From: Methylophilaceae bacterium
Lineage (GTDB): Bacteria; Pseudomonadota; Gammaproteobacteria; Burkholderiales; Methylophilaceae
Direction of reading: 5' to 3'
NCBI GenBank assembly: GCA_028247015.1
Contig: JAOKFJ010000005.1
Coordinates: 1-62,953, forward strand
Length of the DNA: 62,953 nt
Part shown: positions 1-62,953 of the stretch, one piece after another
Position numbering within the stretch: the stretch's first letter is position 1
Layout of the letters: the number at the start of each line of letters is the position of its first letter
Made by a program: the position numbers and the translations under genes
The notes under the pieces: model-generated
The model's input: only the letters and a program-made list of their open reading frames with translations
What the model was told of the DNA's origin: nothing
The model's database searches: none

Positions 1-306
1 GATGGCGTCCCTACCTTTGATATCAAGATTAGTAGTATTATTAGCGTAAGCATTATCTTTGCTTTCAATTTTATCTAGCCTATATTCTCGATCTTTTAAT
101 ATGACCCAAACAGCGCTATTTTCTTCTAGATACCTAAGATAAAAAAATTCATTATTGGCACATTGAAATTCAATTGCATCTTTTGGAACTGAATCTAATT
201 TTTCATATTCAAAAGCTAATATTTCTTCAAGTTTTTCTTTATCTATTTTAAAGCTTGAACAAGATGATATTAGGAATAAAAAAGGAAGAAGATTAAAGTA
301 TTTCAT
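1..306 (-). CDS. Putative small lipoprotein, 3' part cut by window edge
   Basis: The first 102 codons are read on the minus strand and continue beyond base 1. The protein begins MKYFNLLPFLFLISSC, a short type II signal peptide with a lipobox (I-S-S-C) placing the lipidated cysteine at residue 16. The rest is charged and soluble-looking, with no motif I recognise. Its ATG overlaps the stop codon of the upstream protease gene by one base (TAATG), so the two are probably translationally coupled and belong to one operon. Function unknown. It could be a periplasmic partner or substrate of the protease, but that rests only on position. Confidence 0.6.
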   Translation of the reverse strand, partial: MKYFNLLPFLFLISSCSSFKIDKEKLEEILAFEYEKLDSVPKDAIEFQCANNEFFYLRYLEENSAVWVILKDREYRLDKIESKDNAYANNTTNLDIKGRDAI

Positions 307-1313
307 TAATCATCTAATAAAGAGCCGTTGAGCGAAATAACAACTTTTTTATAATTATCCATTTCTTGGTTTTTCCCTTGAGATTTTGCAATCTCATATA
401 AATATAAATAGGCTTGTAAATGCTTATTATTTATTTTGATAACTCTATCAAGAGAGACCTTTGCTTCTTTTAGCTTTCCTAAGTGATAATTAGCCAATCC
501 TAAATGATACTCTGCTTCATAAGAACCAGGTTTATTAGCAATCCATTTAATAGAAATTTTCTTAAGTTTAACCCAATTTTCTTTTTTAATTGGGCCGACT
601 ACTTGCATAAAGAAAGGTAGTTTTTTTTCAGGAGCATCCCAAAAAGGCGATTCGGCTGCAGTAGTAATAGAGAGCTCTTTATTATCTTCTAACATTTTTT
701 TTATTACTTCAACTGGTACGCTATAAAAAGAACCTGAATTTCCAGGTGTTTTAAAAGTGGTCACACCAATTAACTCTCCTTTATCATTAAATAATCCGCC
801 TCCGCTTGCTCCTAATGAAAACCATGCAGATGATTGAATAATTTTATATCCGTTAAGGTCAAATACCCCTTTAACTGCTCCAATAGTAGTATGAGGCTTA
901 ACTGTATTACCTCCATAACTTTTTGCAAAAACTTCAGTCTCGTAATCTAATTTATTATTGCTAGCTAAAGTAACAGGTTTAAGTTTTAGGTATTCAAATT
1001 TTAGAATGCATAAATCATGTCTCCAGTCAGCCAGCAGAGCATATGGAGGATAGCTAACACCATATTTTGTAACGTGTATGCCTTTTGCATCTGCAATGAC
1101 ATGACAATTGGTCACAACATGATCTTTGGCAACGACAACCCCTGAGCCGACACCATGATTCCCTTGCTTATTTGCAGTATGAACCTTGACGATAGAGGGG
1201 TTAATACTAAAAGAGAGTTCATTTAGCCTTTTATTTTTATTTTCTACAGATGTTTCTGAATAAAGGTTTAACGAAAATACTAACAGAGTTAGATAAGTTA
1301 TTTTAAGGATCAT
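306..1313 (-). CDS. Secreted trypsin-like serine protease with C-terminal TPR repeats
   Basis: 335 residues with an N-terminal signal peptide (about 1-19), so the protein is exported. A trypsin/S1C-type fold follows: catalytic His71 in TNCHV, Asp100 in RHDLCIL and Ser170 in LGASGGG form a complete triad. Instead of the PDZ domains of DegP/DegQ, the C-terminal part (about 260-325) looks like two TPR helices (YHLGLANYHLGKLKEA and following). It therefore resembles the trypsin-plus-TPR proteases rather than HtrA proper. It overlaps the downstream lipoprotein by one base. Substrate unknown; periplasmic protein quality control or processing is a reasonable guess. Confidence 0.8.
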   Translation of the reverse strand: MILKITYLTLLVFSLNLYSETSVENKNKRLNELSFSINPSIVKVHTANKQGNHGVGSGVVVAKDHVVTNCHVIADAKGIHVTKYGVSYPPYALLADWRHDLCILKFEYLKLKPVTLASNNKLDYETEVFAKSYGGNTVKPHTTIGAVKGVFDLNGYKIIQSSAWFSLGASGGGLFNDKGELIGVTTFKTPGNSGSFYSVPVEVIKKMLEDNKELSITTAAESPFWDAPEKKLPFFMQVVGPIKKENWVKLKKISIKWIANKPGSYEAEYHLGLANYHLGKLKEAKVSLDRVIKINNKHLQAYLYLYEIAKSQGKNQEMDNYKKVVISLNGSLLDD

Positions 1314-1382
1314 AATTCGTTTTCTTGATTAATTGTTTTTTGAATAGAGCTTAAATTTTTGACTAAGTTCAGGTTAACTTAA

Positions 1383-2057
1383 TTAACCACATTTACTTTC
1401 ACCGCAACTTAAGCAGGTAAGGCATCCATCCATCATAATTGCTGCTTTAGTAGAACATTTATGACATAGCTGAGCATCTTTAGGAAATCCATTTTCATCA
1501 AGTCCTTGGCTATTTTTTTCAAGGTACTCTTTTTTTTTGTCTTGAATTAATTGTTCTTGGTGTTCATCAGGAACTTTACTTTTAAGCATACCTATATTTT
1601 TTAGGTGCTGTTCAACAACCTGACCCAATTCTGCTACAAGGCTAGGAATGTACTTTCCGCCTTTCTTATAGTAACCACCATTTGGATCAAAGACGCTTTC
1701 TAATTCTTCAACTAAAAACGTAATATCACCACCTTTTCGAAATACTGCAGACATTACCCTGGTCAATGCAACAATCCACTGAAAATGCTCCATATTTTTT
1801 GAATTAATAAATATTTCGAATGGGCGACGATGTTCTTGAGGGGTCCCCTCATTCATTACAATATCGTTGATTGTAATGTAAAGCGCATGTTCAGTAACAG
1901 GTGTTTTTACTTTATAAGTAGATCCAGTAATTTGGTCGGGCCTGCCTAGTGGTTCGCCTAGCTGAACAATTTCTGCTTGCTCGTCTTTTAAATTGGTATC
2001 TTTTTCTTGATCAACAAGGCTATAGCCTACAATTTTTTTTTCAATCTTTATTGCCAT
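1383..2057 (-). CDS. nrdJb: Class II ribonucleotide reductase, small C-terminal subunit NrdJb
   Basis: 224 residues matching the separate C-terminal polypeptide of split adenosylcobalamin-dependent reductases, as known from Pseudomonas nrdJab. It contains the TSCPD-type region and ends in a cysteine-rich tail: C198, C201, C212 and C215 form a C-x2-C-x10-C-x2-C zinc-ribbon pattern. The final C218-x4-C223 matches the redox pair that regenerates the active site in single-chain class II enzymes. It starts 13 bases after the nrdJa stop. It has its own Shine-Dalgarno sequence (AAGGAT), which overlaps that stop codon, arguing for a genuine split gene and not a frameshift. It likely acts in trans to re-reduce NrdJa. 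Confidence 0.88.
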   Translation of the reverse strand: MAIKIEKKIVGYSLVDQEKDTNLKDEQAEIVQLGEPLGRPDQITGSTYKVKTPVTEHALYITINDIVMNEGTPQEHRRPFEIFINSKNMEHFQWIVALTRVMSAVFRKGGDITFLVEELESVFDPNGGYYKKGGKYIPSLVAELGQVVEQHLKNIGMLKSKVPDEHQEQLIQDKKKEYLEKNSQGLDENGFPKDAQLCHKCSTKAAIMMDGCLTCLSCGESKCG

Positions 2058-2070
2058 TATTTAATTATCC

Positions 2071-4233
2071 TTAAAATTTTCCATAATAGCCTTCTTTCAA
2101 GGCGTCATATAAATTTGCTGCAGAATGAGTTTCTCCATCATATTCAATCTCATCATTACCTTTTGCTTCAATGGTTGCTCCATCATCTAATGTAAATTTA
2201 TAAAGTGTATTTTCTAAATCTTTTTCGGTAACTAGAACTCCTTGAAATGCTTCTGGGTTAAATCTAAAAGTTGTACAACCTTTTAAACCTTTTTCATAGG
2301 CGTATAAATAAATATTCTTAAAGTCTTCGTAATCATAATCTGTGGGAACATTAATGGTTTTTGATATTGAACTATCAATCCATTTTTGAGAGGCAGCCTG
2401 AATATCAACATGTGCCTTAGCTTGAATAGTTGATGAATCAATAAAATAATCTGGTAATTTTTCATTTTCTTTTTCAGAAAATGGCATTGCATCTTGATTA
2501 ATTAATTGTCTATATGCTAAAAGCTCATAGGAAAATACATCTACTTTTTCTTTTGATTTTTTCCCTTCTCTAATTACATTTCTATTGTAATGATGGGCAA
2601 AAGATGGCTCAATGCCATTGCTTGCGTTATTTGCTAATGATAAAGAAATTGTTCCAGTTGGTGCAATTGAGCTGTGATGAGTAAATCGCACTCCATTATT
2701 TGCAATTTCATCTTGTAAAGGTTTTGGAAATTGTTGCATGTATTTACTATAACGACCCAACAACACTTTTCCTTTTACCTTATCTCCCAACTTTATTCCA
2801 TCTTTAGCCATCTCAGGTCGAATGGCAAGCATTTCTGGGGTAACCTTAAAAGATTCTTCCATAATAGGAGCAGGGCCTTTTTCTTTTGCTAAGTCAATCC
2901 CAGTTTTCCAACCTTCTACTGCAAGAACTTTTGTTACTTCTTCGGTAAATACTAATGATTCTTCATCACCATACGTCATTTTCATCATGGCTAGCGATGA
3001 ACCAAGACCTAGATAGCCCATACCGTGACGTCTTTTTCTTGCAATTTCATCTCTTTGTTTACTAAGTGGCAAGCCATTAATTTCAACAACATTATCTAGC
3101 ATGCGAGTGAAAATATTTACCACAGCTTTATATTCATCCCAATCAAAATGAGCTTGATCAGTAAAAGGTTGCTTTACAAATTTTGTAAGGTTGATAGAAC
3201 CTAATAAACATGCTCCATATGGGGGTAAAGGCTGTTCTCCGCAGGGATTAGTGGCCCTAATATCTTCACAGAACCAGTTATTGTTCATTTCATTAACTCG
3301 GTCAACTAGAATAAATCCTGGTTCAGCATAATCATAGGTAGAAGACATGATTATGTCCCAGAGTCTTTTTGCTTTCATAGTTTTATATACTCTGCATGCA
3401 ACTTTTCCAGCGTCACTACCTTCTTTTTTTGTTAGGTATTTTCCTTCAACTGGCCAATTTTTCCACATAACTTGGCTTGAATCTTTTAAATCAAGTTTAT
3501 CTTCCTTAGCTTCCTTTTCTGTCACAGGAAATGCCAATTTCCAATCAGTATCAGCTTTAACAGCTTCCATAAAATCTTGTGTAATTAGGCATGATAAATT
3601 AAATTGTCTAAGCCTTCCATCTTCTCTTTTAGCCTTAATGAAATCGGTAACGTCTGGATGTGTAATATCAAAAGTTGCCATTTGGGCGCCACGTCTACCA
3701 CCAGCACTTGATACGGTAAAACACATACGGTCGTAAATATCCATAAAAGATAATGGCCCACTAGTGTATGCACCAGCCCCAGCAACAAATGCACCTTTAG
3801 GCCTTAGGGTCGAATACTCATAACCAATACCACAACCTGCTTTGAGTGTTAATCCTGCTTCATGAACTTTATCTAGAATGTCAGTCATACTATCTTCAAT
3901 AATTCCAGAAACAGTACAATTAATAGTGCTTGTTGCTGGTTTATGTTCTAGTGCTCCAGCATTTGATGTAATTCTTCCTGCAGGAATAGCACCATGTTGA
4001 AGTGCCCAAAGAAATTGTTGTTGCCAGTGATCTTGCTTTTCTGGGGCCTCAACTTCTGCTAGTGCTTTAGCAACCCTGCCATATGTTTCATTGATATTAT
4101 TATCAACGAAAGCGCCTTTTTTTGATTTTAGGCGGTATTTTTTATCCCATATATCCATAGAAACTGATTGAAATGGTATCTTATTTTCTTCAGATTCAAG
4201 TTCATTAGAATTTTTTTGTACTACTTTAAGCAT
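2071..4233 (-). CDS. nrdJa: Class II (adenosylcobalamin-dependent) ribonucleotide reductase, catalytic subunit NrdJa
   Basis: 720 residues forming the barrel of a B12-dependent reductase that makes deoxyribonucleotides. Active-site residues are visible: Asn329, Cys331 (thiyl radical position) and Glu333 in NPCGE, with Cys342 eleven residues later and Cys106 (TINC) as the disulfide partners. The C-terminal redox tail is absent because it is encoded by nrdJb just downstream. The ATG is preceded by AGGGGA. Upstream lie a NrdR-like box and a perfect 10-bp inverted repeat. No class I (nrdAB) or class III (nrdDG) genes occur in the window. If this is the only reductase in the genome, DNA synthesis depends on cobalamin. 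Confidence 0.95.
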   Translation of the reverse strand: MLKVVQKNSNELESEENKIPFQSVSMDIWDKKYRLKSKKGAFVDNNINETYGRVAKALAEVEAPEKQDHWQQQFLWALQHGAIPAGRITSNAGALEHKPATSTINCTVSGIIEDSMTDILDKVHEAGLTLKAGCGIGYEYSTLRPKGAFVAGAGAYTSGPLSFMDIYDRMCFTVSSAGGRRGAQMATFDITHPDVTDFIKAKREDGRLRQFNLSCLITQDFMEAVKADTDWKLAFPVTEKEAKEDKLDLKDSSQVMWKNWPVEGKYLTKKEGSDAGKVACRVYKTMKAKRLWDIIMSSTYDYAEPGFILVDRVNEMNNNWFCEDIRATNPCGEQPLPPYGACLLGSINLTKFVKQPFTDQAHFDWDEYKAVVNIFTRMLDNVVEINGLPLSKQRDEIARKRRHGMGYLGLGSSLAMMKMTYGDEESLVFTEEVTKVLAVEGWKTGIDLAKEKGPAPIMEESFKVTPEMLAIRPEMAKDGIKLGDKVKGKVLLGRYSKYMQQFPKPLQDEIANNGVRFTHHSSIAPTGTISLSLANNASNGIEPSFAHHYNRNVIREGKKSKEKVDVFSYELLAYRQLINQDAMPFSEKENEKLPDYFIDSSTIQAKAHVDIQAASQKWIDSSISKTINVPTDYDYEDFKNIYLYAYEKGLKGCTTFRFNPEAFQGVLVTEKDLENTLYKFTLDDGATIEAKGNDEIEYDGETHSAANLYDALKEGYYGKF

Positions 4234-4271
4234 GAAAGTCCCCTATGAAATGCGCTTATAAGGTAATGGGA

Positions 4272-4296
4272 TTTGGAAAATGTGCAATTTTCCAAA
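4272..4296. repeat. Perfect 10-bp inverted repeat in nrdJ leader
   Basis: TTTGGAAAAT and ATTTTCCAAA flank a 5-base centre (GTGCA). It lies between the NrdR-like box and the nrdJa start codon on the minus strand. It may form a hairpin in the leader RNA or act as a protein-binding palindrome. On the minus strand its centre includes TTGCAC, a possible -35 element, so it may overlap the promoter. Function not assigned. Confidence 0.5.
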
Positions 4297-4298
4297 AA

Positions 4299-4314
4299 CC
4301 ACTACATATTGTGA
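4299..4314 (-). promoter_or_regulatory. NrdR-type box upstream of nrdJab
   Basis: The 16-mer CCACTACATATTGTGA matches the known NrdR box pattern (ACACWATATATWGTGT) at 13 of 16 positions. It sits 66 bases upstream of the nrdJa start. NrdR boxes usually occur in pairs about three helical turns apart. About 33 bases further upstream is an inverted repeat (ACCAC-TTG-GTGGT, 4334-4346), which is a poor match but suitably placed for a degenerate second box. Assignment is from consensus matching only. Confidence 0.55.
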
Positions 4315-4483
4315 TTCTTTCAAAAATTTTAACACCACTTGGTGGTTGGTCAAGTATTATTTTACTAAAAAGTTCAGTTAATTTGTTCTGATTTGGTCAA
4401 AAATATAAAAAATTTATATACAACAAGTAGTTATAAAATTAAATAAATATTAATTAAATCCACAATATGAGAAAATTAGCATT

Positions 4484-5746
4484 ATGAATCTTTTTTTATA
4501 TAATTTAATTATTTGGTTACTTATACCCTTTGCATTGTTAAGGCTTCTTTATCGCAGTCTGATGCAGCCAGAATATTTAAGTTTTTGGAAAGAAAGGCTG
4601 GGTATTTATTCTAGGCCTCAAGATGAGGTAGCTAAATTACGGACGTTATGGTTTCATTGTGTATCTCTAGGAGAGACGAATGCAATAATGCCACTCATTA
4701 AAGTGTTAACTAAAGAACACCCTGATATTAATATATTGTTAAGTCATGGGACTTTAACTGGAAGAAAAGCTTTTATAAGTAATTCCAAAAAAGTTAAGCG
4801 CTGTTATTTGCCATTTGATTCAAAAGGTTTAGTTATTAAGTTCCTGCATCATTATCGGCCAATAATGGGGATAATTCTTGAAACAGAGATTTGGCCAAAC
4901 CTTATTCATCAATGTCACCTAAAGAAAATTCCATTATTTCTGGTGAATGCTCGATTGTCTGAAAGATCATTAATGCGATATATGCCATATAAAAATTTTA
5001 TTTCTAAAAGTATAAATAAGATAAATCATATTTATGTGCAGTCAGAAAACGATAGAGAAAATTTTAAGGAATTAACTAATCAGACCACATCAATTATGGG
5101 AAATTTAAAATTTGATGCACAACTTCCAAAAGATATTCCAGAGAAGGTTAAGAAACTTAAATCTCAATTAAAGATAGATAAACAATTTGTAATCTTAGTT
5201 AGTAGTTCAAGAGACGGAGAGGAGGATATTATCCTTAATTTTTTCAAAAATATTAGTCTAAGAGATGTTGTAGTAATTATTGTGCCTAGACACCCAGAAA
5301 GATTTAACAAAGTTTCTAGAATATTTGAATCTTACCAATTACCTTATATAAGAAGAAGTGATTTTAAAAAACTGACCGCAGCCCCTCAGTATATTTTAGG
5401 AGATAGCATGGGAGAGCTTTATGAATATTATGGCTTAGCCAGTCTTGTAATTATGGGAGGAAGTATTAAAAATACTGGCTCTCAAAATATCATAGAACCA
5501 ATGTTATTAAATCGACCAATTGCAGTAGGGCCTTCAATTTTCAATTTCAAAAATATTATTGAGGTAAGCCAGAAAAAAGGTTTAGTTTTTAGATTTAGTA
5601 AGGTTGAAGAATTAGAGGATATTATTTTTCAACTAATTAAAGATAAAGAATTAAAAAAAGGCATAAGGCAGAAAACAAATATTTTTCTTAAGGAAAATTC
5701 GGGGGCAAGTAAAAAAATATTAAGATTAATCAATCAATATTTTTGA
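4484..5746 (+). CDS. waaA: 3-deoxy-D-manno-octulosonic acid (Kdo) transferase WaaA
   Basis: 420 residues, normal length for the family. It transfers Kdo from CMP-Kdo to lipid A precursor at the inner face of the cytoplasmic membrane. An N-terminal membrane anchor (about 3-24) is followed by the N-terminal Rossmann domain with SLGE (61-64, containing the family's catalytic Glu64) and ETEIWPN (133-139). GNLKFD then precedes the CMP-Kdo-binding half. The 3' end overlaps the convergent hydrolase gene by 17 bases. No strong Shine-Dalgarno is visible. Its presence implies conventional lipopolysaccharide core assembly. Confidence 0.95.
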   Translation: MNLFLYNLIIWLLIPFALLRLLYRSLMQPEYLSFWKERLGIYSRPQDEVAKLRTLWFHCVSLGETNAIMPLIKVLTKEHPDINILLSHGTLTGRKAFISNSKKVKRCYLPFDSKGLVIKFLHHYRPIMGIILETEIWPNLIHQCHLKKIPLFLVNARLSERSLMRYMPYKNFISKSINKINHIYVQSENDRENFKELTNQTTSIMGNLKFDAQLPKDIPEKVKKLKSQLKIDKQFVILVSSSRDGEEDIILNFFKNISLRDVVVIIVPRHPERFNKVSRIFESYQLPYIRRSDFKKLTAAPQYILGDSMGELYEYYGLASLVIMGGSIKNTGSQNIIEPMLLNRPIAVGPSIFNFKNIIEVSQKKGLVFRFSKVEELEDIIFQLIKDKELKKGIRQKTNIFLKENSGASKKILRLINQYF

Positions 5747-6284
5747 TTAATAAACTAATGTTTTTAAATGCATCATGTTTAGATGATTTAATCCATTCAA
5801 ATACAACAGATTCAGTATTGGTTATAATACAACCGGCTTGTCGAAGACGATTTAATGCATTTTGCTTATTTGAAATGTTTCTTGAGGCAACAAGATCTTC
5901 AATTATAAAGACATCCTTACCTTTTTTGAGTAAGGACAATGCTGTTTGAAGAATACAAATATGTGCCTCCATGCCTAATAAAAAAACTTGCGACCTTGTT
6001 CGAACTAAACATTTTTCAAATGCTGGTTCATTTGTACTATCAAAGACAGTCTTTTCAACATATCTAGCTTCATTTAATAAGGGTTGCATTTTATCTAAAG
6101 TGTGGCCTAGCCCTTTAGGATATTGTTCTGTAAAAACCTGAGGAATACCTAGCTCTAAACTTACCCTTTGAACAATTTCAAACCGCCGTATCATTTTATT
6201 AATAATTTCATTAGGCATAACCGACGCTAGTTTTTCTTGCATATCAATTATTATTAGCTGGCTTTTCTCTTGTTGAGCGATCAT
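5730..6284 (-). CDS. Isochorismatase-family cysteine hydrolase
   Basis: 184 residues with the complete isochorismatase-like catalytic set: Asp14 (IIIDMQ), Lys78 (VEKTVFDS) and Cys110 (GMEAHICIL). Members hydrolyse amides or vinyl ethers (nicotinamidase, N-carbamoyl or YcaC-like reactions); the substrate here cannot be told from sequence. The start ATG overlaps the tolC-like stop in an ATGA arrangement, so the two form one operon. The 3' end overlaps waaA head-on. Pairing with an efflux gene may be accidental. Confidence 0.8.
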   Translation of the reverse strand: MIAQQEKSQLIIIDMQEKLASVMPNEIINKMIRRFEIVQRVSLELGIPQVFTEQYPKGLGHTLDKMQPLLNEARYVEKTVFDSTNEPAFEKCLVRTRSQVFLLGMEAHICILQTALSLLKKGKDVFIIEDLVASRNISNKQNALNRLRQAGCIITNTESVVFEWIKSSKHDAFKNISLLIKNID

Positions 6285-7672
6285 AGTGGTTCCGTTATGA
6301 GATATTGGTTAATTCCATCTAGGTCTTGCATCGTTAACATGCCTACTGATAATTTTAAATTTATTAAATGCATTAAATAATTATAGCGTGATTCTAATAT
6401 ATCCTTCTTTGCATTAAAAAATACTTGTTGAGCAACTAAGATATCGATGCCATTCCTTAATCCTTCACTAAAGCCGATTTTAGTTGATTGTAGCTGTAAT
6501 TTAGCGGATTCTAAGGCTTGTTTGTAAGACTTTATTTGTTCAAAGGTAGCTTTTAGATTTAAGTAGTTTTCACGAACTCGAAGCTCAACTTGTCTTCGAA
6601 GATATTCAGCATCCTGCTCTACTTTTTTCTTGAGTAATTTTGCTTCTCTTACCCTTGAACTAGTCAAACCGCCTGAAAATATAGGTATATTAATTTGAAC
6701 GCCTAATACGTCAGAAAAAGATCGGTTACCCTGATTGGGAGTTGTTCCATAAGGATATCCACCTTTATCCCATGTTCTTGTTCTCCTAGCAATAGCATCT
6801 ACTGTGGGGTAATGGCCCGACTGCTTAATATCTATCTCACGATCTGCAATTTTGATTTCGTCCTCTTTTATTCTCAGTTCTAGACTATTTTCATATGCCA
6901 TAGAGACCCAATTTTTTATAGGGGTATCTATTTGCTCAAAAGAGATTACAGGACTTAACCCTTTTAGTTTTCCAGGGAGTTCCCCAGTTAAGGATTGTAT
7001 TTGACGTTTTTTTATTTTATATTTTTGAATGGCAGCAATTTGTTGTGCTTTAACTAAAGCGGCTTTTGTTTTTGTTTCATTAATATCGATAATAGAAATT
7101 AGACCTGCATCGTATTTAGCTTCCGCTTGAAGTAACTGTTCTTGAATAGCTGCTCTTTGAGCCTGGAGCAAATCTACTTGATCTTTTGCCATTAATGCCT
7201 CGAAATAGAATAAACTAATTCGATACATAAGATCTTGTTGTGAGTAAATTAATTGTTTATCTGATAAGTTTGTTTGGGTCAAAATCTGTTTGTATTTTGC
7301 GAAGGCACTATAGTCAAATAAAGGCTGTGTGATGGTTATTCCATAATCATAGCTATTAAAGTCAGCCTCTGTTCCACTCAATAATGCATTATCAATATTT
7401 GTATATATTTTTCTTTGATTATCATTTTCATCATAACCTGCATTCATATTAATGCTTGGTAAAAACAATGATCGTCCTTGTGAAATTAATTCATGAGTGG
7501 CTTCATTCTGAAATCTTGCAGAAGAAAGAGATGCGTCATATGAAAGCGCCTGCTGATAGAGAGATAACAAATCTTTTTCTTGAGAATGAATCGAGGCATG
7601 GAAAATAAAGGTAGCTAAAATGACCAAAAAAGGCTTTTCTATTAAATGAAATAAAAATGTATTAAAAGGCAT
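6281..7672 (-). CDS. tolC: TolC-family outer-membrane efflux channel
   Basis: TolC-type outer-membrane factor, which forms the trimeric exit duct for type I secretion and efflux pumps. Two homologous helical-hairpin halves are visible; the C-terminal half carries GLRNGIDILVAQQ and LKLSVGMLT, typical of TolC. I start at the ATG ending at 7672 because it leaves a normal export signal (about 30 residues ending near IHSQ). The ATG 39 bases upstream (7711) gives an over-long N-region and lies inside a TATAAT hexamer that could be the promoter. No inner-membrane pump or adaptor gene lies beside it. It is followed by the hydrolase with a 4-base overlap. Confidence 0.85.
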   Translation of the reverse strand: MPFNTFLFHLIEKPFLVILATFIFHASIHSQEKDLLSLYQQALSYDASLSSARFQNEATHELISQGRSLFLPSINMNAGYDENDNQRKIYTNIDNALLSGTEADFNSYDYGITITQPLFDYSAFAKYKQILTQTNLSDKQLIYSQQDLMYRISLFYFEALMAKDQVDLLQAQRAAIQEQLLQAEAKYDAGLISIIDINETKTKAALVKAQQIAAIQKYKIKKRQIQSLTGELPGKLKGLSPVISFEQIDTPIKNWVSMAYENSLELRIKEDEIKIADREIDIKQSGHYPTVDAIARRTRTWDKGGYPYGTTPNQGNRSFSDVLGVQINIPIFSGGLTSSRVREAKLLKKKVEQDAEYLRRQVELRVRENYLNLKATFEQIKSYKQALESAKLQLQSTKIGFSEGLRNGIDILVAQQVFFNAKKDILESRYNYLMHLINLKLSVGMLTMQDLDGINQYLITEPL

Positions 7673-7818
7673 TATTTTTGGTTTTAAAGTCGTTAGAGAG
7701 TTAAATATCATTATAGCCGAGTCATGCTAATAAATTTATGACTATTTCTTATATATAAAATTCATTTTTACTTTATGCCTATTGCACTATTCATTAGTTT
7801 CGCGTACTTTTAAAGAAC

Positions 7819-9835
<2,017 letters not shown>

Positions 9836-9854
9836 TGCTGAGAATGCTTAAGAG

Positions 9855-10652
9855 ATGATAGATTATTACCTTATTGTCGTTGCTCTTATTTTAGGGATTG
9901 TGGAGGGAGCGACTGAATTCCTTCCAATCAGCTCAACTGGTCATTTAATTATCGTAAGTGATTTATTGAATTTTGATACTTCTAGCCATGAAGTATTTGA
10001 AATTGTTATTCAACTTGGTGCAATTGTTGCTGTGGTTATTGAGTATAGAAAAAAATTAACAGCCACTCTGCTTGGAGCGACTCATGAGAAATCTGCTCAG
10101 GATTTTTTAATTAATTTAGTTATCGCATTTATACCCGCTGCAATTCTTGGCTTAATATTTCATAGTCAAATTAAACTTTACTTGTTTAATCCTGTAACTG
10201 TAAGTATTGCCCTTATTGTTGGTGGGATTGCTATGATTATAATTGAAAAAAAGATGCCAAAGAATGTTCCTCTAACCAATACTATTAAAAAATCTCAAGC
10301 ACTTACGATTGGTTTAGCACAATGTTTAGCTTTAGTCCCAGGAATATCTAGAGCAGCGTCAACAATTATGGGGGGAGTAATTAGTGGTCTAGATCGAAAG
10401 ACAGCAACTGAATTTTCTTTTTACTTAGCTATCCCAATTATTTTTGCAGCTTCTATGTTTGATCTGACTATAAATTGGGATATCTTAACAATACAGGACC
10501 TTCCAATATTTATTACTGGATTTATAGCTGCATTTTTTAGCGCTAGAATTGTGATTAAAATATTTATAAAGTATGTTGCTAACCATACGTTTGTCGCTTT
10601 TGGATGGTATCGAATTTTTGTTGGCTTTGTCACCCTCTTTTACTTTTATTAA
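9855..10652 (+). CDS. uppP: Undecaprenyl-diphosphatase UppP
   Basis: 265 residues, multi-spanning membrane protein of the BacA/UppP family. It dephosphorylates undecaprenyl diphosphate to recycle the lipid carrier for peptidoglycan and O-antigen. Both family motifs are complete: Glu17 and Glu21 in EGATEFLPISSTGH, and Arg166 in PGISRAAS. It begins 19 bases after thiC and ends 9 bases before mutY, so the three may be cotranscribed. Confidence 0.95.
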   Translation: MIDYYLIVVALILGIVEGATEFLPISSTGHLIIVSDLLNFDTSSHEVFEIVIQLGAIVAVVIEYRKKLTATLLGATHEKSAQDFLINLVIAFIPAAILGLIFHSQIKLYLFNPVTVSIALIVGGIAMIIIEKKMPKNVPLTNTIKKSQALTIGLAQCLALVPGISRAASTIMGGVISGLDRKTATEFSFYLAIPIIFAASMFDLTINWDILTIQDLPIFITGFIAAFFSARIVIKIFIKYVANHTFVAFGWYRIFVGFVTLFYFY

Positions 10653-10661
10653 AAAACCTCA

Positions 10662-11690
10662 ATGAGTTTTATTTCAAAACAACTTGTGTCTTGGCATAAA
10701 CTTCATGGTCGACATCAATTGCCATGGCAGCAGACAAAGAATCCTTATGCAATATGGATTTCTGAAATTATGCTTCAACAGACACAAGTATCAACTGTTA
10801 TTGAATATTATAAAAATTTTATGCAACGATTTCCAGATATTGAAAAATTAGCAAGTGCGGAGATTGATGATGTTAACGAATGCTGGAGTGGGCTTGGTTA
10901 TTATAGTCGCGCTAGAAATTTGCATGCATCAGCGAGAATTATTCTACAAAAATATAATGGCATTTTCCCAAAAAAGTATGAAAAAATCCTAGAGCTTCCG
11001 GGGATAGGAAGAACTACAGCAGGGGCAATATGCTCGTTTGCATACGGAAAGAATTATCCAATTCTTGATGGTAATGTTAAAAGAGTCTTTACACGATTCT
11101 ATGGAATTAAAGAGTGGCCAGGAAAGACTAAAGTTGAAAAAGAATTGTGGAAAATAGCAGATATGAATCTTCCAATAAGAGGAATTGAGATATATAACCA
11201 AGCTCTAATGGATTTAGGGGCAAGTTTGTGTAGTCGTGGAAAGCCTCAATGTTCAGAATGTCCTCTTAGGCAGTCATGTAAAAGTTTTCTTAATAACTGG
11301 ACAAAATTAATTCCTGCCTCTAAACCAAAGAAAATGATTCCAATTAAGGAAGGAAATATTATTATTATTCAATGTGATGGTGATATTTTATTTGTTAAAC
11401 GTAATCTTAATCAAGTATGGGGAGGACTTTGGTCATTACCTGAATTGGATAATCATATTGATTTAAATGAGTGGCTTTTAAGTTTATTAGATAGTAGAGA
11501 ATATCAGCTGATTAATTCTGGAAGGTCCCACGCAAATTTCTCACACTACAAATACCTTATAAATTATCAACATATTTTATTTAAGAAACTAAATGTTAAG
11601 CTCCCTGAAAATTTTATATGGATAAATCAATCAAAGATTCATCATGCAGGACTACCTGCCCCTATTAAAAAATTATTATCTACTTTATAA
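10662..11690 (+). CDS. mutY: Adenine DNA glycosylase MutY
   Basis: 342 residues. It removes adenine mispaired with 8-oxoguanine. The catalytic Glu35 (WISEIMLQQTQV), helix-hairpin-helix ELPGIGRTTAGAI (111-123), catalytic Asp136 (LDGNVKR) and 4Fe-4S ligands C190-x6-C197-x2-C200-x5-C206 are all present. A C-terminal NUDIX-like domain (from about 225) recognises the oxidised base. Its 3' end overlaps the convergent GNAT gene by 11 bases. Confidence 0.97.
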   Translation: MSFISKQLVSWHKLHGRHQLPWQQTKNPYAIWISEIMLQQTQVSTVIEYYKNFMQRFPDIEKLASAEIDDVNECWSGLGYYSRARNLHASARIILQKYNGIFPKKYEKILELPGIGRTTAGAICSFAYGKNYPILDGNVKRVFTRFYGIKEWPGKTKVEKELWKIADMNLPIRGIEIYNQALMDLGASLCSRGKPQCSECPLRQSCKSFLNNWTKLIPASKPKKMIPIKEGNIIIIQCDGDILFVKRNLNQVWGGLWSLPELDNHIDLNEWLLSLLDSREYQLINSGRSHANFSHYKYLINYQHILFKKLNVKLPENFIWINQSKIHHAGLPAPIKKLLSTL

Positions 11691-12120
11691 AAAACACCAT
11701 TTTTTTATGTTTAATTCCAGCTTCTTTGAAAATTTTTCCTTCCGCAATAAACCCAATTTTTTGATAAAAAGATAGGGCTTGTATTTGTGCTGAAATTATT
11801 ACTTTCTTAATGTTTTTATTTTTAGCTATTCGTATAATTTCATATACTAATTTACTTCCAAATCCTTGATTTCTTTTAGACTTAATAATAGCCATCCGCT
11901 CGAGGCGAACTATCTGATCTATATAGATTAAACGTGCACAGCCAATAGGCGTATTGTTAAAAATGAGTACAATATGCTTGGCTTTATTATCCCAATCATC
12001 CCACTCTAATGCTTCTGGAACCAATTGCTCTTTTATGAAAACAGACCTACGAATATGCATCAAAATTTTCTTTGCATCATTCCAGTTATATAATTTAAAT
12101 TTAAGGGTTGCGAGTGTCAT
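11680..12120 (-). CDS. GNAT-family N-acetyltransferase
   Basis: 146 residues with a GNAT fold. The acetyl-CoA pyrophosphate loop is KRNQGFGSKLV, and the C-terminal FYQKIGFIAEGKIF matches motif B. The N-terminal IRRSVFIKEQLVPEALEWD resembles the ElaA/YjcF branch. The substrate cannot be predicted. It is divergently arranged from the doxX-like gene, about 50 bases apart, and overlaps mutY at the 3' end. Confidence 0.8.
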   Translation of the reverse strand: MTLATLKFKLYNWNDAKKILMHIRRSVFIKEQLVPEALEWDDWDNKAKHIVLIFNNTPIGCARLIYIDQIVRLERMAIIKSKRNQGFGSKLVYEIIRIAKNKNIKKVIISAQIQALSFYQKIGFIAEGKIFKEAGIKHKKMVFFIK

Positions 12121-12170
12121 TATAAAAAGGCATTATTCAAACTAATTAATTTCAATCTAAGGATAGTATT

Positions 12171-12584
12171 ATGGAAAAGTTTATGGGCCTAATTGCTAGA
12201 ATATTATTAGCACTTATATTTTTTGTTTCAGTGTTATTGATACTTAACAATATTATCACGACACCTAATGGTTACTCGATGTATCAAGATATGTTGGGAG
12301 CACGAGGGTTGCCTGGTATTTTTGCTCCTATAAGTATTTTGATTCAATTTATTTTTGGATTATCCTTAATATTAGGCTATAAAATTAAAAAAACGGCTTA
12401 TATTTTGGCTGGATACACTTTCATTTGGGCAATTACTTACTTTTTGAACGCATTAGGTGGCCAGCCCCTATTATTGAATTCATTACAATATTTAGCACTT
12501 ACGGGTGGGTTACTTCACCTAGGCTCTAATCCAAATACTGGTTTTAGTTTAGATAGTTACTGTGCGGGAAATAAAAAGAAGTAA
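12171..12584 (+). CDS. DoxX-family small membrane protein
   Basis: 137 residues with four predicted membrane helices (about 6-26, 49-69, 75-92, 100-118). The layout and the start MGLIARILLALIFF fit DoxX/YphA-type proteins. Members occur in membrane redox or quinone-related settings, but the biochemical role is not settled. A Shine-Dalgarno (AAGGAT) lies 7 bases before the ATG. It stops 5 bases before the convergent nadA stop. Confidence 0.75.
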   Translation: MEKFMGLIARILLALIFFVSVLLILNNIITTPNGYSMYQDMLGARGLPGIFAPISILIQFIFGLSLILGYKIKKTAYILAGYTFIWAITYFLNALGGQPLLLNSLQYLALTGGLLHLGSNPNTGFSLDSYCAGNKKK

Positions 12585-12589
12585 TTCTT

Positions 12590-13687
12590 CTAGGAAATTT
12601 CAAGCATACGGTCTAAGGCTAGCTTTGCCGACAATGATTCATTTTCTGGCACCTTAATAATATTGACTGGATTATTATTTAGGATATTTTCTAGGGTCCA
12701 TGCTAAATGCTGAGGGTCAATCCGAGCCATTGTTGAACATTCGCATACAACATGTGACATAAATTGAACAAGCTTCCCTTCGGGCTTCATTTCATTTGCC
12801 AGGCGATTTACCAGATTTAATTCTGTACCTACCAACCATTTTGTATTTTCTTCAGAATTTTTAATGGTGTTTAAGATGAATTCTGTTGACCCCACAAAAT
12901 CAGAGTTTAAACAAACCTCGAAAGGTGATTCTGGATGTGATATTACTTTACCATCAGGGTGGGCTTTCCTAAAGAGATCAATATGTTCCGTTCTAAACAT
13001 TTGATGAACAGCACAGTGACCTTTCCATAATAAGACTTTAGCTTTTTTAATTGTTTCTATATCTAACCCACCAAGAGGTAAGTCTGGGTCCCAAATTGGC
13101 ATTTCCTCCAAAGGAATATTCATTTTATGTCCAGTCCATCTTCCTAAATTTTGATCTGGGAAGAATAAGACTTTTTCTTTCTGTTTAAATGCCCAATCTA
13201 GAATAGTAGGTGCATTTGTTGAGGTACAAACAACGCCACCATGATCCCCACAAAAAGCTTTAAGGTCAGCAGCAGAATTAATATATGTGATGGGAGTAAT
13301 TGATTTATTAAAATCAAGAACTTTTGATAACTCACGAAATGTTCTCTCAACCTTTGTAAGATTTGCCATATCTGCCATTGAACATCCTGCAGAAAGATCT
13401 GGTAAAACAGTTATCTGTTCTGGTCGAGACAGAATATTAGAGACCTCAGCCATGAAATGAACTCCAAGAAAGACTATATATTTAGCTTCTAAGGAACTTA
13501 CATATTTTGAAAGCTTTAAAGAGTCCCCAGTTAAATCTGCATGACGGTAAACTGTCTCATTTTGATAGTGGTGTCCTAAAATAACAACTTGATCGCCCAA
13601 TGCTTTTTTAGCTTCAATAATACGCTCTTGGCAGTCGTCATTTTTGAGTGTTTCAAATGCATCAAATTTAATTGTCGTAGTGTTCAT
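12590..13687 (-). CDS. nadA: Quinolinate synthase NadA
   Basis: 365 residues. It condenses iminoaspartate with dihydroxyacetone phosphate to make quinolinate for NAD. Cluster-binding cysteines of the family are visible at C102 (SAGCSMADM), C225 (KGHCAVHQ) and C315/C317 (VVCECSTM). The N-terminal GHHYQNETVYRHADLTGDS is characteristic. It is the last gene of the long minus-strand cluster, 9 bases after nudB. nadB and nadC are not in the window. Confidence 0.97.
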   Translation of the reverse strand: MNTTTIKFDAFETLKNDDCQERIIEAKKALGDQVVILGHHYQNETVYRHADLTGDSLKLSKYVSSLEAKYIVFLGVHFMAEVSNILSRPEQITVLPDLSAGCSMADMANLTKVERTFRELSKVLDFNKSITPITYINSAADLKAFCGDHGGVVCTSTNAPTILDWAFKQKEKVLFFPDQNLGRWTGHKMNIPLEEMPIWDPDLPLGGLDIETIKKAKVLLWKGHCAVHQMFRTEHIDLFRKAHPDGKVISHPESPFEVCLNSDFVGSTEFILNTIKNSEENTKWLVGTELNLVNRLANEMKPEGKLVQFMSHVVCECSTMARIDPQHLAWTLENILNNNPVNIIKVPENESLSAKLALDRMLEIS

Positions 13688-13696
13688 TTTTTTATT

Positions 13697-14155
13697 TTAT
13701 CTTTTTAAGGTCTGAATTTCATGTAATTTTTCTAAAGCAATTACATTTGTCCATGAAAAAACTTTTTTCTTTGCATCCTCAATATTAACCCATTCATATT
13801 CTATATGTTCAGAAGGAGAAAGTTTTATAAGAGTTTTTAAGGGGATCTCTAAACCGAATATGTGTTCAATATTATGGGTTATATTTGGCTCATAACGGTG
13901 CCGCCAGTGCTTATATATTTCATACTGGTGATTTAATTTCCAGTCATGCAAAAAATACTCATTAGTATTAATCCCAGTTTCTTCATAAACTTCTCTTCTG
14001 GCAGCCTCTATTAAGGTTTCTTTTTTTTCAATACTACCTGTAACAGACTGCCAATAATTTTTTCTATCTGCACGATGAAGCAATAAGATGCTTGATTGTT
14101 TGGTGTAAATAACAACAAGGACAGATATAGGGATTTTATAAAGTTTTTTTTTCAA
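13697..14155 (-). CDS. nudB: Dihydroneopterin triphosphate diphosphatase NudB (NUDIX)
   Basis: 152 residues with a perfect NUDIX box: G-x5-E-x7-R-E-x2-E-E-x-G-I, starting at GSIEKKE. The rest (HDWKLNHQYEIY, WRHRYEPNITHNIEHIFGLE) matches NudB, the folate-pathway enzyme that removes diphosphate from dihydroneopterin triphosphate. Its ATG overlaps the ispH stop by 4 bases. Confidence 0.88.
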   Translation of the reverse strand: MKKKLYKIPISVLVVIYTKQSSILLLHRADRKNYWQSVTGSIEKKETLIEAARREVYEETGINTNEYFLHDWKLNHQYEIYKHWRHRYEPNITHNIEHIFGLEIPLKTLIKLSPSEHIEYEWVNIEDAKKKVFSWTNVIALEKLHEIQTLKR

Positions 14156-15096
14156 ATGACTGGTAGTTTAAAAATAACGTTTTCTTCAATACCATTAATT
14201 TCTGAGATATGAATATCACTATATTTTTTTATCTCAGAAATTAGTTGTTGAACAAGAATTTCTGGGGCTGAAGCCCCTGCAGTAATACCAATATTTTTCT
14301 TATTATTTAAGATAGAAGGATCAAATAAGGACATATTATCTATAAGAATTGCTTTAACTTTATGTTGATTTGCTATTTCTGCTAGACGATTAGAATTCGA
14401 ACTATTTATTGACCCTACAACAAAAATTAAATCCTGCTGCTTTAGCATTGCTTTGACAGCATCTTGTCTATTTTGCGTTGCGTAACATATGTCGCTACTT
14501 TGAGGTTCCTTAATATTTGGAAACTTAGCTTTTAAGGCACAAATAATTTCAGAAGTATCATCAACCGAGAGGGTAGTTTGGCTTACATAACTTATTTTAG
14601 TTGTTGCGACGATTGATAATTTTTTAACATCTTCAACAGACTCAATTAAATGAATAGAGGCGTCGGGAGAATTTTTTTCTATTTGGCCCATTGTCCCCTC
14701 TACCTCAGGGTGGCCTTTATGCCCAATCATAAGGATATGATAATCATCATCATAAAGCCGATGCACCTCTTTATGCACTTTTGTTACCAAAGGACATGTG
14801 GCATCAATAGAGATGAGATGAAATTTATCTGCATTTTCCCTAATGGCTTTTGATACACCGTGCGCACTAAAAATAATATGGCTGCCAGGTGGAATCTTTT
14901 TTATATTGTTAACAAAAATAGCACCTTTTTTCTTTAAATTATTAATAACATAACTGTTGTGAACAACTTCATTTCTAACATAGATTGGAGCACCATATTT
15001 TTTTAGTGCCTCTTCAACAATTAGTATTGCTCTTTCAACACCAGCACAAAACCCTCTGGGATTGGCTAAAGCAATATTTATAATATTTTCTTTCAT
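14152..15096 (-). CDS. ispH: 4-hydroxy-3-methylbut-2-enyl diphosphate reductase IspH
   Basis: Last enzyme of the MEP isoprenoid pathway, producing IPP and DMAPP. LANPRGFCAGVERAI at the N-terminus carries the first of three 4Fe-4S cysteines, and the middle DATCPLVTKVH and later SSDICYATQNRQ carry the others. I choose the ATG ending at 15096 (314 residues, like E. coli) over a GTG nine codons upstream that lies inside lysA. Family members begin a few residues before LANPRGF. It starts 8 bases after the lysA stop. Confidence 0.95.
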   Translation of the reverse strand: MKENIINIALANPRGFCAGVERAILIVEEALKKYGAPIYVRNEVVHNSYVINNLKKKGAIFVNNIKKIPPGSHIIFSAHGVSKAIRENADKFHLISIDATCPLVTKVHKEVHRLYDDDYHILMIGHKGHPEVEGTMGQIEKNSPDASIHLIESVEDVKKLSIVATTKISYVSQTTLSVDDTSEIICALKAKFPNIKEPQSSDICYATQNRQDAVKAMLKQQDLIFVVGSINSSNSNRLAEIANQHKVKAILIDNMSLFDPSILNNKKNIGITAGASAPEILVQQLISEIKKYSDIHISEINGIEENVIFKLPVI

Positions 15097-15103
15097 GGCT
15101 AAA

Positions 15104-16354
15104 TTAAGGAAGTATAGACTCACCGGAAATTAGATGTTCGAATGTTTCTCGCTCTCTTATAATGTGAGATTTTTCGTTATCAACTAATATTTCTACAGAT
15201 CTTGGACGAGTATTATAATTAGAACTCATACTCATTCCATAAGCCCCTGTATCCAGAATTGCCAATAAATCTTTATTTTTGATAGATAAAAGCCTATTTT
15301 TTCCAAAGAAGTCACCTGTTTCACAAACTGGGCCAACAATGTCATATTCTTTTTTGTCTAAATTATGGCTGATGATATTAATAATTTCATGATACGCATC
15401 ATAGAGAGAAGGACGCATAAGATCATTCATTGCTGCATCAACAATAGCAAAATTTTTGCTATTTCCTTCTTTAATATATTCTATACTAGTTAATAAAACA
15501 CCAGCTTTCGCAATTAGAGATCTTCCTGGCTCAACAATAATTTTTAATTTCCGATTACCTATTACCTGATTAATTGCATCTGCGTAATCTGAAAAGCTTG
15601 GTGGCAATTCATCTTTATAGTTAATTCCAAGACCACCACCAATATCGAAGTGCTCAATATTAATATCCAGAGTTTTAAGGTGATCAATTAACGCAACAAG
15701 TTTTTTTGCAGAGTCGATGAAGGGATTTATTTCTGTAATTTGTGATCCGATATGACAATCAATACCTTTTATGACAATAGAATCTAAATTTTTTGCAAGT
15801 AAATATAACTCAATTGATTTTTTTTCGTCGACTCCGAATTTATTATCTTTAAGACCAGTTGATATATAGGGGTGTGTTTTTGCATCAACATTCGGATTTA
15901 CTCTAATAGAGATAGCAGCTTTCTTATTTAAGCTCTTTGCTATTGATTGAATTCGATAAAGCTCTCCTTCAGATTCGACATTAAAAGCTAATATGTCATG
16001 ACTTATTGCAAGGCCAATTTCTTCGATAGATTTACCTATACCTGAGAATACTAATTTCTTTGGATCGCCCTTAGCTGCAATAACTCTTTTAAGCTCTCCC
16101 CCGGAAACAATATCAAAACCAGCACCCTGTTTTGCCAATAAATTTAAAATAGCAATATTAGAATTTGCTTTTACGGCGAAACAGACTAAGGGATTTAATT
16201 TAATGAAAGATTTTTTAAAATTAATGAATGTATCTTCAATTATTTTTTTAGAATATACGTATGCAGGCGTACCATATTCATCTGCAAGTTTTTTAACAGG
16301 TACATTTTCTATTAAAAAAGCCCCCTTTTTAGAGTAAATCATTGATTTAGACAT
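15104..16354 (-). CDS. lysA: Diaminopimelate decarboxylase LysA
   Basis: 416 residues, PLP enzyme of fold type III that converts meso-diaminopimelate to lysine. The PLP lysine is Lys62 (FAVKANSN). HIGSQ, GGGLGINY, EPGRSLIA and the substrate-contacting CETGDFFG are all present. It lies immediately downstream of lptM (6 bases), a pairing conserved widely in proteobacteria. Confidence 0.97.
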   Translation of the reverse strand: MSKSMIYSKKGAFLIENVPVKKLADEYGTPAYVYSKKIIEDTFINFKKSFIKLNPLVCFAVKANSNIAILNLLAKQGAGFDIVSGGELKRVIAAKGDPKKLVFSGIGKSIEEIGLAISHDILAFNVESEGELYRIQSIAKSLNKKAAISIRVNPNVDAKTHPYISTGLKDNKFGVDEKKSIELYLLAKNLDSIVIKGIDCHIGSQITEINPFIDSAKKLVALIDHLKTLDINIEHFDIGGGLGINYKDELPPSFSDYADAINQVIGNRKLKIIVEPGRSLIAKAGVLLTSIEYIKEGNSKNFAIVDAAMNDLMRPSLYDAYHEIINIISHNLDKKEYDIVGPVCETGDFFGKNRLLSIKNKDLLAILDTGAYGMSMSSNYNTRPRSVEILVDNEKSHIIRERETFEHLISGESILP

Positions 16355-16360
16355 AAAATA

Positions 16361-16519
16361 TTAAGTGATACTAGTTTGATAATAATGATAATTTAAATCT
16401 ATTATATGTGACTCAGTTTGTGGATATTTTTCCTCTGGAATATATAAAGATCCTTTTGTTCCGCATGAGACCAAAAGAATACAAATTATTATTATTGAGC
16501 TTAGAGAGAATATATTCAT
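16361..16519 (-). CDS. lptM: LPS-assembly lipoprotein LptM (YifL-like), small ORF
   Basis: A 52-codon reading frame easily missed. The protein begins MNIFSLSSIIIICILLVSC, with a lipobox (L-V-S-C), followed directly by GTKGSLYIPEEKYP. This matches the LptM signature after the lipidated cysteine (C-G-x-K-G-x-L-Y-x-P). AAGGAA precedes the ATG by 6 bases. Known LptM assists LptDE maturation in the outer membrane. The position just upstream of lysA is the usual one. The remainder (tyrosine/histidine-rich tail) shows no further motif. Confidence 0.85.
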   Translation of the reverse strand: MNIFSLSSIIIICILLVSCGTKGSLYIPEEKYPQTESHIIDLNYHYYQTSIT

Positions 16520-16555
16520 AAATTTTTCCTTAGAAATCATTTTATCATTAAAAAA

Positions 16556-17071
16556 TTATTTATTGATATTAAGATTAAGAAGAGACCTTGTGACTATTCC
16601 ATTTACTAAACCAAAAAATAGAGCAGAAATCATAAAAATAGGTAATAGATAAAAAATACCATCATGAGGAATTATCCAAAATCTTACTATTAAAAGCTGA
16701 CCAATAATATGTGCAAAAGCTGCAATTACACTTAAGCTAATTACACTAAAATATTTTCCATTAATGCCTTTGAATATAAATAAAAATAAGAGGCTGAATA
16801 TAGAACCAGCGAGACTTAAAAAAAATGTTGGGCCAAGAAAGGTTCCCACAATGATGCTTACGATAAATACTCGAATAATAGAGACCCATACGGCTGTAAC
16901 AAAATCAAATTTAATGATAGTAAAAAGAATAATGATATTAGCGATTCCTGGTTTGACACCAGGTATAGGGCTTGGGAAAAAAAATTCAATTAATGATAAA
17001 GCTATTGCAATAGCTGTTAATTTAGCTACTTTATGATCTTGATTAATTATTTTAATAATTGAGCGAGTCAT
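16556..17071 (-). CDS. Gx transporter / heptaprenyl diphosphate synthase component I-like membrane protein
   Basis: 171 residues from the ATG at 17071, with about five membrane helices. The N-terminal LTAIAIALSLIEFFFPSPIPGVKPGIAN fits the family annotated as Gx transporter or heptaprenyl diphosphate synthase component I. An in-frame ATG 54 bases upstream (17125) is rejected because it would extend deep into the preceding gene, while 17071 begins just before the conserved region. It overlaps the NusG_II gene by 20 bases and follows apbE in the same operon. In other bacteria this trio accompanies flavin-based extracytoplasmic electron transfer; no catalytic role is demonstrable here. Confidence 0.75.
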   Translation of the reverse strand: MTRSIIKIINQDHKVAKLTAIAIALSLIEFFFPSPIPGVKPGIANIIILFTIIKFDFVTAVWVSIIRVFIVSIIVGTFLGPTFFLSLAGSIFSLLFLFIFKGINGKYFSVISLSVIAAFAHIIGQLLIVRFWIIPHDGIFYLLPIFMISALFFGLVNGIVTRSLLNLNINK

Positions 17072-17450
17072 AATCTGTTTGATTGCCAATAATTGAAATA
17101 TAAATTTGATTTGGTACACAGACAATACTCTGGTTAATTTGATTTATCCATCCTTGATGAATACAGTATTTTTTGGTGCAAGGCGACTTTGAAATTCTAA
17201 CCTTTCCAGAGTCAATAATAACTTCAGTTTTTCCGACTGGACCTTCAATTACTTTAGTTACATTTTGATTTAGACTGAATGAGCCTATTTCTTGCTTTCC
17301 CATATCAATTTTAAGATATTCACCTTGTGGAAAATTCCATAATATTGACGAGAGGTAAGTAGTCAGTACGATAAAAATAATAATTGTAAATAAGTCACCT
17401 ATTTGAATTTTACTAATGAACTGTAATATTTTTTTCATCAATTTCTTCAT
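17052..17450 (-). CDS. NusG domain II-containing membrane-anchored protein
   Basis: 132 residues: one N-terminal membrane helix (about 20-40), then an extracytoplasmic NusG_II-type beta domain. The family's conserved cysteines are present in SPCTKKYCIHQGWI and SIVCVPN. A second ATG four codons in (17438) has a better ribosome site (GAAG). It overlaps apbE by 38 bases and the Gx gene by 20. Despite the name it is unrelated in role to transcription factor NusG. It is probably part of a flavin-dependent electron-transfer module with ApbE. Confidence 0.78.
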   Translation of the reverse strand: MKKLMKKILQFISKIQIGDLFTIIIFIVLTTYLSSILWNFPQGEYLKIDMGKQEIGSFSLNQNVTKVIEGPVGKTEVIIDSGKVRISKSPCTKKYCIHQGWINQINQSIVCVPNQIYISIIGNQTDYDSLNY

Positions 17451-18450
17451 GCCATTTTATTAGGTTTAACATATCATTACTAATTGAAATTTTACCGTCA
17501 GTCATTATTATCATATAAAAATCTATACCTAATTCTTTAGCAATACTATATTTTAAATTTTCAGGGGCAATAAATAGAGGTTTTGAATAAACATCTGATA
17601 ATGTTCCTGAGAACTCAATTGGGGGAAGTAATACGGTAGCTGATTGAGCATTAGTTGCAGGGTATCCTGTATTAGGGTCAATTAAATGTGAATATCTTTG
17701 ATTGTCTACTATAAAATATCTTTGGTAGTCACCTGACGTTCCGATTGACCACCCCGGACTCAGACTGATTGATCCAATTGAATTTGGTTTTCTGGGGTGT
17801 TGAATGCCAACAACCCAATTTCTATCCCCGTGTTTACCCAAGGCCAGAATATTACCTCCTATATTAATTAGAGCATTATTTATATTATTTTCATCAAGAA
17901 TTTTTTTTGCTTGATCTAGTGCATACCCTTTTGCATAGCCACCTAGATCAAGTTTTATATTATTATTATTAGACCTTAAATAGCCTCTCTGGATAATTAT
18001 TTCTGACATATGTGGAAGATTTCTTTGAAGATTATCAATCACTATTGAATTAGGCCTATTTGTAGAAAATTCCTCTGCATGAAATCCCCATGCTTCAACT
18101 AAATTGCCTATGGCGGGGTTAAAGTAGCCATATGTTTTTAATTCGAGTTCTTTGTTATGATTGATGATTGAAATAATTTCTGTATCTTCTGTTGTATATA
18201 TTTCTTGGTTTTTAATTGATTGATTTATTTCTTGAACAATACTTTTTTCCCAGGGATGGAGGTATTCATGAAGTCTTCGAAACTCATTAAAAACTAGTTC
18301 TATCGCATTAGTGGCTTTATCGCTAGTTTCTCCATAAATTGTTACTTCGACTATGGTTCCAAAAATATAATCTTTTTTTTGAATTGTCTCATTTTGGCCG
18401 CAGCCTGTTAGAAAAAATACCAATAGGACTATTAATTTATTGAAGTGCAT
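17413..18450 (-). CDS. apbE: FAD:protein FMN transferase ApbE
   Basis: 345 residues. Signal peptide with lipobox LTGC places the lipidated cysteine at residue 17, so it acts on the periplasmic side of a membrane. It uses FAD to attach FMN covalently to a threonine or serine of target proteins. Conserved blocks: LDLGGYAKGYALD, NIGGNILALG, SGDYQRYF and SHLIDPNTGYPA. It overlaps gshB by 14 bases and the NusG_II gene by 38. No protein with an obvious FMN-acceptor motif was seen in the window, so the target must be encoded elsewhere or be unrecognised. Confidence 0.93.
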   Translation of the reverse strand: MHFNKLIVLLVFFLTGCGQNETIQKKDYIFGTIVEVTIYGETSDKATNAIELVFNEFRRLHEYLHPWEKSIVQEINQSIKNQEIYTTEDTEIISIINHNKELELKTYGYFNPAIGNLVEAWGFHAEEFSTNRPNSIVIDNLQRNLPHMSEIIIQRGYLRSNNNNIKLDLGGYAKGYALDQAKKILDENNINNALINIGGNILALGKHGDRNWVVGIQHPRKPNSIGSISLSPGWSIGTSGDYQRYFIVDNQRYSHLIDPNTGYPATNAQSATVLLPPIEFSGTLSDVYSKPLFIAPENLKYSIAKELGIDFYMIIMTDGKISISNDMLNLIKWHEEIDEKNITVH

Positions 18451-19360
18451 TGATTATAAATTCGGCATAATTAATATTAGATTGATTTTGAATTTCTACT
18501 AAGCCTGTAGGGCTAGTTACATTTATCTCTGTAAGATAACAGCCAATAATATCTATCCCAACAAAGTTAAGGTTTTTTTCTAGTAAATACGGCTTGATTC
18601 TACTAATAATAATCTCATCATTTTTATTAATTTTTCTTATTACGCCGGAACCTCCTTTTGCTAGATTTGCTCTTATTTCATCAGATTGTGGAATTCTTGT
18701 TAAGCCATATGGTAAGGGCTCTCCGTTCACTAAAATAATTCGAGTATCCCCCTCTGATATTTCTGGGATAAATTTTTGTACCATAATTGAGTGATGAGAA
18801 TCACTAATCATAGTTTCTAGGATAACATTTAAATTTTTATCTTTATTTGTAACCATAAAAATTCCATTTCCAGCCATTCCGTCTAATGGCTTTAAAATAA
18901 CTTTTTTATATTTTGATATAAACTCCTTAATGGCAGAAAAAGAACTCGTAACAAGAGAAGGTACAATTAAATCATTAAATTGTAAGATAGATAATTTTTC
19001 GTTATGACTTCTTATAGACGAAGAATCATTAAATATTTTAATATCATTGGACTTTATGTGATCAAGAATATGGGTAAGGTTTAAGTAAGAACCATCAAAT
19101 GGAGGATCTTTTCTTATAAATATTTTATTAAAATACTGAATATTATTTTTTGTTATATTACTAGAAGTTATAGATTTATTTATCGCTTCGATTTTTTGGT
19201 ATTCAACTTCAATATTCATTTCTGAGTCAATTGAAATTGCATCAATAGTAGAATAAAAAATATTAATTTTTTGACGTAAGCACTCTTTCATCAATATAAT
19301 AGTGGTGTCTTTATGTAATGCTAAGCTCTCAATGGGGTCTATTATAAAAAGATAATTCAT
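18437..19360 (-). CDS. gshB: Glutathione synthetase GshB
   Basis: 307 residues, ATP-grasp enzyme adding glycine to gamma-glutamylcysteine. Typical blocks include IRKDPPFDGSYLN, VILKPLDGMAGNGIF, EGDTRIILVNGEP and EINVTSPTGLVEI. It lies 5 bases after gshA, giving a two-gene glutathione unit. The overlap with apbE suggests cotranscription with the flavin module. Confidence 0.96.
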   Translation of the reverse strand: MNYLFIIDPIESLALHKDTTIILMKECLRQKINIFYSTIDAISIDSEMNIEVEYQKIEAINKSITSSNITKNNIQYFNKIFIRKDPPFDGSYLNLTHILDHIKSNDIKIFNDSSSIRSHNEKLSILQFNDLIVPSLVTSSFSAIKEFISKYKKVILKPLDGMAGNGIFMVTNKDKNLNVILETMISDSHHSIMVQKFIPEISEGDTRIILVNGEPLPYGLTRIPQSDEIRANLAKGGSGVIRKINKNDEIIISRIKPYLLEKNLNFVGIDIIGCYLTEINVTSPTGLVEIQNQSNINYAEFIINALQ

Positions 19361-19365
19361 AGTAT

Positions 19366-20643
19366 TTATTCCTGTAACTCTCTTGCTGCTGCAATTAATG
19401 CAAGCCTCGCAATAACACCATAGGCGTAAAAACGATTTGCTTCATCATCACATGGCCTGCCTTGGTCGGGCATGATACAAGAGGTTTCAAATGGTTGCGG
19501 TATAAAATGCATACCTGGAGAATTAAGATTTTCATCTTTTTCTTTAGTTGTATGAACTCGGAAAAAGCCCCCAACAACAAAACGATCAATCATATAAATA
19601 ACTGGCTCTGCAACTGATTCTTCAATTGATTCTTCTGTATGAATACCCTCCTGAATAATGACTTCAGTAATAAGCCCCCCTCCTTTTACAACAGACATTT
19701 TTTTTCGTATTTTACGGTTAAGATTTAATACATCTTCGCTATTTTTAACAATCATAATACCTATACCATAGGTTCCAGAATTAGCTTTTATGACTACATA
19801 GGGTTCTTGGGTAACATCATATTCCCTATATTTTTTTCTTATATTTTTTAACATTGTAGAGACTATTGAAGCTAATTCATTTTCTCCTTGTCTTTCTTGA
19901 AAATTTACATTATCTAATTTCTCAAAATACGGATTAATAAGCCAAGGATCAATATCAGTAAATTGAGAAAATTCATCAACGACTTTATTATATTGAGTAA
20001 AATGATCACTTTTTCTTCTCTTGTACCATCCAGCTTTAAGTGGAGGGATTAAATTTTGAGCTATATTATTTAAAATTTTGGGCTCACCTCCTGAAAGATC
20101 ATTATTTAATATAATTGCACAAGGTTCATAAAAATTTTTACTATCAATCTTAATTGATACATAATTTTCATTACGAGTAATAGGCTCTACCTTAATTGAT
20201 AGATTTTTTTCAATTTCAAGAAAAAAACTCTCACTAATTTCAGGGTCAAGAGTTCCTAATTTAACCTCAAGCCCAGAATTCTTAATAATTTCTGATAGTG
20301 CATATATGTTTTTTAGATAAAAAATATTCCGAGTATGACTTTCTATAATAATCATAACTTTTTTTGCTTCGGGGCATATTTTTTCTATAGCAATTGATGC
20401 TGCCTGAATAGATAATGGCAAGAATGTATCACAAAGATTATTAAATCCTGCTGGAAATAGATTTGTATCAACTGGGGCAAGTTTGAATCCCGAATTTCTC
20501 AGATCTACGGATGCATAGAAAGGAGGCTGATATTTTGTCCATTGATTTCTAAACCAAAGTTCAATATCACAACTATGATTAATAATATAGTTCTCCAGCT
20601 TAAGCAATTGTGCACTTGGTTTGACTTTAAGTGTTGGTATCAT
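19366..20643 (-). CDS. gshA: Glutamate--cysteine ligase GshA, proteobacterial short type
   Basis: 425 residues. It resembles the glutamate-cysteine ligase type first defined in acidithiobacilli and common in betaproteobacteria, not the E. coli GshA. Recognisable parts are the N-terminal [27 protein letters not shown] and the ATP-binding [14 protein letters not shown]. It makes gamma-glutamylcysteine for GshB. Its start overlaps the lipA stop by 4 bases. Confidence 0.9.
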
Positions 20644-21581
20644 TTGATTAGATTTATTGATTGAGTATCGGCATGATAGCTACTTCTTACCATAGGGCCA
20701 CTTGCAATTGAAGAGAATCCTAAGGATTCTCCTTTTTTCTTTAGCTGTTCAAATTCTAGTGGGGTAACGTATCTTTCAACTGGCAAATGATGTTCAGTAG
20801 GTTGCAAGTATTGGCCTAGTGTCACCATATCGACATGGTGTTTTTTTAGTTCAATGAGAACTTGATTAATTTCTTCTAGAGTTTCTCCTAAACCTAGCAT
20901 TAAGCCTGATTTAGTTAAAATATCTGGAAATTTTTCTTTAAAGGCTAGTAATAGATTAAGCGAATGATTGAAGTCTGAGCCTGGCCTTGCTTGCTTGTAT
21001 AGCCTTGGAATTGTTTCAAGATTATGATTAAAAACATCAGGGGGAGCAGTTGAAATTATGTCTAAAGCTTTTAGCTCTCTTCCTCTAAAATCAGGGACAA
21101 GAATTTCAATTTTAATATTAGTATTTAACCTTCGTATTTCCTTAATACAATCAACAAAATGTTGAGCACCCCCATCTCTTAGATCATCTCTGTCGACGCT
21201 TGTGATAACTACATATTTTAAATTAAGTTGCCTAATCGTTGATGCAAGCTTTTCTGGTTCATTTACATCTGGTGTTGAAGGCCTTCCATGAGCTACGTCA
21301 CAAAAAGGACAGCGTCTTGTACATAAATCACCTAGGATCATAAAGGTGGCAGTTCCCTGACTAAAGCATTCGCCAATATTTGGACAACTCGCCTCCTCGC
21401 AAACTGTATTCAATTGACTTTTATTAAGCAAAGATTTAACACGAGAAAATTCTTGTCCATTTGGAAGTTGCATTTTAATCCAGCTTGGTTTGTCTAATTT
21501 CTCTTTCGGGATAATTTTTATAGGTATCCTAGCTGTCTTTGATTTACCAATCTCTGTTCTATTTTGAGTATTTTTGCTCAT
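20640..21581 (-). CDS. lipA: Lipoyl synthase LipA
   Basis: 313 residues, radical-SAM enzyme that inserts two sulfurs into protein-bound octanoate. Auxiliary cluster ligands C61-x4-C66-x5-C72 and radical-SAM ligands C87-x3-C91-x2-C94 are intact, as is the C-terminal SSYHAD serine that ligates the auxiliary cluster. It follows lipB with a 5-base gap. Confidence 0.98.
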
Positions 21582-21586
21582 GATAC

Positions 21587-22183
21587 TTATTTAATATTAA
21601 GTTTAAGTAGTTTAACTAATGTGCTTGCAATGTCATTATTATAATCTTTATTAAGTGCTGAAACTTGAGTCATTTCTAAACCATGAAAACCACATGGTGA
21701 TATTAAAGTAAATGGGGAAAGGTCCATATCTATATTTAGACTTAGTCCATGATATGTATAATGATTTTTGACTCGCAATCCAATTGATGCAATTTTTTTA
21801 TCAGATACATATACTCCTGGGGCATCTTTCTTTGAATAACTGTTTTTTATACTATAAATTGAGAGTAACTCAATAATAGATTTTTCAATAATATCAACTA
21901 GTTGTCGTATTGTTAAATTATTTTTTAGTAAATTAATTAGCAAATAAATAATTAATTGCCCAGGTCCATGGTATGTAATTTTTCCTCCGCGATCGACAAA
22001 GAGATGAGGAATAACCGTTTCTGGTACGCTACTGTTTTTTTTATTTAATCCGGTTGTAAAAATTGGTTGATGTTCAGTAACCCATATTTCATCATTTTCT
22101 GGATTAGAGGATACAAAGTCTTTCATGTCCTCCCAAGTTTTTTCGTAGTCTGTTGGACCAAGATTTTTAACGACAATATCCAC
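21587..22183 (-). CDS. lipB: Octanoyltransferase LipB
   Basis: 198 residues. It moves octanoate from acyl-carrier protein to lipoate-dependent enzymes. The family's thioester nucleophile Cys164 (SPCGFHGL) and catalytic Lys130 ([10 protein letters not shown]) are present, with [10 protein letters not shown] as the signature. It sits between the DUF493 gene and lipA, the standard proteobacterial order. Confidence 0.97.
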
Positions 22184-22188
22184 AGCAG

Positions 22189-22461
22189 CTATAGAACAAA
22201 TTTAGTCATTGGGTGCGAAGATAGATCTTTATAAATCAAATCTAATTGGTGCTTTGAGGTAACATAAACAGTGCAGGTCAAACTAATAAATTTTTCCTCA
22301 CTGCTCATTTTCGATTCAATTTTTTTTTCATCAAAATCATGAATATGTTTACTTATTAATGCAGCTATAATTTGGATAAAATCCTGATGTGCTTCTCCGA
22401 TAATTTTAATTGGAAAGTGACATGGAAATTCAATGAGTGATTCTGATAAATCTTGAGCCAT
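22189..22461 (-). CDS. ybeD: DUF493 family protein (YbeD-like)
   Basis: 90 residues with the small alpha/beta fold of DUF493. IEFPCHFPIKIIGEAH near the N-terminus and VYVTSKHQLDLIYKDLSSHP near the end match the family. It is almost always found next to lipB, as here (5 bases upstream). Function not established; a regulatory role is often presumed. Confidence 0.85.
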   Translation of the reverse strand: MAQDLSESLIEFPCHFPIKIIGEAHQDFIQIIAALISKHIHDFDEKKIESKMSSEEKFISLTCTVYVTSKHQLDLIYKDLSSHPMTKFVL

Positions 22462-22463
22462 AA

Positions 22464-23267
22464 CTATTTATCCATAATAACAAACGTATTCAAGCTTAAT
22501 TCTTCAGAGAGAAATTTAGAGATTTCATTCGCCTTATCCCTAGATGAATAGGGCCCAAGCCTTACTGAATAAAGAGAGCCCTTTTTAATTATTTTATTTA
22601 ACTTCTTTTCAATTTTATTTTTACTTATTTGATTAAGTAGTTTTGCTGCATTACGCTGATCCGAAAATGCTCCTGCTTGAACATAAAAAGTGTGAAGACT
22701 TTTATATTGAACTGAATTAGAGTGGGGGCTAATAACCTCGACCCTTACCAACTCACTCCCTTTTTCAATAATCTCAAGGCGATGGGCAGCTGCATAAGAT
22801 AGGTCTATGATTCGATTCTTAACAAAAGGACCACGATCATTAACTCTAATAATCACTGATTTCTCGTTGATTAGATTTGTAACTTTCACATAGCATGGCA
22901 GCGGCAGAGTCTTATGAGCTCCAGTCATTTGATACATATCATAGACTTCACCAATAGAGGTTTTATTACCATGGTATCTTTTACCGTACCACGATGCATA
23001 CCCAGTCTCACTATAAGTCTCTAGCTTTGTCATAGGGGTATATTTCTTTTTAAATACCAAATATGGGCGATTGGCTGTTTTACTTAAGATTTCTTTTTTT
23101 GGAACTGCATTTGGTATTTTATTTAAATCCTTAGGGATATTTCTATGTGGACCATCGTCCAGGTAATAACCCCCAGATTTTTTTGTAGATTCATTCTTTT
23201 TTTCTGGAAGAATAGATTGGCAGCCTGCCAATAGAAAAATAAAGATAATAGGTATAAATTTGAACAT
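22464..23267 (-). CDS. rlpA: Septal/endolytic peptidoglycan transglycosylase RlpA (lipoprotein)
   Basis: 267 residues. Signal peptide with lipobox LLAGC (Cys16), then the double-psi beta-barrel domain containing GYASWYGKRYHGNKTS and VRVNDRGPF-like VNDRGPFVKNRIIDLSYAAA, with the catalytic-site Asp and His. A C-terminal SPOR domain (from about 190, FYVQAGAFSDQRNA) targets denuded septal glycan. It starts at the last base of rodA. Confidence 0.93.
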   Translation of the reverse strand: MFKFIPIIFIFLLAGCQSILPEKKNESTKKSGGYYLDDGPHRNIPKDLNKIPNAVPKKEILSKTANRPYLVFKKKYTPMTKLETYSETGYASWYGKRYHGNKTSIGEVYDMYQMTGAHKTLPLPCYVKVTNLINEKSVIIRVNDRGPFVKNRIIDLSYAAAHRLEIIEKGSELVRVEVISPHSNSVQYKSLHTFYVQAGAFSDQRNAAKLLNQISKNKIEKKLNKIIKKGSLYSVRLGPYSSRDKANEISKFLSEELSLNTFVIMDK

Positions 23268-24364
23268 CAGTTTGCAATCAAGGATTTATTCGAATAAAGA
23301 TTCATTATGATACCTATACTGGTTAATGATACAACCATTGAAGAACCACCATAGCTAAAAAAAGGTAACGGAACCCCTACTACTGGTAATAGGCCAGATA
23401 TCATGCCTATATTAACAGTTAGACTAATAAATAACGAAATAGTAAGTCCTGCCACTAATAATCTTGAGAAGGTGTCTTGCATTTTAGTAGCCATCCACAT
23501 GCATCGATAAAATATAAATACATATATGGTTATTACAGATAAAACACCAAAAAAACCAAATTCTTCACTAAATACAGAAAATACAAAGTCTGTTGCAGTT
23601 TCAGGCAGAAATTGTAAGCTTGTTTGTTCTCCATTTAACCAACCTCTTCCAAAAATACCTCCATGCCCCACTGCAATAATAGATTGAATTGATTGATATC
23701 CTGCACCATAGGGGTCAGAAAGAGGATCTATCAAACTAAGTATTCTTTCTTTCTGATAATTCAGGAGTGTGTTCCAAATAAAAGGGGAGGAGATAAGAAG
23801 CCCAAAAAAACTAATTATAATAAATCTAGTTGGTAGGCCTGCCAAAAATATTACGGTTAGCCCCCCAAATAAAATTAGGAGTGATGTTCCAAGATCGGGC
23901 TGGATTGCAACAAGATACAAGGGTAAAAATATTAATAACCCTGCTACAAAATGAACTTTATAATTAATATTAAAAGTACATTTTTGGTAAAACCATGCAA
24001 GCATAAGTGGAAGAGTTATTTTCAAAATTTCTGATGGCTGCAAATTAAAAATTCCAAGGTTAATCCATCTTTGTGCCCCATGACTTTCAATACCATAAAG
24101 ATTTACATAAATTAATAGAAAAAGAGTTAGTGAATAAGCCCACGGGGCAAAAACTAATATATTTCTTGTTTGAGAATTACAAATCATAAAAAGAAATACA
24201 ATACCAATAAAAATATTTATCGTATGAGATAGACTATTTGAAACATCTTGGTGATTAGCACTGATTAAATTAATTAAGCCAATTGTAAGAATGAGAGTAA
24301 TCGCCCCAAAAAGAGGCCGATCTAATTTTTGAAAAATATAATTTTGTATAGTGGTAAGATTCAT
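23267..24364 (-). CDS. rodA: Rod-shape peptidoglycan glycosyltransferase RodA (SEDS)
   Basis: 365 residues, about ten membrane helices. SEDS polymerase that works with PBP2 in the elongasome. Signature region near the C-terminus: LPVVGVPLPFFSYGGSS, and AVGHGGIFGRGWLNGEQT in the middle loop. The start overlaps the mrdA stop by 4 bases. Confidence 0.97.
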   Translation of the reverse strand: MNLTTIQNYIFQKLDRPLFGAITLILTIGLINLISANHQDVSNSLSHTINIFIGIVFLFMICNSQTRNILVFAPWAYSLTLFLLIYVNLYGIESHGAQRWINLGIFNLQPSEILKITLPLMLAWFYQKCTFNINYKVHFVAGLLIFLPLYLVAIQPDLGTSLLILFGGLTVIFLAGLPTRFIIISFFGLLISSPFIWNTLLNYQKERILSLIDPLSDPYGAGYQSIQSIIAVGHGGIFGRGWLNGEQTSLQFLPETATDFVFSVFSEEFGFFGVLSVITIYVFIFYRCMWMATKMQDTFSRLLVAGLTISLFISLTVNIGMISGLLPVVGVPLPFFSYGGSSMVVSLTSIGIIMNLYSNKSLIAN

Positions 24365-26181
24365 TTACGATTTTTACTTGTCAAATAGTAGTCAAATATT
24401 TTTTTTGCAATTGGACCGGCCGTAGATCCTCCATGCCCTCCATTTTCTACAATTATAGCAATTGCAATTTCAGGTTTACTAGCAGGAGCATAAGCAATAA
24501 AAAGTGCATGATCCTTGAGATGGTCAGGAAGTTTTTCTTCTTCATATACCTCACCTTTTTTTAGGCCAAAGACCTGCGCAGTTCCTGTTTTTGCAGCCAT
24601 TTTATAACTAGTAGTCTTTCCAATAAATGCCGCAGTACCTCCATCCTCTGTAACATTTTCCATACCTTCTTTGACCCATTCAATAGTTTTATCTGAAATA
24701 CTAATAGGAGGAGTAAGGTTAGCAGTTTGTTTAAGCTGTTGGCTATTAAGTTTTATGTGAGGGACCATAGATTTATTAGGATATGCAATTTTGCTGGTTG
24801 CTAATGCAAGTTGTATTGGGGTAACCTGCGTATATCCTTGTCCAATGCCGGTGATGGCGGTTTCCCCAGCATACCAATTTTTTCTATATTTCTTTTTTTT
24901 CCATTTAGCATCAGCAATCAGCCCTAATTTTTCATTTGGTAAATCAACCCCAGTTTTCATACCAAACCCAAAATTAGCTAGAGTTTTATTGAGTTTTGGT
25001 ATTCCAAGTTCAATAGCAAGACCATAAAAAAATGTATCACATGATACTGCTATAGCTTTAACTATATCGACCTCTCCATGTCCCCCTATTTTCCAATCTT
25101 TAAAACGCCTGGAATCATCACTAATATAAAAATATCCGGGGTCATTAATTTTAAAAGGAGGTAATCTTAATTGATTTTCAAGTCCAGCAACTGCAACAAA
25201 AGGTTTCAATGTGGACCCGGGGGGATACAAGCCATTTATTACTCGGTCAAGCAAGGGTTTATCTGGGGATTTATTAAGTTGATTCCAGTTTTTGTGACTA
25301 ATGCCGTCAACAAAAAACCCTGGATTATAAGTAGGCATACTGACATAAGCTAGAATTTCGCCATTACTTGGATCAAGAGCTATAAGTGCACCTTTTCTGT
25401 TCTTAAATTCTTTTTCGGCAATTTTTTGCATCTTTAAATCGATTGTAAGATGTATATTTTCCCCCTCCCTAGCAGGGAAGTTTTTTATAGTTCTAACAGG
25501 CTTCCCAGTCGCATTAACTTCAATATGTTTATATCCAGACACTCCATGCAATTCATTTTCATATTGGAACTCAACCCCAGCCTTACCAATATGATCTGTA
25601 CCAATATAATTTTTTTTCTTACCTTCTTTTTCAAGGGTTATTAAATCTTTTTTGCTAATCCTATTAATATAACCAAGATAATGAACCCCTACTTCACCCT
25701 CCGGATAAAATCTTTTTAACGTTTCTTTTAATTCAATATTTGGAAATTTATAGGAGTTTGTTACAAACTTTGCCAACTCTTCATTTGTTAGATTAGTTTT
25801 AATTGGAACTGTATTATTATATTGTTTGTTTTTAAGTATTCTTTTATATTTATCGATATCTGAAGTTTTAATTGGAATTAAATCACTTAATCTAGTAATT
25901 AAAATACTTAGATTTTCAATTTGTTCTGGAATTATTTCAAGGTCATAACTTAATTTATTATCTGCAAGAATTATATTATTTCTATCGAAGATTAATCCTC
26001 GTGCAGGCTTAATAGGAACAACTTTAATACTATTATCTAAAGCTTGAGTTGAATAATAAGTATTTTGTAGAATTTGAATATAAAAAAAACGAAGAATAAT
26101 AAGAAAAAAGAATATTAGAAAGCAGTATGTAATAAAATTTAATCGATTTCTTAGGATGAATTTTATGTAGTATTTATCCAT
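24361..26181 (-). CDS. mrdA: Penicillin-binding protein 2 (MrdA), elongasome transpeptidase
   Basis: 606 residues. Membrane anchor (about 18-35), dimerisation domain with GLIFDRN, and a transpeptidase domain with Ser323-x-x-Lys326 (PGSTLKPF), Ser380-Cys-Asp382 (the S-x-D variant normal for PBP2) and KTGTAQV. It cross-links new side-wall peptidoglycan together with RodA. It lies 5 bases after mreD in the mre-mrd cluster. Confidence 0.97.
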   Translation of the reverse strand: MDKYYIKFILRNRLNFITYCFLIFFFLIILRFFYIQILQNTYYSTQALDNSIKVVPIKPARGLIFDRNNIILADNKLSYDLEIIPEQIENLSILITRLSDLIPIKTSDIDKYKRILKNKQYNNTVPIKTNLTNEELAKFVTNSYKFPNIELKETLKRFYPEGEVGVHYLGYINRISKKDLITLEKEGKKKNYIGTDHIGKAGVEFQYENELHGVSGYKHIEVNATGKPVRTIKNFPAREGENIHLTIDLKMQKIAEKEFKNRKGALIALDPSNGEILAYVSMPTYNPGFFVDGISHKNWNQLNKSPDKPLLDRVINGLYPPGSTLKPFVAVAGLENQLRLPPFKINDPGYFYISDDSRRFKDWKIGGHGEVDIVKAIAVSCDTFFYGLAIELGIPKLNKTLANFGFGMKTGVDLPNEKLGLIADAKWKKKKYRKNWYAGETAITGIGQGYTQVTPIQLALATSKIAYPNKSMVPHIKLNSQQLKQTANLTPPISISDKTIEWVKEGMENVTEDGGTAAFIGKTTSYKMAAKTGTAQVFGLKKGEVYEEEKLPDHLKDHALFIAYAPASKPEIAIAIIVENGGHGGSTAGPIAKKIFDYYLTSKNRK

Positions 26182-26186
26182 AAGCC

Positions 26187-26678
26187 TTAATTTTTTTTGC
26201 TTAAATATTGAATTAGCTCATGAAATAAAAGACATATAAGGCAAGTAACGATCCATTTCATAAAAAATAAATTAAAATTCATACTTAATTCATAATTTAG
26301 TGATGAAATTAACAATACGATTAGTCCGATTGAGATCAGAAGCATATGTTGGGAGACCAGCATTATTGGAGACTTAAAAAGAAAAAATTTATTTAATAAA
26401 AAATTTGTGAAGTAAATAATAATAAATACCAATCCATATTGGCCTATTAACTCTCCTGCTAATAAATCAATTATTAAGCCTATTAAAAAATATATGTATA
26501 TATTCATATTAATGAATCGGGTTGCTATCAAGGTGGTAAATAAAGCTAGAAAGTAATCGGGTATAAGCCCAATACTTGAAACTAATGGAATATGAATATG
26601 CGATAGAAATAAAGTAAATAAAAAAAGAAGGCAGCTAATTAATAACCTATTCATTTTAGAATAATTTTTTTTAATCAT
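26187..26678 (-). CDS. mreD: Rod shape-determining membrane protein MreD
   Basis: 163 residues, about five membrane helices. LPDYFLALFT-like PDYFLALFTTLIATRF and the LIGLIIDLLAGELIGQYGL segment are MreD hallmarks. It bridges MreC and the elongasome in the inner membrane. Its start overlaps the end of mreC by 8 bases. Confidence 0.9.
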   Translation of the reverse strand: MIKKNYSKMNRLLISCLLFLFTLFLSHIHIPLVSSIGLIPDYFLALFTTLIATRFINMNIYIYFLIGLIIDLLAGELIGQYGLVFIIIYFTNFLLNKFFLFKSPIMLVSQHMLLISIGLIVLLISSLNYELSMNFNLFFMKWIVTCLICLLFHELIQYLSKKN

Positions 26679-27516
26679 GTTTGCTACCTTTAAATATCCT
26701 TACTTGAGAGTAAGTTCTAGGTCCTGAAAAAGGGGCAATTAATAAATGATTAAATTGATTATTAGCCTTAGGTGTAATTTTAATTATTTTTCCTATTTTA
26801 ATGCCTTTAGGATAGATACTATCAATGCCTGAAGTTATTAAGATGTCCCCAATCTTTATTTTTCTATGAGCAGGATACATTGTAATTTCTAAATATTTAT
26901 TTCCATTTCCCCTAATAATTATATTGTCTGTTGCTTTTTCAAGGATGGCAGGGACAATATATTTTTTGGATGTTATTGGATTTATTTCGCTATAATTTTT
27001 TCCAACAAATATGATTTGTCCAATCAGACCTATGTTATTAATGACTGGCTGACCTATTTTTATTCCATGATTTAGTCCTTTATTGACCATAATAATTTCT
27101 TTACCATTTTTAACTTTTGGTAAAATAATTTCTGCACCAATAGAATCGAAACCTAAATTATTTACTATTCCCAGTGATTTTCTTAGCTGTAAATTTTCTT
27201 GCTCAATAAAAATAAGTCTTTGATTTTCAATAGATAAATTAATAACATTATTTTCGAGTTTTTGATTTTCTTCAAGTAACTGAGCTTTAGATTTAAATAA
27301 TTGCTGTAATGATTCGCTAACATTTTTTGGTAAATTTATAGCGTAAGTGATCGGTATACTTAGATAGTCACTTTTTTGTCTAATCTCTTGATGAATTTTT
27401 TTTCTAGAGTCAAGTCCCATTAGGGTTAGGGAAATTAATATTAAAATGATAAAACCAAATATTGGAGATTGGTCGTCGTTAAATAACCTAAGTTCTTTTT
27501 TTGAAGGCTTCATCAA
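26671..27516 (-). CDS. mreC: Rod shape-determining protein MreC
   Basis: 281 residues: one N-terminal membrane helix (about 17-35), a coiled-coil (about 70-110) and a periplasmic beta domain containing the G-x-N-x-G-L-I-G-Q motif. MreC scaffolds PBP2 and RodA. The start codon overlaps the mreB stop by 4 bases. Confidence 0.95.
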
Positions 27517-28577
27517 TCATATGAAAATGAATTTTTAAATGCATCAAGAGAGTCTAAAGTCATTCCACATCCCCTAACAACACAGGTTAGTGGATCCTCT
27601 GCTACAAGAACAGGCATACCTGTTTCTTCCATTAGAAGGCGATCAAGATTTTTTAAATTTGCCCCTCCGCCAGTCAGCACCATAGCAGTTTCTGAAATAT
27701 CTGCAGCAAGTTCAGGAGGCGTTTCTTCCAATGCATGTTTAACTGAGCCAACAATTGCATTAAGGGGTTCATTTATTGCTTCTAATATTTCATTGCTACT
27801 TACTGTTATTTTTCTAGGCAATCCTTCAGATAAATTTCTTCCAGTAATCTCCATTTCTAATAATTCAGTCATTGGGAAAGCGCTACCAATTTGATGTTTT
27901 ACTCTTTCAGCTGTTGGTTCTGAAATTAAGGTCCCATAATTACGTCGGAAATAATCAATAATAGATTGGTCAATCTTATCGCCACCAACTCTTACTGAGC
28001 TCGCATAAACAATACCACCTAAGGAAATAACACCAACCTCTGTTGTTCCACCACCAATATCAATAACCATAGAGCCAGTCGGTTCATTGACGGGAAGTCC
28101 TGCTCCTATGGCTGCTGCCATTGGCTCCTCAATAAGAAAGACTTGTTTTGCTCCAGCCCTTTCAGCTGATTCTCTAATAGCTCTTCTTTCGACTTGGGTT
28201 GCACCATAAGGAACACATATAACTATTCTTGGGTTCGGAGTAAACCAATTGTTACTGTGAACCCTGTTAATAAAGTACTTGATCATATCTTCTGTGATAT
28301 TGAAGTCAGCAATTACACCATCCTTCATAGGCCTTGTCGCCTGAATATTTTGAGGTGATCGTCCTAACATTGTTTTAGCTTCAGCACCTACTGCGAGCAA
28401 TGTTTTCTTGGATTGAGGCCCACCAGGGCCATCTTCATATCTTACTGCAACTACAGAGGGCTCATCAAGGACAACTCCCTCACCTTTGAGGTAAATTAAT
28501 GTATTAGCAGTACCTAAATCTATTGCTATATCATTATCTACAAATTTATTGAATATTTTGCCCATCCTGTTGGCCAT
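27513..28577 (-). CDS. mreB: Rod shape-determining actin homologue MreB
   Basis: 354 residues. Actin-type ATPase: phosphate 1 motif [14 protein letters not shown], phosphate 2 motif [19 protein letters not shown], adenosine motif [13 protein letters not shown]. It organises side-wall synthesis under the membrane. First gene of the long minus-strand cluster; the 91-base gap to the divergent gatC must hold both promoters. A start at Met5 is also possible; neither has a strong ribosome site. Confidence 0.97.
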
Positions 28578-28630
28578 ATTGTCTTTAACTTTTCTTGATA
28601 GTGGTTGATAGTGACATAACTAAACCAATG

Positions 28631-28636
28631 TATAAT
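28631..28636 (+). promoter_or_regulatory. Candidate -10 element for gatCAB
   Basis: A perfect TATAAT lies 32 bases upstream of the gatC ATG. A TTGATA hexamer upstream (28605-28610) is spaced 20 bases away, longer than ideal. It lies within a tandem copy of a 10-base unit, TTGATAGTGG/TTGATAGTGA (28595-28614). Promoter call is tentative. Confidence 0.35.
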
Positions 28637-28668
28637 AACTGATTATAAATAGATTTAACACTATATTT

Positions 28669-28956
28669 ATGGCTATCGGTAAAAAAGACATAGAAAAAAT
28701 TGCATATCTTGCTCGAATTAATATTTCTCAAGAAGAATCTAAAAAGTTAGAAAATAAACTAATTGGAATCATGTCGTTGATTGACAAAATGCAAGAAGTA
28801 AATACTGATAATATTGAGCCTATGGCTCATGCATTAGATGTTTCTCAGCCATTAAGGGAAGACGAGGTAATAGAATCTGATTTAAGAAAAAATATATTAC
28901 CATTAGCTCCTGAAACTGAAGAATGTTTGTTTATTGTTCCTCAAGTCATTGAATAA
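28669..28956 (+). CDS. gatC: Asp/Glu-tRNA amidotransferase subunit C, GatC
   Basis: 95 residues, full length. [16 protein letters not shown] at the N-terminus and PLREDEV near the middle are family signatures. It stabilises the GatA-GatB interface of the tRNA-dependent amidotransferase. It ends one base before the gatA ATG. Confidence 0.95.
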
Positions 28957-28957
28957 T

Positions 28958-30412
28958 ATGCTTAATTTATCAATTCAATCCCTTTCTTCTCATTTGGAGA
29001 AAAAGACCTTCTCAAGCGTAGAATTAACACAATTTTATCTGGAAAGAATCAAGCAATATAACCCTTCATTAAATGCATTTATTAGTATTGATGAAGCAAA
29101 AAGTTTATCGATGGCAGCAAATGCAGATGAATTAATTACTAAAGGACAAAAATCTGCTCTTACAGGGATTCCTGTTGCACAGAAAGATATTTTTTGCTCA
29201 CAAGGATGGCCTACAACTTGTGGATCAAAGATGCTTAAAAATTTTATTGCTCCTTATGATGCAATGGTGATTGAAAAATTTAATGAAGTAGGAGCAGTCA
29301 ATATTGGTAAAACGAATATGGATGAGTTTGCAATGGGCTCATCTAACGAGACTTCCTATTTTGGACCAGTAAAAAATCCTTGGGATTTAGATTTAGTTCC
29401 TGGGGGAAGTTCGGGGGGAAGTGCATCTGCAATTGCCGCAAGACTTGCTCCAGCTGCTACTGGAACAGACACGGGAGGCTCTATTAGACAGCCAGCATCA
29501 CTATGTGGGTTTACTGGATTAAAGCCTACATATGGATTGGTATCTCGTTATGGAATGATTGCTTTTGCATCAAGTCTAGATCAGGCAGGACCAATGGCTA
29601 TTAGTGCAGAAGATTGTGCTCTATTGATGAATGTCATGTCTGGGCATGACAAAAGAGACTCAACTAGTATTCAAAGAGATAAAGAAAATTATGCAAGTAA
29701 ATTAAATAGTCCTATAAAGGGATTAAAGATTGGAATTCCTAGAGAATTTTTTGGCGAAGGATTAGATTCTTCTGTCCATAATGTGATTGATTCGGCAATT
29801 GATGAATATAAAAAACTTGGCGCAGAGATTATAGAAATTTCTCTGCCCAATAATCATCTTGCAATTCCAGTTTATTACGTGATTGCTCCAGCAGAGGCCT
29901 CAAGTAATCTATCAAGATACGATGGAGTGCGCTACGGCTATCGAACAAAAGAATATGATGATTTAATGGATATGTACTTTAAAACTAGGCAAGAGGGTTT
30001 TGGTGAAGAAGTTAAGAGAAGAATTCTCATTGGTACTTATGTTTTAAGTGCTGGTTATTATGATGCCTATTATTTGAAGGCACAAAAAATTAGACGATTA
30101 ATTTCTGAAGATTTTACAAGCGCCTTTAAAAAATGCGATGTCATCATGGGCCCCTCAGCCCCTTCTGTTGCATTTAATGCGGGTGAAAAAAAAGAAGATC
30201 CTTTAGCCATGTATATGCAGGATATCTATACTATTTCTACGAATCTTGCAGGGCTTCCAGCAATGAGCATTCCCGCAGGCTTTGTTAGCAATCTTCCAGT
30301 TGGATTACAGCTTATTGGTAATCATTTTAGTGAGGCAAAATTATTAAATATTGCACATTCCTTCCAACAAAATACAGATTGGCATCTAGAATCAGCTAAA
30401 GGATTTGAGTAA
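28958..30412 (+). CDS. gatA: Asp/Glu-tRNA amidotransferase subunit A, GatA
   Basis: 484 residues from the ATG at 28958; a TTG eight codons earlier lies within gatC and is rejected. Amidase-signature enzyme releasing ammonia from glutamine. Catalytic Lys (VAQKDIF), GGSSGGSA and the [10 protein letters not shown] serines are all present. The stop overlaps the gatB start by one base (TAATG). Confidence 0.97.
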
Positions 30413-31845
30413 TGGATTGGGATATTGTTATTGGTATAGAAACTCATATTCAGCTAAAGACAAAATCAAAACAATTTTCTGGAGCATCTGCAGCATATGG
30501 TAATGAGCCAAATTCTCAGGCATGTTTAGTAAGTTTAGCTTATCCTGGAGTACTCCCTGTATTAAATCATGAGTCTGTTAATTGTGCAATAAAACTTGGA
30601 TTAGCTATAAATGCCAAAATTGCATCAAGATCAATTTTTGCCCGAAAAAATTATTTCTATCCTGATCTGCCTAAGGGGTATCAAATTAGTCAAATGGAAT
30701 TACCTATTGTTGGACCGGGTCATTTATCTATTAATGTAAATGGAAAAAGTAAAAGTGTCAGAATATTAAGGGCGCATCTAGAAGAAGATGCTGGAAAATC
30801 TTCCCATGGTATTTCCCAAGGTAAAACGGGAATTGATCTTAATCGTGCTGGAACTCCATTGTTAGAAATAGTTACAGAACCTGATATGAATTCTGCTGAA
30901 GAGGCAGTAGCTTACGCTAAAAAGCTTCATGAATTAGTTCAATGGATTGGTATTTGTGATGGAAATATGCAAGAAGGAAGTTTTCGATGTGATGTTAATG
31001 TTTCGGTTAAGAAAAAAGGCGCAGAAGTACTTGGGACTAGAAGAGAAATTAAAAATCTTAATTCGTTTAAATTTATTAAGCAAGCAGTTGATTACGAGGT
31101 AAATTGGCAGATTGAGACTCTTGAAGATGGTGGAAAAATAGAACAAGCAACTATTTTGTTTAATCCAGATACAGGGGAAACAAAAGCTATGCGCTCAAAA
31201 GAAGAAGCAAATGATTATCGGTATTTTCCTGATCCTGATTTGTTGCCACTTTTAGTTTCACAGGAAAAGATTAATGAAATAAAGCAATCAATGCCTAAAT
31301 TACCTGATGAGATGCAAGAATTATTTGAGAAAGAACTAGGGTTATCTGAGTATGATGCTTCAGAAATTACAGCAAATAGTGACGTTACAAAATATTTTCT
31401 CGAGCTTGTAGATTCTAAAGCTAACCCTAAGCTTTCCGCTAATTGGATTTTAGGAAATTTATATTCACGCCTCAATGAAGAAGAAATTAATATTAATCAA
31501 TCTCCAATAGATTCTAGTAGCCTAGCAGCATTAATTAAGCGTATTGAAGATTCTACTATATCAAATAATGCCGCAAAAAAAGTGTTTGATTTTATATGGG
31601 ATAAATCAGATATTACTGTTGATGAAGCAATAGATGAGCTAGGCTTAAAACAAATTTCTGATAGTGGTGAAATTGATACTTTAGTGGATGAAGTTTTAAA
31701 AAATAATCAGCCGATGATTGAAGAATATCTTTCTGGCAAAGAAAAAGCATTTAATGCATTAATTGGACAGATTATGAAAGCTTCTAAGGGTAAGGCAAAC
31801 CCATCACAAGTAAGTGAGTTACTAAAACAAAAAATTTCTAAGTAA
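30412..31845 (+). CDS. gatB: Asp/Glu-tRNA amidotransferase subunit B, GatB
   Basis: 477 residues. It phosphorylates and amidates misacylated Glu-tRNA(Gln) or Asp-tRNA(Asn). N-terminal IGIETHIQL, the RKNYFYPDLPKGYQISQ block and the C-terminal YqeY-like tail (NALIGQIMKASKGKANP) are present. Last gene of gatCAB; its end overlaps convergent pyrE by 8 bases. Confidence 0.97.
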   Translation: MDWDIVIGIETHIQLKTKSKQFSGASAAYGNEPNSQACLVSLAYPGVLPVLNHESVNCAIKLGLAINAKIASRSIFARKNYFYPDLPKGYQISQMELPIVGPGHLSINVNGKSKSVRILRAHLEEDAGKSSHGISQGKTGIDLNRAGTPLLEIVTEPDMNSAEEAVAYAKKLHELVQWIGICDGNMQEGSFRCDVNVSVKKKGAEVLGTRREIKNLNSFKFIKQAVDYEVNWQIETLEDGGKIEQATILFNPDTGETKAMRSKEEANDYRYFPDPDLLPLLVSQEKINEIKQSMPKLPDEMQELFEKELGLSEYDASEITANSDVTKYFLELVDSKANPKLSANWILGNLYSRLNEEEININQSPIDSSSLAALIKRIEDSTISNNAAKKVFDFIWDKSDITVDEAIDELGLKQISDSGEIDTLVDEVLKNNQPMIEEYLSGKEKAFNALIGQIMKASKGKANPSQVSELLKQKISK

Positions 31846-32479
31846 TCCCATATTTTTTTTGAAATACTTTAATTTTAGTTAATTCATCTTCATATATATT
31901 TGATTGATTTAGATAGCTAATAATATCCATTAAATTAATTATTGAATAAACTGGTAGCTCTAGATTACTTGAAACTTCTGCCGTTGCAGTTAAGCCATGA
32001 GGTCCTTTTTCTTGTCTGTCTATGGCAACAAATACTCCAACAGGATAACCTCCATTATTTTTTATTAATTTATTTGATTCATTAATTGAAGTGCCAGCAG
32101 AAATAACATCATCAATAATAAGAACATTTCCATTAATAGGAGCACCAACAATATTGCCTCCTTCTCCATGATCTTTTGCTTCCTTTCGGTTAAAGCAATA
32201 AGGGATATTTACTCCCTGTTCTGCCAATGAAATTGCAATTGAAGTTACTAGAGTTATACCTTTGTAGGCAGGGCCATACAACATATCAAATTTGATATTT
32301 GTTTCAAGAATTCTGTTAGCATAAAATTGTCCAAGAGACTTTATGCTAACTCCATTATCAAAAGCACCTAGATTAAAAAAATAAGGACTTTCTCTACCGG
32401 CTTTAGTAATAAAATTACCAAATTGCAGAACATTATTTTTTATAGCTAATTCAATGAATGATGTTTTATTTAATGACAT
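31838..32479 (-). CDS. pyrE: Orotate phosphoribosyltransferase PyrE
   Basis: 213 residues. It makes orotidine monophosphate in pyrimidine synthesis. The PRPP-binding motif VLIIDDVISAGTS is intact, with GPAYKGITL and the flexible-loop FNRKEAKDHGEGG. It starts only 16 bases from the divergent exonuclease gene, so there is no room for an E. coli-type leader attenuator. Confidence 0.96.
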   Translation of the reverse strand: MSLNKTSFIELAIKNNVLQFGNFITKAGRESPYFFNLGAFDNGVSIKSLGQFYANRILETNIKFDMLYGPAYKGITLVTSIAISLAEQGVNIPYCFNRKEAKDHGEGGNIVGAPINGNVLIIDDVISAGTSINESNKLIKNNGGYPVGVFVAIDRQEKGPHGLTATAEVSSNLELPVYSIINLMDIISYLNQSNIYEDELTKIKVFQKKYGIT

Positions 32480-32507
32480 ATAATTTAGTTACCTTATGAA
32501 GATTATA
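32479..32507. promoter_or_regulatory. Overlapping divergent -10 elements of pyrE and exonuclease III
   Basis: TATAAT on the plus strand (32479-32484) would direct transcription beginning about 4 bases before the exonuclease ATG. TATAAT on the minus strand (complement of 32502-32507) lies inside the exonuclease coding sequence and would give pyrE a leader of about 16 bases. Both lack a good -35 hexamer. The hexamers are seen directly; promoter function is inferred from position. Confidence 0.4.
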
Positions 32508-33269
32508 ACCTTAAATTTAAATGGAATCCGATCGGCAAATAGAAAAGGGCTTTATCCCTGGCTTAAAACTCAGAATGCTGATTTTGTTTGCCTTCAAGAA
32601 CTAAAAGCGCAGGAAGAAGACTTATCTGAAGACATAAAGTCCCCAGACGATTATTTAGGCTATTTTAGTTATGCAATCAAGAAAGGATATAGTGGGGTAG
32701 GTATCTATTGTCGTCATAAGCCTATTAAAGTAACTAAGTATTTAGATATACCTGAAATTGATGACGAAGGACGATTCATAGAACTTGAATTCGATAAACT
32801 GATTATTATTTCAGTTTACCTTCCGTCAGGGTCCAGCGGAGATGAGCGACAAGCTTTCAAATACAAGGTACTAGATAAAATAAATAAAATTTTTGAAGAA
32901 AAAATTAAACAAGGAAAAAATATTATAATTTGTGGAGACTTTAATATTGCTCATCATGAGATTGATTTAAAGAATTATAAAGGTAACAAGAAGAATTCTG
33001 GATTTTTGCCGGAAGAAAGAGCGTGGCTGACTAATTTGTTTGATAATGTTGGGTTCAATGATGTTTATCGTAATTTATATCCTGAACAATCTGACGAGTC
33101 ATATACATGGTGGAGTAATCGTGGTCAGGCATGGTTAAAAAATGTAGGGTGGCGAATTGATTATCAGGTAGCTAATCCTTCCTTCGCAGATAAGGCATTA
33201 TCTGGAAATATTTATAAAGAGTCACGATTTAGTGATCATGCGCCATTGATAATCAATTATTCAGATTAA
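32496..33269 (+). CDS. xth: Exodeoxyribonuclease III (AP endonuclease)
   Basis: 257 residues, usual length. Exonuclease/endonuclease/phosphatase fold: N-terminal LNLNGIRSA, metal-binding Glu in CLQELKAQ, CGDFNIAHHEIDL, YTWWSNRGQAWLKNVGWRIDY, and the catalytic SDHAPL at the end. It repairs abasic sites. It overlaps the convergent ampG by 4 bases. Confidence 0.94.
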   Translation: MKIITLNLNGIRSANRKGLYPWLKTQNADFVCLQELKAQEEDLSEDIKSPDDYLGYFSYAIKKGYSGVGIYCRHKPIKVTKYLDIPEIDDEGRFIELEFDKLIIISVYLPSGSSGDERQAFKYKVLDKINKIFEEKIKQGKNIIICGDFNIAHHEIDLKNYKGNKKNSGFLPEERAWLTNLFDNVGFNDVYRNLYPEQSDESYTWWSNRGQAWLKNVGWRIDYQVANPSFADKALSGNIYKESRFSDHAPLIINYSD

Positions 33270-34498
33270 GGTTTATTCCAAGGGGCAATTTTTATAAGAA
33301 GAATCATTCCTGGGATTGCGATAAAAGAACAAAATATAAAAAAGTTATGCCACCCAAAAAATTCTACTAAATACCCTGTTGAGGCATTAGTAATAGTTCG
33401 GGGGACTGCTGAAAGGCCTGTAAATAAAGCAAATTGAGTTGCAGTAAATTTAGGGTTTGTAGTTTTTGCAATGTAAGCAAGAAATGCTGTAGTCCCAAGT
33501 CCTGCAGCAAAGAATTCTAAGCCAACCGTAATTCCTAGTATTAAAGGGCTATATCCGGATATTGCAAGCCAAGCAAAGCTTAATGTAGCAAACATCTGCA
33601 TAAATCCAAAAATCCATAATGCACGATTAATTCCAATTTTAATCATCAAAATACCACCTACAATTCCACCAACAATACTTGCCCAAAGTCCTACAGTTTT
33701 AGCAATCACACCAATTTCGGTCATTGAAAAACCAAGATCCATAAAGAATGGGGTTGCAAGTGCGGTTGCCATGCTGTCCCCAATCTTATAAAGAAAAATA
33801 AATAGTAAAACTAAGATTGCCTCTTTTATTCCTTTACGATTTATAAACTCCACAAATGGCTCAATTACTGCTTCCTTGATTGTTTTAGGCGGTATTACTT
33901 GTAATAATGGTTCTTTTATTAAAATTGTTAATATAATTCCTGGAATCATAAATAAGCTAGTAATAAAAAATACAAGCTCCCAAGCAAAGATGTCAGCCAA
34001 GATAAGGGCTAGAGAGCCAGGAATTAACTGAGAAAATTTATATGCATTAACATGGATGGCAGTTCCTAAGCCAAGCTCATTGTCTAAGAGTAATTCCCGA
34101 CGATACGCATCAATCACTGCATCTTGACTAGCACTAAAAAAGGCAATAGCTGTTGATATTATTGCGACTGTCATGATTTGTGATTTTGGATCCAGTAATC
34201 CTGTGATACTAATTGAAGCTAAAAGTAATACTTGAAAAATAATTAACCAACCTTTTCTTCGTCCCATTGAAAATGAAAAACCATCAAATAATGGGGCCCA
34301 AAGAAACTTCAATACATAAGGTAGCTGAATAAATGAAAAAAGAGCTATAGCCTTTAGCTCTAAGCCACTATCCATTAACCAAGCTGGTAGAAGACTTACT
34401 ATGATAAATAAGGGTAGGCCAGAGGTAAAGCCAGTGAAGACACAGATAAGCATCTTTTTTGTGAGTAAATCACGCCAAATTATTGATGAATCTGACAT
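33266..34498 (-). CDS. ampG: AmpG-type muropeptide permease (MFS)
   Basis: 410 residues with about twelve membrane helices. The N-terminal FTGFTSGLPLFI and LQLPYVLKFLWAPLFDGF-like QLPYVLKFLWAPLFDG, SASQDAVIDAYRRELL and the late PRTITNASTGYLVEFFGW match AmpG. AmpG imports GlcNAc-anhydroMurNAc peptides for wall recycling. It lies 7 bases after metW. It is shorter than E. coli AmpG by the C-terminal helices, as common in betaproteobacteria. Confidence 0.85.
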   Translation of the reverse strand: MSDSSIIWRDLLTKKMLICVFTGFTSGLPLFIIVSLLPAWLMDSGLELKAIALFSFIQLPYVLKFLWAPLFDGFSFSMGRRKGWLIIFQVLLLASISITGLLDPKSQIMTVAIISTAIAFFSASQDAVIDAYRRELLLDNELGLGTAIHVNAYKFSQLIPGSLALILADIFAWELVFFITSLFMIPGIILTILIKEPLLQVIPPKTIKEAVIEPFVEFINRKGIKEAILVLLFIFLYKIGDSMATALATPFFMDLGFSMTEIGVIAKTVGLWASIVGGIVGGILMIKIGINRALWIFGFMQMFATLSFAWLAISGYSPLILGITVGLEFFAAGLGTTAFLAYIAKTTNPKFTATQFALFTGLSAVPRTITNASTGYLVEFFGWHNFFIFCSFIAIPGMILLIKIAPWNKP

Positions 34499-34505
34499 CG
34501 TTGAC

Positions 34506-35105
34506 TTAACGATTTACCAAATTATATAAGGCAAGTGCACCAAGCAAATTAGGCAAAAAACTTACTGATTTATTATCTGTAAGGACTAATCGGTCAATAA
34601 TTTCATATTTATTTGATTTACATAAGTTATCAAAATCTCTAATTGTGCAAAGGTGAACATTTGGAGTGTTGAACCATGAATAGGGTAATTCTTCTGATTC
34701 AGGCATCCTTCCTTGGATTGATTGAATTCTATCTTTCCAATATCCAAAATTTGGAAATGTTACAATCACTTGTTTTCCAACACGTAGCATTTCATCTAGA
34801 ATTTCTTCAGTGTTATGCATAGATTGGATAGTTTTCGATAAAATCACAACATCAAATGAATTATCTTCAAATTCTGGCAATCCGGCTTCTATATCAACTT
34901 GAAGAACATTGATTCCTTTTTTAAGTGATTTTAACCAGTTATCTGGATTTTTTTCAATTCCATATCCAGTTATGTTCCTTTCTTTTTTAAGATAATTTAA
35001 TAGCTCCCCATCTCCACAACCTAGATCAAGAACTTTTGAGTTTGAATTAACCCAATTAGCTATAATTGGAAAATCATATCTATAATTATTCTTATTTAGT
35101 TTCAT
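34506..35105 (-). CDS. metW: Methionine biosynthesis protein MetW
   Basis: 199 residues, class I methyltransferase fold with [12 protein letters not shown] as the SAM-binding loop. In proteobacteria MetW is found directly after metX and is needed for full MetX activity. Its ATG overlaps the metX stop by 4 bases, consistent with obligate co-expression. Confidence 0.95.
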
Positions 35106-36226
35106 AACATTTTATTAAAGTAAGATTGTAAAATTGCATGATACCTAGGCTCTTCCATTAAAAAAGCATCATGCCCGCTAGCCGCTGTGATTTCGGCATA
35201 TTTGACATCAATATTATTATCTAAAAGTGCCTTAACAATTTCTTTTGATCTATTAGGTGAAAAGCGCCAATCACTAGTAAAAGAGATTACTAGAAATTTT
35301 GATTTAATTTTTTTGAAAACTTTACTAAGATTTTTTTTACTTCCATTTGCAGGGTCATAATAATCTAAAGCTTTTGTCATCCTAATATAGGTATTCGCAT
35401 CAAATTCTTTTGCAAATTTATCACCTTGATAGTTTAGGTAGGACTCAATTTCAAATTCTGTATTAAAATTATACTGATAGTTTTTATTTCTCAATTTTCT
35501 ACCAAATTTTGACCCCATTACATCGTCCGATAAATAGGTTATATGTCCAAGCATTCTTGCTATTCTTAGACCTCTTCTTGGTTGTATTTTTTTTCCGTAA
35601 TAATTACCATTATTAAAGTCAGGATCTGTAATAATAGATTGTCTTGCAACCTCATTAAAGGCAATATTTTGCGCAGTAAGATTGGGTGCTGCTGCTATAA
35701 CAATAGCATTTTTTATTTTTTCAGGAAATTTTATAGCCCACTGAATTGCCTGCATTCCCCCAAGGCTTCCTCCAATCACGCCTGCTAGCCTTGAAATATT
35801 TAAAGATGTAATTAAGGCTTCGTGCGAATTTACCCAATCCTCAACTGTTGCAATTGGAAAATCAGCTCCCCATGGTTTTTTTGTTTTAGGATTGATTGAT
35901 TTTGGGCCAGTGCTTCCATGGCTTCCTCCTAAATTATTAACACCAATTACAAAAAATTTATTTGTATCTAGTGGTTTATTTGGTCCAATTAGGCTGTCCC
36001 ACCACCCAGGATATTTATCACTGGAGGAATAGCGGCCAGCCAAGTGATGATTCCCAGATAACGCATGACAAACTAATACAGCATTGTCGCGTTTAGCATT
36101 TAATTTTCCATAGGTTTCATAGGTCAATTCAAATTCTTTAAGTAAAACTCCGCTATTTAATTTTAAGGGATTCTTACATATAAATTTTTTTGATTTGACG
36201 ATGCCAACTGAATTTTTTTCTTTCAT
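35102..36226 (-). CDS. metX: Homoserine O-acyltransferase MetX (probably succinyl-transferring)
   Basis: 374 residues, alpha/beta-hydrolase fold. Nucleophile Ser in GGSLGGMQ, Asp in TSDWRFSP and His in ASGHDAFL form the triad. It acylates homoserine as the first step of methionine synthesis. MetW-paired betaproteobacterial members generally use succinyl-CoA; that specificity is inferred from family context, not read from a diagnostic residue. Confidence 0.94.
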
Positions 36227-36265
36227 TTTTAAATTATACTATTGGAAGTCCAATACAGCATTAAA

Positions 36266-37129
36266 TTAACCTAAACCCGATGTTACTCTAATTTTTGAAT
36301 TAATATCCAGATGCTGTTTAATGGATAAAAATTTTGCGTGCTCAAATATTAATTTCACATTCTTAGACTGATTATAACCATGTTCAATCATGAGTTGTCC
36401 GCCTTTTTTTAAATAATCACGAGCATTATTTACTATTATTTCAATGTCAGCATAGCCCTGATTTCGAGAAAAAAGAGCTGTCTCTGGCTCATATTGTAAA
36501 TTATCTTTTTTTAAAAAAGGATCGTCAATGTCAATATAGGGGGGGTTGCTAACAATAAGATCGAATTGTAAATTAGGAAACTTATGGTACCAATCACTGT
36601 ATAAAGTCTTAGCATTTATAAGTTTAAATTTATTAATATTTTCTTTTGCAATAATTAGCGCTTTTTTTGAGGAATCGGTAAGTATAACCTGTGAATTTTT
36701 ATACTGTTTTGCTAGGGTTATACCAATAATCCCACTTCCTGTTCCAAGATCACAAATATTCATTTGTGTTTCTTTTTTATATTCCTTAAAAATAAGATCA
36801 ATTAATAGTTCTGTATCTTGTCTAGGAATTAATACATAGTCATTAATATGAAAAGTTTCTCCGTAAAAGTCCCACTCTTTTAAAATATAGCCTAAAGGTT
36901 TTTTTTGTAATCTTTGCTTAATAATATTTCTAATACAAAGCTCTTCTTCTTTAAGTAAGTTAATGGATCTATCTGAATAAATCTGAGCATATGTTTTTTT
37001 TAGGACATATTCTAAAATAAATTTTGCCTCAATTAAACTTTCCCTAGTTGAGAGCCCTAGTTTCATGGCAAGATTGCTAGTTATTTCTTTTTGAATCGAG
37101 CTTAATGTGCCCATTTTAGTCTTGATCAA
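36266..37129 (-). CDS. prmC: Release-factor glutamine methyltransferase PrmC
   Basis: 287 residues. N-terminal helical domain, then a SAM domain with [11 protein letters not shown] (128-138) and the catalytic NPPY (195-198). It methylates the GGQ glutamine of release factors. It overlaps prfA, its substrate gene, by 14 bases. A start at Met6 is also possible. Confidence 0.96.
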
Positions 37130-38195
37130 GTTGAGCTAAAAGGTCAGCCTGATGTTCGGTCGTTAATGCTTGGATTAAATCATTTAAATCACCGTCCATA
37201 ATAAAGTCTATTTTGTATAAAGTTAAATTAATACGGTGATCTGTTATTCGTCCTTGAGGAAAATTATATGTGCGAATTCTCTCGCTACGATCGCCACTGC
37301 CGATTAACGATTTTCGTTCAGTTGCAATTTTTGATTCTTGATCTCTTACCTGAGCATCCTTTATTTTTGCAGCAAGAATACTCATGGCTTGAGCCTTGTT
37401 TCTATGCTGTGATCGATCATCCTGACACTCAACAACAATGCCTGTTGGCAAATGAGTTATTCTGACTGCAGAATCTGTTTTATTAATATGTTGTCCACCT
37501 GCCCCAGAAGCTCTATAGGTATCAATTCGAATATCGGCAGGGTTAACTTCTACATCACTTATTTCGTCTGCTTCTGCAAGAACGGCAACGGTACAAGCAG
37601 ATGTATGGATTCGCCCTTGTGTTTCAGTGTCAGGCACTCGCTGAACTCTATGACCCCCAGATTCAAATTTTAATTTTGAGTATGCACCTTGCCCAATAAT
37701 TTTTGCAATTACTTCCTTGTACCCCCCGACTTCAGATTCGTTTATTGAGATAATTTCTAATTGCCATTTCATTCTTTCAACAAATCTACTGTACATTCTA
37801 AAAATATCTCCAGCAAAGAGTGCAGATTCATCTCCGCCAGCCCCTGCTCGAATTTCAAGAAAAATATTTTTTTCGTCATTTGGATCTTTTGGAAGAAGAA
37901 GAGTTTGGAGTTGCTCGTCAATTTTTTCTAGCTGCTCTTTTCCTTTATCTATTTCATCCTGTGCAAATGTCTTCATTTCAGGATCTAATAACATTCCTTT
38001 TGCATCCTCAATGTCTTGAGACTGTCTAATAAATTCTTCATAAATATCTACTGCGGGTTGTATATCAGAATGTTCCTTAGATATTTTTTTGAATCTTTCC
38101 ATATCCTTAGTTACTTCAGAGCTACTTAATTCTTTATTTAATTCTTCAATACGGTCTTTAAGAACAATTAATTTATTTTGCATCGAAGGTTTCAT
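37116..38195 (-). CDS. prfA: Peptide chain release factor 1 (RF1)
   Basis: 359 residues. The GGQ peptidyl-hydrolase motif lies in [16 protein letters not shown]. The stop-codon-recognition tripeptide P-x-T appears as P-D-T in [10 protein letters not shown] (P-A-T in E. coli). It terminates translation at UAA and UAG. It sits between hemA (5 bases) and prmC, the conserved hemA-prfA-prmC order. Confidence 0.97.
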
Positions 38196-38200
38196 ATTTT

Positions 38201-39445
38201 TTAGTCTTTTAAGTTATATATATTTTTTATTAAATCCATGGCCTCATGATTACTTTCAGCCGCCGATTCATTTAGGGCTTTGGTGGGAAGATGCAAAAAT
38301 TTTTTAGATAAGTTTTTGCTAAATTTATTAAGGACATCATCTATGGGCTTTCCTAACTTTAACTCTTTTTGAGCTTTTAATAATTCTTTTGTTCGTAAGT
38401 TTTCAAATTGTTCAGTTAGTAACTTTATGCTTGGGCTGATGATTTTCTGATTTATCTTTTCATTATATTCATTGACATATTTTGCGATAATATTTTTAGC
38501 ATCTATTACAGCCTCTTTTCTATTTTTTATCCCATCTTGAGCCATTTCAGATAGATTATCTAATGTGTAAAAAAATATATCGTCAAGTTCACTTATTTCT
38601 GCTTCAATATCTCTGGGAACTGCCAGGTCAACTAAAAGCATCGGCTTATGCTTTCTAAGTTTGATAGACTTTTCAATTAAGCCAAGCCCGATTATTGGAA
38701 GTTGACTCCCAGTACAGCTAATTACAATGTCAAATTGATATATTTTGTGATTTATATCTCCAATCAATATAGCCTCTGCGTTTGTTTCAATTGCTAGTTT
38801 CTTGGCTTTTTCAATAGAGCGGTTAGCAATAGCAATTTTTTGAGGACTTTGATCAGAAAAGTATTTAGCACAAAGCACGTTCATTTCGCCGGCACCTACA
38901 AATAAAATATTAGTATTGTCTATATTTCCGAATATTTTTTTTGCCACCCTAAAAATACAGGATGCAATAGTTGTGCTACTTGCCCCTATATGTGTTTTAG
39001 TTCTGACTTTTTTTGCAGTTTCAAAGGTTTTTTGAAATAAATTAGATAGTATTTTTCCTTGAGTCCCGGCATATTCTGCAAGTTTTGATGCTTGTTTAAT
39101 TTGTCCTAAAATCTGTGTTTCTCCAAGAATCATACTATCGATACCTGAAGCAACACTGTATGCATGAGACACCGCATTAAGATTATTAAAGTGATACAAA
39201 TGTTTTTTTAAGGTAGCTACAGAAATTTGATGATAATAAGCAAGCCATTTAATAATTGGACTTACTTTGTTAGAAGTAAAATAAATCTCAGTTCGATTAC
39301 AAGTCGACAAAATAACGACTTCAGTTGAGAAAGTTTTTTTTATCTCTATTAGAGCCTCAGTTAAAAGATCTGTTTGAAAAACAAATTTCTCTCTTAGTTC
39401 CAGCGGCGCTGTTTTATGATTAAGACCAATAACGTTTAAATTCAT
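38201..39445 (-). CDS. hemA: Glutamyl-tRNA reductase HemA
   Basis: 414 residues. First step of the C5 tetrapyrrole pathway. Catalytic Cys49 in [11 protein letters not shown], the [12 protein letters not shown] block, the NADPH site [14 protein letters not shown] and a C-terminal dimerisation helix are visible. hemB is also in this window, at the end of the trp cluster. First gene of the hemA-to-ampG minus-strand set. Confidence 0.97.
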
Positions 39446-39487
39446 ATTATTATGTTGCGCTCGCTTTATATTATTTGTTAAAAAAGG

Positions 39488-39505
39488 GTAAAATACTTAT
39501 TTTAC
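39488..39505. repeat. Perfect 7-bp inverted repeat ahead of rpe
   Basis: GTAAAAT-ACTT-ATTTTAC is a perfect palindrome in the 99-base gap between hemA and rpe, 39 bases before the rpe ATG. A TTGTTA hexamer lies just upstream. It could be an operator or leader hairpin for the rpe-gph-trp operon. No tryptophan-rich leader peptide was seen. Confidence 0.35.
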
Positions 39506-39544
39506 AATAAATTAACCACTTTTAAATTAGGAAGACACACATAT

Positions 39545-40243
39545 ATGGATAAAACATTTAGAATCGCCCCAAGCATTTTATCTGCAAATTTTGCAAAATT
39601 GGGCCAAGAAATTCAAGATGTAATTGCTTCTGGAGCAGATATTGTACATTTTGACGTAATGGATAATCACTACGTACCTAATTTAACCATCGGCCCTCTA
39701 GTTTGTGAAGCAATACGGCCTGTCACTGATGCAATCATTGACGTACATTTAATGGTGAAGCCTGTTGATCGAATTATTCCAGATTTTGCAAAAGCAGGAG
39801 CTAATATTATTACATTTCATCCGGAAGCATCTGACCATATTGATAGAAGTCTTTCATTAGTTAGAGAATCTGGTTGTAAATCTGGATTAGTATTTAATCC
39901 TGCGACCTCATTAGATTACTTGGATTACGTCATGGATAAAGTTGATATGGTTCTTTTAATGTCAGTAAATCCTGGTTTTGGTGGGCAAAAATTCATTCCA
40001 GAGACTCTTAATAAACTTAGAATGGCTAGAAAAAAGATTGATGAATACGCTGAAAAAACGGGCCGTGAAATTTGGTTGGAAGTAGATGGAGGCGTAAACG
40101 CAGATAATATAGCTGAAATTGCTAAAGCTGGAGCAGACACTTTTGTTGCAGGTTCGGCAATTTTTAAAGCAGCGAATGCTGACGACCCAAATAGCTATGA
40201 CACTATTCTTAAATCATTAAGATCCTCTTTGTCAAAAGTTTAA
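39545..40243 (+). CDS. rpe: Ribulose-phosphate 3-epimerase
   Basis: 232 residues, TIM barrel. [33 protein letters not shown] and [13 protein letters not shown] are the family signatures; the metal-binding His and Asp residues are present. It interconverts ribulose-5-P and xylulose-5-P. In a methylotroph it would feed the ribulose monophosphate cycle. First gene of the rpe-gph-trpEGDC-hemB run. Confidence 0.97.
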
Positions 40244-40244
40244 T

Positions 40245-40913
40245 TTGAAAAAATTTACTAATATAAAAGGTGTTTTTTTTGATTTAGATGGGACATTATT
40301 TGATACTGCACCAGAGTTAAGTTTTGCAACAAATAAAATGTTAAATGATATTGATTTGCAAGGCCTAGAAAGTAATGTTATCAAAAGTTTTATTGGTAAA
40401 GGGGCAGATAATTTAGTTAGAAAGTCAATTTCATATTCATCTAATAAAAACCCCGAAGCTTTGTTTAAAAAAGCTAGAAAATTATTTGATAAATATTATA
40501 TTTTAAACGCTGCCCAAAGTTTGCCCTATGATGGTGTTAAAGAAACATTAATAAAGCTTAAGAAGAAGAAATTAAGCTTAGCTTGCGTCACAAATAAACC
40601 AGAAATTTATACTCATGCAATCCTTAAAAAATCTGGATTAATTGCTTATTTAGATTTGGTTGTATCCGGAGATACAGTTAGCAGAAAAAAACCAGATCCT
40701 ATGCCACTTCATTACAGTTGTGATAAGTTAGAATTAGTACCAAAAGAAGCGATAATGGTGGGCGATTCATGTAATGATATTGAAGCTGGATTCTCTGCAG
40801 GAACCTATGTGGTTACTGTCCCTTACGGATATCAATATGGGCAATCAATTGAATCTGATAAAGTGGATTTGGCAATAAAAAATTTAAATGATCTGGTAAC
40901 AATTATAAATTAA
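40245..40913 (+). CDS. gph: Phosphoglycolate phosphatase Gph (HAD family)
   Basis: 222 residues. HAD motif I FFDLDGTLFDTA, motif II CVTNKP, motif III KKPDPMP and motif IV MVGDSCNDIEAG are complete. It starts at TTG one base after the rpe stop; no better in-frame ATG precedes the DLDGT motif, so initiation probably depends on coupling to rpe translation. It dephosphorylates 2-phosphoglycolate. The rpe-gph-trpE order is common in proteobacteria. Confidence 0.92.
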   Translation: MKKFTNIKGVFFDLDGTLFDTAPELSFATNKMLNDIDLQGLESNVIKSFIGKGADNLVRKSISYSSNKNPEALFKKARKLFDKYYILNAAQSLPYDGVKETLIKLKKKKLSLACVTNKPEIYTHAILKKSGLIAYLDLVVSGDTVSRKKPDPMPLHYSCDKLELVPKEAIMVGDSCNDIEAGFSAGTYVVTVPYGYQYGQSIESDKVDLAIKNLNDLVTIIN

Positions 40914-40917
40914 GAAA

Positions 40918-42414
40918 ATGTTTACAACGCTAACAAAAGAAAAATTTCAGGAATATAAAGAACAAGGATTTAATAGAATACCTTTAGTTTTAGAAAGCTT
41001 TGCAGATTTAGATACACCTCTTTCAGTTTATGCAAAATTAGCAAACCAACCTTATAGTTATTTATTGGAATCTGTTGAGGGTGGAGATAAATTTGGACGA
41101 TATTCAATAATTGGCCTTCCGTCTAAATTGAGAATACAAATTAATGATAATAGAATTCTGATTCTAGAAAATAATAAAGTAAAGAAAGAGATTAACGACG
41201 AAAATCCATTAGATTTTATCGATAACTTTATGGCTAATTTTAAAGTCCCAACTGATTTAGATTTACCAAGATTTTCGGGAGGCCTTGCTGGTTATTTTGG
41301 GTATGAAACTATTAAATATATTGAGCCGAAGTTATGTAAAAACTTTGTGGAGGATAAGCTAGACTTACCTGATATTCTTTTAATGCTTTCAGATGAGATT
41401 GTAGTATTTGATAATATATCTGGAACATTATTTATTATTAATTATGTCGATCCTTCAATTCCTGATGCCTATGAATTAGGGTTAGAAAATCTTCGAGCAT
41501 TAATAGGTAAATTACAATCTGGACCTTCACCTTTCGCTTCTTTTGAGAGTGCTGATTCTGGTAAAAATAATTTATCTGAAGTGGTTTCAGAATTTGGAGA
41601 AGAAGAATTCAAAGCAGCAGTAGAAAAAGTTAAGCAATATATTTTTGATGGCGATATTATGCAAGTAGTTTTATCCCAGAGAATGACAAAGTCTTTTGAA
41701 TCAAACCCGTTGTCCTTGTATCGGACTTTGCGAAGCTTAAACCCATCCCCTTATATGTTTTTCTACCACATGGGTGATCATTATGTAGTTGGTGCTTCCC
41801 CAGAGATTTTAGTTACTTTAGTTGGTGAGAAAGTCACTGTAAGACCAATTGCAGGAACAAGACCAAGAGGTAAAGATGAGACTGAAGATGCTCAATTTGA
41901 AAAAGATTTATTAGCAGACCCAAAAGAAATTGCCGAGCATGTTCAATTAATGGATTTAGGTAGAAATGATGTAGGAAGAGTTGCAAAAACTGGAACTGTA
42001 AATGTTACAGATAGTATGATAATTGAGAAGTACTCCCATGTAATGCATATTGTTTCTAATGTTGAAGGCACCATTAAAAATAAATTATCTGCAATTGACG
42101 TTTTAAAAGCTTCATTTCCAGCTGGAACTGTTAGTGGAGCACCAAAAGTTAGGGCTATGGAAATTATTAATGAATTAGAAAATACTAAGAGAGGTGTTTA
42201 TTCAGGAGCCGTAGGTTACCTCGGATTTGATGGTGACATGAATGTTGCGATTGCAATTAGGACTGCAGTTATTAAAGATAATGTACTTTATGTTCAAGCA
42301 GGGGCAGGCATAGTATCTGATTCATTACCTAAAAATGAATGGGTAGAAACGCAAAATAAAGCAAAAGCAATTTTACGATCAGCTGAACTCGCTCAATCTG
42401 GATTGGACGAATAA
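40918..42414 (+). CDS. trpE: Anthranilate synthase component I, TrpE
   Basis: 498 residues. It converts chorismate to anthranilate with TrpG. The chorismate-binding core is intact: [50 protein letters not shown] and the final [11 protein letters not shown]. The N-terminal [17 protein letters not shown] contains the tryptophan feedback-binding LLES-like motif as LES. It is followed by trpG one base later. Confidence 0.97.
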
Positions 42415-42415
42415 A

Positions 42416-42985
42416 ATGTTGCTGATGATCGATAATTACGATTCTTTTACTTATAACCTAGTCCAATACTTCGGAGAGTTAGGCCAAGAAGTTTCTGTGT
42501 ACCGTAATGATCAAATATCTATAAAAGAAATTAAAGCTATCAATCCAAAGTTTATTGTTATTTCTCCTGGACCATGTTCTCCAAACGAAGCAGGCATTTC
42601 TTTAGAAGTTGTAAATCATTTTAAAGAAGAGATTCCAATTTTAGGCGTCTGTCTTGGGCACCAAACTATTGGCCAAGCTTTTGGGGGAAAAATTACTTAC
42701 GCGAAAACAATTATGCATGGAAAAACTTCACTAATTCATCATACAAATGAGGGGGTATTTAAGGGAATAAGTAATCCCTTTACTGCGACGCGATACCATT
42801 CTTTAGTTATTGAAAAAGAATCTATTCCAGATTGTTTTGATATTACAGCGTGGACAGAGGATCAAGAGATTATGGGAATACAACATAAATTACTACCTAT
42901 AGAAGGAGTACAATTTCATCCTGAATCAATTTTGACAGAATACGGGCATGATCTTCTATCTAACTTTATAAAAAAATATGAGTGA
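42416..42985 (+). CDS. trpG: Anthranilate synthase component II (glutamine amidotransferase) TrpG
   Basis: 189 residues, class I amidotransferase. Nucleophile Cys79 in LGVCLGHQ and the His-Glu pair in [11 protein letters not shown] are present. It delivers ammonia to TrpE and may also serve aminodeoxychorismate synthase. It overlaps trpD by 8 bases. Confidence 0.96.
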
Positions 42986-43998
42986 ACATTTTAAAAATTA
43001 CTTAGGCTCTTTGATAAAAGGAGAAAATTTATCTTCATCAGAAATGGAGTCTTTAATGACTCTTATTATGACTGGAGAATTAAGCTCTGCTCAAATAGCT
43101 AGTTGCATTGTTGCAATGCAAATCAAAGGGGAAACTCCAGATGAGATAGCAGCAGCAGCTTTAGTTATGCGAGAACATTCTAATAAAGTGATAGTGGAAG
43201 ACTCTCAATATCTTATAGATACTTGTGGAACTGGAGGGGATAGTTTACAAACATTTAATGTTTCAACTATAAGTGCAATTGTAGCTGCAGCTGCTGGAGC
43301 AAAAGTCGCAAAGCACGGAGGAAGATCAGTTTCATCAAAATGTGGAAGTGCTGACGTATTAGAGGCACTAGGTGTTAATGTTAATTTAGACCATAAAAAT
43401 TTAGGGATGCTTGTAGATCATTGTGGTATTGGTTTTATGTTTGCTCCTAATTATCACCCAGCGATGAAATATGTTGCTCCAGTTAGAAAAGATTTGGGAA
43501 TTAGAACTATGTTCAATCTGCTTGGACCATTAACTAATCCAGCTTCTGCTAAAAGACAAGTTGTAGGCGTTTATAGTAAAGAACTAACTAAGACCTTTGC
43601 AAAAGTGTTACAAAAGCTTGGTAGTAAACATGTGCTTGTGGTTCATGGTGAGGATGGTATGGATGAGATTTCTATAACAGGTAGGACTTTTGTTGCTGAA
43701 TTAAAAGATAATATTATTAAGGAATATACTATTGAACCTTCTTTATATAATTTGAAAACAGGAAGTTTGAAGGATATTGTTGTTGAAGACTCTTCTCAAT
43801 CAAAAAAAATAATATTTGATATTCTAAATGGAGAATTATCAGTTGCTAGGGATATTACTTTGCTAAATGCAGGAGCTGCAATTTATATAGCTGGGTTAGC
43901 AGAGAATATAAATTCTGGCATTAAAATTGCAGAAGATGTAATTGACCAAGGCAAAGCAATGGAAAAATTAAATAAACTAAAAGATTCATCTACTCTTC

Positions 43999-44006
<8 letters not shown>
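42978..44006 (+). CDS. trpD: Anthranilate phosphoribosyltransferase TrpD
   Basis: 342 residues. Glycine-rich PRPP loop [17 protein letters not shown] and [18 protein letters not shown] are characteristic, as is [20 protein letters not shown]. It attaches phosphoribose to anthranilate. It overlaps trpC by 8 bases. Confidence 0.97.
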
Positions 44007-46376
<2,370 letters not shown>

Positions 46377-46377
46377 A

Positions 46378-48663
46378 TTAGTTGATCATGAAATAAGCAT
46401 TACTTTGAGGCTGAAATTCATCATAGAAGTATTCGTAGAAACCCTTCTCTGATGGTTTAACGATTAAACTATTTTCTGAGTTAATTTTGAATGGCGTAAT
46501 ACCCTCTGGCTCAGCTAACATTTTAATTGGATATTGGTCTAAAATAGGCTCCATATAATCTATCCATATTGGAAGAGCAGCTCGTGCCCCAGTCTCTTTT
46601 TTACCAAGTGGTTTAGGTTGATCAAAGCCCATCCAAGTTACAGTTACAATATCAGGATTAAATCCTGCAAACCATGCATCTATGAGGTCATTAGTAGTAC
46701 CAGTTTTACCACCAATATCTGAACGCTTTAGTCTTTTAGCTTTTCTACCTGTTCCAGTATTAATAACTTCTTTAAGCATATCTGTCATGATAAATGCGTT
46801 TCTTGGATCAATAATACGAGGAGTCTCATCATTCATGAGCTCTGAACTATTTTTTATTTTTCTGCCCTCAGAGTCAATAATTTTTTCAATAAAAAAAGGT
46901 TTTTTTAAATAACCCCCATTAGCAAAAACTCCATAGGCAGATACCATTTCTAACGCAGTAACTTCTCCAACTCCCAATGCCATTGAAAGGTAGGGAGGGT
47001 GTTTTTTCTTATCAAAACCAAACCGAGTAATATAATCCTGCGCATAGTCAGCCCCAATATAGCGTAACACGCGAATAGCCACTAAATTTTTTGATAGTGC
47101 GAGTCCTTTTCGAAGTCTTATTGGCCCAGTAAACTTTTCATTGTAATTTTTGGGTTCCCATGCCTGATTAGTGTTAAGTTCTTTTGCACTAATAGAGAGA
47201 GGGCCATCATTTACTAATGTAGCTGCATTGACTCCTTTTTCAAGAGCGGCGGAATAAATAAAAGGTTTAAAAATTGATCCTGGTTGTCTTTGAGATTGAG
47301 TAATATGATTATACTTATTGCGATGAAAATCAAATCCACCAACTAGCGCAAGAATTGCACCCGTTTGGGGGTCCATGGATACTAATGATGCTTCAACTTC
47401 TGGAAGTTGGGTGGCGATCCATCTCCCATAATTTTTTACAAAACGAATAACAGAGCCAGGCTTGATAATTTTTTCATCAATATTTTCTTTTTTCAGATCA
47501 GCTTTTAAAAGAGTTAAGCCTCTTTGGAAGACACTAATCTTTTTCCCATTTTTAAGGAGTGCTACAACTTTTTGTGGTTGTATTTCTAAAACTACTCCTG
47601 GAATAAAATTATTGTAAGTCGGAATAAGCCTTAGTTTATTTACTAGGTATTGTTTTTTTTCTTTGTCGTCTTGGAATGATTTTTCATCTAAATCAATAAA
47701 GTTTTCGTTGGGTAATAATTCGTGGCGGCTAATGTAACTAATAATGCCATTTTTGACTGCTTGTTTTGCGACACGCTGGTTTTTTTTCTTAAGTGTTGTG
47801 TAAACTTTTAGTCCACTAGTATAAATTTTCTCTCCTAACTCTGCATATAAAGTTTTACGTACCATTTCTGCAATATAGTCAGCTCTTAGTTCTCTTTTTT
47901 GAGCAGAATCCCTTAAATTTAATGGCTCTTCTAGAGCCAATATATAGGTTGGGTTATCAATAAATCCATGTCTTTTCATGCTAAAAAGAACAGCTTGTTG
48001 CCTTTTTATTGCTCGATCAGGGTTAACGAATGGATTGTAACGACTAGGGGCCTTGGGAAGTCCAGCTAATAAGGCAGTTTCTGCTAAATTTAATTCGGAT
48101 AAACTTTTATCAAAATAGGTATCTGCGGCGGCAGAAAAACCAAAGGAACGTTGGCCCAAATAAATTTGATTTATATAAAGCCCAAGTATTTCTTCTTTTG
48201 ATAAATTTCTTTCAATTTTAATTGCAAGTAAAACTTCATTAATTTTTCGTTTTAATGTTTTTTCTGAGGAAAGAAAGAAATTTCTTGCTACCTGCATCGT
48301 GATAGTGCTAGCCCCCTCATGGCTTTGCCCAGTTAAATTTTTAAGGGCTGCACGTATGACACCAATTATATCAAAACCAGGATGTTCAAAAAAACGCCTA
48401 TCCTCGATAGCTATGATGGCATTAATCATTTTTTGAGGCACAGTATTAATGGAAGTATATTCTCGACGTTCTTCTCCAAACTCAGCAATTAATGCACCAT
48501 CGGAAGAAAAAATTTGAAGTGGCTGTTTTGGCCGATATTCTGATAAGCGATCAATATTGGGTAATGATGGATAAATCAGTAGAGCCACAAAAAATACCAT
48601 AGCCACTACTGAGAGACCAGTCAGAAAAGCACGCATTAAATAGTTTTTTAATGTTGTTAGCAT
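46378..48663 (-). CDS. mrcA: Penicillin-binding protein 1A, bifunctional
   Basis: 761 residues. Membrane anchor (about 8-30), GT51 glycosyltransferase domain with catalytic Glu in IAIEDRRFFEHPG and GASTITMQVARNFFLS, an inserted OB-like region, then a transpeptidase domain with PGSIFKPF (S-x-x-K), ALSKNLVAIRV (S-K-N) and GGKTGTTN. It polymerises and cross-links peptidoglycan. It is divergent from aroK with only 94 bases between; in many relatives pilMNOPQ lies in that space. Confidence 0.97.
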   Translation of the reverse strand: MLTTLKNYLMRAFLTGLSVVAMVFFVALLIYPSLPNIDRLSEYRPKQPLQIFSSDGALIAEFGEERREYTSINTVPQKMINAIIAIEDRRFFEHPGFDIIGVIRAALKNLTGQSHEGASTITMQVARNFFLSSEKTLKRKINEVLLAIKIERNLSKEEILGLYINQIYLGQRSFGFSAAADTYFDKSLSELNLAETALLAGLPKAPSRYNPFVNPDRAIKRQQAVLFSMKRHGFIDNPTYILALEEPLNLRDSAQKRELRADYIAEMVRKTLYAELGEKIYTSGLKVYTTLKKKNQRVAKQAVKNGIISYISRHELLPNENFIDLDEKSFQDDKEKKQYLVNKLRLIPTYNNFIPGVVLEIQPQKVVALLKNGKKISVFQRGLTLLKADLKKENIDEKIIKPGSVIRFVKNYGRWIATQLPEVEASLVSMDPQTGAILALVGGFDFHRNKYNHITQSQRQPGSIFKPFIYSAALEKGVNAATLVNDGPLSISAKELNTNQAWEPKNYNEKFTGPIRLRKGLALSKNLVAIRVLRYIGADYAQDYITRFGFDKKKHPPYLSMALGVGEVTALEMVSAYGVFANGGYLKKPFFIEKIIDSEGRKIKNSSELMNDETPRIIDPRNAFIMTDMLKEVINTGTGRKAKRLKRSDIGGKTGTTNDLIDAWFAGFNPDIVTVTWMGFDQPKPLGKKETGARAALPIWIDYMEPILDQYPIKMLAEPEGITPFKINSENSLIVKPSEKGFYEYFYDEFQPQSNAYFMIN

Positions 48664-48757
48664 GGATGAAAAAATATATTTTTACAGATAAACGTTTATT
48701 ATAGTGATTAAGAATAATATTACTATGTCTAAATATTGCATAATGTGTAGAAGTTAA

Positions 48758-49279
48758 ATGATAAAAAATATAAATAATATTTATTTGGTGGGATTAATGG
48801 GGTCAGGAAAAACGACTGTCGGAAAATTAACTGCTAAAAAACTAGAAAAATCTTTTATAGATAGCGATCATTTAATTGAAGAAAGATCAGGTGTTCGAGT
48901 GCCTTTAATATTTGAATATGAGGGAGAAGAAGGCTTTAGAAAGAGAGAAAAAAAAGTATTAGAAGAGCTAGTAAAAATGAATGATATTATTTTGGCAACA
49001 GGGGGAGGAATCATTCTTGAAGAGAGCAATCAAAAGCTTTTAGTGGAAAACGGCTTGGTAATTTATTTAAAAGCAGATTATGATTTATTAACAAGCCGAT
49101 TGAAATCTGATTTGACAAGACCACTTCTTCAGGGCGTTGATATTAAGGAAAAATTAAAAAATCTTTTAGAAGAGCGTGACCCCATATATAAATCAATTGC
49201 AGATTATGTAATCGAAACAAAAAATAAGCGTGCTATGGATATTGTTAAGGAAATTGAAAAAATTACTGAACAACTATGA
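48758..49279 (+). CDS. aroK: Shikimate kinase AroK
   Basis: 173 residues, P-loop kinase: LVGLMGSGKTTVGK, substrate-binding DSDHLIEERSGVRV, FRKREKKV and ATGGGIIL. It phosphorylates shikimate. The end overlaps the aroB ATG by 4 bases. Confidence 0.97.
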   Translation: MIKNINNIYLVGLMGSGKTTVGKLTAKKLEKSFIDSDHLIEERSGVRVPLIFEYEGEEGFRKREKKVLEELVKMNDIILATGGGIILEESNQKLLVENGLVIYLKADYDLLTSRLKSDLTRPLLQGVDIKEKLKNLLEERDPIYKSIADYVIETKNKRAMDIVKEIEKITEQL

Positions 49280-50361
49280 AGACATTAAATATCAATCTGG
49301 GCGATAGAAGCTATCCTATTTATATAGGCCAGAAATTATTGAGCAATAAAGAAATTTTTCATCAACACGCAAAGGCTGAAAGCATTGCAATTGTAACCAA
49401 CGATACAGTTGCCCCGCTATACCTAAATATACTTATGGACAATTTAGGTAAGAACAAGAAAATTATTCCTATTATTCTGCCAGACGGCGAAGTTTATAAA
49501 AATTTAGATACATTAAACCTAATATATGATGCGCTCCTAAAAAATAAGGCTGGACGCGATGTTCTTCTTATAGCTCTTGGTGGAGGTGTAGTAGGCGATA
49601 TTTGTGGATTTGCTGCTGCAAGCTTTATGCGTGGGGTTGATTTTATACAAATCCCTACTACGCTATTGTCGCAAGTTGATTCTTCTGTTGGAGGTAAAAC
49701 TGGTATTAACCATCGTTTAGGAAAGAATATGGTGGGTGCATTTTATCAGCCTAAATGTGTGGTGGTGGATATTGATCTTTTAAATACTTTACCCCAAAGA
49801 GAATTATCAGCAGGGTTAGCGGAAGTTATTAAATATGGACTTATTAGAGATTTAGAATTTTTTAATTGGCTTGAAGCCCATATAGAACAATTAGTTAATA
49901 AAGACTCAGCTCGCTTGATTGAAGCCATAGAACGTTCATGTATAAATAAAGCTGAGGTGGTTGAGGCTGATGAACTGGAGTCTGATAAAAATATTCGGGC
50001 AACGCTTAATTTAGGGCATACTTTTGGGCATGCGATTGAAAATGAAATGGGTTATGGAAAGTGGCTTCATGGGGAGGCAGTAGCAGCTGGTATAGTTATG
50101 GCTGCCTATATGTCAAAAGAACTAGGATGGCTTACTGCCCAAGATTACTTAAGAATAATTCAATTAATTGAGCTTGTTGGTCTTCCAATTAGTCCACCAA
50201 AAATTTCTGAGGAAAAATTTATTGATCTCATGCTGTCCGATAAAAAAACTAAAGGAAACCAAATCAATTTAGTTTTGCAGACCTCAATCGGAAAAGCTGT
50301 GCTGATTAACGAATATGACCCAGAAATTTTAAGTAAAACCTTAAACCACAATTTTTCTTAG
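49276..50361 (+). CDS. aroB: 3-dehydroquinate synthase AroB
   Basis: 361 residues. NAD-binding and metal-binding blocks are complete: LPDGEVYKN, LGGGVVGDICGFAAASFMRG, IPTTLLSQVDSSVGGKTG, LNLGHTFGHAIE and HGEAVAAG. It converts DAHP to dehydroquinate. aroB and aroK here plus aroE at 57365 give three shikimate-pathway genes in the window. Confidence 0.97.
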   Translation: MKTLNINLGDRSYPIYIGQKLLSNKEIFHQHAKAESIAIVTNDTVAPLYLNILMDNLGKNKKIIPIILPDGEVYKNLDTLNLIYDALLKNKAGRDVLLIALGGGVVGDICGFAAASFMRGVDFIQIPTTLLSQVDSSVGGKTGINHRLGKNMVGAFYQPKCVVVDIDLLNTLPQRELSAGLAEVIKYGLIRDLEFFNWLEAHIEQLVNKDSARLIEAIERSCINKAEVVEADELESDKNIRATLNLGHTFGHAIENEMGYGKWLHGEAVAAGIVMAAYMSKELGWLTAQDYLRIIQLIELVGLPISPPKISEEKFIDLMLSDKKTKGNQINLVLQTSIGKAVLINEYDPEILSKTLNHNFS

Positions 50362-50370
50362 AATCGTTCA

Positions 50371-51471
50371 ATGATATTAAATCCATACGCTGCTGACCCA
50401 ATGAGGACATTAGGTCGTCAATATAAAGAAAGCAAATCCAATTCTCGTAATGATTTCCAACGGGATCGGGATCGAATTATTCACTCCTCCGCTTTTCGTC
50501 GACTAGAATATAAAACACAAGTATTTGTGAATCATGAGGGGGATATGTTCCGAACTCGTTTAACACATTCGGTCGAAGTGTCTCAAATTTCAAGGGGCAT
50601 TGCTAGAACTTTGGGTTGTCATGAGGACCTCGCAGAGACAATTGCTCTGGCTCACGACCTAGGACACACTCCCTTTGGCCATGCCGGTCAGGATTCTTTA
50701 AATCATTGCATGAAACTGCATGGTGGTTTTGAGCATAACCTCCAGTCCCTGCGCGTAGTGGATTTTTTGGAGAGAAGGTATGCTAGTTTTGATGGTCTAA
50801 ATTTAACTTTTGAATCTCGTGAAGGAATATTGAAGCATTGTTCGATTAATAATGCTAAAACTCTTGGTTTAATTGGTAAGAGATTTATTCAGAAGCAACA
50901 ACCTTCGCTAGAAGCTCAGATTGTTAATATTGCCGATGAAATTGCTTATAATAATCATGATGTGGATGATGGGTTTCGTTCTGGTCTTCTAGACTTCAAG
51001 GCTCTTATGCAAATTACCTTATTTAGTCGGTGCGCCAAAGAGGTTGATAAGACATATTCAAATATCAATGACAGCCAAAAAATTAACGAAGTGGTGAGGC
51101 GCATGATCCACTTATTAATTGAAGATGTTTGCACTCAAAGTAAAAAGAATTTAGATTTTTATCAGCCGAAAACTATAGATGATGTAAGGATTTCCCCTCA
51201 TTTGATTGATTTTTCGAATACTATTAAACAAGAGCAACATGAGTTGAAGAAATTTTTGAGGCACGCAATGTATGAACATCCTCATGTGGCAAAAATGACA
51301 CAAGATGCTGGAAAGACAATCGAAAAACTATTTGCTCATTATATAAAAGAACCGAAAGCTATCCCAGAAAATTTTTCCATGAATCGCACTGACAGCCTTG
51401 AAAGAATAGTTTCAGATTATATCGCTGGTATGACTGATCGGTTTGCAATCCAAGCTGCATCAAAATTATAG
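50371..51471 (+). CDS. dgt: dGTP triphosphohydrolase-like HD protein
   Basis: 366 residues. HD-domain phosphohydrolase: RDRIIHSSAFRRLEYKTQVF, the first His in LTHSVEVSQI, the HD pair in ALAHDLGHTPFGHAG and the later Asp in IADEIAYNNHDVDDG. It belongs to the short (Dgt-like, type 2) branch. It hydrolyses dNTPs to nucleoside and triphosphate; the preferred nucleotide is not predictable. Location after aroKB is the usual proteobacterial order. Confidence 0.9.
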   Translation: MILNPYAADPMRTLGRQYKESKSNSRNDFQRDRDRIIHSSAFRRLEYKTQVFVNHEGDMFRTRLTHSVEVSQISRGIARTLGCHEDLAETIALAHDLGHTPFGHAGQDSLNHCMKLHGGFEHNLQSLRVVDFLERRYASFDGLNLTFESREGILKHCSINNAKTLGLIGKRFIQKQQPSLEAQIVNIADEIAYNNHDVDDGFRSGLLDFKALMQITLFSRCAKEVDKTYSNINDSQKINEVVRRMIHLLIEDVCTQSKKNLDFYQPKTIDDVRISPHLIDFSNTIKQEQHELKKFLRHAMYEHPHVAKMTQDAGKTIEKLFAHYIKEPKAIPENFSMNRTDSLERIVSDYIAGMTDRFAIQAASKL

Positions 51472-51561
51472 AAAATTTTCATTGTTATCAATAGCTTATA
51501 ATAAATTTGTTGTTTTTATGCGACAAATAAGGATAAATGTGACAATAAAGTCATATATTAC

Positions 51562-51591
51562 TTGATTATGAGTACGCTATTTTGTCATAAT
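51562..51591 (+). promoter_or_regulatory. Candidate sigma-70 promoter of the porin
   Basis: TTGATT (51562-51567) and CATAAT (51586-51591) are separated by 18 bases. Transcription would begin near 51598, giving a leader of about 80 bases before the porin ATG at 51680. The leader contains a possible stem GGTCTT/AAGGCC (one wobble) just before the Shine-Dalgarno GGAG. No transcript evidence. Confidence 0.45.
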
Positions 51592-51679
51592 GTCTCCAAC
51601 GTTCCTGGTAATTTAATAACGGGAAATGTTTTGAAAGGTCTTGAAGTCTAAGGCCATTTTAAATTTTTTGGAGATTCAA

Positions 51680-53011
51680 ATGAATAAGAAAATTAATCTA
51701 GCAGTTGCAAGCGCAACACTAGTATTGGGTGCAACAGCAGCCAACGCTGGTATTGTAATTCCAGCTGGCGAGTGGACATTAGATGTTAATGGTAACGTTA
51801 ACGTTTATGCTACAACACACAACGGTGATGATACTACTACTGCTAACTCAATTACTGGCGGCCTTGCTACATATAAGGATGCTGAAGGTGAGTCACGCTC
51901 ACAAGGTATTAACACTGGTCTATTACCAGCATGGTTAGGCTTTACTGGTACAACTCGTCAAAACGACTTGGATGTATCATTTACTATCTCAATGCAGCCA
52001 AATGTTTCAGACAGTGGCGCTGGTGATGCTAAAACACCACTAAATCGTCAAGCATTTTTGACATTTGGTGATAAATCATGGGGTACTATCAAAATGGGTA
52101 AAGATCTTGGTATCTTTGCTGCTGATGCGATCCTTAATGACATGACACTTCTTGGTGCTGGTGCAGCAGGTGGTTCAACTAATTCAGGTTCTTCTACTTC
52201 ATTAGGTGGAATCGGTACTGGTTATATCTACCCAGCATGGAAAGGGCAAGTTGCTTATACAACTCCTAACATGAATGGTTTCCAAGCAACTATTGGTATT
52301 ACTAATCCGAACCAAAACTTTGGTGCTGCGTTCCAGGATCAGTTTGGTTATGAAGGTAAAGCTTCATACGACTTTGCTGCTGGCGATGCTAAAGGTAAAG
52401 TTTGGGTTTCTGGTGCTGCATATGACGTAACAACATCTTCAACAGCTTCTGTTGCTGCTGTAGCTGCGAAAACTAAAGCATATGCTGTAATAGCAACATT
52501 GATTGGTGCTTCAATATCTAATACTGTTGGTGGTACTGTTTCAATAACTATTACAATTGCTGATGCAGTTGCTTCTACTGCGGCTGTAGATTCTGTTACA
52601 TACGATGCAACAGTGGTTGATATTGGTGCTAACATAAACCTAGGTAACTTTGGTTTAACTGGTTACTACTACAGTGGTGAAGGTGTTGGTTCAACAATCT
52701 TCGGCTCTAATGGCGCGACTACTGCTGGTCTAGAACGTGATTCAGACGGTGGTTATGTTCAAGCTACATTTGTTATCCCTACAGGCACTAAATTAGGTGC
52801 TTCATATGGTGTATCAAAACTTGATCTAGCATCTGGCGAAGCTACTTCTTCACTACTTGAAGAAAACAAACGTTGGACTGTTGGTGCATACCATCCGTTA
52901 ACTAAGCATCTGAATTTAGTTGCTGAGTACAACAAGGTGGAAGCAGAATCACATAACAATCTGAAAGCAGAAAGTGATCACTTCTCACTTGGTGCGATCT
53001 TATTCTTCTAG
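51680..53011 (+). CDS. Gram-negative general porin
   Basis: 443 residues from the ATG at 51680, preceded by GGAG. Signal peptide of 23 residues (MNKKINLAVASATL...ANA), then EWTLDVNGNVNVYA, the porin start. Alternating beta-strand pattern throughout, porin block FLTFGDKSWGTIKMGKDLGIF, and terminal phenylalanine (LGAILFF) for outer-membrane assembly. Residues about 250-312 form an unusual aromatic-poor Ala/Thr/Val/Ser stretch. Base use is GC-richer than neighbours, with many GGT, GCT and ACT codons, as expected for very high expression. A TTG 13 codons upstream is not used. Own promoter and strong terminator suggest a monocistronic unit. Confidence 0.92.
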   Translation: MNKKINLAVASATLVLGATAANAGIVIPAGEWTLDVNGNVNVYATTHNGDDTTTANSITGGLATYKDAEGESRSQGINTGLLPAWLGFTGTTRQNDLDVSFTISMQPNVSDSGAGDAKTPLNRQAFLTFGDKSWGTIKMGKDLGIFAADAILNDMTLLGAGAAGGSTNSGSSTSLGGIGTGYIYPAWKGQVAYTTPNMNGFQATIGITNPNQNFGAAFQDQFGYEGKASYDFAAGDAKGKVWVSGAAYDVTTSSTASVAAVAAKTKAYAVIATLIGASISNTVGGTVSITITIADAVASTAAVDSVTYDATVVDIGANINLGNFGLTGYYYSGEGVGSTIFGSNGATTAGLERDSDGGYVQATFVIPTGTKLGASYGVSKLDLASGEATSSLLEENKRWTVGAYHPLTKHLNLVAEYNKVEAESHNNLKAESDHFSLGAILFF

Positions 53012-53037
53012 AATTTAATTCTAAAAGAACGTGATTT

Positions 53038-53067
53038 AAAAAAGGCTCCTTCGGGAGCCTTTTTTTT
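53038..53067. terminator. Strong bidirectional Rho-independent terminator between porin and ntrC
   Basis: Stem AAAAAAGGCTCC / GGAGCCTTTTTT closed by a TTCG tetraloop, with an uninterrupted T-run after it and an A-run before it. It can terminate the porin transcript on the plus strand and the ntrC transcript on the minus strand. It is the clearest terminator in the window. Confidence 0.95.
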
Positions 53068-53081
53068 ACCTCTTTTTTACC

Positions 53082-54479
53082 TTATTTTTTAATATTTAAT
53101 TCTTGAATTTTTCTTGTGATAGTGTTTCGCCCAATGCCAAGAATATTTGCGGCATCAGCCTTGCGACCTTTAGAATTAAGAAGCGCTGCTTCGATGAGAA
53201 TTTTCTCCGTTATCCCAACAAATAATTCATGGATATTAGGAGTATCCTCCATTATTTCCTTAGTAATATTTTTATGAAGAGCTTGTTCCCAGGACATACT
53301 ATCGTCATTAATACTTACGGGTTCATTTTTTAGTTCAGATGGGAGATCTCCAATATTTACAGTTTTCCCTGGGCACATTACTGTGAGCCAATGACACACA
53401 TTTTCGAGTTGCCTAACATTACCCTGCCAATGTAAATTTTTAAAGTAATCTATGACTTCATTTGATAATATTTTAGGCTCTACATTAAGTTGTTGTGAGC
53501 TATTTTTAAGAAAAGACTGAGCCAAAATAGGGATGTCATCAATTCGACTTCGTAATGGAGGCACCTGAATTCGAATTACATTAAGCCGATGGAATAAATC
53601 TTCTCGAAATCTTTTTTCCTTGACGTACAATTCAAGATTTTGATGGGTAGCAGCAATGACCCTAACATTAACAGTAATTGAATTCTGGCCCCCTATCCTA
53701 TAAAACTTACCTTCGCTTAAGACTCTTAAAAGACGTGTTTGTAGTTCCATTGGCATATCACCAATTTCATCTAAAAATAATGTGCCATCATTGGCTTGCT
53801 CAAATCTTCCTTTTCTTAATTCATTTGCTCCAGTAAAAGCCCCTTTTTCATGGCCAAAAAGTTCAGCCTCGAGAAGATCTTTAGGGATAGCAGCAGTATT
53901 AATAGCAATAAATGGCTTATCCATACGTTGACTATTTTTATGGATAGCCTTTGCAACTAACTCTTTACCTGAGCCAGATTCACCGTTTAATAAAACTGTG
54001 GCACTAGATTGAGATAGTCGACCAATTGCTCGAAATACTTCTTGCATTGATGGTGCTTGTCCAATAATTTCTGGGGATATCTCTGTATTTTCTTCAACGA
54101 GCTTTACTCCAATAGACTCTGATGTTGCTTGATGAATTATCTCAATTACTTTATCAATATCAAAGGGCTTAGCAATATATTCAAAAGCACCCGATTTAAA
54201 AGCAGAAACTGCGGTATCTAGATCTGAATAGGCTGTCATAATAATAATAGGAATTTCAGGAAACTTCGTTTTGACCTTAGTAAGAAATGTAAGGCCGGAT
54301 TCACCCGGCATTCTTATATCACTTACAATAACAGAAGGTTTCTCATGATTAAATTGATTAATGGCTTCATTTGTATTTGAGAATGTTTTAAACGGTAAAT
54401 TTTCCTTACCTAGAGCTTTTTCAAATACCCAGCGTATTGATTGGTCGTCATCTAAAATCCAAATGTTACTCATTGTCAT
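53082..54479 (-). CDS. ntrC: Nitrogen regulation response regulator NtrC (sigma-54 activator)
   Basis: 465 residues. Receiver domain with phospho-acceptor Asp54 (VSDIRMPGE), AAA+ domain with Walker A GESGSGKE (167-174) and the sigma-54 contact loop GAFTGA (213-218), and a C-terminal Fis-type helix-turn-helix ([18 protein letters not shown]). It activates sigma-54 promoters under nitrogen limitation. It overlaps ntrB by 14 bases. Palindromes matching its site lie ahead of ntrB and glnA. ATG codons at residues 1 and 3 are both possible starts. Confidence 0.97.
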
Positions 54480-55566
54480 TAGCCTCTAATTCATTAAGCC
54501 CGTTTTTTATCGGGAGTAAGATTGAAAATTTTGTCTGTCCAGTTTGACTTATAAAAGTAATCATTCCTTTGTGCTGTGTAACGATATTTTGTGACAAAGG
54601 TAGCCCCAGCCCCGACCCTTGTTCGCTTCCAGAAACTAAAGGATAAAAAATTTTATCCTGAATATGAAGAGGTATGCCTGGCCCATTATCTTCAATATCA
54701 ATCCGAATAGCAGTAGCATGTTTTTTTTTATGGAAGACTATTTGTCTTTCTGATCGAGTTGTAAGTTTGAGTTGCATATTTTGAGAATTATCATTTTTCA
54801 TCGACTGCATTGCATTTCTTGCAATGTTTAAAACAGCCTGTATGAGCTTCTCTCTATCAGCAATAATTTCTGGAAGGCTAACATCGTAATCTCGGACAAA
54901 ATTAATGTCCTTTCCAAATTCCGATAAAATTAGACTACGGACGCGCTCAATCACTTCATGTATATTAGTTTCTTCATAGGCTGGAAGTTGGTGGGGTGTT
55001 AATAGTTTATTCATTAAGTTTTGGAGGCGGTCAGCTTCTTTGATAATAATTTGCGTATATTCCTCTAGCGAATGATCATCTAATTCTTTTTCCAGTAATT
55101 GTGCAGCTCCTCTTAATCCCCCTAGAGGATTTCTGATTTCATGTGCTAAATTTCTTAATAATTCAGAATTTGCTTGCTGTTGGATAAACATTCTTTCCTC
55201 TTTTGCTACTCGAAGATGTTGATCCATTTGAATTAATTCGATAATAAAGTCACCTGGACCAATATGTAATTGGCTTATGGTTAGTGTCACGCAAATAGTC
55301 TTATTTTGTTTGGTCTTAATAAAGTATTCATTTTCACGATAGCTACTTTGTTTTTTTGCAGCAGAATTCAATGCTGATTTAAAAAATTCTCGATCTTCAA
55401 AAAATATTTCTATGTTCTGATTATGAGCCTGACCATGACTTAGTTCTAATAGAACCTCTGCACTAGGGTTTAAATATATAATTTTTAAACTTTTATCGAA
55501 AACAATGGTAGCCGTGGCTAATTGCTCTAGCCCTTGGTAATTTTTATGAAGTAATGGTCTTATCAT
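54466..55566 (-). CDS. ntrB: Nitrogen regulation sensor histidine kinase NtrB
   Basis: 366 residues. PAS domain (about 10-115), H-box with His142 (LAHEIRNPLGG), N box (IARNAMQSM), and G boxes DNGPGIP and GSGLGLPLSQNI. No membrane segments, so cytoplasmic like E. coli NtrB, which is controlled by PII. It phosphorylates NtrC. A perfect TGCAC-N7-GTGCA palindrome lies about 100 bases upstream. Confidence 0.96.
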   Translation of the reverse strand: MIRPLLHKNYQGLEQLATATIVFDKSLKIIYLNPSAEVLLELSHGQAHNQNIEIFFEDREFFKSALNSAAKKQSSYRENEYFIKTKQNKTICVTLTISQLHIGPGDFIIELIQMDQHLRVAKEERMFIQQQANSELLRNLAHEIRNPLGGLRGAAQLLEKELDDHSLEEYTQIIIKEADRLQNLMNKLLTPHQLPAYEETNIHEVIERVRSLILSEFGKDINFVRDYDVSLPEIIADREKLIQAVLNIARNAMQSMKNDNSQNMQLKLTTRSERQIVFHKKKHATAIRIDIEDNGPGIPLHIQDKIFYPLVSGSEQGSGLGLPLSQNIVTQHKGMITFISQTGQTKFSILLPIKNGLNELEANDNE

Positions 55567-55669
55567 TTTTTTATTCTCACAATCTTATTAAAGCAAAAAT
55601 CGAGCCAAATTTAATTATTACGAATAAACCCTGGTAATAGGGCATCTCTTTTAATTTACAATTAAACTT

Positions 55670-55686
55670 TGCACTATTGTTGTGCA
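55670..55686. promoter_or_regulatory. NtrC-binding site upstream of ntrBC
   Basis: TGCACTATTGTTGTGCA fits the TGCAC-N7-GTGCA spacing of known NtrC sites, and the palindrome extends one further base pair on each side (TTGCAC...GTGCAA). It lies 104-120 bases upstream of the ntrB ATG, between the glnA terminator and ntrB. In enteric bacteria a site here mediates autorepression of ntrBC; direction of control is not determinable from sequence alone. Confidence 0.75.
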
Positions 55687-55699
55687 ATTTTTTTTTAAG

Positions 55700-55730
55700 T
55701 AAAAAAAGGGTGAGCTTAATACCCACCCCT
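55700..55730 (-). terminator. Terminator after glnA
   Basis: On the minus strand GGGTG (from 55728 down) pairs with CACCC (to 55708), followed by seven T residues. A modest stem with an 11-base loop, placed 12 bases after the glnA stop. It would separate glnA transcription from ntrBC, perhaps incompletely. Confidence 0.65.
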
Positions 55731-55741
55731 AAGTAAAATTT

Positions 55742-57151
55742 TTACAGACTATAATACATATCAAACTCAACTGGATGAGGAGTCATTCTTAGTCTAGTAA
55801 CTTCTTCCATTTTAAGGTCAATAAAGCTATCTAGAAAATCATCGCTAAAAACTCCACCAGCAGTTAGAAATTTTCGATCAACTTTCAGTGCATCAAGAGC
55901 CTCTGGCAAGGTAGCTGCAACTTGAGGTATCTTTGCTTCTTCTTTAGCAGTTAAATCATATAGATCTTTGACTGCAGCTTCGCCTGGATAAATTTTATTT
56001 TGAATGCCATCAAGACCTGCCATCATCAATGCACTAAATGCCAAGTATGGATTAGCAGTGGGGTCAGGGAAACGAACTTCGATTCGTCGAGCTTTGTCAG
56101 AACTTACAAATGGAATCCTAATTGCAGCAGATCTATTTTTTGCTGAATAGGCTAGCATTACTGGGGCTTCAAATCCTGGGACTAATCTTTTATAAGAATT
56201 AGTTGATGGATTGGTAAGAGCATTTAGTGCTTTGCCATGTTTGATAATTCCACCAATATAATAAAGAGCCATATCACTTAATCCTGCATATTTCTTACCT
56301 GCAAATAAATTTTTGCCACCTTTCCAGATTGATTGGTGAACATGCATCCCAGAACCATTATCATTAAGTACAGGCTTAGGCATAAATGTAGCTGTTTTTC
56401 CAAAATTGTGAGCAGTATTCATGACCACATATTTTAGAATTTGTGTCCAATCAGCTCTTTGTGTGAGAGAAGAAAATTTTGTGCCTATTTCATTTTGTCC
56501 AGAACCACCAACCTCATGATGATGAACTTCTACAGGAACTCCCATCTCCTCAAGTGTAAGACACATTGCAGAGCGAAGATCTTGAAGGGAATCTACCGGT
56601 GGTACAGGGAAATAACCACCCTTGACTGCTGGCCGATGACCAACATTACCACCTTCATGTTCAGTATTTGAATCCCATGATGCTTCTTCAGAACTTATTT
56701 TTACTGAAGAACCACTCATATTTGAATCCCAGGTTATAGAATCGAAAACAAAAAATTCAGGTTCTGGCCCAAAGTATATAGTGTCACCAATACCTGTTTT
56801 CTTTAGGTATTTTTCTGCGCGGTCTGCAATTGTTCTAGGATCACGGTCATAGCCTTTTCCATCAGTAGGGTCGACAACATTACAGGTTAATAGAAGGGTC
56901 GGCTCTTCCATAAATGGATCAACATTAGCAGTTTTGGGGTCTGGAAATAGCAACATATCTGATGCATTAATTCCCTTCCATCCAGCGACCGATGATCCAT
57001 CAAATGCGTGACCATCAGTAAATTTAGTTTTATCAAAAGCAGATACTGGGACTGTTACATGCTGCTCTTTGCCTTTTGTGTCTGTGAATCGTAAGTCAAC
57101 AAATTTAATGTTGTTACTTTTAATCTTTTTCATTACGTCAGCTACCGACAT
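55742..57151 (-). CDS. glnA: Glutamine synthetase type I, GlnA
   Basis: 469 residues, class I dodecameric enzyme. Signatures: [18 protein letters not shown], the ATP-binding [16 protein letters not shown] and the late NRSAAIRIP. Tyr398 in [13 protein letters not shown] is the adenylylation site, so GlnE-type control is expected. It fixes ammonium into glutamine. A sigma-54 promoter and two NtrC-type sites precede it. Codon and start choice are unambiguous (AGGGAG ahead of the ATG). Confidence 0.98.
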
Positions 57152-57196
57152 ACTTCACTCCCTGGAAAATTTTTAATATTATTTATTTATTTAATA

Positions 57197-57212
57197 AGCA
57201 TAAACTGTGCCA
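57197..57212 (-). promoter_or_regulatory. Sigma-54 promoter of glnA
   Basis: Minus strand reads TGGCACAGTTTATGCT. This matches TGGCAC-N5-TTGCW with a single change (A for T), with exact GG-to-GC spacing for the -24/-12 elements (GG within 57207-57212, GC at 57198-57199). The predicted start near 57186 gives a leader of about 35 bases. Together with upstream NtrC sites this is a textbook nitrogen-regulated promoter. Confidence 0.88.
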
Positions 57213-57272
57213 ATTATTTAGAACCTAAAATACCTGATTTTTATCTTAAAATACAGTAATTTTAGTCTGTGC

Positions 57273-57288
57273 GCACTATATTAGAGCA
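57273..57288. promoter_or_regulatory. NtrC-type enhancer site, promoter-proximal
   Basis: GCACTATATTAGAGCA resembles the NtrC half-site pair (GCAC...GTGC) with two changes in one arm. It is centred about 94 bases upstream of the predicted glnA start. The centre is 31-32 bases from the second site, i.e. three helical turns, so dimers would lie on the same face. Confidence 0.65.
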
Positions 57289-57303
57289 TATAGTTATAAT
57301 TTA

Positions 57304-57320
57304 TGCACTATTTTAGTGCT
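57304..57320. promoter_or_regulatory. NtrC-type enhancer site, promoter-distal
   Basis: Contains the perfect inverted repeat GCACTA-TTT-TAGTGC, matching the known NtrC pattern. Centred about 126 bases upstream of the predicted glnA transcription start and 45 bases before the divergent aroE ATG. It may also influence aroE. Confidence 0.75.
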
Positions 57321-57364
57321 TTATAATTGAACTCTATTTTTTATTATGGCTTTATAATTAAACA

Positions 57365-58204
57365 ATGACATCAATATCTAAACAATTTGCTGTAATAGGC
57401 CATCCAATAAAACATTCACTCTCCCCCCATATTCATTTATTATTTGCAGAACAATTTGATTTACCAATGGTTTATGAGAAATTGGAAGTAGAACTAGAAA
57501 CTTTATTGAGTAGTTTAGATAAATTTAAAGGTCAGAAATATTCCGGTTTAAATGTCACACTTCCATTAAAGCATGATGCTTACTTGTTATGTCAAGAATT
57601 GTCAGAAAAATCTCAGCTCTGTGAATCAGTAAATACGATTAGCATTAGGGATAATCAACTTCATGGAGATACAACTGATGGTGTAGGGTTGATTCGAGAT
57701 TTGATAAACAATGGCATTAATCTCAATCAAGCTAAAATACTTTTAGTAGGAGCAGGTGGTGCAGCTAATGGAGTTATGGCAGATTTAATTGAATGTTCAC
57801 CTCCCACACTTCATCTTACAAATCGAACTATTAAGAAATCGATGTTAATGCAAAGTTATTGGAAGAGTTTTGCAATAAAAAATTCTGTATCGTTGAAGGT
57901 CTCTGGAATCGATGGTGAGGATTCTTTTCGTTACGATGTCATAATTAATGCAACCTCAGCAGGATTTTCTAGCAATATATCCCCTATTGAAGACATAATG
58001 ATCAACAAGGAAACATATTGTTATGACATGACATATAGTGTGGAAACCCCTTTTATGAAGCAAGCAAAAAACATGAATGCAATAGTCTCTGATGGATTGG
58101 GTATGCTAATTGAGCAGGCCGCAGAAAGCTTTTATATTTGGCATAAAAAGAAGCCTAAAACGAAAAATATTAAGAGCCAACTAAAAAAATTAAAACTAAT
58201 TTAA
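57365..58204 (+). CDS. aroE: Shikimate dehydrogenase AroE
   Basis: 279 residues. Substrate site IGHPIKHSLSPHIH, catalytic Lys in NVTLPLKHDA, Asp in DTTDGVG-type TTDGVGLI and the NADP loop LLVGAGGAANG are present. It reduces dehydroshikimate. Two TATAAT hexamers precede it (57322-57327 and 57353-57358); the second would give an essentially leaderless message. No Shine-Dalgarno is visible. Confidence 0.95.
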   Translation: MTSISKQFAVIGHPIKHSLSPHIHLLFAEQFDLPMVYEKLEVELETLLSSLDKFKGQKYSGLNVTLPLKHDAYLLCQELSEKSQLCESVNTISIRDNQLHGDTTDGVGLIRDLINNGINLNQAKILLVGAGGAANGVMADLIECSPPTLHLTNRTIKKSMLMQSYWKSFAIKNSVSLKVSGIDGEDSFRYDVIINATSAGFSSNISPIEDIMINKETYCYDMTYSVETPFMKQAKNMNAIVSDGLGMLIEQAAESFYIWHKKKPKTKNIKSQLKKLKLI

Positions 58205-58218
58205 ATTTTTCTTAAGCT

Positions 58219-60141
58219 TCAATAATTATCAGAGGAAATATCTTTTAATTTAGTTTGCAATACCTTAAGGCATGGATTAAGGGAACTGACATCATCAGAT
58301 TGAATTATCTGAACTGATGGATACCATAAACTATCATTTGTATTCTCACGTTTCATCCAATACCAAAAATGACCTCGACCTTTAGCTAAAAGTAAATATG
58401 ATTTCTTGCCTAATGAACCTGCTATATGAGCTGTTACATTACTTATAGTAATTATTATGTCGCAACTATCAACTAAGCTAAATAAACCGTCTATATCATT
58501 AAATTTATCTAGGTCATTGTAACGATTAATTTGAATATTATTTTCTTCTTCTGCAGCAAAAATTTCCTTCTCATGCTCTCCATATTGAAGGTTTATATAT
58601 TCAAAGTTATCATCATTACCAATAGCTTTAATAAGATCAGTAAGTTCTAAACTTTTTGTATAGCCTGTAGATTTATTTTGACTATACCAAGAAATTCCAA
58701 TCCTTTTTTTTACTCTTTTCTTGGAGCTAATACTTTTTGCTAATAGATATTTATCAGGAGATGAAATATCTTTTTCTTCATTAATAAATAAGAATCCTAA
58801 TCTAAAGATAGCTGCTTGAAAATCAAAGAAAGCTTCAATATTTATGTCATGCGCAACAAAATGAAAGTTTGACTCAGGAAAAGATCTTTTAAATAGTGGT
58901 AGTAATCGCTTTTCAACTGCAAAAGTGAATTGGTTTCGATAGTCTTTAAGTTTAGTGATTAATTTAGCAAGACATATTTGATCCCCAATTCCTTGCTCAC
59001 CATAAAATAGGATACTACTATTATCGTTTCTTCCATCCCATTTTGGTAGTTTCGAATTATAAAATATGTAAGCTAATTTATGTGATCGAAACTGCCCTAC
59101 TAATAGCCTGTATTCATAATGTGGCCAAGCTTCACGAAACCTCTTTTCTTTAAGAAGCATTATTCCCATAGAGATATTTGCTTGGGTATGGGTTTTATCT
59201 ATATCAAGAGCTTTTTTTAAATAAAGCTCGTAAAGGGGATAGTTACCGACATTTTGGTATGAAATGGCCAAATTTTGTAATGCTGACGGAGAATTTGGTT
59301 TAATTTTTAAAACTTCTTTAAAACAATTAATTGCATCTTTATAGCGCCCATCAGAATAAGCATCATGTGCAATAGCTCTTTTTGTTTCAAGAGATTTAGG
59401 AAATTCTTTTGTTAATGTAGCTAATGTTTTTTTTGCATTATCTACGTCATCTATTTTACCAAAAGCTGAGATTAGTTTTATGTATAGATTCTCTTTTTTT
59501 ACCTTTTTTTTATAAGTGGGACTATTATTTTCATAATTTTTGATCCTCGATTCATGTATCGGGATAGACATATCATGTTTTCCAAGTATGTCATATAGGG
59601 AGGCCATCATATCTTCTGCTTCTCTAAATAATGGAGAAGATTTATCAATTTCCCATAAATCTGATAGTGCATTCTTATATTGGTTACATCCCCTATAAGC
59701 TTTAGCTCGATTAAATAAAAATTGTTTATTTGGCCATAATTTTATTGCTAATGTATAGGATTGTATTGCCTCATCATATTTTTCTGTTTTATACAAAGAG
59801 TTCCCTAAATTATTATAGGCGTCCGAATTTTTATTATTTAAAGCTAAGCTTTCTTTGTAAGCATCAATTGCATTATCAAATTGTTTATCTTCAAAATATG
59901 CAATACCAAGATTTTGAAAACAATGATAATTTTTAGAATCTTCTTTAGTTGATTTTTTGAGCTCAACAATTGCGTCTTTATATTGCATTTTTTGAATAAG
60001 TAATGTTCCAAGTGCAAAAAGACATTGGGAATTTTTAGGGTTAGTTTTTAGGTATTCCCTGTATTTTTTTTCTGCATTTATCAAGTCATTTTTTTTATGA
60101 TAATCAACTGCAGATTCAAAGATTTCGTTTGATTTATCCAT
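58219..60141 (-). CDS. TPR-repeat protein with C-terminal glycosyltransferase-like domain
   Basis: 640 residues. At least seven TPR units occupy about 5-330. A linker AWPHYEYR (338-345) precedes a glycosyltransferase-like domain (about 375-620) with LFYGEQGIGDQICLAKL, RIGISWYSQN and a late DIIITISNVTAHIAGSLGK segment. These resemble GT9/heptosyltransferase- or OGT-like C-terminal halves. No signal peptide, so cytoplasmic. The acceptor (protein, LPS or other glycan) is unknown. It lies 8 bases after uvrA and 14 bases from convergent aroE. Confidence 0.78.
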   Translation of the reverse strand: MDKSNEIFESAVDYHKKNDLINAEKKYREYLKTNPKNSQCLFALGTLLIQKMQYKDAIVELKKSTKEDSKNYHCFQNLGIAYFEDKQFDNAIDAYKESLALNNKNSDAYNNLGNSLYKTEKYDEAIQSYTLAIKLWPNKQFLFNRAKAYRGCNQYKNALSDLWEIDKSSPLFREAEDMMASLYDILGKHDMSIPIHESRIKNYENNSPTYKKKVKKENLYIKLISAFGKIDDVDNAKKTLATLTKEFPKSLETKRAIAHDAYSDGRYKDAINCFKEVLKIKPNSPSALQNLAISYQNVGNYPLYELYLKKALDIDKTHTQANISMGIMLLKEKRFREAWPHYEYRLLVGQFRSHKLAYIFYNSKLPKWDGRNDNSSILFYGEQGIGDQICLAKLITKLKDYRNQFTFAVEKRLLPLFKRSFPESNFHFVAHDINIEAFFDFQAAIFRLGFLFINEEKDISSPDKYLLAKSISSKKRVKKRIGISWYSQNKSTGYTKSLELTDLIKAIGNDDNFEYINLQYGEHEKEIFAAEEENNIQINRYNDLDKFNDIDGLFSLVDSCDIIITISNVTAHIAGSLGKKSYLLLAKGRGHFWYWMKRENTNDSLWYPSVQIIQSDDVSSLNPCLKVLQTKLKDISSDNY

Positions 60142-60149
60142 TCTTTAAA

Positions 60150-62953
60150 TTAAATAAATTCCTTTAAATATTTTCCGGTATAACTTTTTGAATTTTTACA
60201 AATTATTTCTGGAGGTCCTTCAGCAATTATCTCACCACCGCCCTCTCCACCGTTAGGCCCAAGATCAACAACCCAGTCCGCAGTTTTTATGACGTCTAAA
60301 TTATGTTCAATTACTACTAATGTATTACCATTATTTCGTAATTTATGTAATACATCAAGTAATAGTTGAATGTCAGAAAAATGAAGGCCAGTAGTTGGTT
60401 CATCCAATATATATAGTGTTTTTCCCGTATCACGTTTTGAAAGTTCTAAGGCTAACTTAACACGTTGTGCCTCACCTCCAGATAAGGTAGTCGCATTTTG
60501 CCCAAGCTTAATATAACCTAAACCAACGTCGAGCAATGTTTTCAACTTTCTAGCGATTGTTGGAATTGCTTCAAAAAAATCATATGCTTGTTCAACAGTG
60601 AAGCATAAAATTTCATGTATATTTTTTCCTTTATATTTAATGTCTAATGTCTCGCGATTATAGCGATGACTAAAGCAGACATCACATTCGACATAAACGT
60701 CTGGTAAGAAATGCATTTCAACGCGAATTACCCCATCTCCTTCACATGCTTCACATCGACCTCCTTTAACATTAAATGAAAAGCGTCCAGGCCCATATCC
60801 TCTAGTTCGACTCTCTTGAGTTTTTGCAAATAGATCTCTAATGGGCGTGAATAAACCAGTATAAGTTGCAGGATTTGATCTGGGTGTTCTTCCAATAGGA
60901 CTTTGATTAACATCAACAACTTTATCAAAAAAATCTAAGCCTTCCATACTTCCATGTGTTGCGGCATCCAGATTACTTCGATACAGATGTTTCGCCATTG
61001 CATTGTATAAGGTGTTATTTATTAATGTAGATTTTCCACTGCCAGAAACTCCTGTAATGCAGGTAAATAAACCAATCGGTAAATTTAAATTCACTCCCTT
61101 TAGATTATTTCCTGTTGCATTAAGAATTTTAAAAAAATCTTTTCCTGGCACATGACGTTTTTTTGGCACAGGAATTTTTTTTTGCCCACTTAGGTATTGT
61201 CCTGTAAGAGATTTTTTATTATTTGCAACTTCTTTAGGTGTCCCTTCAGCAATTATTTCTCCCCCATGAATACCTGCTCCTGGCCCAATATCAACTACAT
61301 AGTCAGCATTCATAATGGCATCAAAATCATGCTCAACAACAATTACTGTATTTCCTAGATCCCTGAGGTTCTTAAGTGTTTCGAGGAGACGATCATTATC
61401 TTTTTGGTGTAAACCAATAGAAGGTTCATCTAAAACATACATAACACCAGTAAGACCACTTCCAATTTGCGAAGCTAGACGTATTCTTTGAGCTTCTCCC
61501 CCAGAAAGTGTATCAGCTGATCGTGAGAGAGAAAGATAGTCCAGACCAACATTAATTAGAAAGTGAACTCTATTTTTGATTTCTTGAACAATTTTACTAG
61601 CAACCTCAGCTTTAGAACCAGCGAGTGAAAGGGTACTAAAAAATTTATGTGCCTTTCTAAGTGGAAATTCACATATTTCGTGAAGATTATGTTTAGAAAT
61701 AAGTACATTTCTTGCCTCAAGCCTAAGTCTTGTCCCATTGCAAGAAGGACATGACTGTAAACTTAAATACTTAGAGAGCTCATCTCTTACTGTATTTGAG
61801 TCTGTATCTTCATATCTTCTTTTGAAATTATTTATAATTCCTTCGAATGGATGTGTTTTCTTAAATACAGTTCCTCGTTCACTAAAGTAACTAAATTCAA
61901 TCGATTCTTTTTTACTTCCGTGTAATATCACTTCTTGTATTTTTTTTGGCAAGTTTTCATAAGGGGACTCTAAGTCAAATTTAAAGTGATCTGCTATGCT
62001 TTTTAGCATTTGAAAATAAAATTGATTTCGTTTATCCCAGCCTTTGATTGCACCTGAAGCAAGAGAAAGTTGAGGGAAAGCTACTACTCGGTTTATATCA
62101 AAGTAATTTTTATTTCCAAGTCCGTCACATTCTGGGCAAGCCCCCATAGGGTTATTAAATGAAAATAACCGAGGCTCAAGTTCTGGAATAGCATATTCAC
62201 AATGAGGACAAGAAAATTTAGCTGAAAAAAGTTGGGATTCTTCTGTATCCATATTAAAGGCAATGATTTTTCCATTGGCAATCCTGAGTCCCGCTTCAAC
62301 TGATTCTGTTAACCGTTGCTTAATGTCAGGATGAACTTTAATGCGATCAATCACCACATCTAATTGGTGTTTAATATTTTTTTCTAAGGGAGGAATGTCA
62401 TCAATTTCATAGATCTTTCCATCTAGCCGAATGCGAATAAATCCTTGTGCTCGTAATTCATCAATTAAATCTAAATGACTTCCTTTCCTGTTATTAATGA
62501 CTGGAGCCAAAATCATGAGTTTCGTATCAGCTGGATAAGTTAAAATTTGATCAACCATCTGTGAGACTGTTTGTGCTTCAAGTTTAATTTTATGTTCAGG
62601 GCAATGTGGATCTCCGGCTCTAGCAAAAAGTAATCTTAAGTAATCATGAATTTCAGTAACAGTACCCACAGTGGAACGAGGATTATGAGATGTAGCTTTT
62701 TGTTCAATCGAAATTGCAGGGGAAAGCCCCTCGATAAGATCAACATCAGGCTTGTTCATCCGGTCAAGAAATTGTCTTGCATAGGCTGATAACGACTCAA
62801 CATAACGGCGCTGGCCTTCAGCATAAAGTGTATCAAATGCAAGAGAAGATTTTCCTGATCCTGATAACCCAGTTATTACAATCAATTTATTTCGCGGTAA
62901 ATCCAAGGAAATATTTTTTAAATTATGGGTGCGAGCCCCTCTAATTTTAAGGT
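60150..62953 (-). CDS. uvrA: Excinuclease ABC subunit A, UvrA (5' end cut by window edge)
   Basis: The reading frame continues to the window edge. Sequence ahead of the first internal start candidate reads [16 protein letters not shown], the normal UvrA N-terminus, so only a few residues are missing. Two ABC domains: Walker [11 protein letters not shown] and [10 protein letters not shown], signatures [12 protein letters not shown] and [12 protein letters not shown], and zinc-finger cysteines ([32 protein letters not shown]). It recognises bulky DNA lesions with UvrB. Confidence 0.97.

Follow-up and report, generated by a model that had tools for sequence, protein, structure and literature searches.

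A probable flavin-supply locus of NusG_II, Gx and ApbE in Methylophilaceae, co-inherited with an unlinked ECF-T-like gene between fimV and truA

The DNA analysed here (the window) is a stretch of 62,953 nucleotides from a Methylophilaceae bacterium, in which three genes on the minus strand overlap in turn. The first, at positions 16556 to 17071, encodes a Gx, or EetB-like, membrane protein of the ECF-S type that was matched by PF07456 with 140 bits, the cut-off being 30. Its frame was first called as 16556-17125, the ATG at 17071 is the better start, and the revised product of 171 aa is hydrophobic over most of its length. The second gene, at 17052 to 17450, encodes a membrane-anchored, EetA-like NusG_II protein of 132 aa (PF07009, 81.4 bits) with a single N-terminal hydrophobic stretch and three cysteines in the motif C-x4-C-x3-G...C-x-P; its distant relatives of solved structure were 4esn, 4obi, 2kpp and 3ld7 (E 6.5e-8 to 0.009). 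The third gene, at 17413 to 18450, encodes a 345-aa FAD:protein FMN transferase, ApbE (PF02424, 214.9 bits), with the lipobox LTGC close to the N terminus. The original prediction of an overlapping trio composed of a lipoprotein FMN transferase, a membrane-anchored, cysteine-containing NusG_II domain and a Gx-type membrane protein was borne out in each part, as was the predicted overlap of the module with gshB (18437 to 19360, minus strand), which shares 14 bases with apbE. According to Pfam, both gshB and gshA lie upstream of the three-gene module.

Conservation of the locus was assessed in 49 NusG_II loci of approximately 3.3 kb or less, which were the best-scoring ones and included the window's own, by tblastn with GshB, ApbE and Gx, scored by presence and not by gene order. 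All three were matched in 45 loci, ApbE and Gx with GshB unmatched in one, and Gx as the sole match in three, all from other families; Gx was matched in 49/49, ApbE in 46/49 and GshB in 45/49 loci. Because 45 of the 49 NusG_II loci also matched GshB, ApbE and Gx, the clustering of these genes is, on these matches, not due to chance. The linkage to gshB is conserved by the same measure, and nothing in the sequences ties gshB to a flavin function. In three other families (L146-L148) the NusG_II-Gx pair had rapZ/hprK-type genes as neighbours, and apbE was not one of the frames listed; the names rapZ, hprK, rpoN and lptB for these neighbours are our own assignments. The strict form of the NusG_II cysteine pattern matched 17 of 48 loci and missed 31. 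When 11 of the 31 misses were re-inspected with a looser pattern, 7 matched and 4 did not.

PF07456 is the family by which EetB is defined by Rivera-Lugo and colleagues (PMC9973259), and the Pfam name of this family, heptaprenyl diphosphate synthase (component I), was rejected as the function of Gx on the basis of that use. According to that paper, Listeria EetB is ECF-S-like, binds FAD and is part of a FAD exporter feeding ApbE; EetB, FmnA (a T-type protein) and the ECF ATPases are needed for flavinylation without added FAD, the non-Rnf protein PplA needs EetB for its flavinylation, and deletion of eetA left electron transfer unaffected. The survey in the same source placed eetB with eetA in 3,328 genomes and with apbE in 2,169, located most often with Rnf and EET systems, and another flavin exporter is mentioned there for some Gram-negative bacteria. 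How FAD reaches ApbE is termed obscure in a review (PMC12052999). The single-sequence model of the window's Gx had a pLDDT of 59.4, which was too poor for judging an ECF-S fold. The NusG_II protein, whose pairing with Gx is conserved, is very probably EetA. By analogy, the NusG_II-Gx pair is best read as a flavin supply, which fits better than an electron path, because PF07456 is the family of EetB, a FAD-binding exporter part in Listeria.

It had also been stated that no flavin acceptor lies near the module, and this held for the assembly to which the window belongs (879 kb, 61.7% complete), where neither FMN_bind nor NqrB/RnfD gave a match. The strict acceptor motif D-x-x-[ST]-G-A-[ST] was not found in the window ORFs of at least 100 aa. 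With an assembly that is only 61.7% complete this absence says little and was rejected as a biological fact; as relatives also encode candidates, the lack of an acceptor probably reflects a gap in the assembly. The proposed search for FMN_bind domains and the acceptor motif was negative in the own assembly and positive in relatives, where it pointed to RnfG, NqrC and FMN_bind-PepSY proteins. Among 61 genomes, the own genome included, FMN_bind was found in 43 and NqrB/RnfD in 35. When the Rnf operons of three genomes (G036, G040 and G015; L272-L274) were read, RnfG contained D-Y-[MT]-[AV]-G-A-T, one residue off the acceptor motif, and RnfD contained SATPLD; RnfG and NqrC of the genus have A or V where the motif wants S or T. 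The candidate acceptors in the window's genus were RnfG/RnfD (G015), NqrB/NqrC (G027) and FMN_bind-PepSY proteins with DGISGAT (G005, G019 and G027). The genome G027, which is the row nearest to the window's genome on a TruA tree, had NqrC and NqrB matches as well as an FMN_bind protein with DGISGAT next to a PepSY-type protein; its remaining nqr neighbours were named by us. The FMN_bind and PepSY_TM pair was confirmed by Pfam in G005 and in G019, the latter being without NusG_II and Gx. Judged from these sequences, Rnf, Nqr and FMN_bind-PepSY proteins are likely clients of ApbE. The succession of an FMN_bind protein and a PepSY_TM protein in the genus resembles the PepSY-type flavinylated systems described in PMC8238504, but here this pair is not encoded near the locus and, in G019, is found although NusG_II and Gx are absent.

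When co-occurrence across related genomes was checked, as the original prediction had suggested, NusG_II and PF07456 were present in the same 36 of the 61 genomes. Within the family, ApbE was matched in 37/37 genomes, and NusG_II and PF07456 in 31/37 each. The six genomes without the pair (G014, G017, G019, G023, G024 and G031) all kept ApbE and were all without NqrB/RnfD; FMN_bind was kept in five of them, with DGISGAT in G019 and SGAT in G031. Relatives that keep apbE and lack NusG_II and Gx, which had been named in advance as part of what would speak against the module, do exist (6/37), but all six of them also lack NqrB/RnfD. Conversely, NqrB/RnfD was unmatched in five of the 31 pair-bearing family genomes (G000, G005, G007, G010 and G029), four of which are less than 70% complete. 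Because all six pair-less genomes that keep ApbE are also without NqrB/RnfD, the pair tracks Rnf/Nqr-type complexes rather than ApbE, as far as profile matches can tell. E. coli, one of the control genomes, matched FMN_bind, ApbE and NqrB/RnfD and was without NusG_II and PF07456, indicating that the pair is not always required to make such complexes. Likewise, since the six pair-less relatives keep ApbE and five of them FMN_bind, their ApbE has to be supplied with FAD in some other way.

A fourth part was found at another locus. PF02361 (CbiQ, ECF-T) gave mostly weak matches in 59 of 120 family genomes, and in each of the ten of these loci that were retrieved the match was flanked by a fimV-type frame and truA, the names fimV and truA at these ten loci being our own reading. 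A profile (A1) built from the ten loci and searched against the 120 family genomes found the ECF-T gene in 89, the own genome included. In the own genome, fimV, the ECF-T-like gene (205 aa; C6:6135-6752, minus strand; A1 match C6:6153-6734), truA and trpF stand in succession on contig C6, unlinked to the window locus. All 89 ECF-T genes were located directly before truA on the same strand, with a gap of 0-249 bases. A scan of named genomes gave 44 ECF-T loci with titles referring to Methylophilaceae or its genera, Methylophilales, Sulfuritalea, Rhodocyclaceae, Betaproteobacteria and unclassified Proteobacteria. By the filter used, truA was downstream in 43 of the 44, and the remaining one (L293) has the C-terminal sequence of the L106 gene, which shares one base with truA. 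Ahead of the gene, the fimV C-terminal motif was present in 27/44 loci and a frame of more than 250 aa in 38/44, some of the stretches ending there. An ABC ATPase was found in none of the 44 loci by a crude motif test covering at most 9 kb on each side and often less. Pfam left two of seven ECF-T-like proteins unmatched, and likewise that of the own genome, and matched the others weakly as 'CbiQ'.

Co-inheritance was determined in the 120 family genomes with the RnfB model TIGR01944, the NusG_II model, standing here for the pair, and the ECF-T models. TIGR01944 gave some match in 120/120 genomes and was above its cut-off in 117; a full RnfB was defined as a match of at least 264 bits, a cut set after the score gap had been seen, and a shorter class of approximately 208-230 bits was taken as a separate RnfB-like protein and was not counted. 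NusG_II, ECF-T and full RnfB were all present in 83 genomes, all absent in 25 and mixed in 12. The mixed genomes comprised four with NusG_II and ECF-T and no full RnfB (G000, G007, G027 and G076), five with Rnf and NusG_II and no ECF-T, two with Rnf and ECF-T and NusG_II unmatched (G111 and G136, the latter 99% complete) and one with Rnf alone (G081). G007 is 91% and G027 95% complete, and G027 has nqr genes. Among the genomes at least 95% complete, 73 of 75 were all-or-none, the exceptions being G027 and G136. Moreover, the six genomes with Rnf and without ECF-T were exactly the six without a TruA match, indicating that the fimV-truA locus is missing from their assemblies. TruA was found in 114 genomes; ECF-T was present in all 89 of these that had NusG_II and/or full RnfB and absent from the 25 that had neither (Fisher test 1e-25, relatedness ignored). 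A fimV-type frame stood directly before truA in 24 of these 25; the frame at this place had a FimV-like end in 22, was a shorter FimV-like frame in two (G017 and G019, one of them stopped by the contig end) and was another frame in one (G095).

A TruA tree was made with 100 of these 114 genomes; the 14 that it does not include (11 of genus g38 and three of the window's genus) were all ECF-T positive. The state of ECF-T changed about six times on this tree, at least four of these on starred branches, compared to eight changes each for NusG_II and Rnf when genomes missing a locus were scored as absent. In the four firm independent pairs, NusG_II changed in the same direction in 4.0 and Rnf in 3.7 on average, and never in the opposite direction; with four pairs, the sign test cannot reach 0.05.

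The same association was found outside the family. In 24 genomes from 24 other families, matches to NusG_II and PF07456 and clear matches to ECF-T occurred in the same five genomes (G040, G050, G052, G056 and G060), and in all five the ECF-T gene had a fimV-type frame before it and truA after it. In each of the five, homologues of rnfB, rnfC, rnfD and rnfG occurred together. The chance that two traits coincide so exactly in five of 24 genomes is 2.4e-5, relatedness ignored. The other two genomes with strong NqrB/RnfD matches, G045 and G046, had NqrC and NqrF and were without the pair; RnfB and RnfC were not found in the stretch examined. A 17.7-bit ECF-T match in G045 was rejected because it comes from a different, ordinary T unit, which PF02361 matches over almost its whole length (3-206 of 216), and this unit is excluded from the alignment A4.

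The ECF-T-like protein was compared with solved proteins by sequence profile and by predicted fold. A profile from 37 rows (A2, four available rows left out) matched only EcfT among solved proteins (4hzu_T, 4huq_T and 5d3m_D; E 1.7e-8 to 1.5e-6). An AlphaFold model of one member, made with an alignment of 42 of the 44 loci (A6, length filter), had a pLDDT of 89.4. With this model, the first ten Foldseek rows were EcfT chains (E 1.7e-6 to 3e-3, TM-scores 0.50-0.64 on the query) and the next, an unrelated row, had an E of 2.6; the model also matched EcfT and CbiQ chains with Z values of 14.4 to 10.0, with the next row at 4.2, and an rmsd of 4.7-6.1 A. In all T units, according to PMC3246461, two Arg signatures (ARG/ARS) are present that were crosslinked to the ATPases. 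In contrast to the ECF T components (EcfT, CbiQ and BioN), of which the protein resembles EcfT in profile and predicted fold, these signatures were absent in nearly all of the proteins here, and the PF02361 matches end early. The profile match stopped at residue 180 of 4hzu_T, just short of the completed KIMNAQRARG, and all 59 PF02361 matches ended at or before profile position 156 of 216, compared to a span of 3-206 for a different T unit from the order. The triplet [AGS]R[GSA] was found in the last 90 aa in 3/37 rows of A2 and 2/42 rows of A6, which are overlapping sets, and two such triplets in none and one row, respectively; the C-terminal segment of the Arg signatures is the least confident part of the AlphaFold model. 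Because the EcfT profile and fold were matched while the Arg signatures were nearly always missing, the fimV-truA protein is, by profile and model, T-derived and fails a defining feature of a working T unit.

Taken together, the locus is probably the flavin-supply half of a periplasmic flavinylation system, in which an ECF-derived FAD exporter split over two loci feeds ApbE. The EetB-like Gx would bind FAD within the membrane, and Gx, NusG_II (EetA) and the unlinked ECF-T-like protein would together move it to the periplasmic face, where ApbE would use the exported FAD to attach FMN to the Rnf subunits RnfG and RnfD; in the window's own clade, ApbE would probably also serve Nqr or FMN_bind-PepSY proteins. 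FAD is the presumed substrate by analogy with Listeria EetB, and the direction of export, a physical interaction of the parts and the acceptor served are likewise presumed. The proposed exporter resembles the Listeria EetB-FmnA-EcfA/A' exporter with FmnB (ApbE) and EetA, as described in PMC9973259, in having a PF07456 protein beside NusG_II and ApbE, an accompanying T-type membrane protein and flavinylated extracytosolic clients. It differs in its Gram-negative host and in its T-type gene, which is unlinked, sits between fimV and truA, is devoid of the Arg signatures and had no ECF ATPase in view next to it; its clients, too, are likely to be Rnf, Nqr or PepSY-type proteins and not PplA. The exporter may be motor-less or re-wired. 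Tentatively, and with doubt outweighing confidence, we suggest that in Betaproteobacteria an ECF-derived exporter that has no ATP motor delivers FAD to ApbE in the periplasm. It would be built of an EetB carrier, a T-type scaffold that has lost the ATPase-contact signatures and, as an additional partner, EetA; its genes would be split between two loci and retained wherever Rnf (or Nqr) needs flavinylation.

The relatives with ApbE and FMN_bind and without the pair, together with E. coli, leave room for an Rnf-specific role, in which NusG_II, Gx and the ECF-T-like protein would be a biogenesis device for flavin placing in RnfD/RnfG or for assembly of the complex and not a general FAD supply. 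The set tracks full RnfB in the family and, outside it, rnf rather than nqr; ApbE was kept in 6/6 and FMN_bind in five of the pair-less family genomes, and in three other families the pair stands beside rapZ/hprK-type genes with apbE not among the listed frames. Such a device is nevertheless unlikely, as EetB is required for flavinylation of the non-Rnf PplA (PMC9973259), the pair is close to apbE within the family (ApbE in 46/49 loci), and NusG_II and ECF-T persist in G027 and G007, where a full RnfB is missing. Far less probable is that the co-inheritance is a passenger effect, in which losers of Rnf undergo broad gene loss and the genes have no functional coupling. The small genomes of the window's genus (0.7-1.4 Mb) and the number of only four firm independent pairs would agree with it, but absence was also seen in genomes of 2.4-3.2 Mb (genera g35, g41, g43 and g46), was confined to one gene between fimV and truA, and the pattern repeats in other families.

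The original prediction was correct in recognising with ApbE a flavin module of a kind known elsewhere; its suggestion that the pair serves electron transfer across the membrane needs revision. On that reading the three genes would form a transmembrane path, with electrons handed on by the NusG_II cysteines and by Gx to a partner that is flavinylated, and this is very improbable, even with the C-x4-C...C-x-P motif in NusG_II (17/48 strict, 7/11 of the re-inspected rest) and the occurrence of eetB in EET and Rnf clusters (PMC9973259). Pfam shows no redox-cofactor domain in Gx or NusG_II. There is no indication that electrons run through the pair itself, because EetB binds FAD and acts in export and, in the same paper, deleting eetA in Listeria gave no phenotype in electron transfer.

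The link between EetA, EetB and ApbE and its tie to Rnf are already published, and the ECF-T-like gene between fimV and truA that is co-inherited with NusG_II and Rnf is new here. In the open-access literature, no paper was found on a T-type gene between fimV and truA or its tie to flavinylation, nothing relevant was found for CbiQ with FimV/TruA, judged on titles and the start of abstracts, and nothing was found on NusG_II with ApbE or a Gx transporter with ApbE. The exporter proposed above would give Gram-negative methylotrophs a defined gene set and would be a further candidate exporter made of vitamin-importer parts, with a suggested function for a fimV-truA gene that Pfam matches weakly or not at all. 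Should the T-type part really function with the normal ATPase contact missing, there would be a different means of driving ECF-type carriers. The tie of the EetB family to Rnf is shared with the Clostridia, in which Rnf clusters contain eetB according to PMC9973259. In contrast, the Rnf operons of G036, G040 and G015 (L272, L273 and L274) share a contig with the pair but are located at a great distance from it.

An FMN_bind protein with the DGISGAT motif was found beside a PepSY-type protein in three loci (L153:12894-14169, L154:6442-7708 and L155:6610-7859), and is probably a second client of the FAD:protein FMN transferase ApbE. A porin-like frame adjoins the two genes in each of these loci, and the arrangement is also seen in a relative lacking the NusG_II/Gx pair. 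Genome G031, also without this pair, encodes a second, short ApbE of 274 aa adjoining its own FMN_bind protein (L156:6629-8052).

In three other Betaproteobacterial families (L146, L147 and L148), the NusG_II-Gx genes are adjoined by frames that we take to be of the rapZ, hprK, rpoN and lptB types, and apbE was not among the frames listed around them. Genome G136 (L275), 99% complete, contains Rnf and the gene for the EcfT-like protein, ECF-T, and a NusG_II search of it gave no match; EetA may therefore be unnecessary in such a genome or have a substitute there. In G052, the ECF-T-like protein (L270:6669-7271) keeps its place between fimV and truA, had no match in Pfam and lacks the TPGE...PTYEG loop common to most other such proteins.

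Additional rnf-like clusters with RnfC, RnfD and RnfG homologues were present in L323 (G056) and L325 (G060), and RnfB had no match in either cluster. The window's own genome encodes a shorter RnfB-like protein (L151; G000:C23:44941-45384; TIGR01944, 219.9 bits). Of the 25 family genomes that have none of full RnfB, NusG_II and ECF-T, 24 had a similar short protein as their best RnfB match in the TIGR01944 search.
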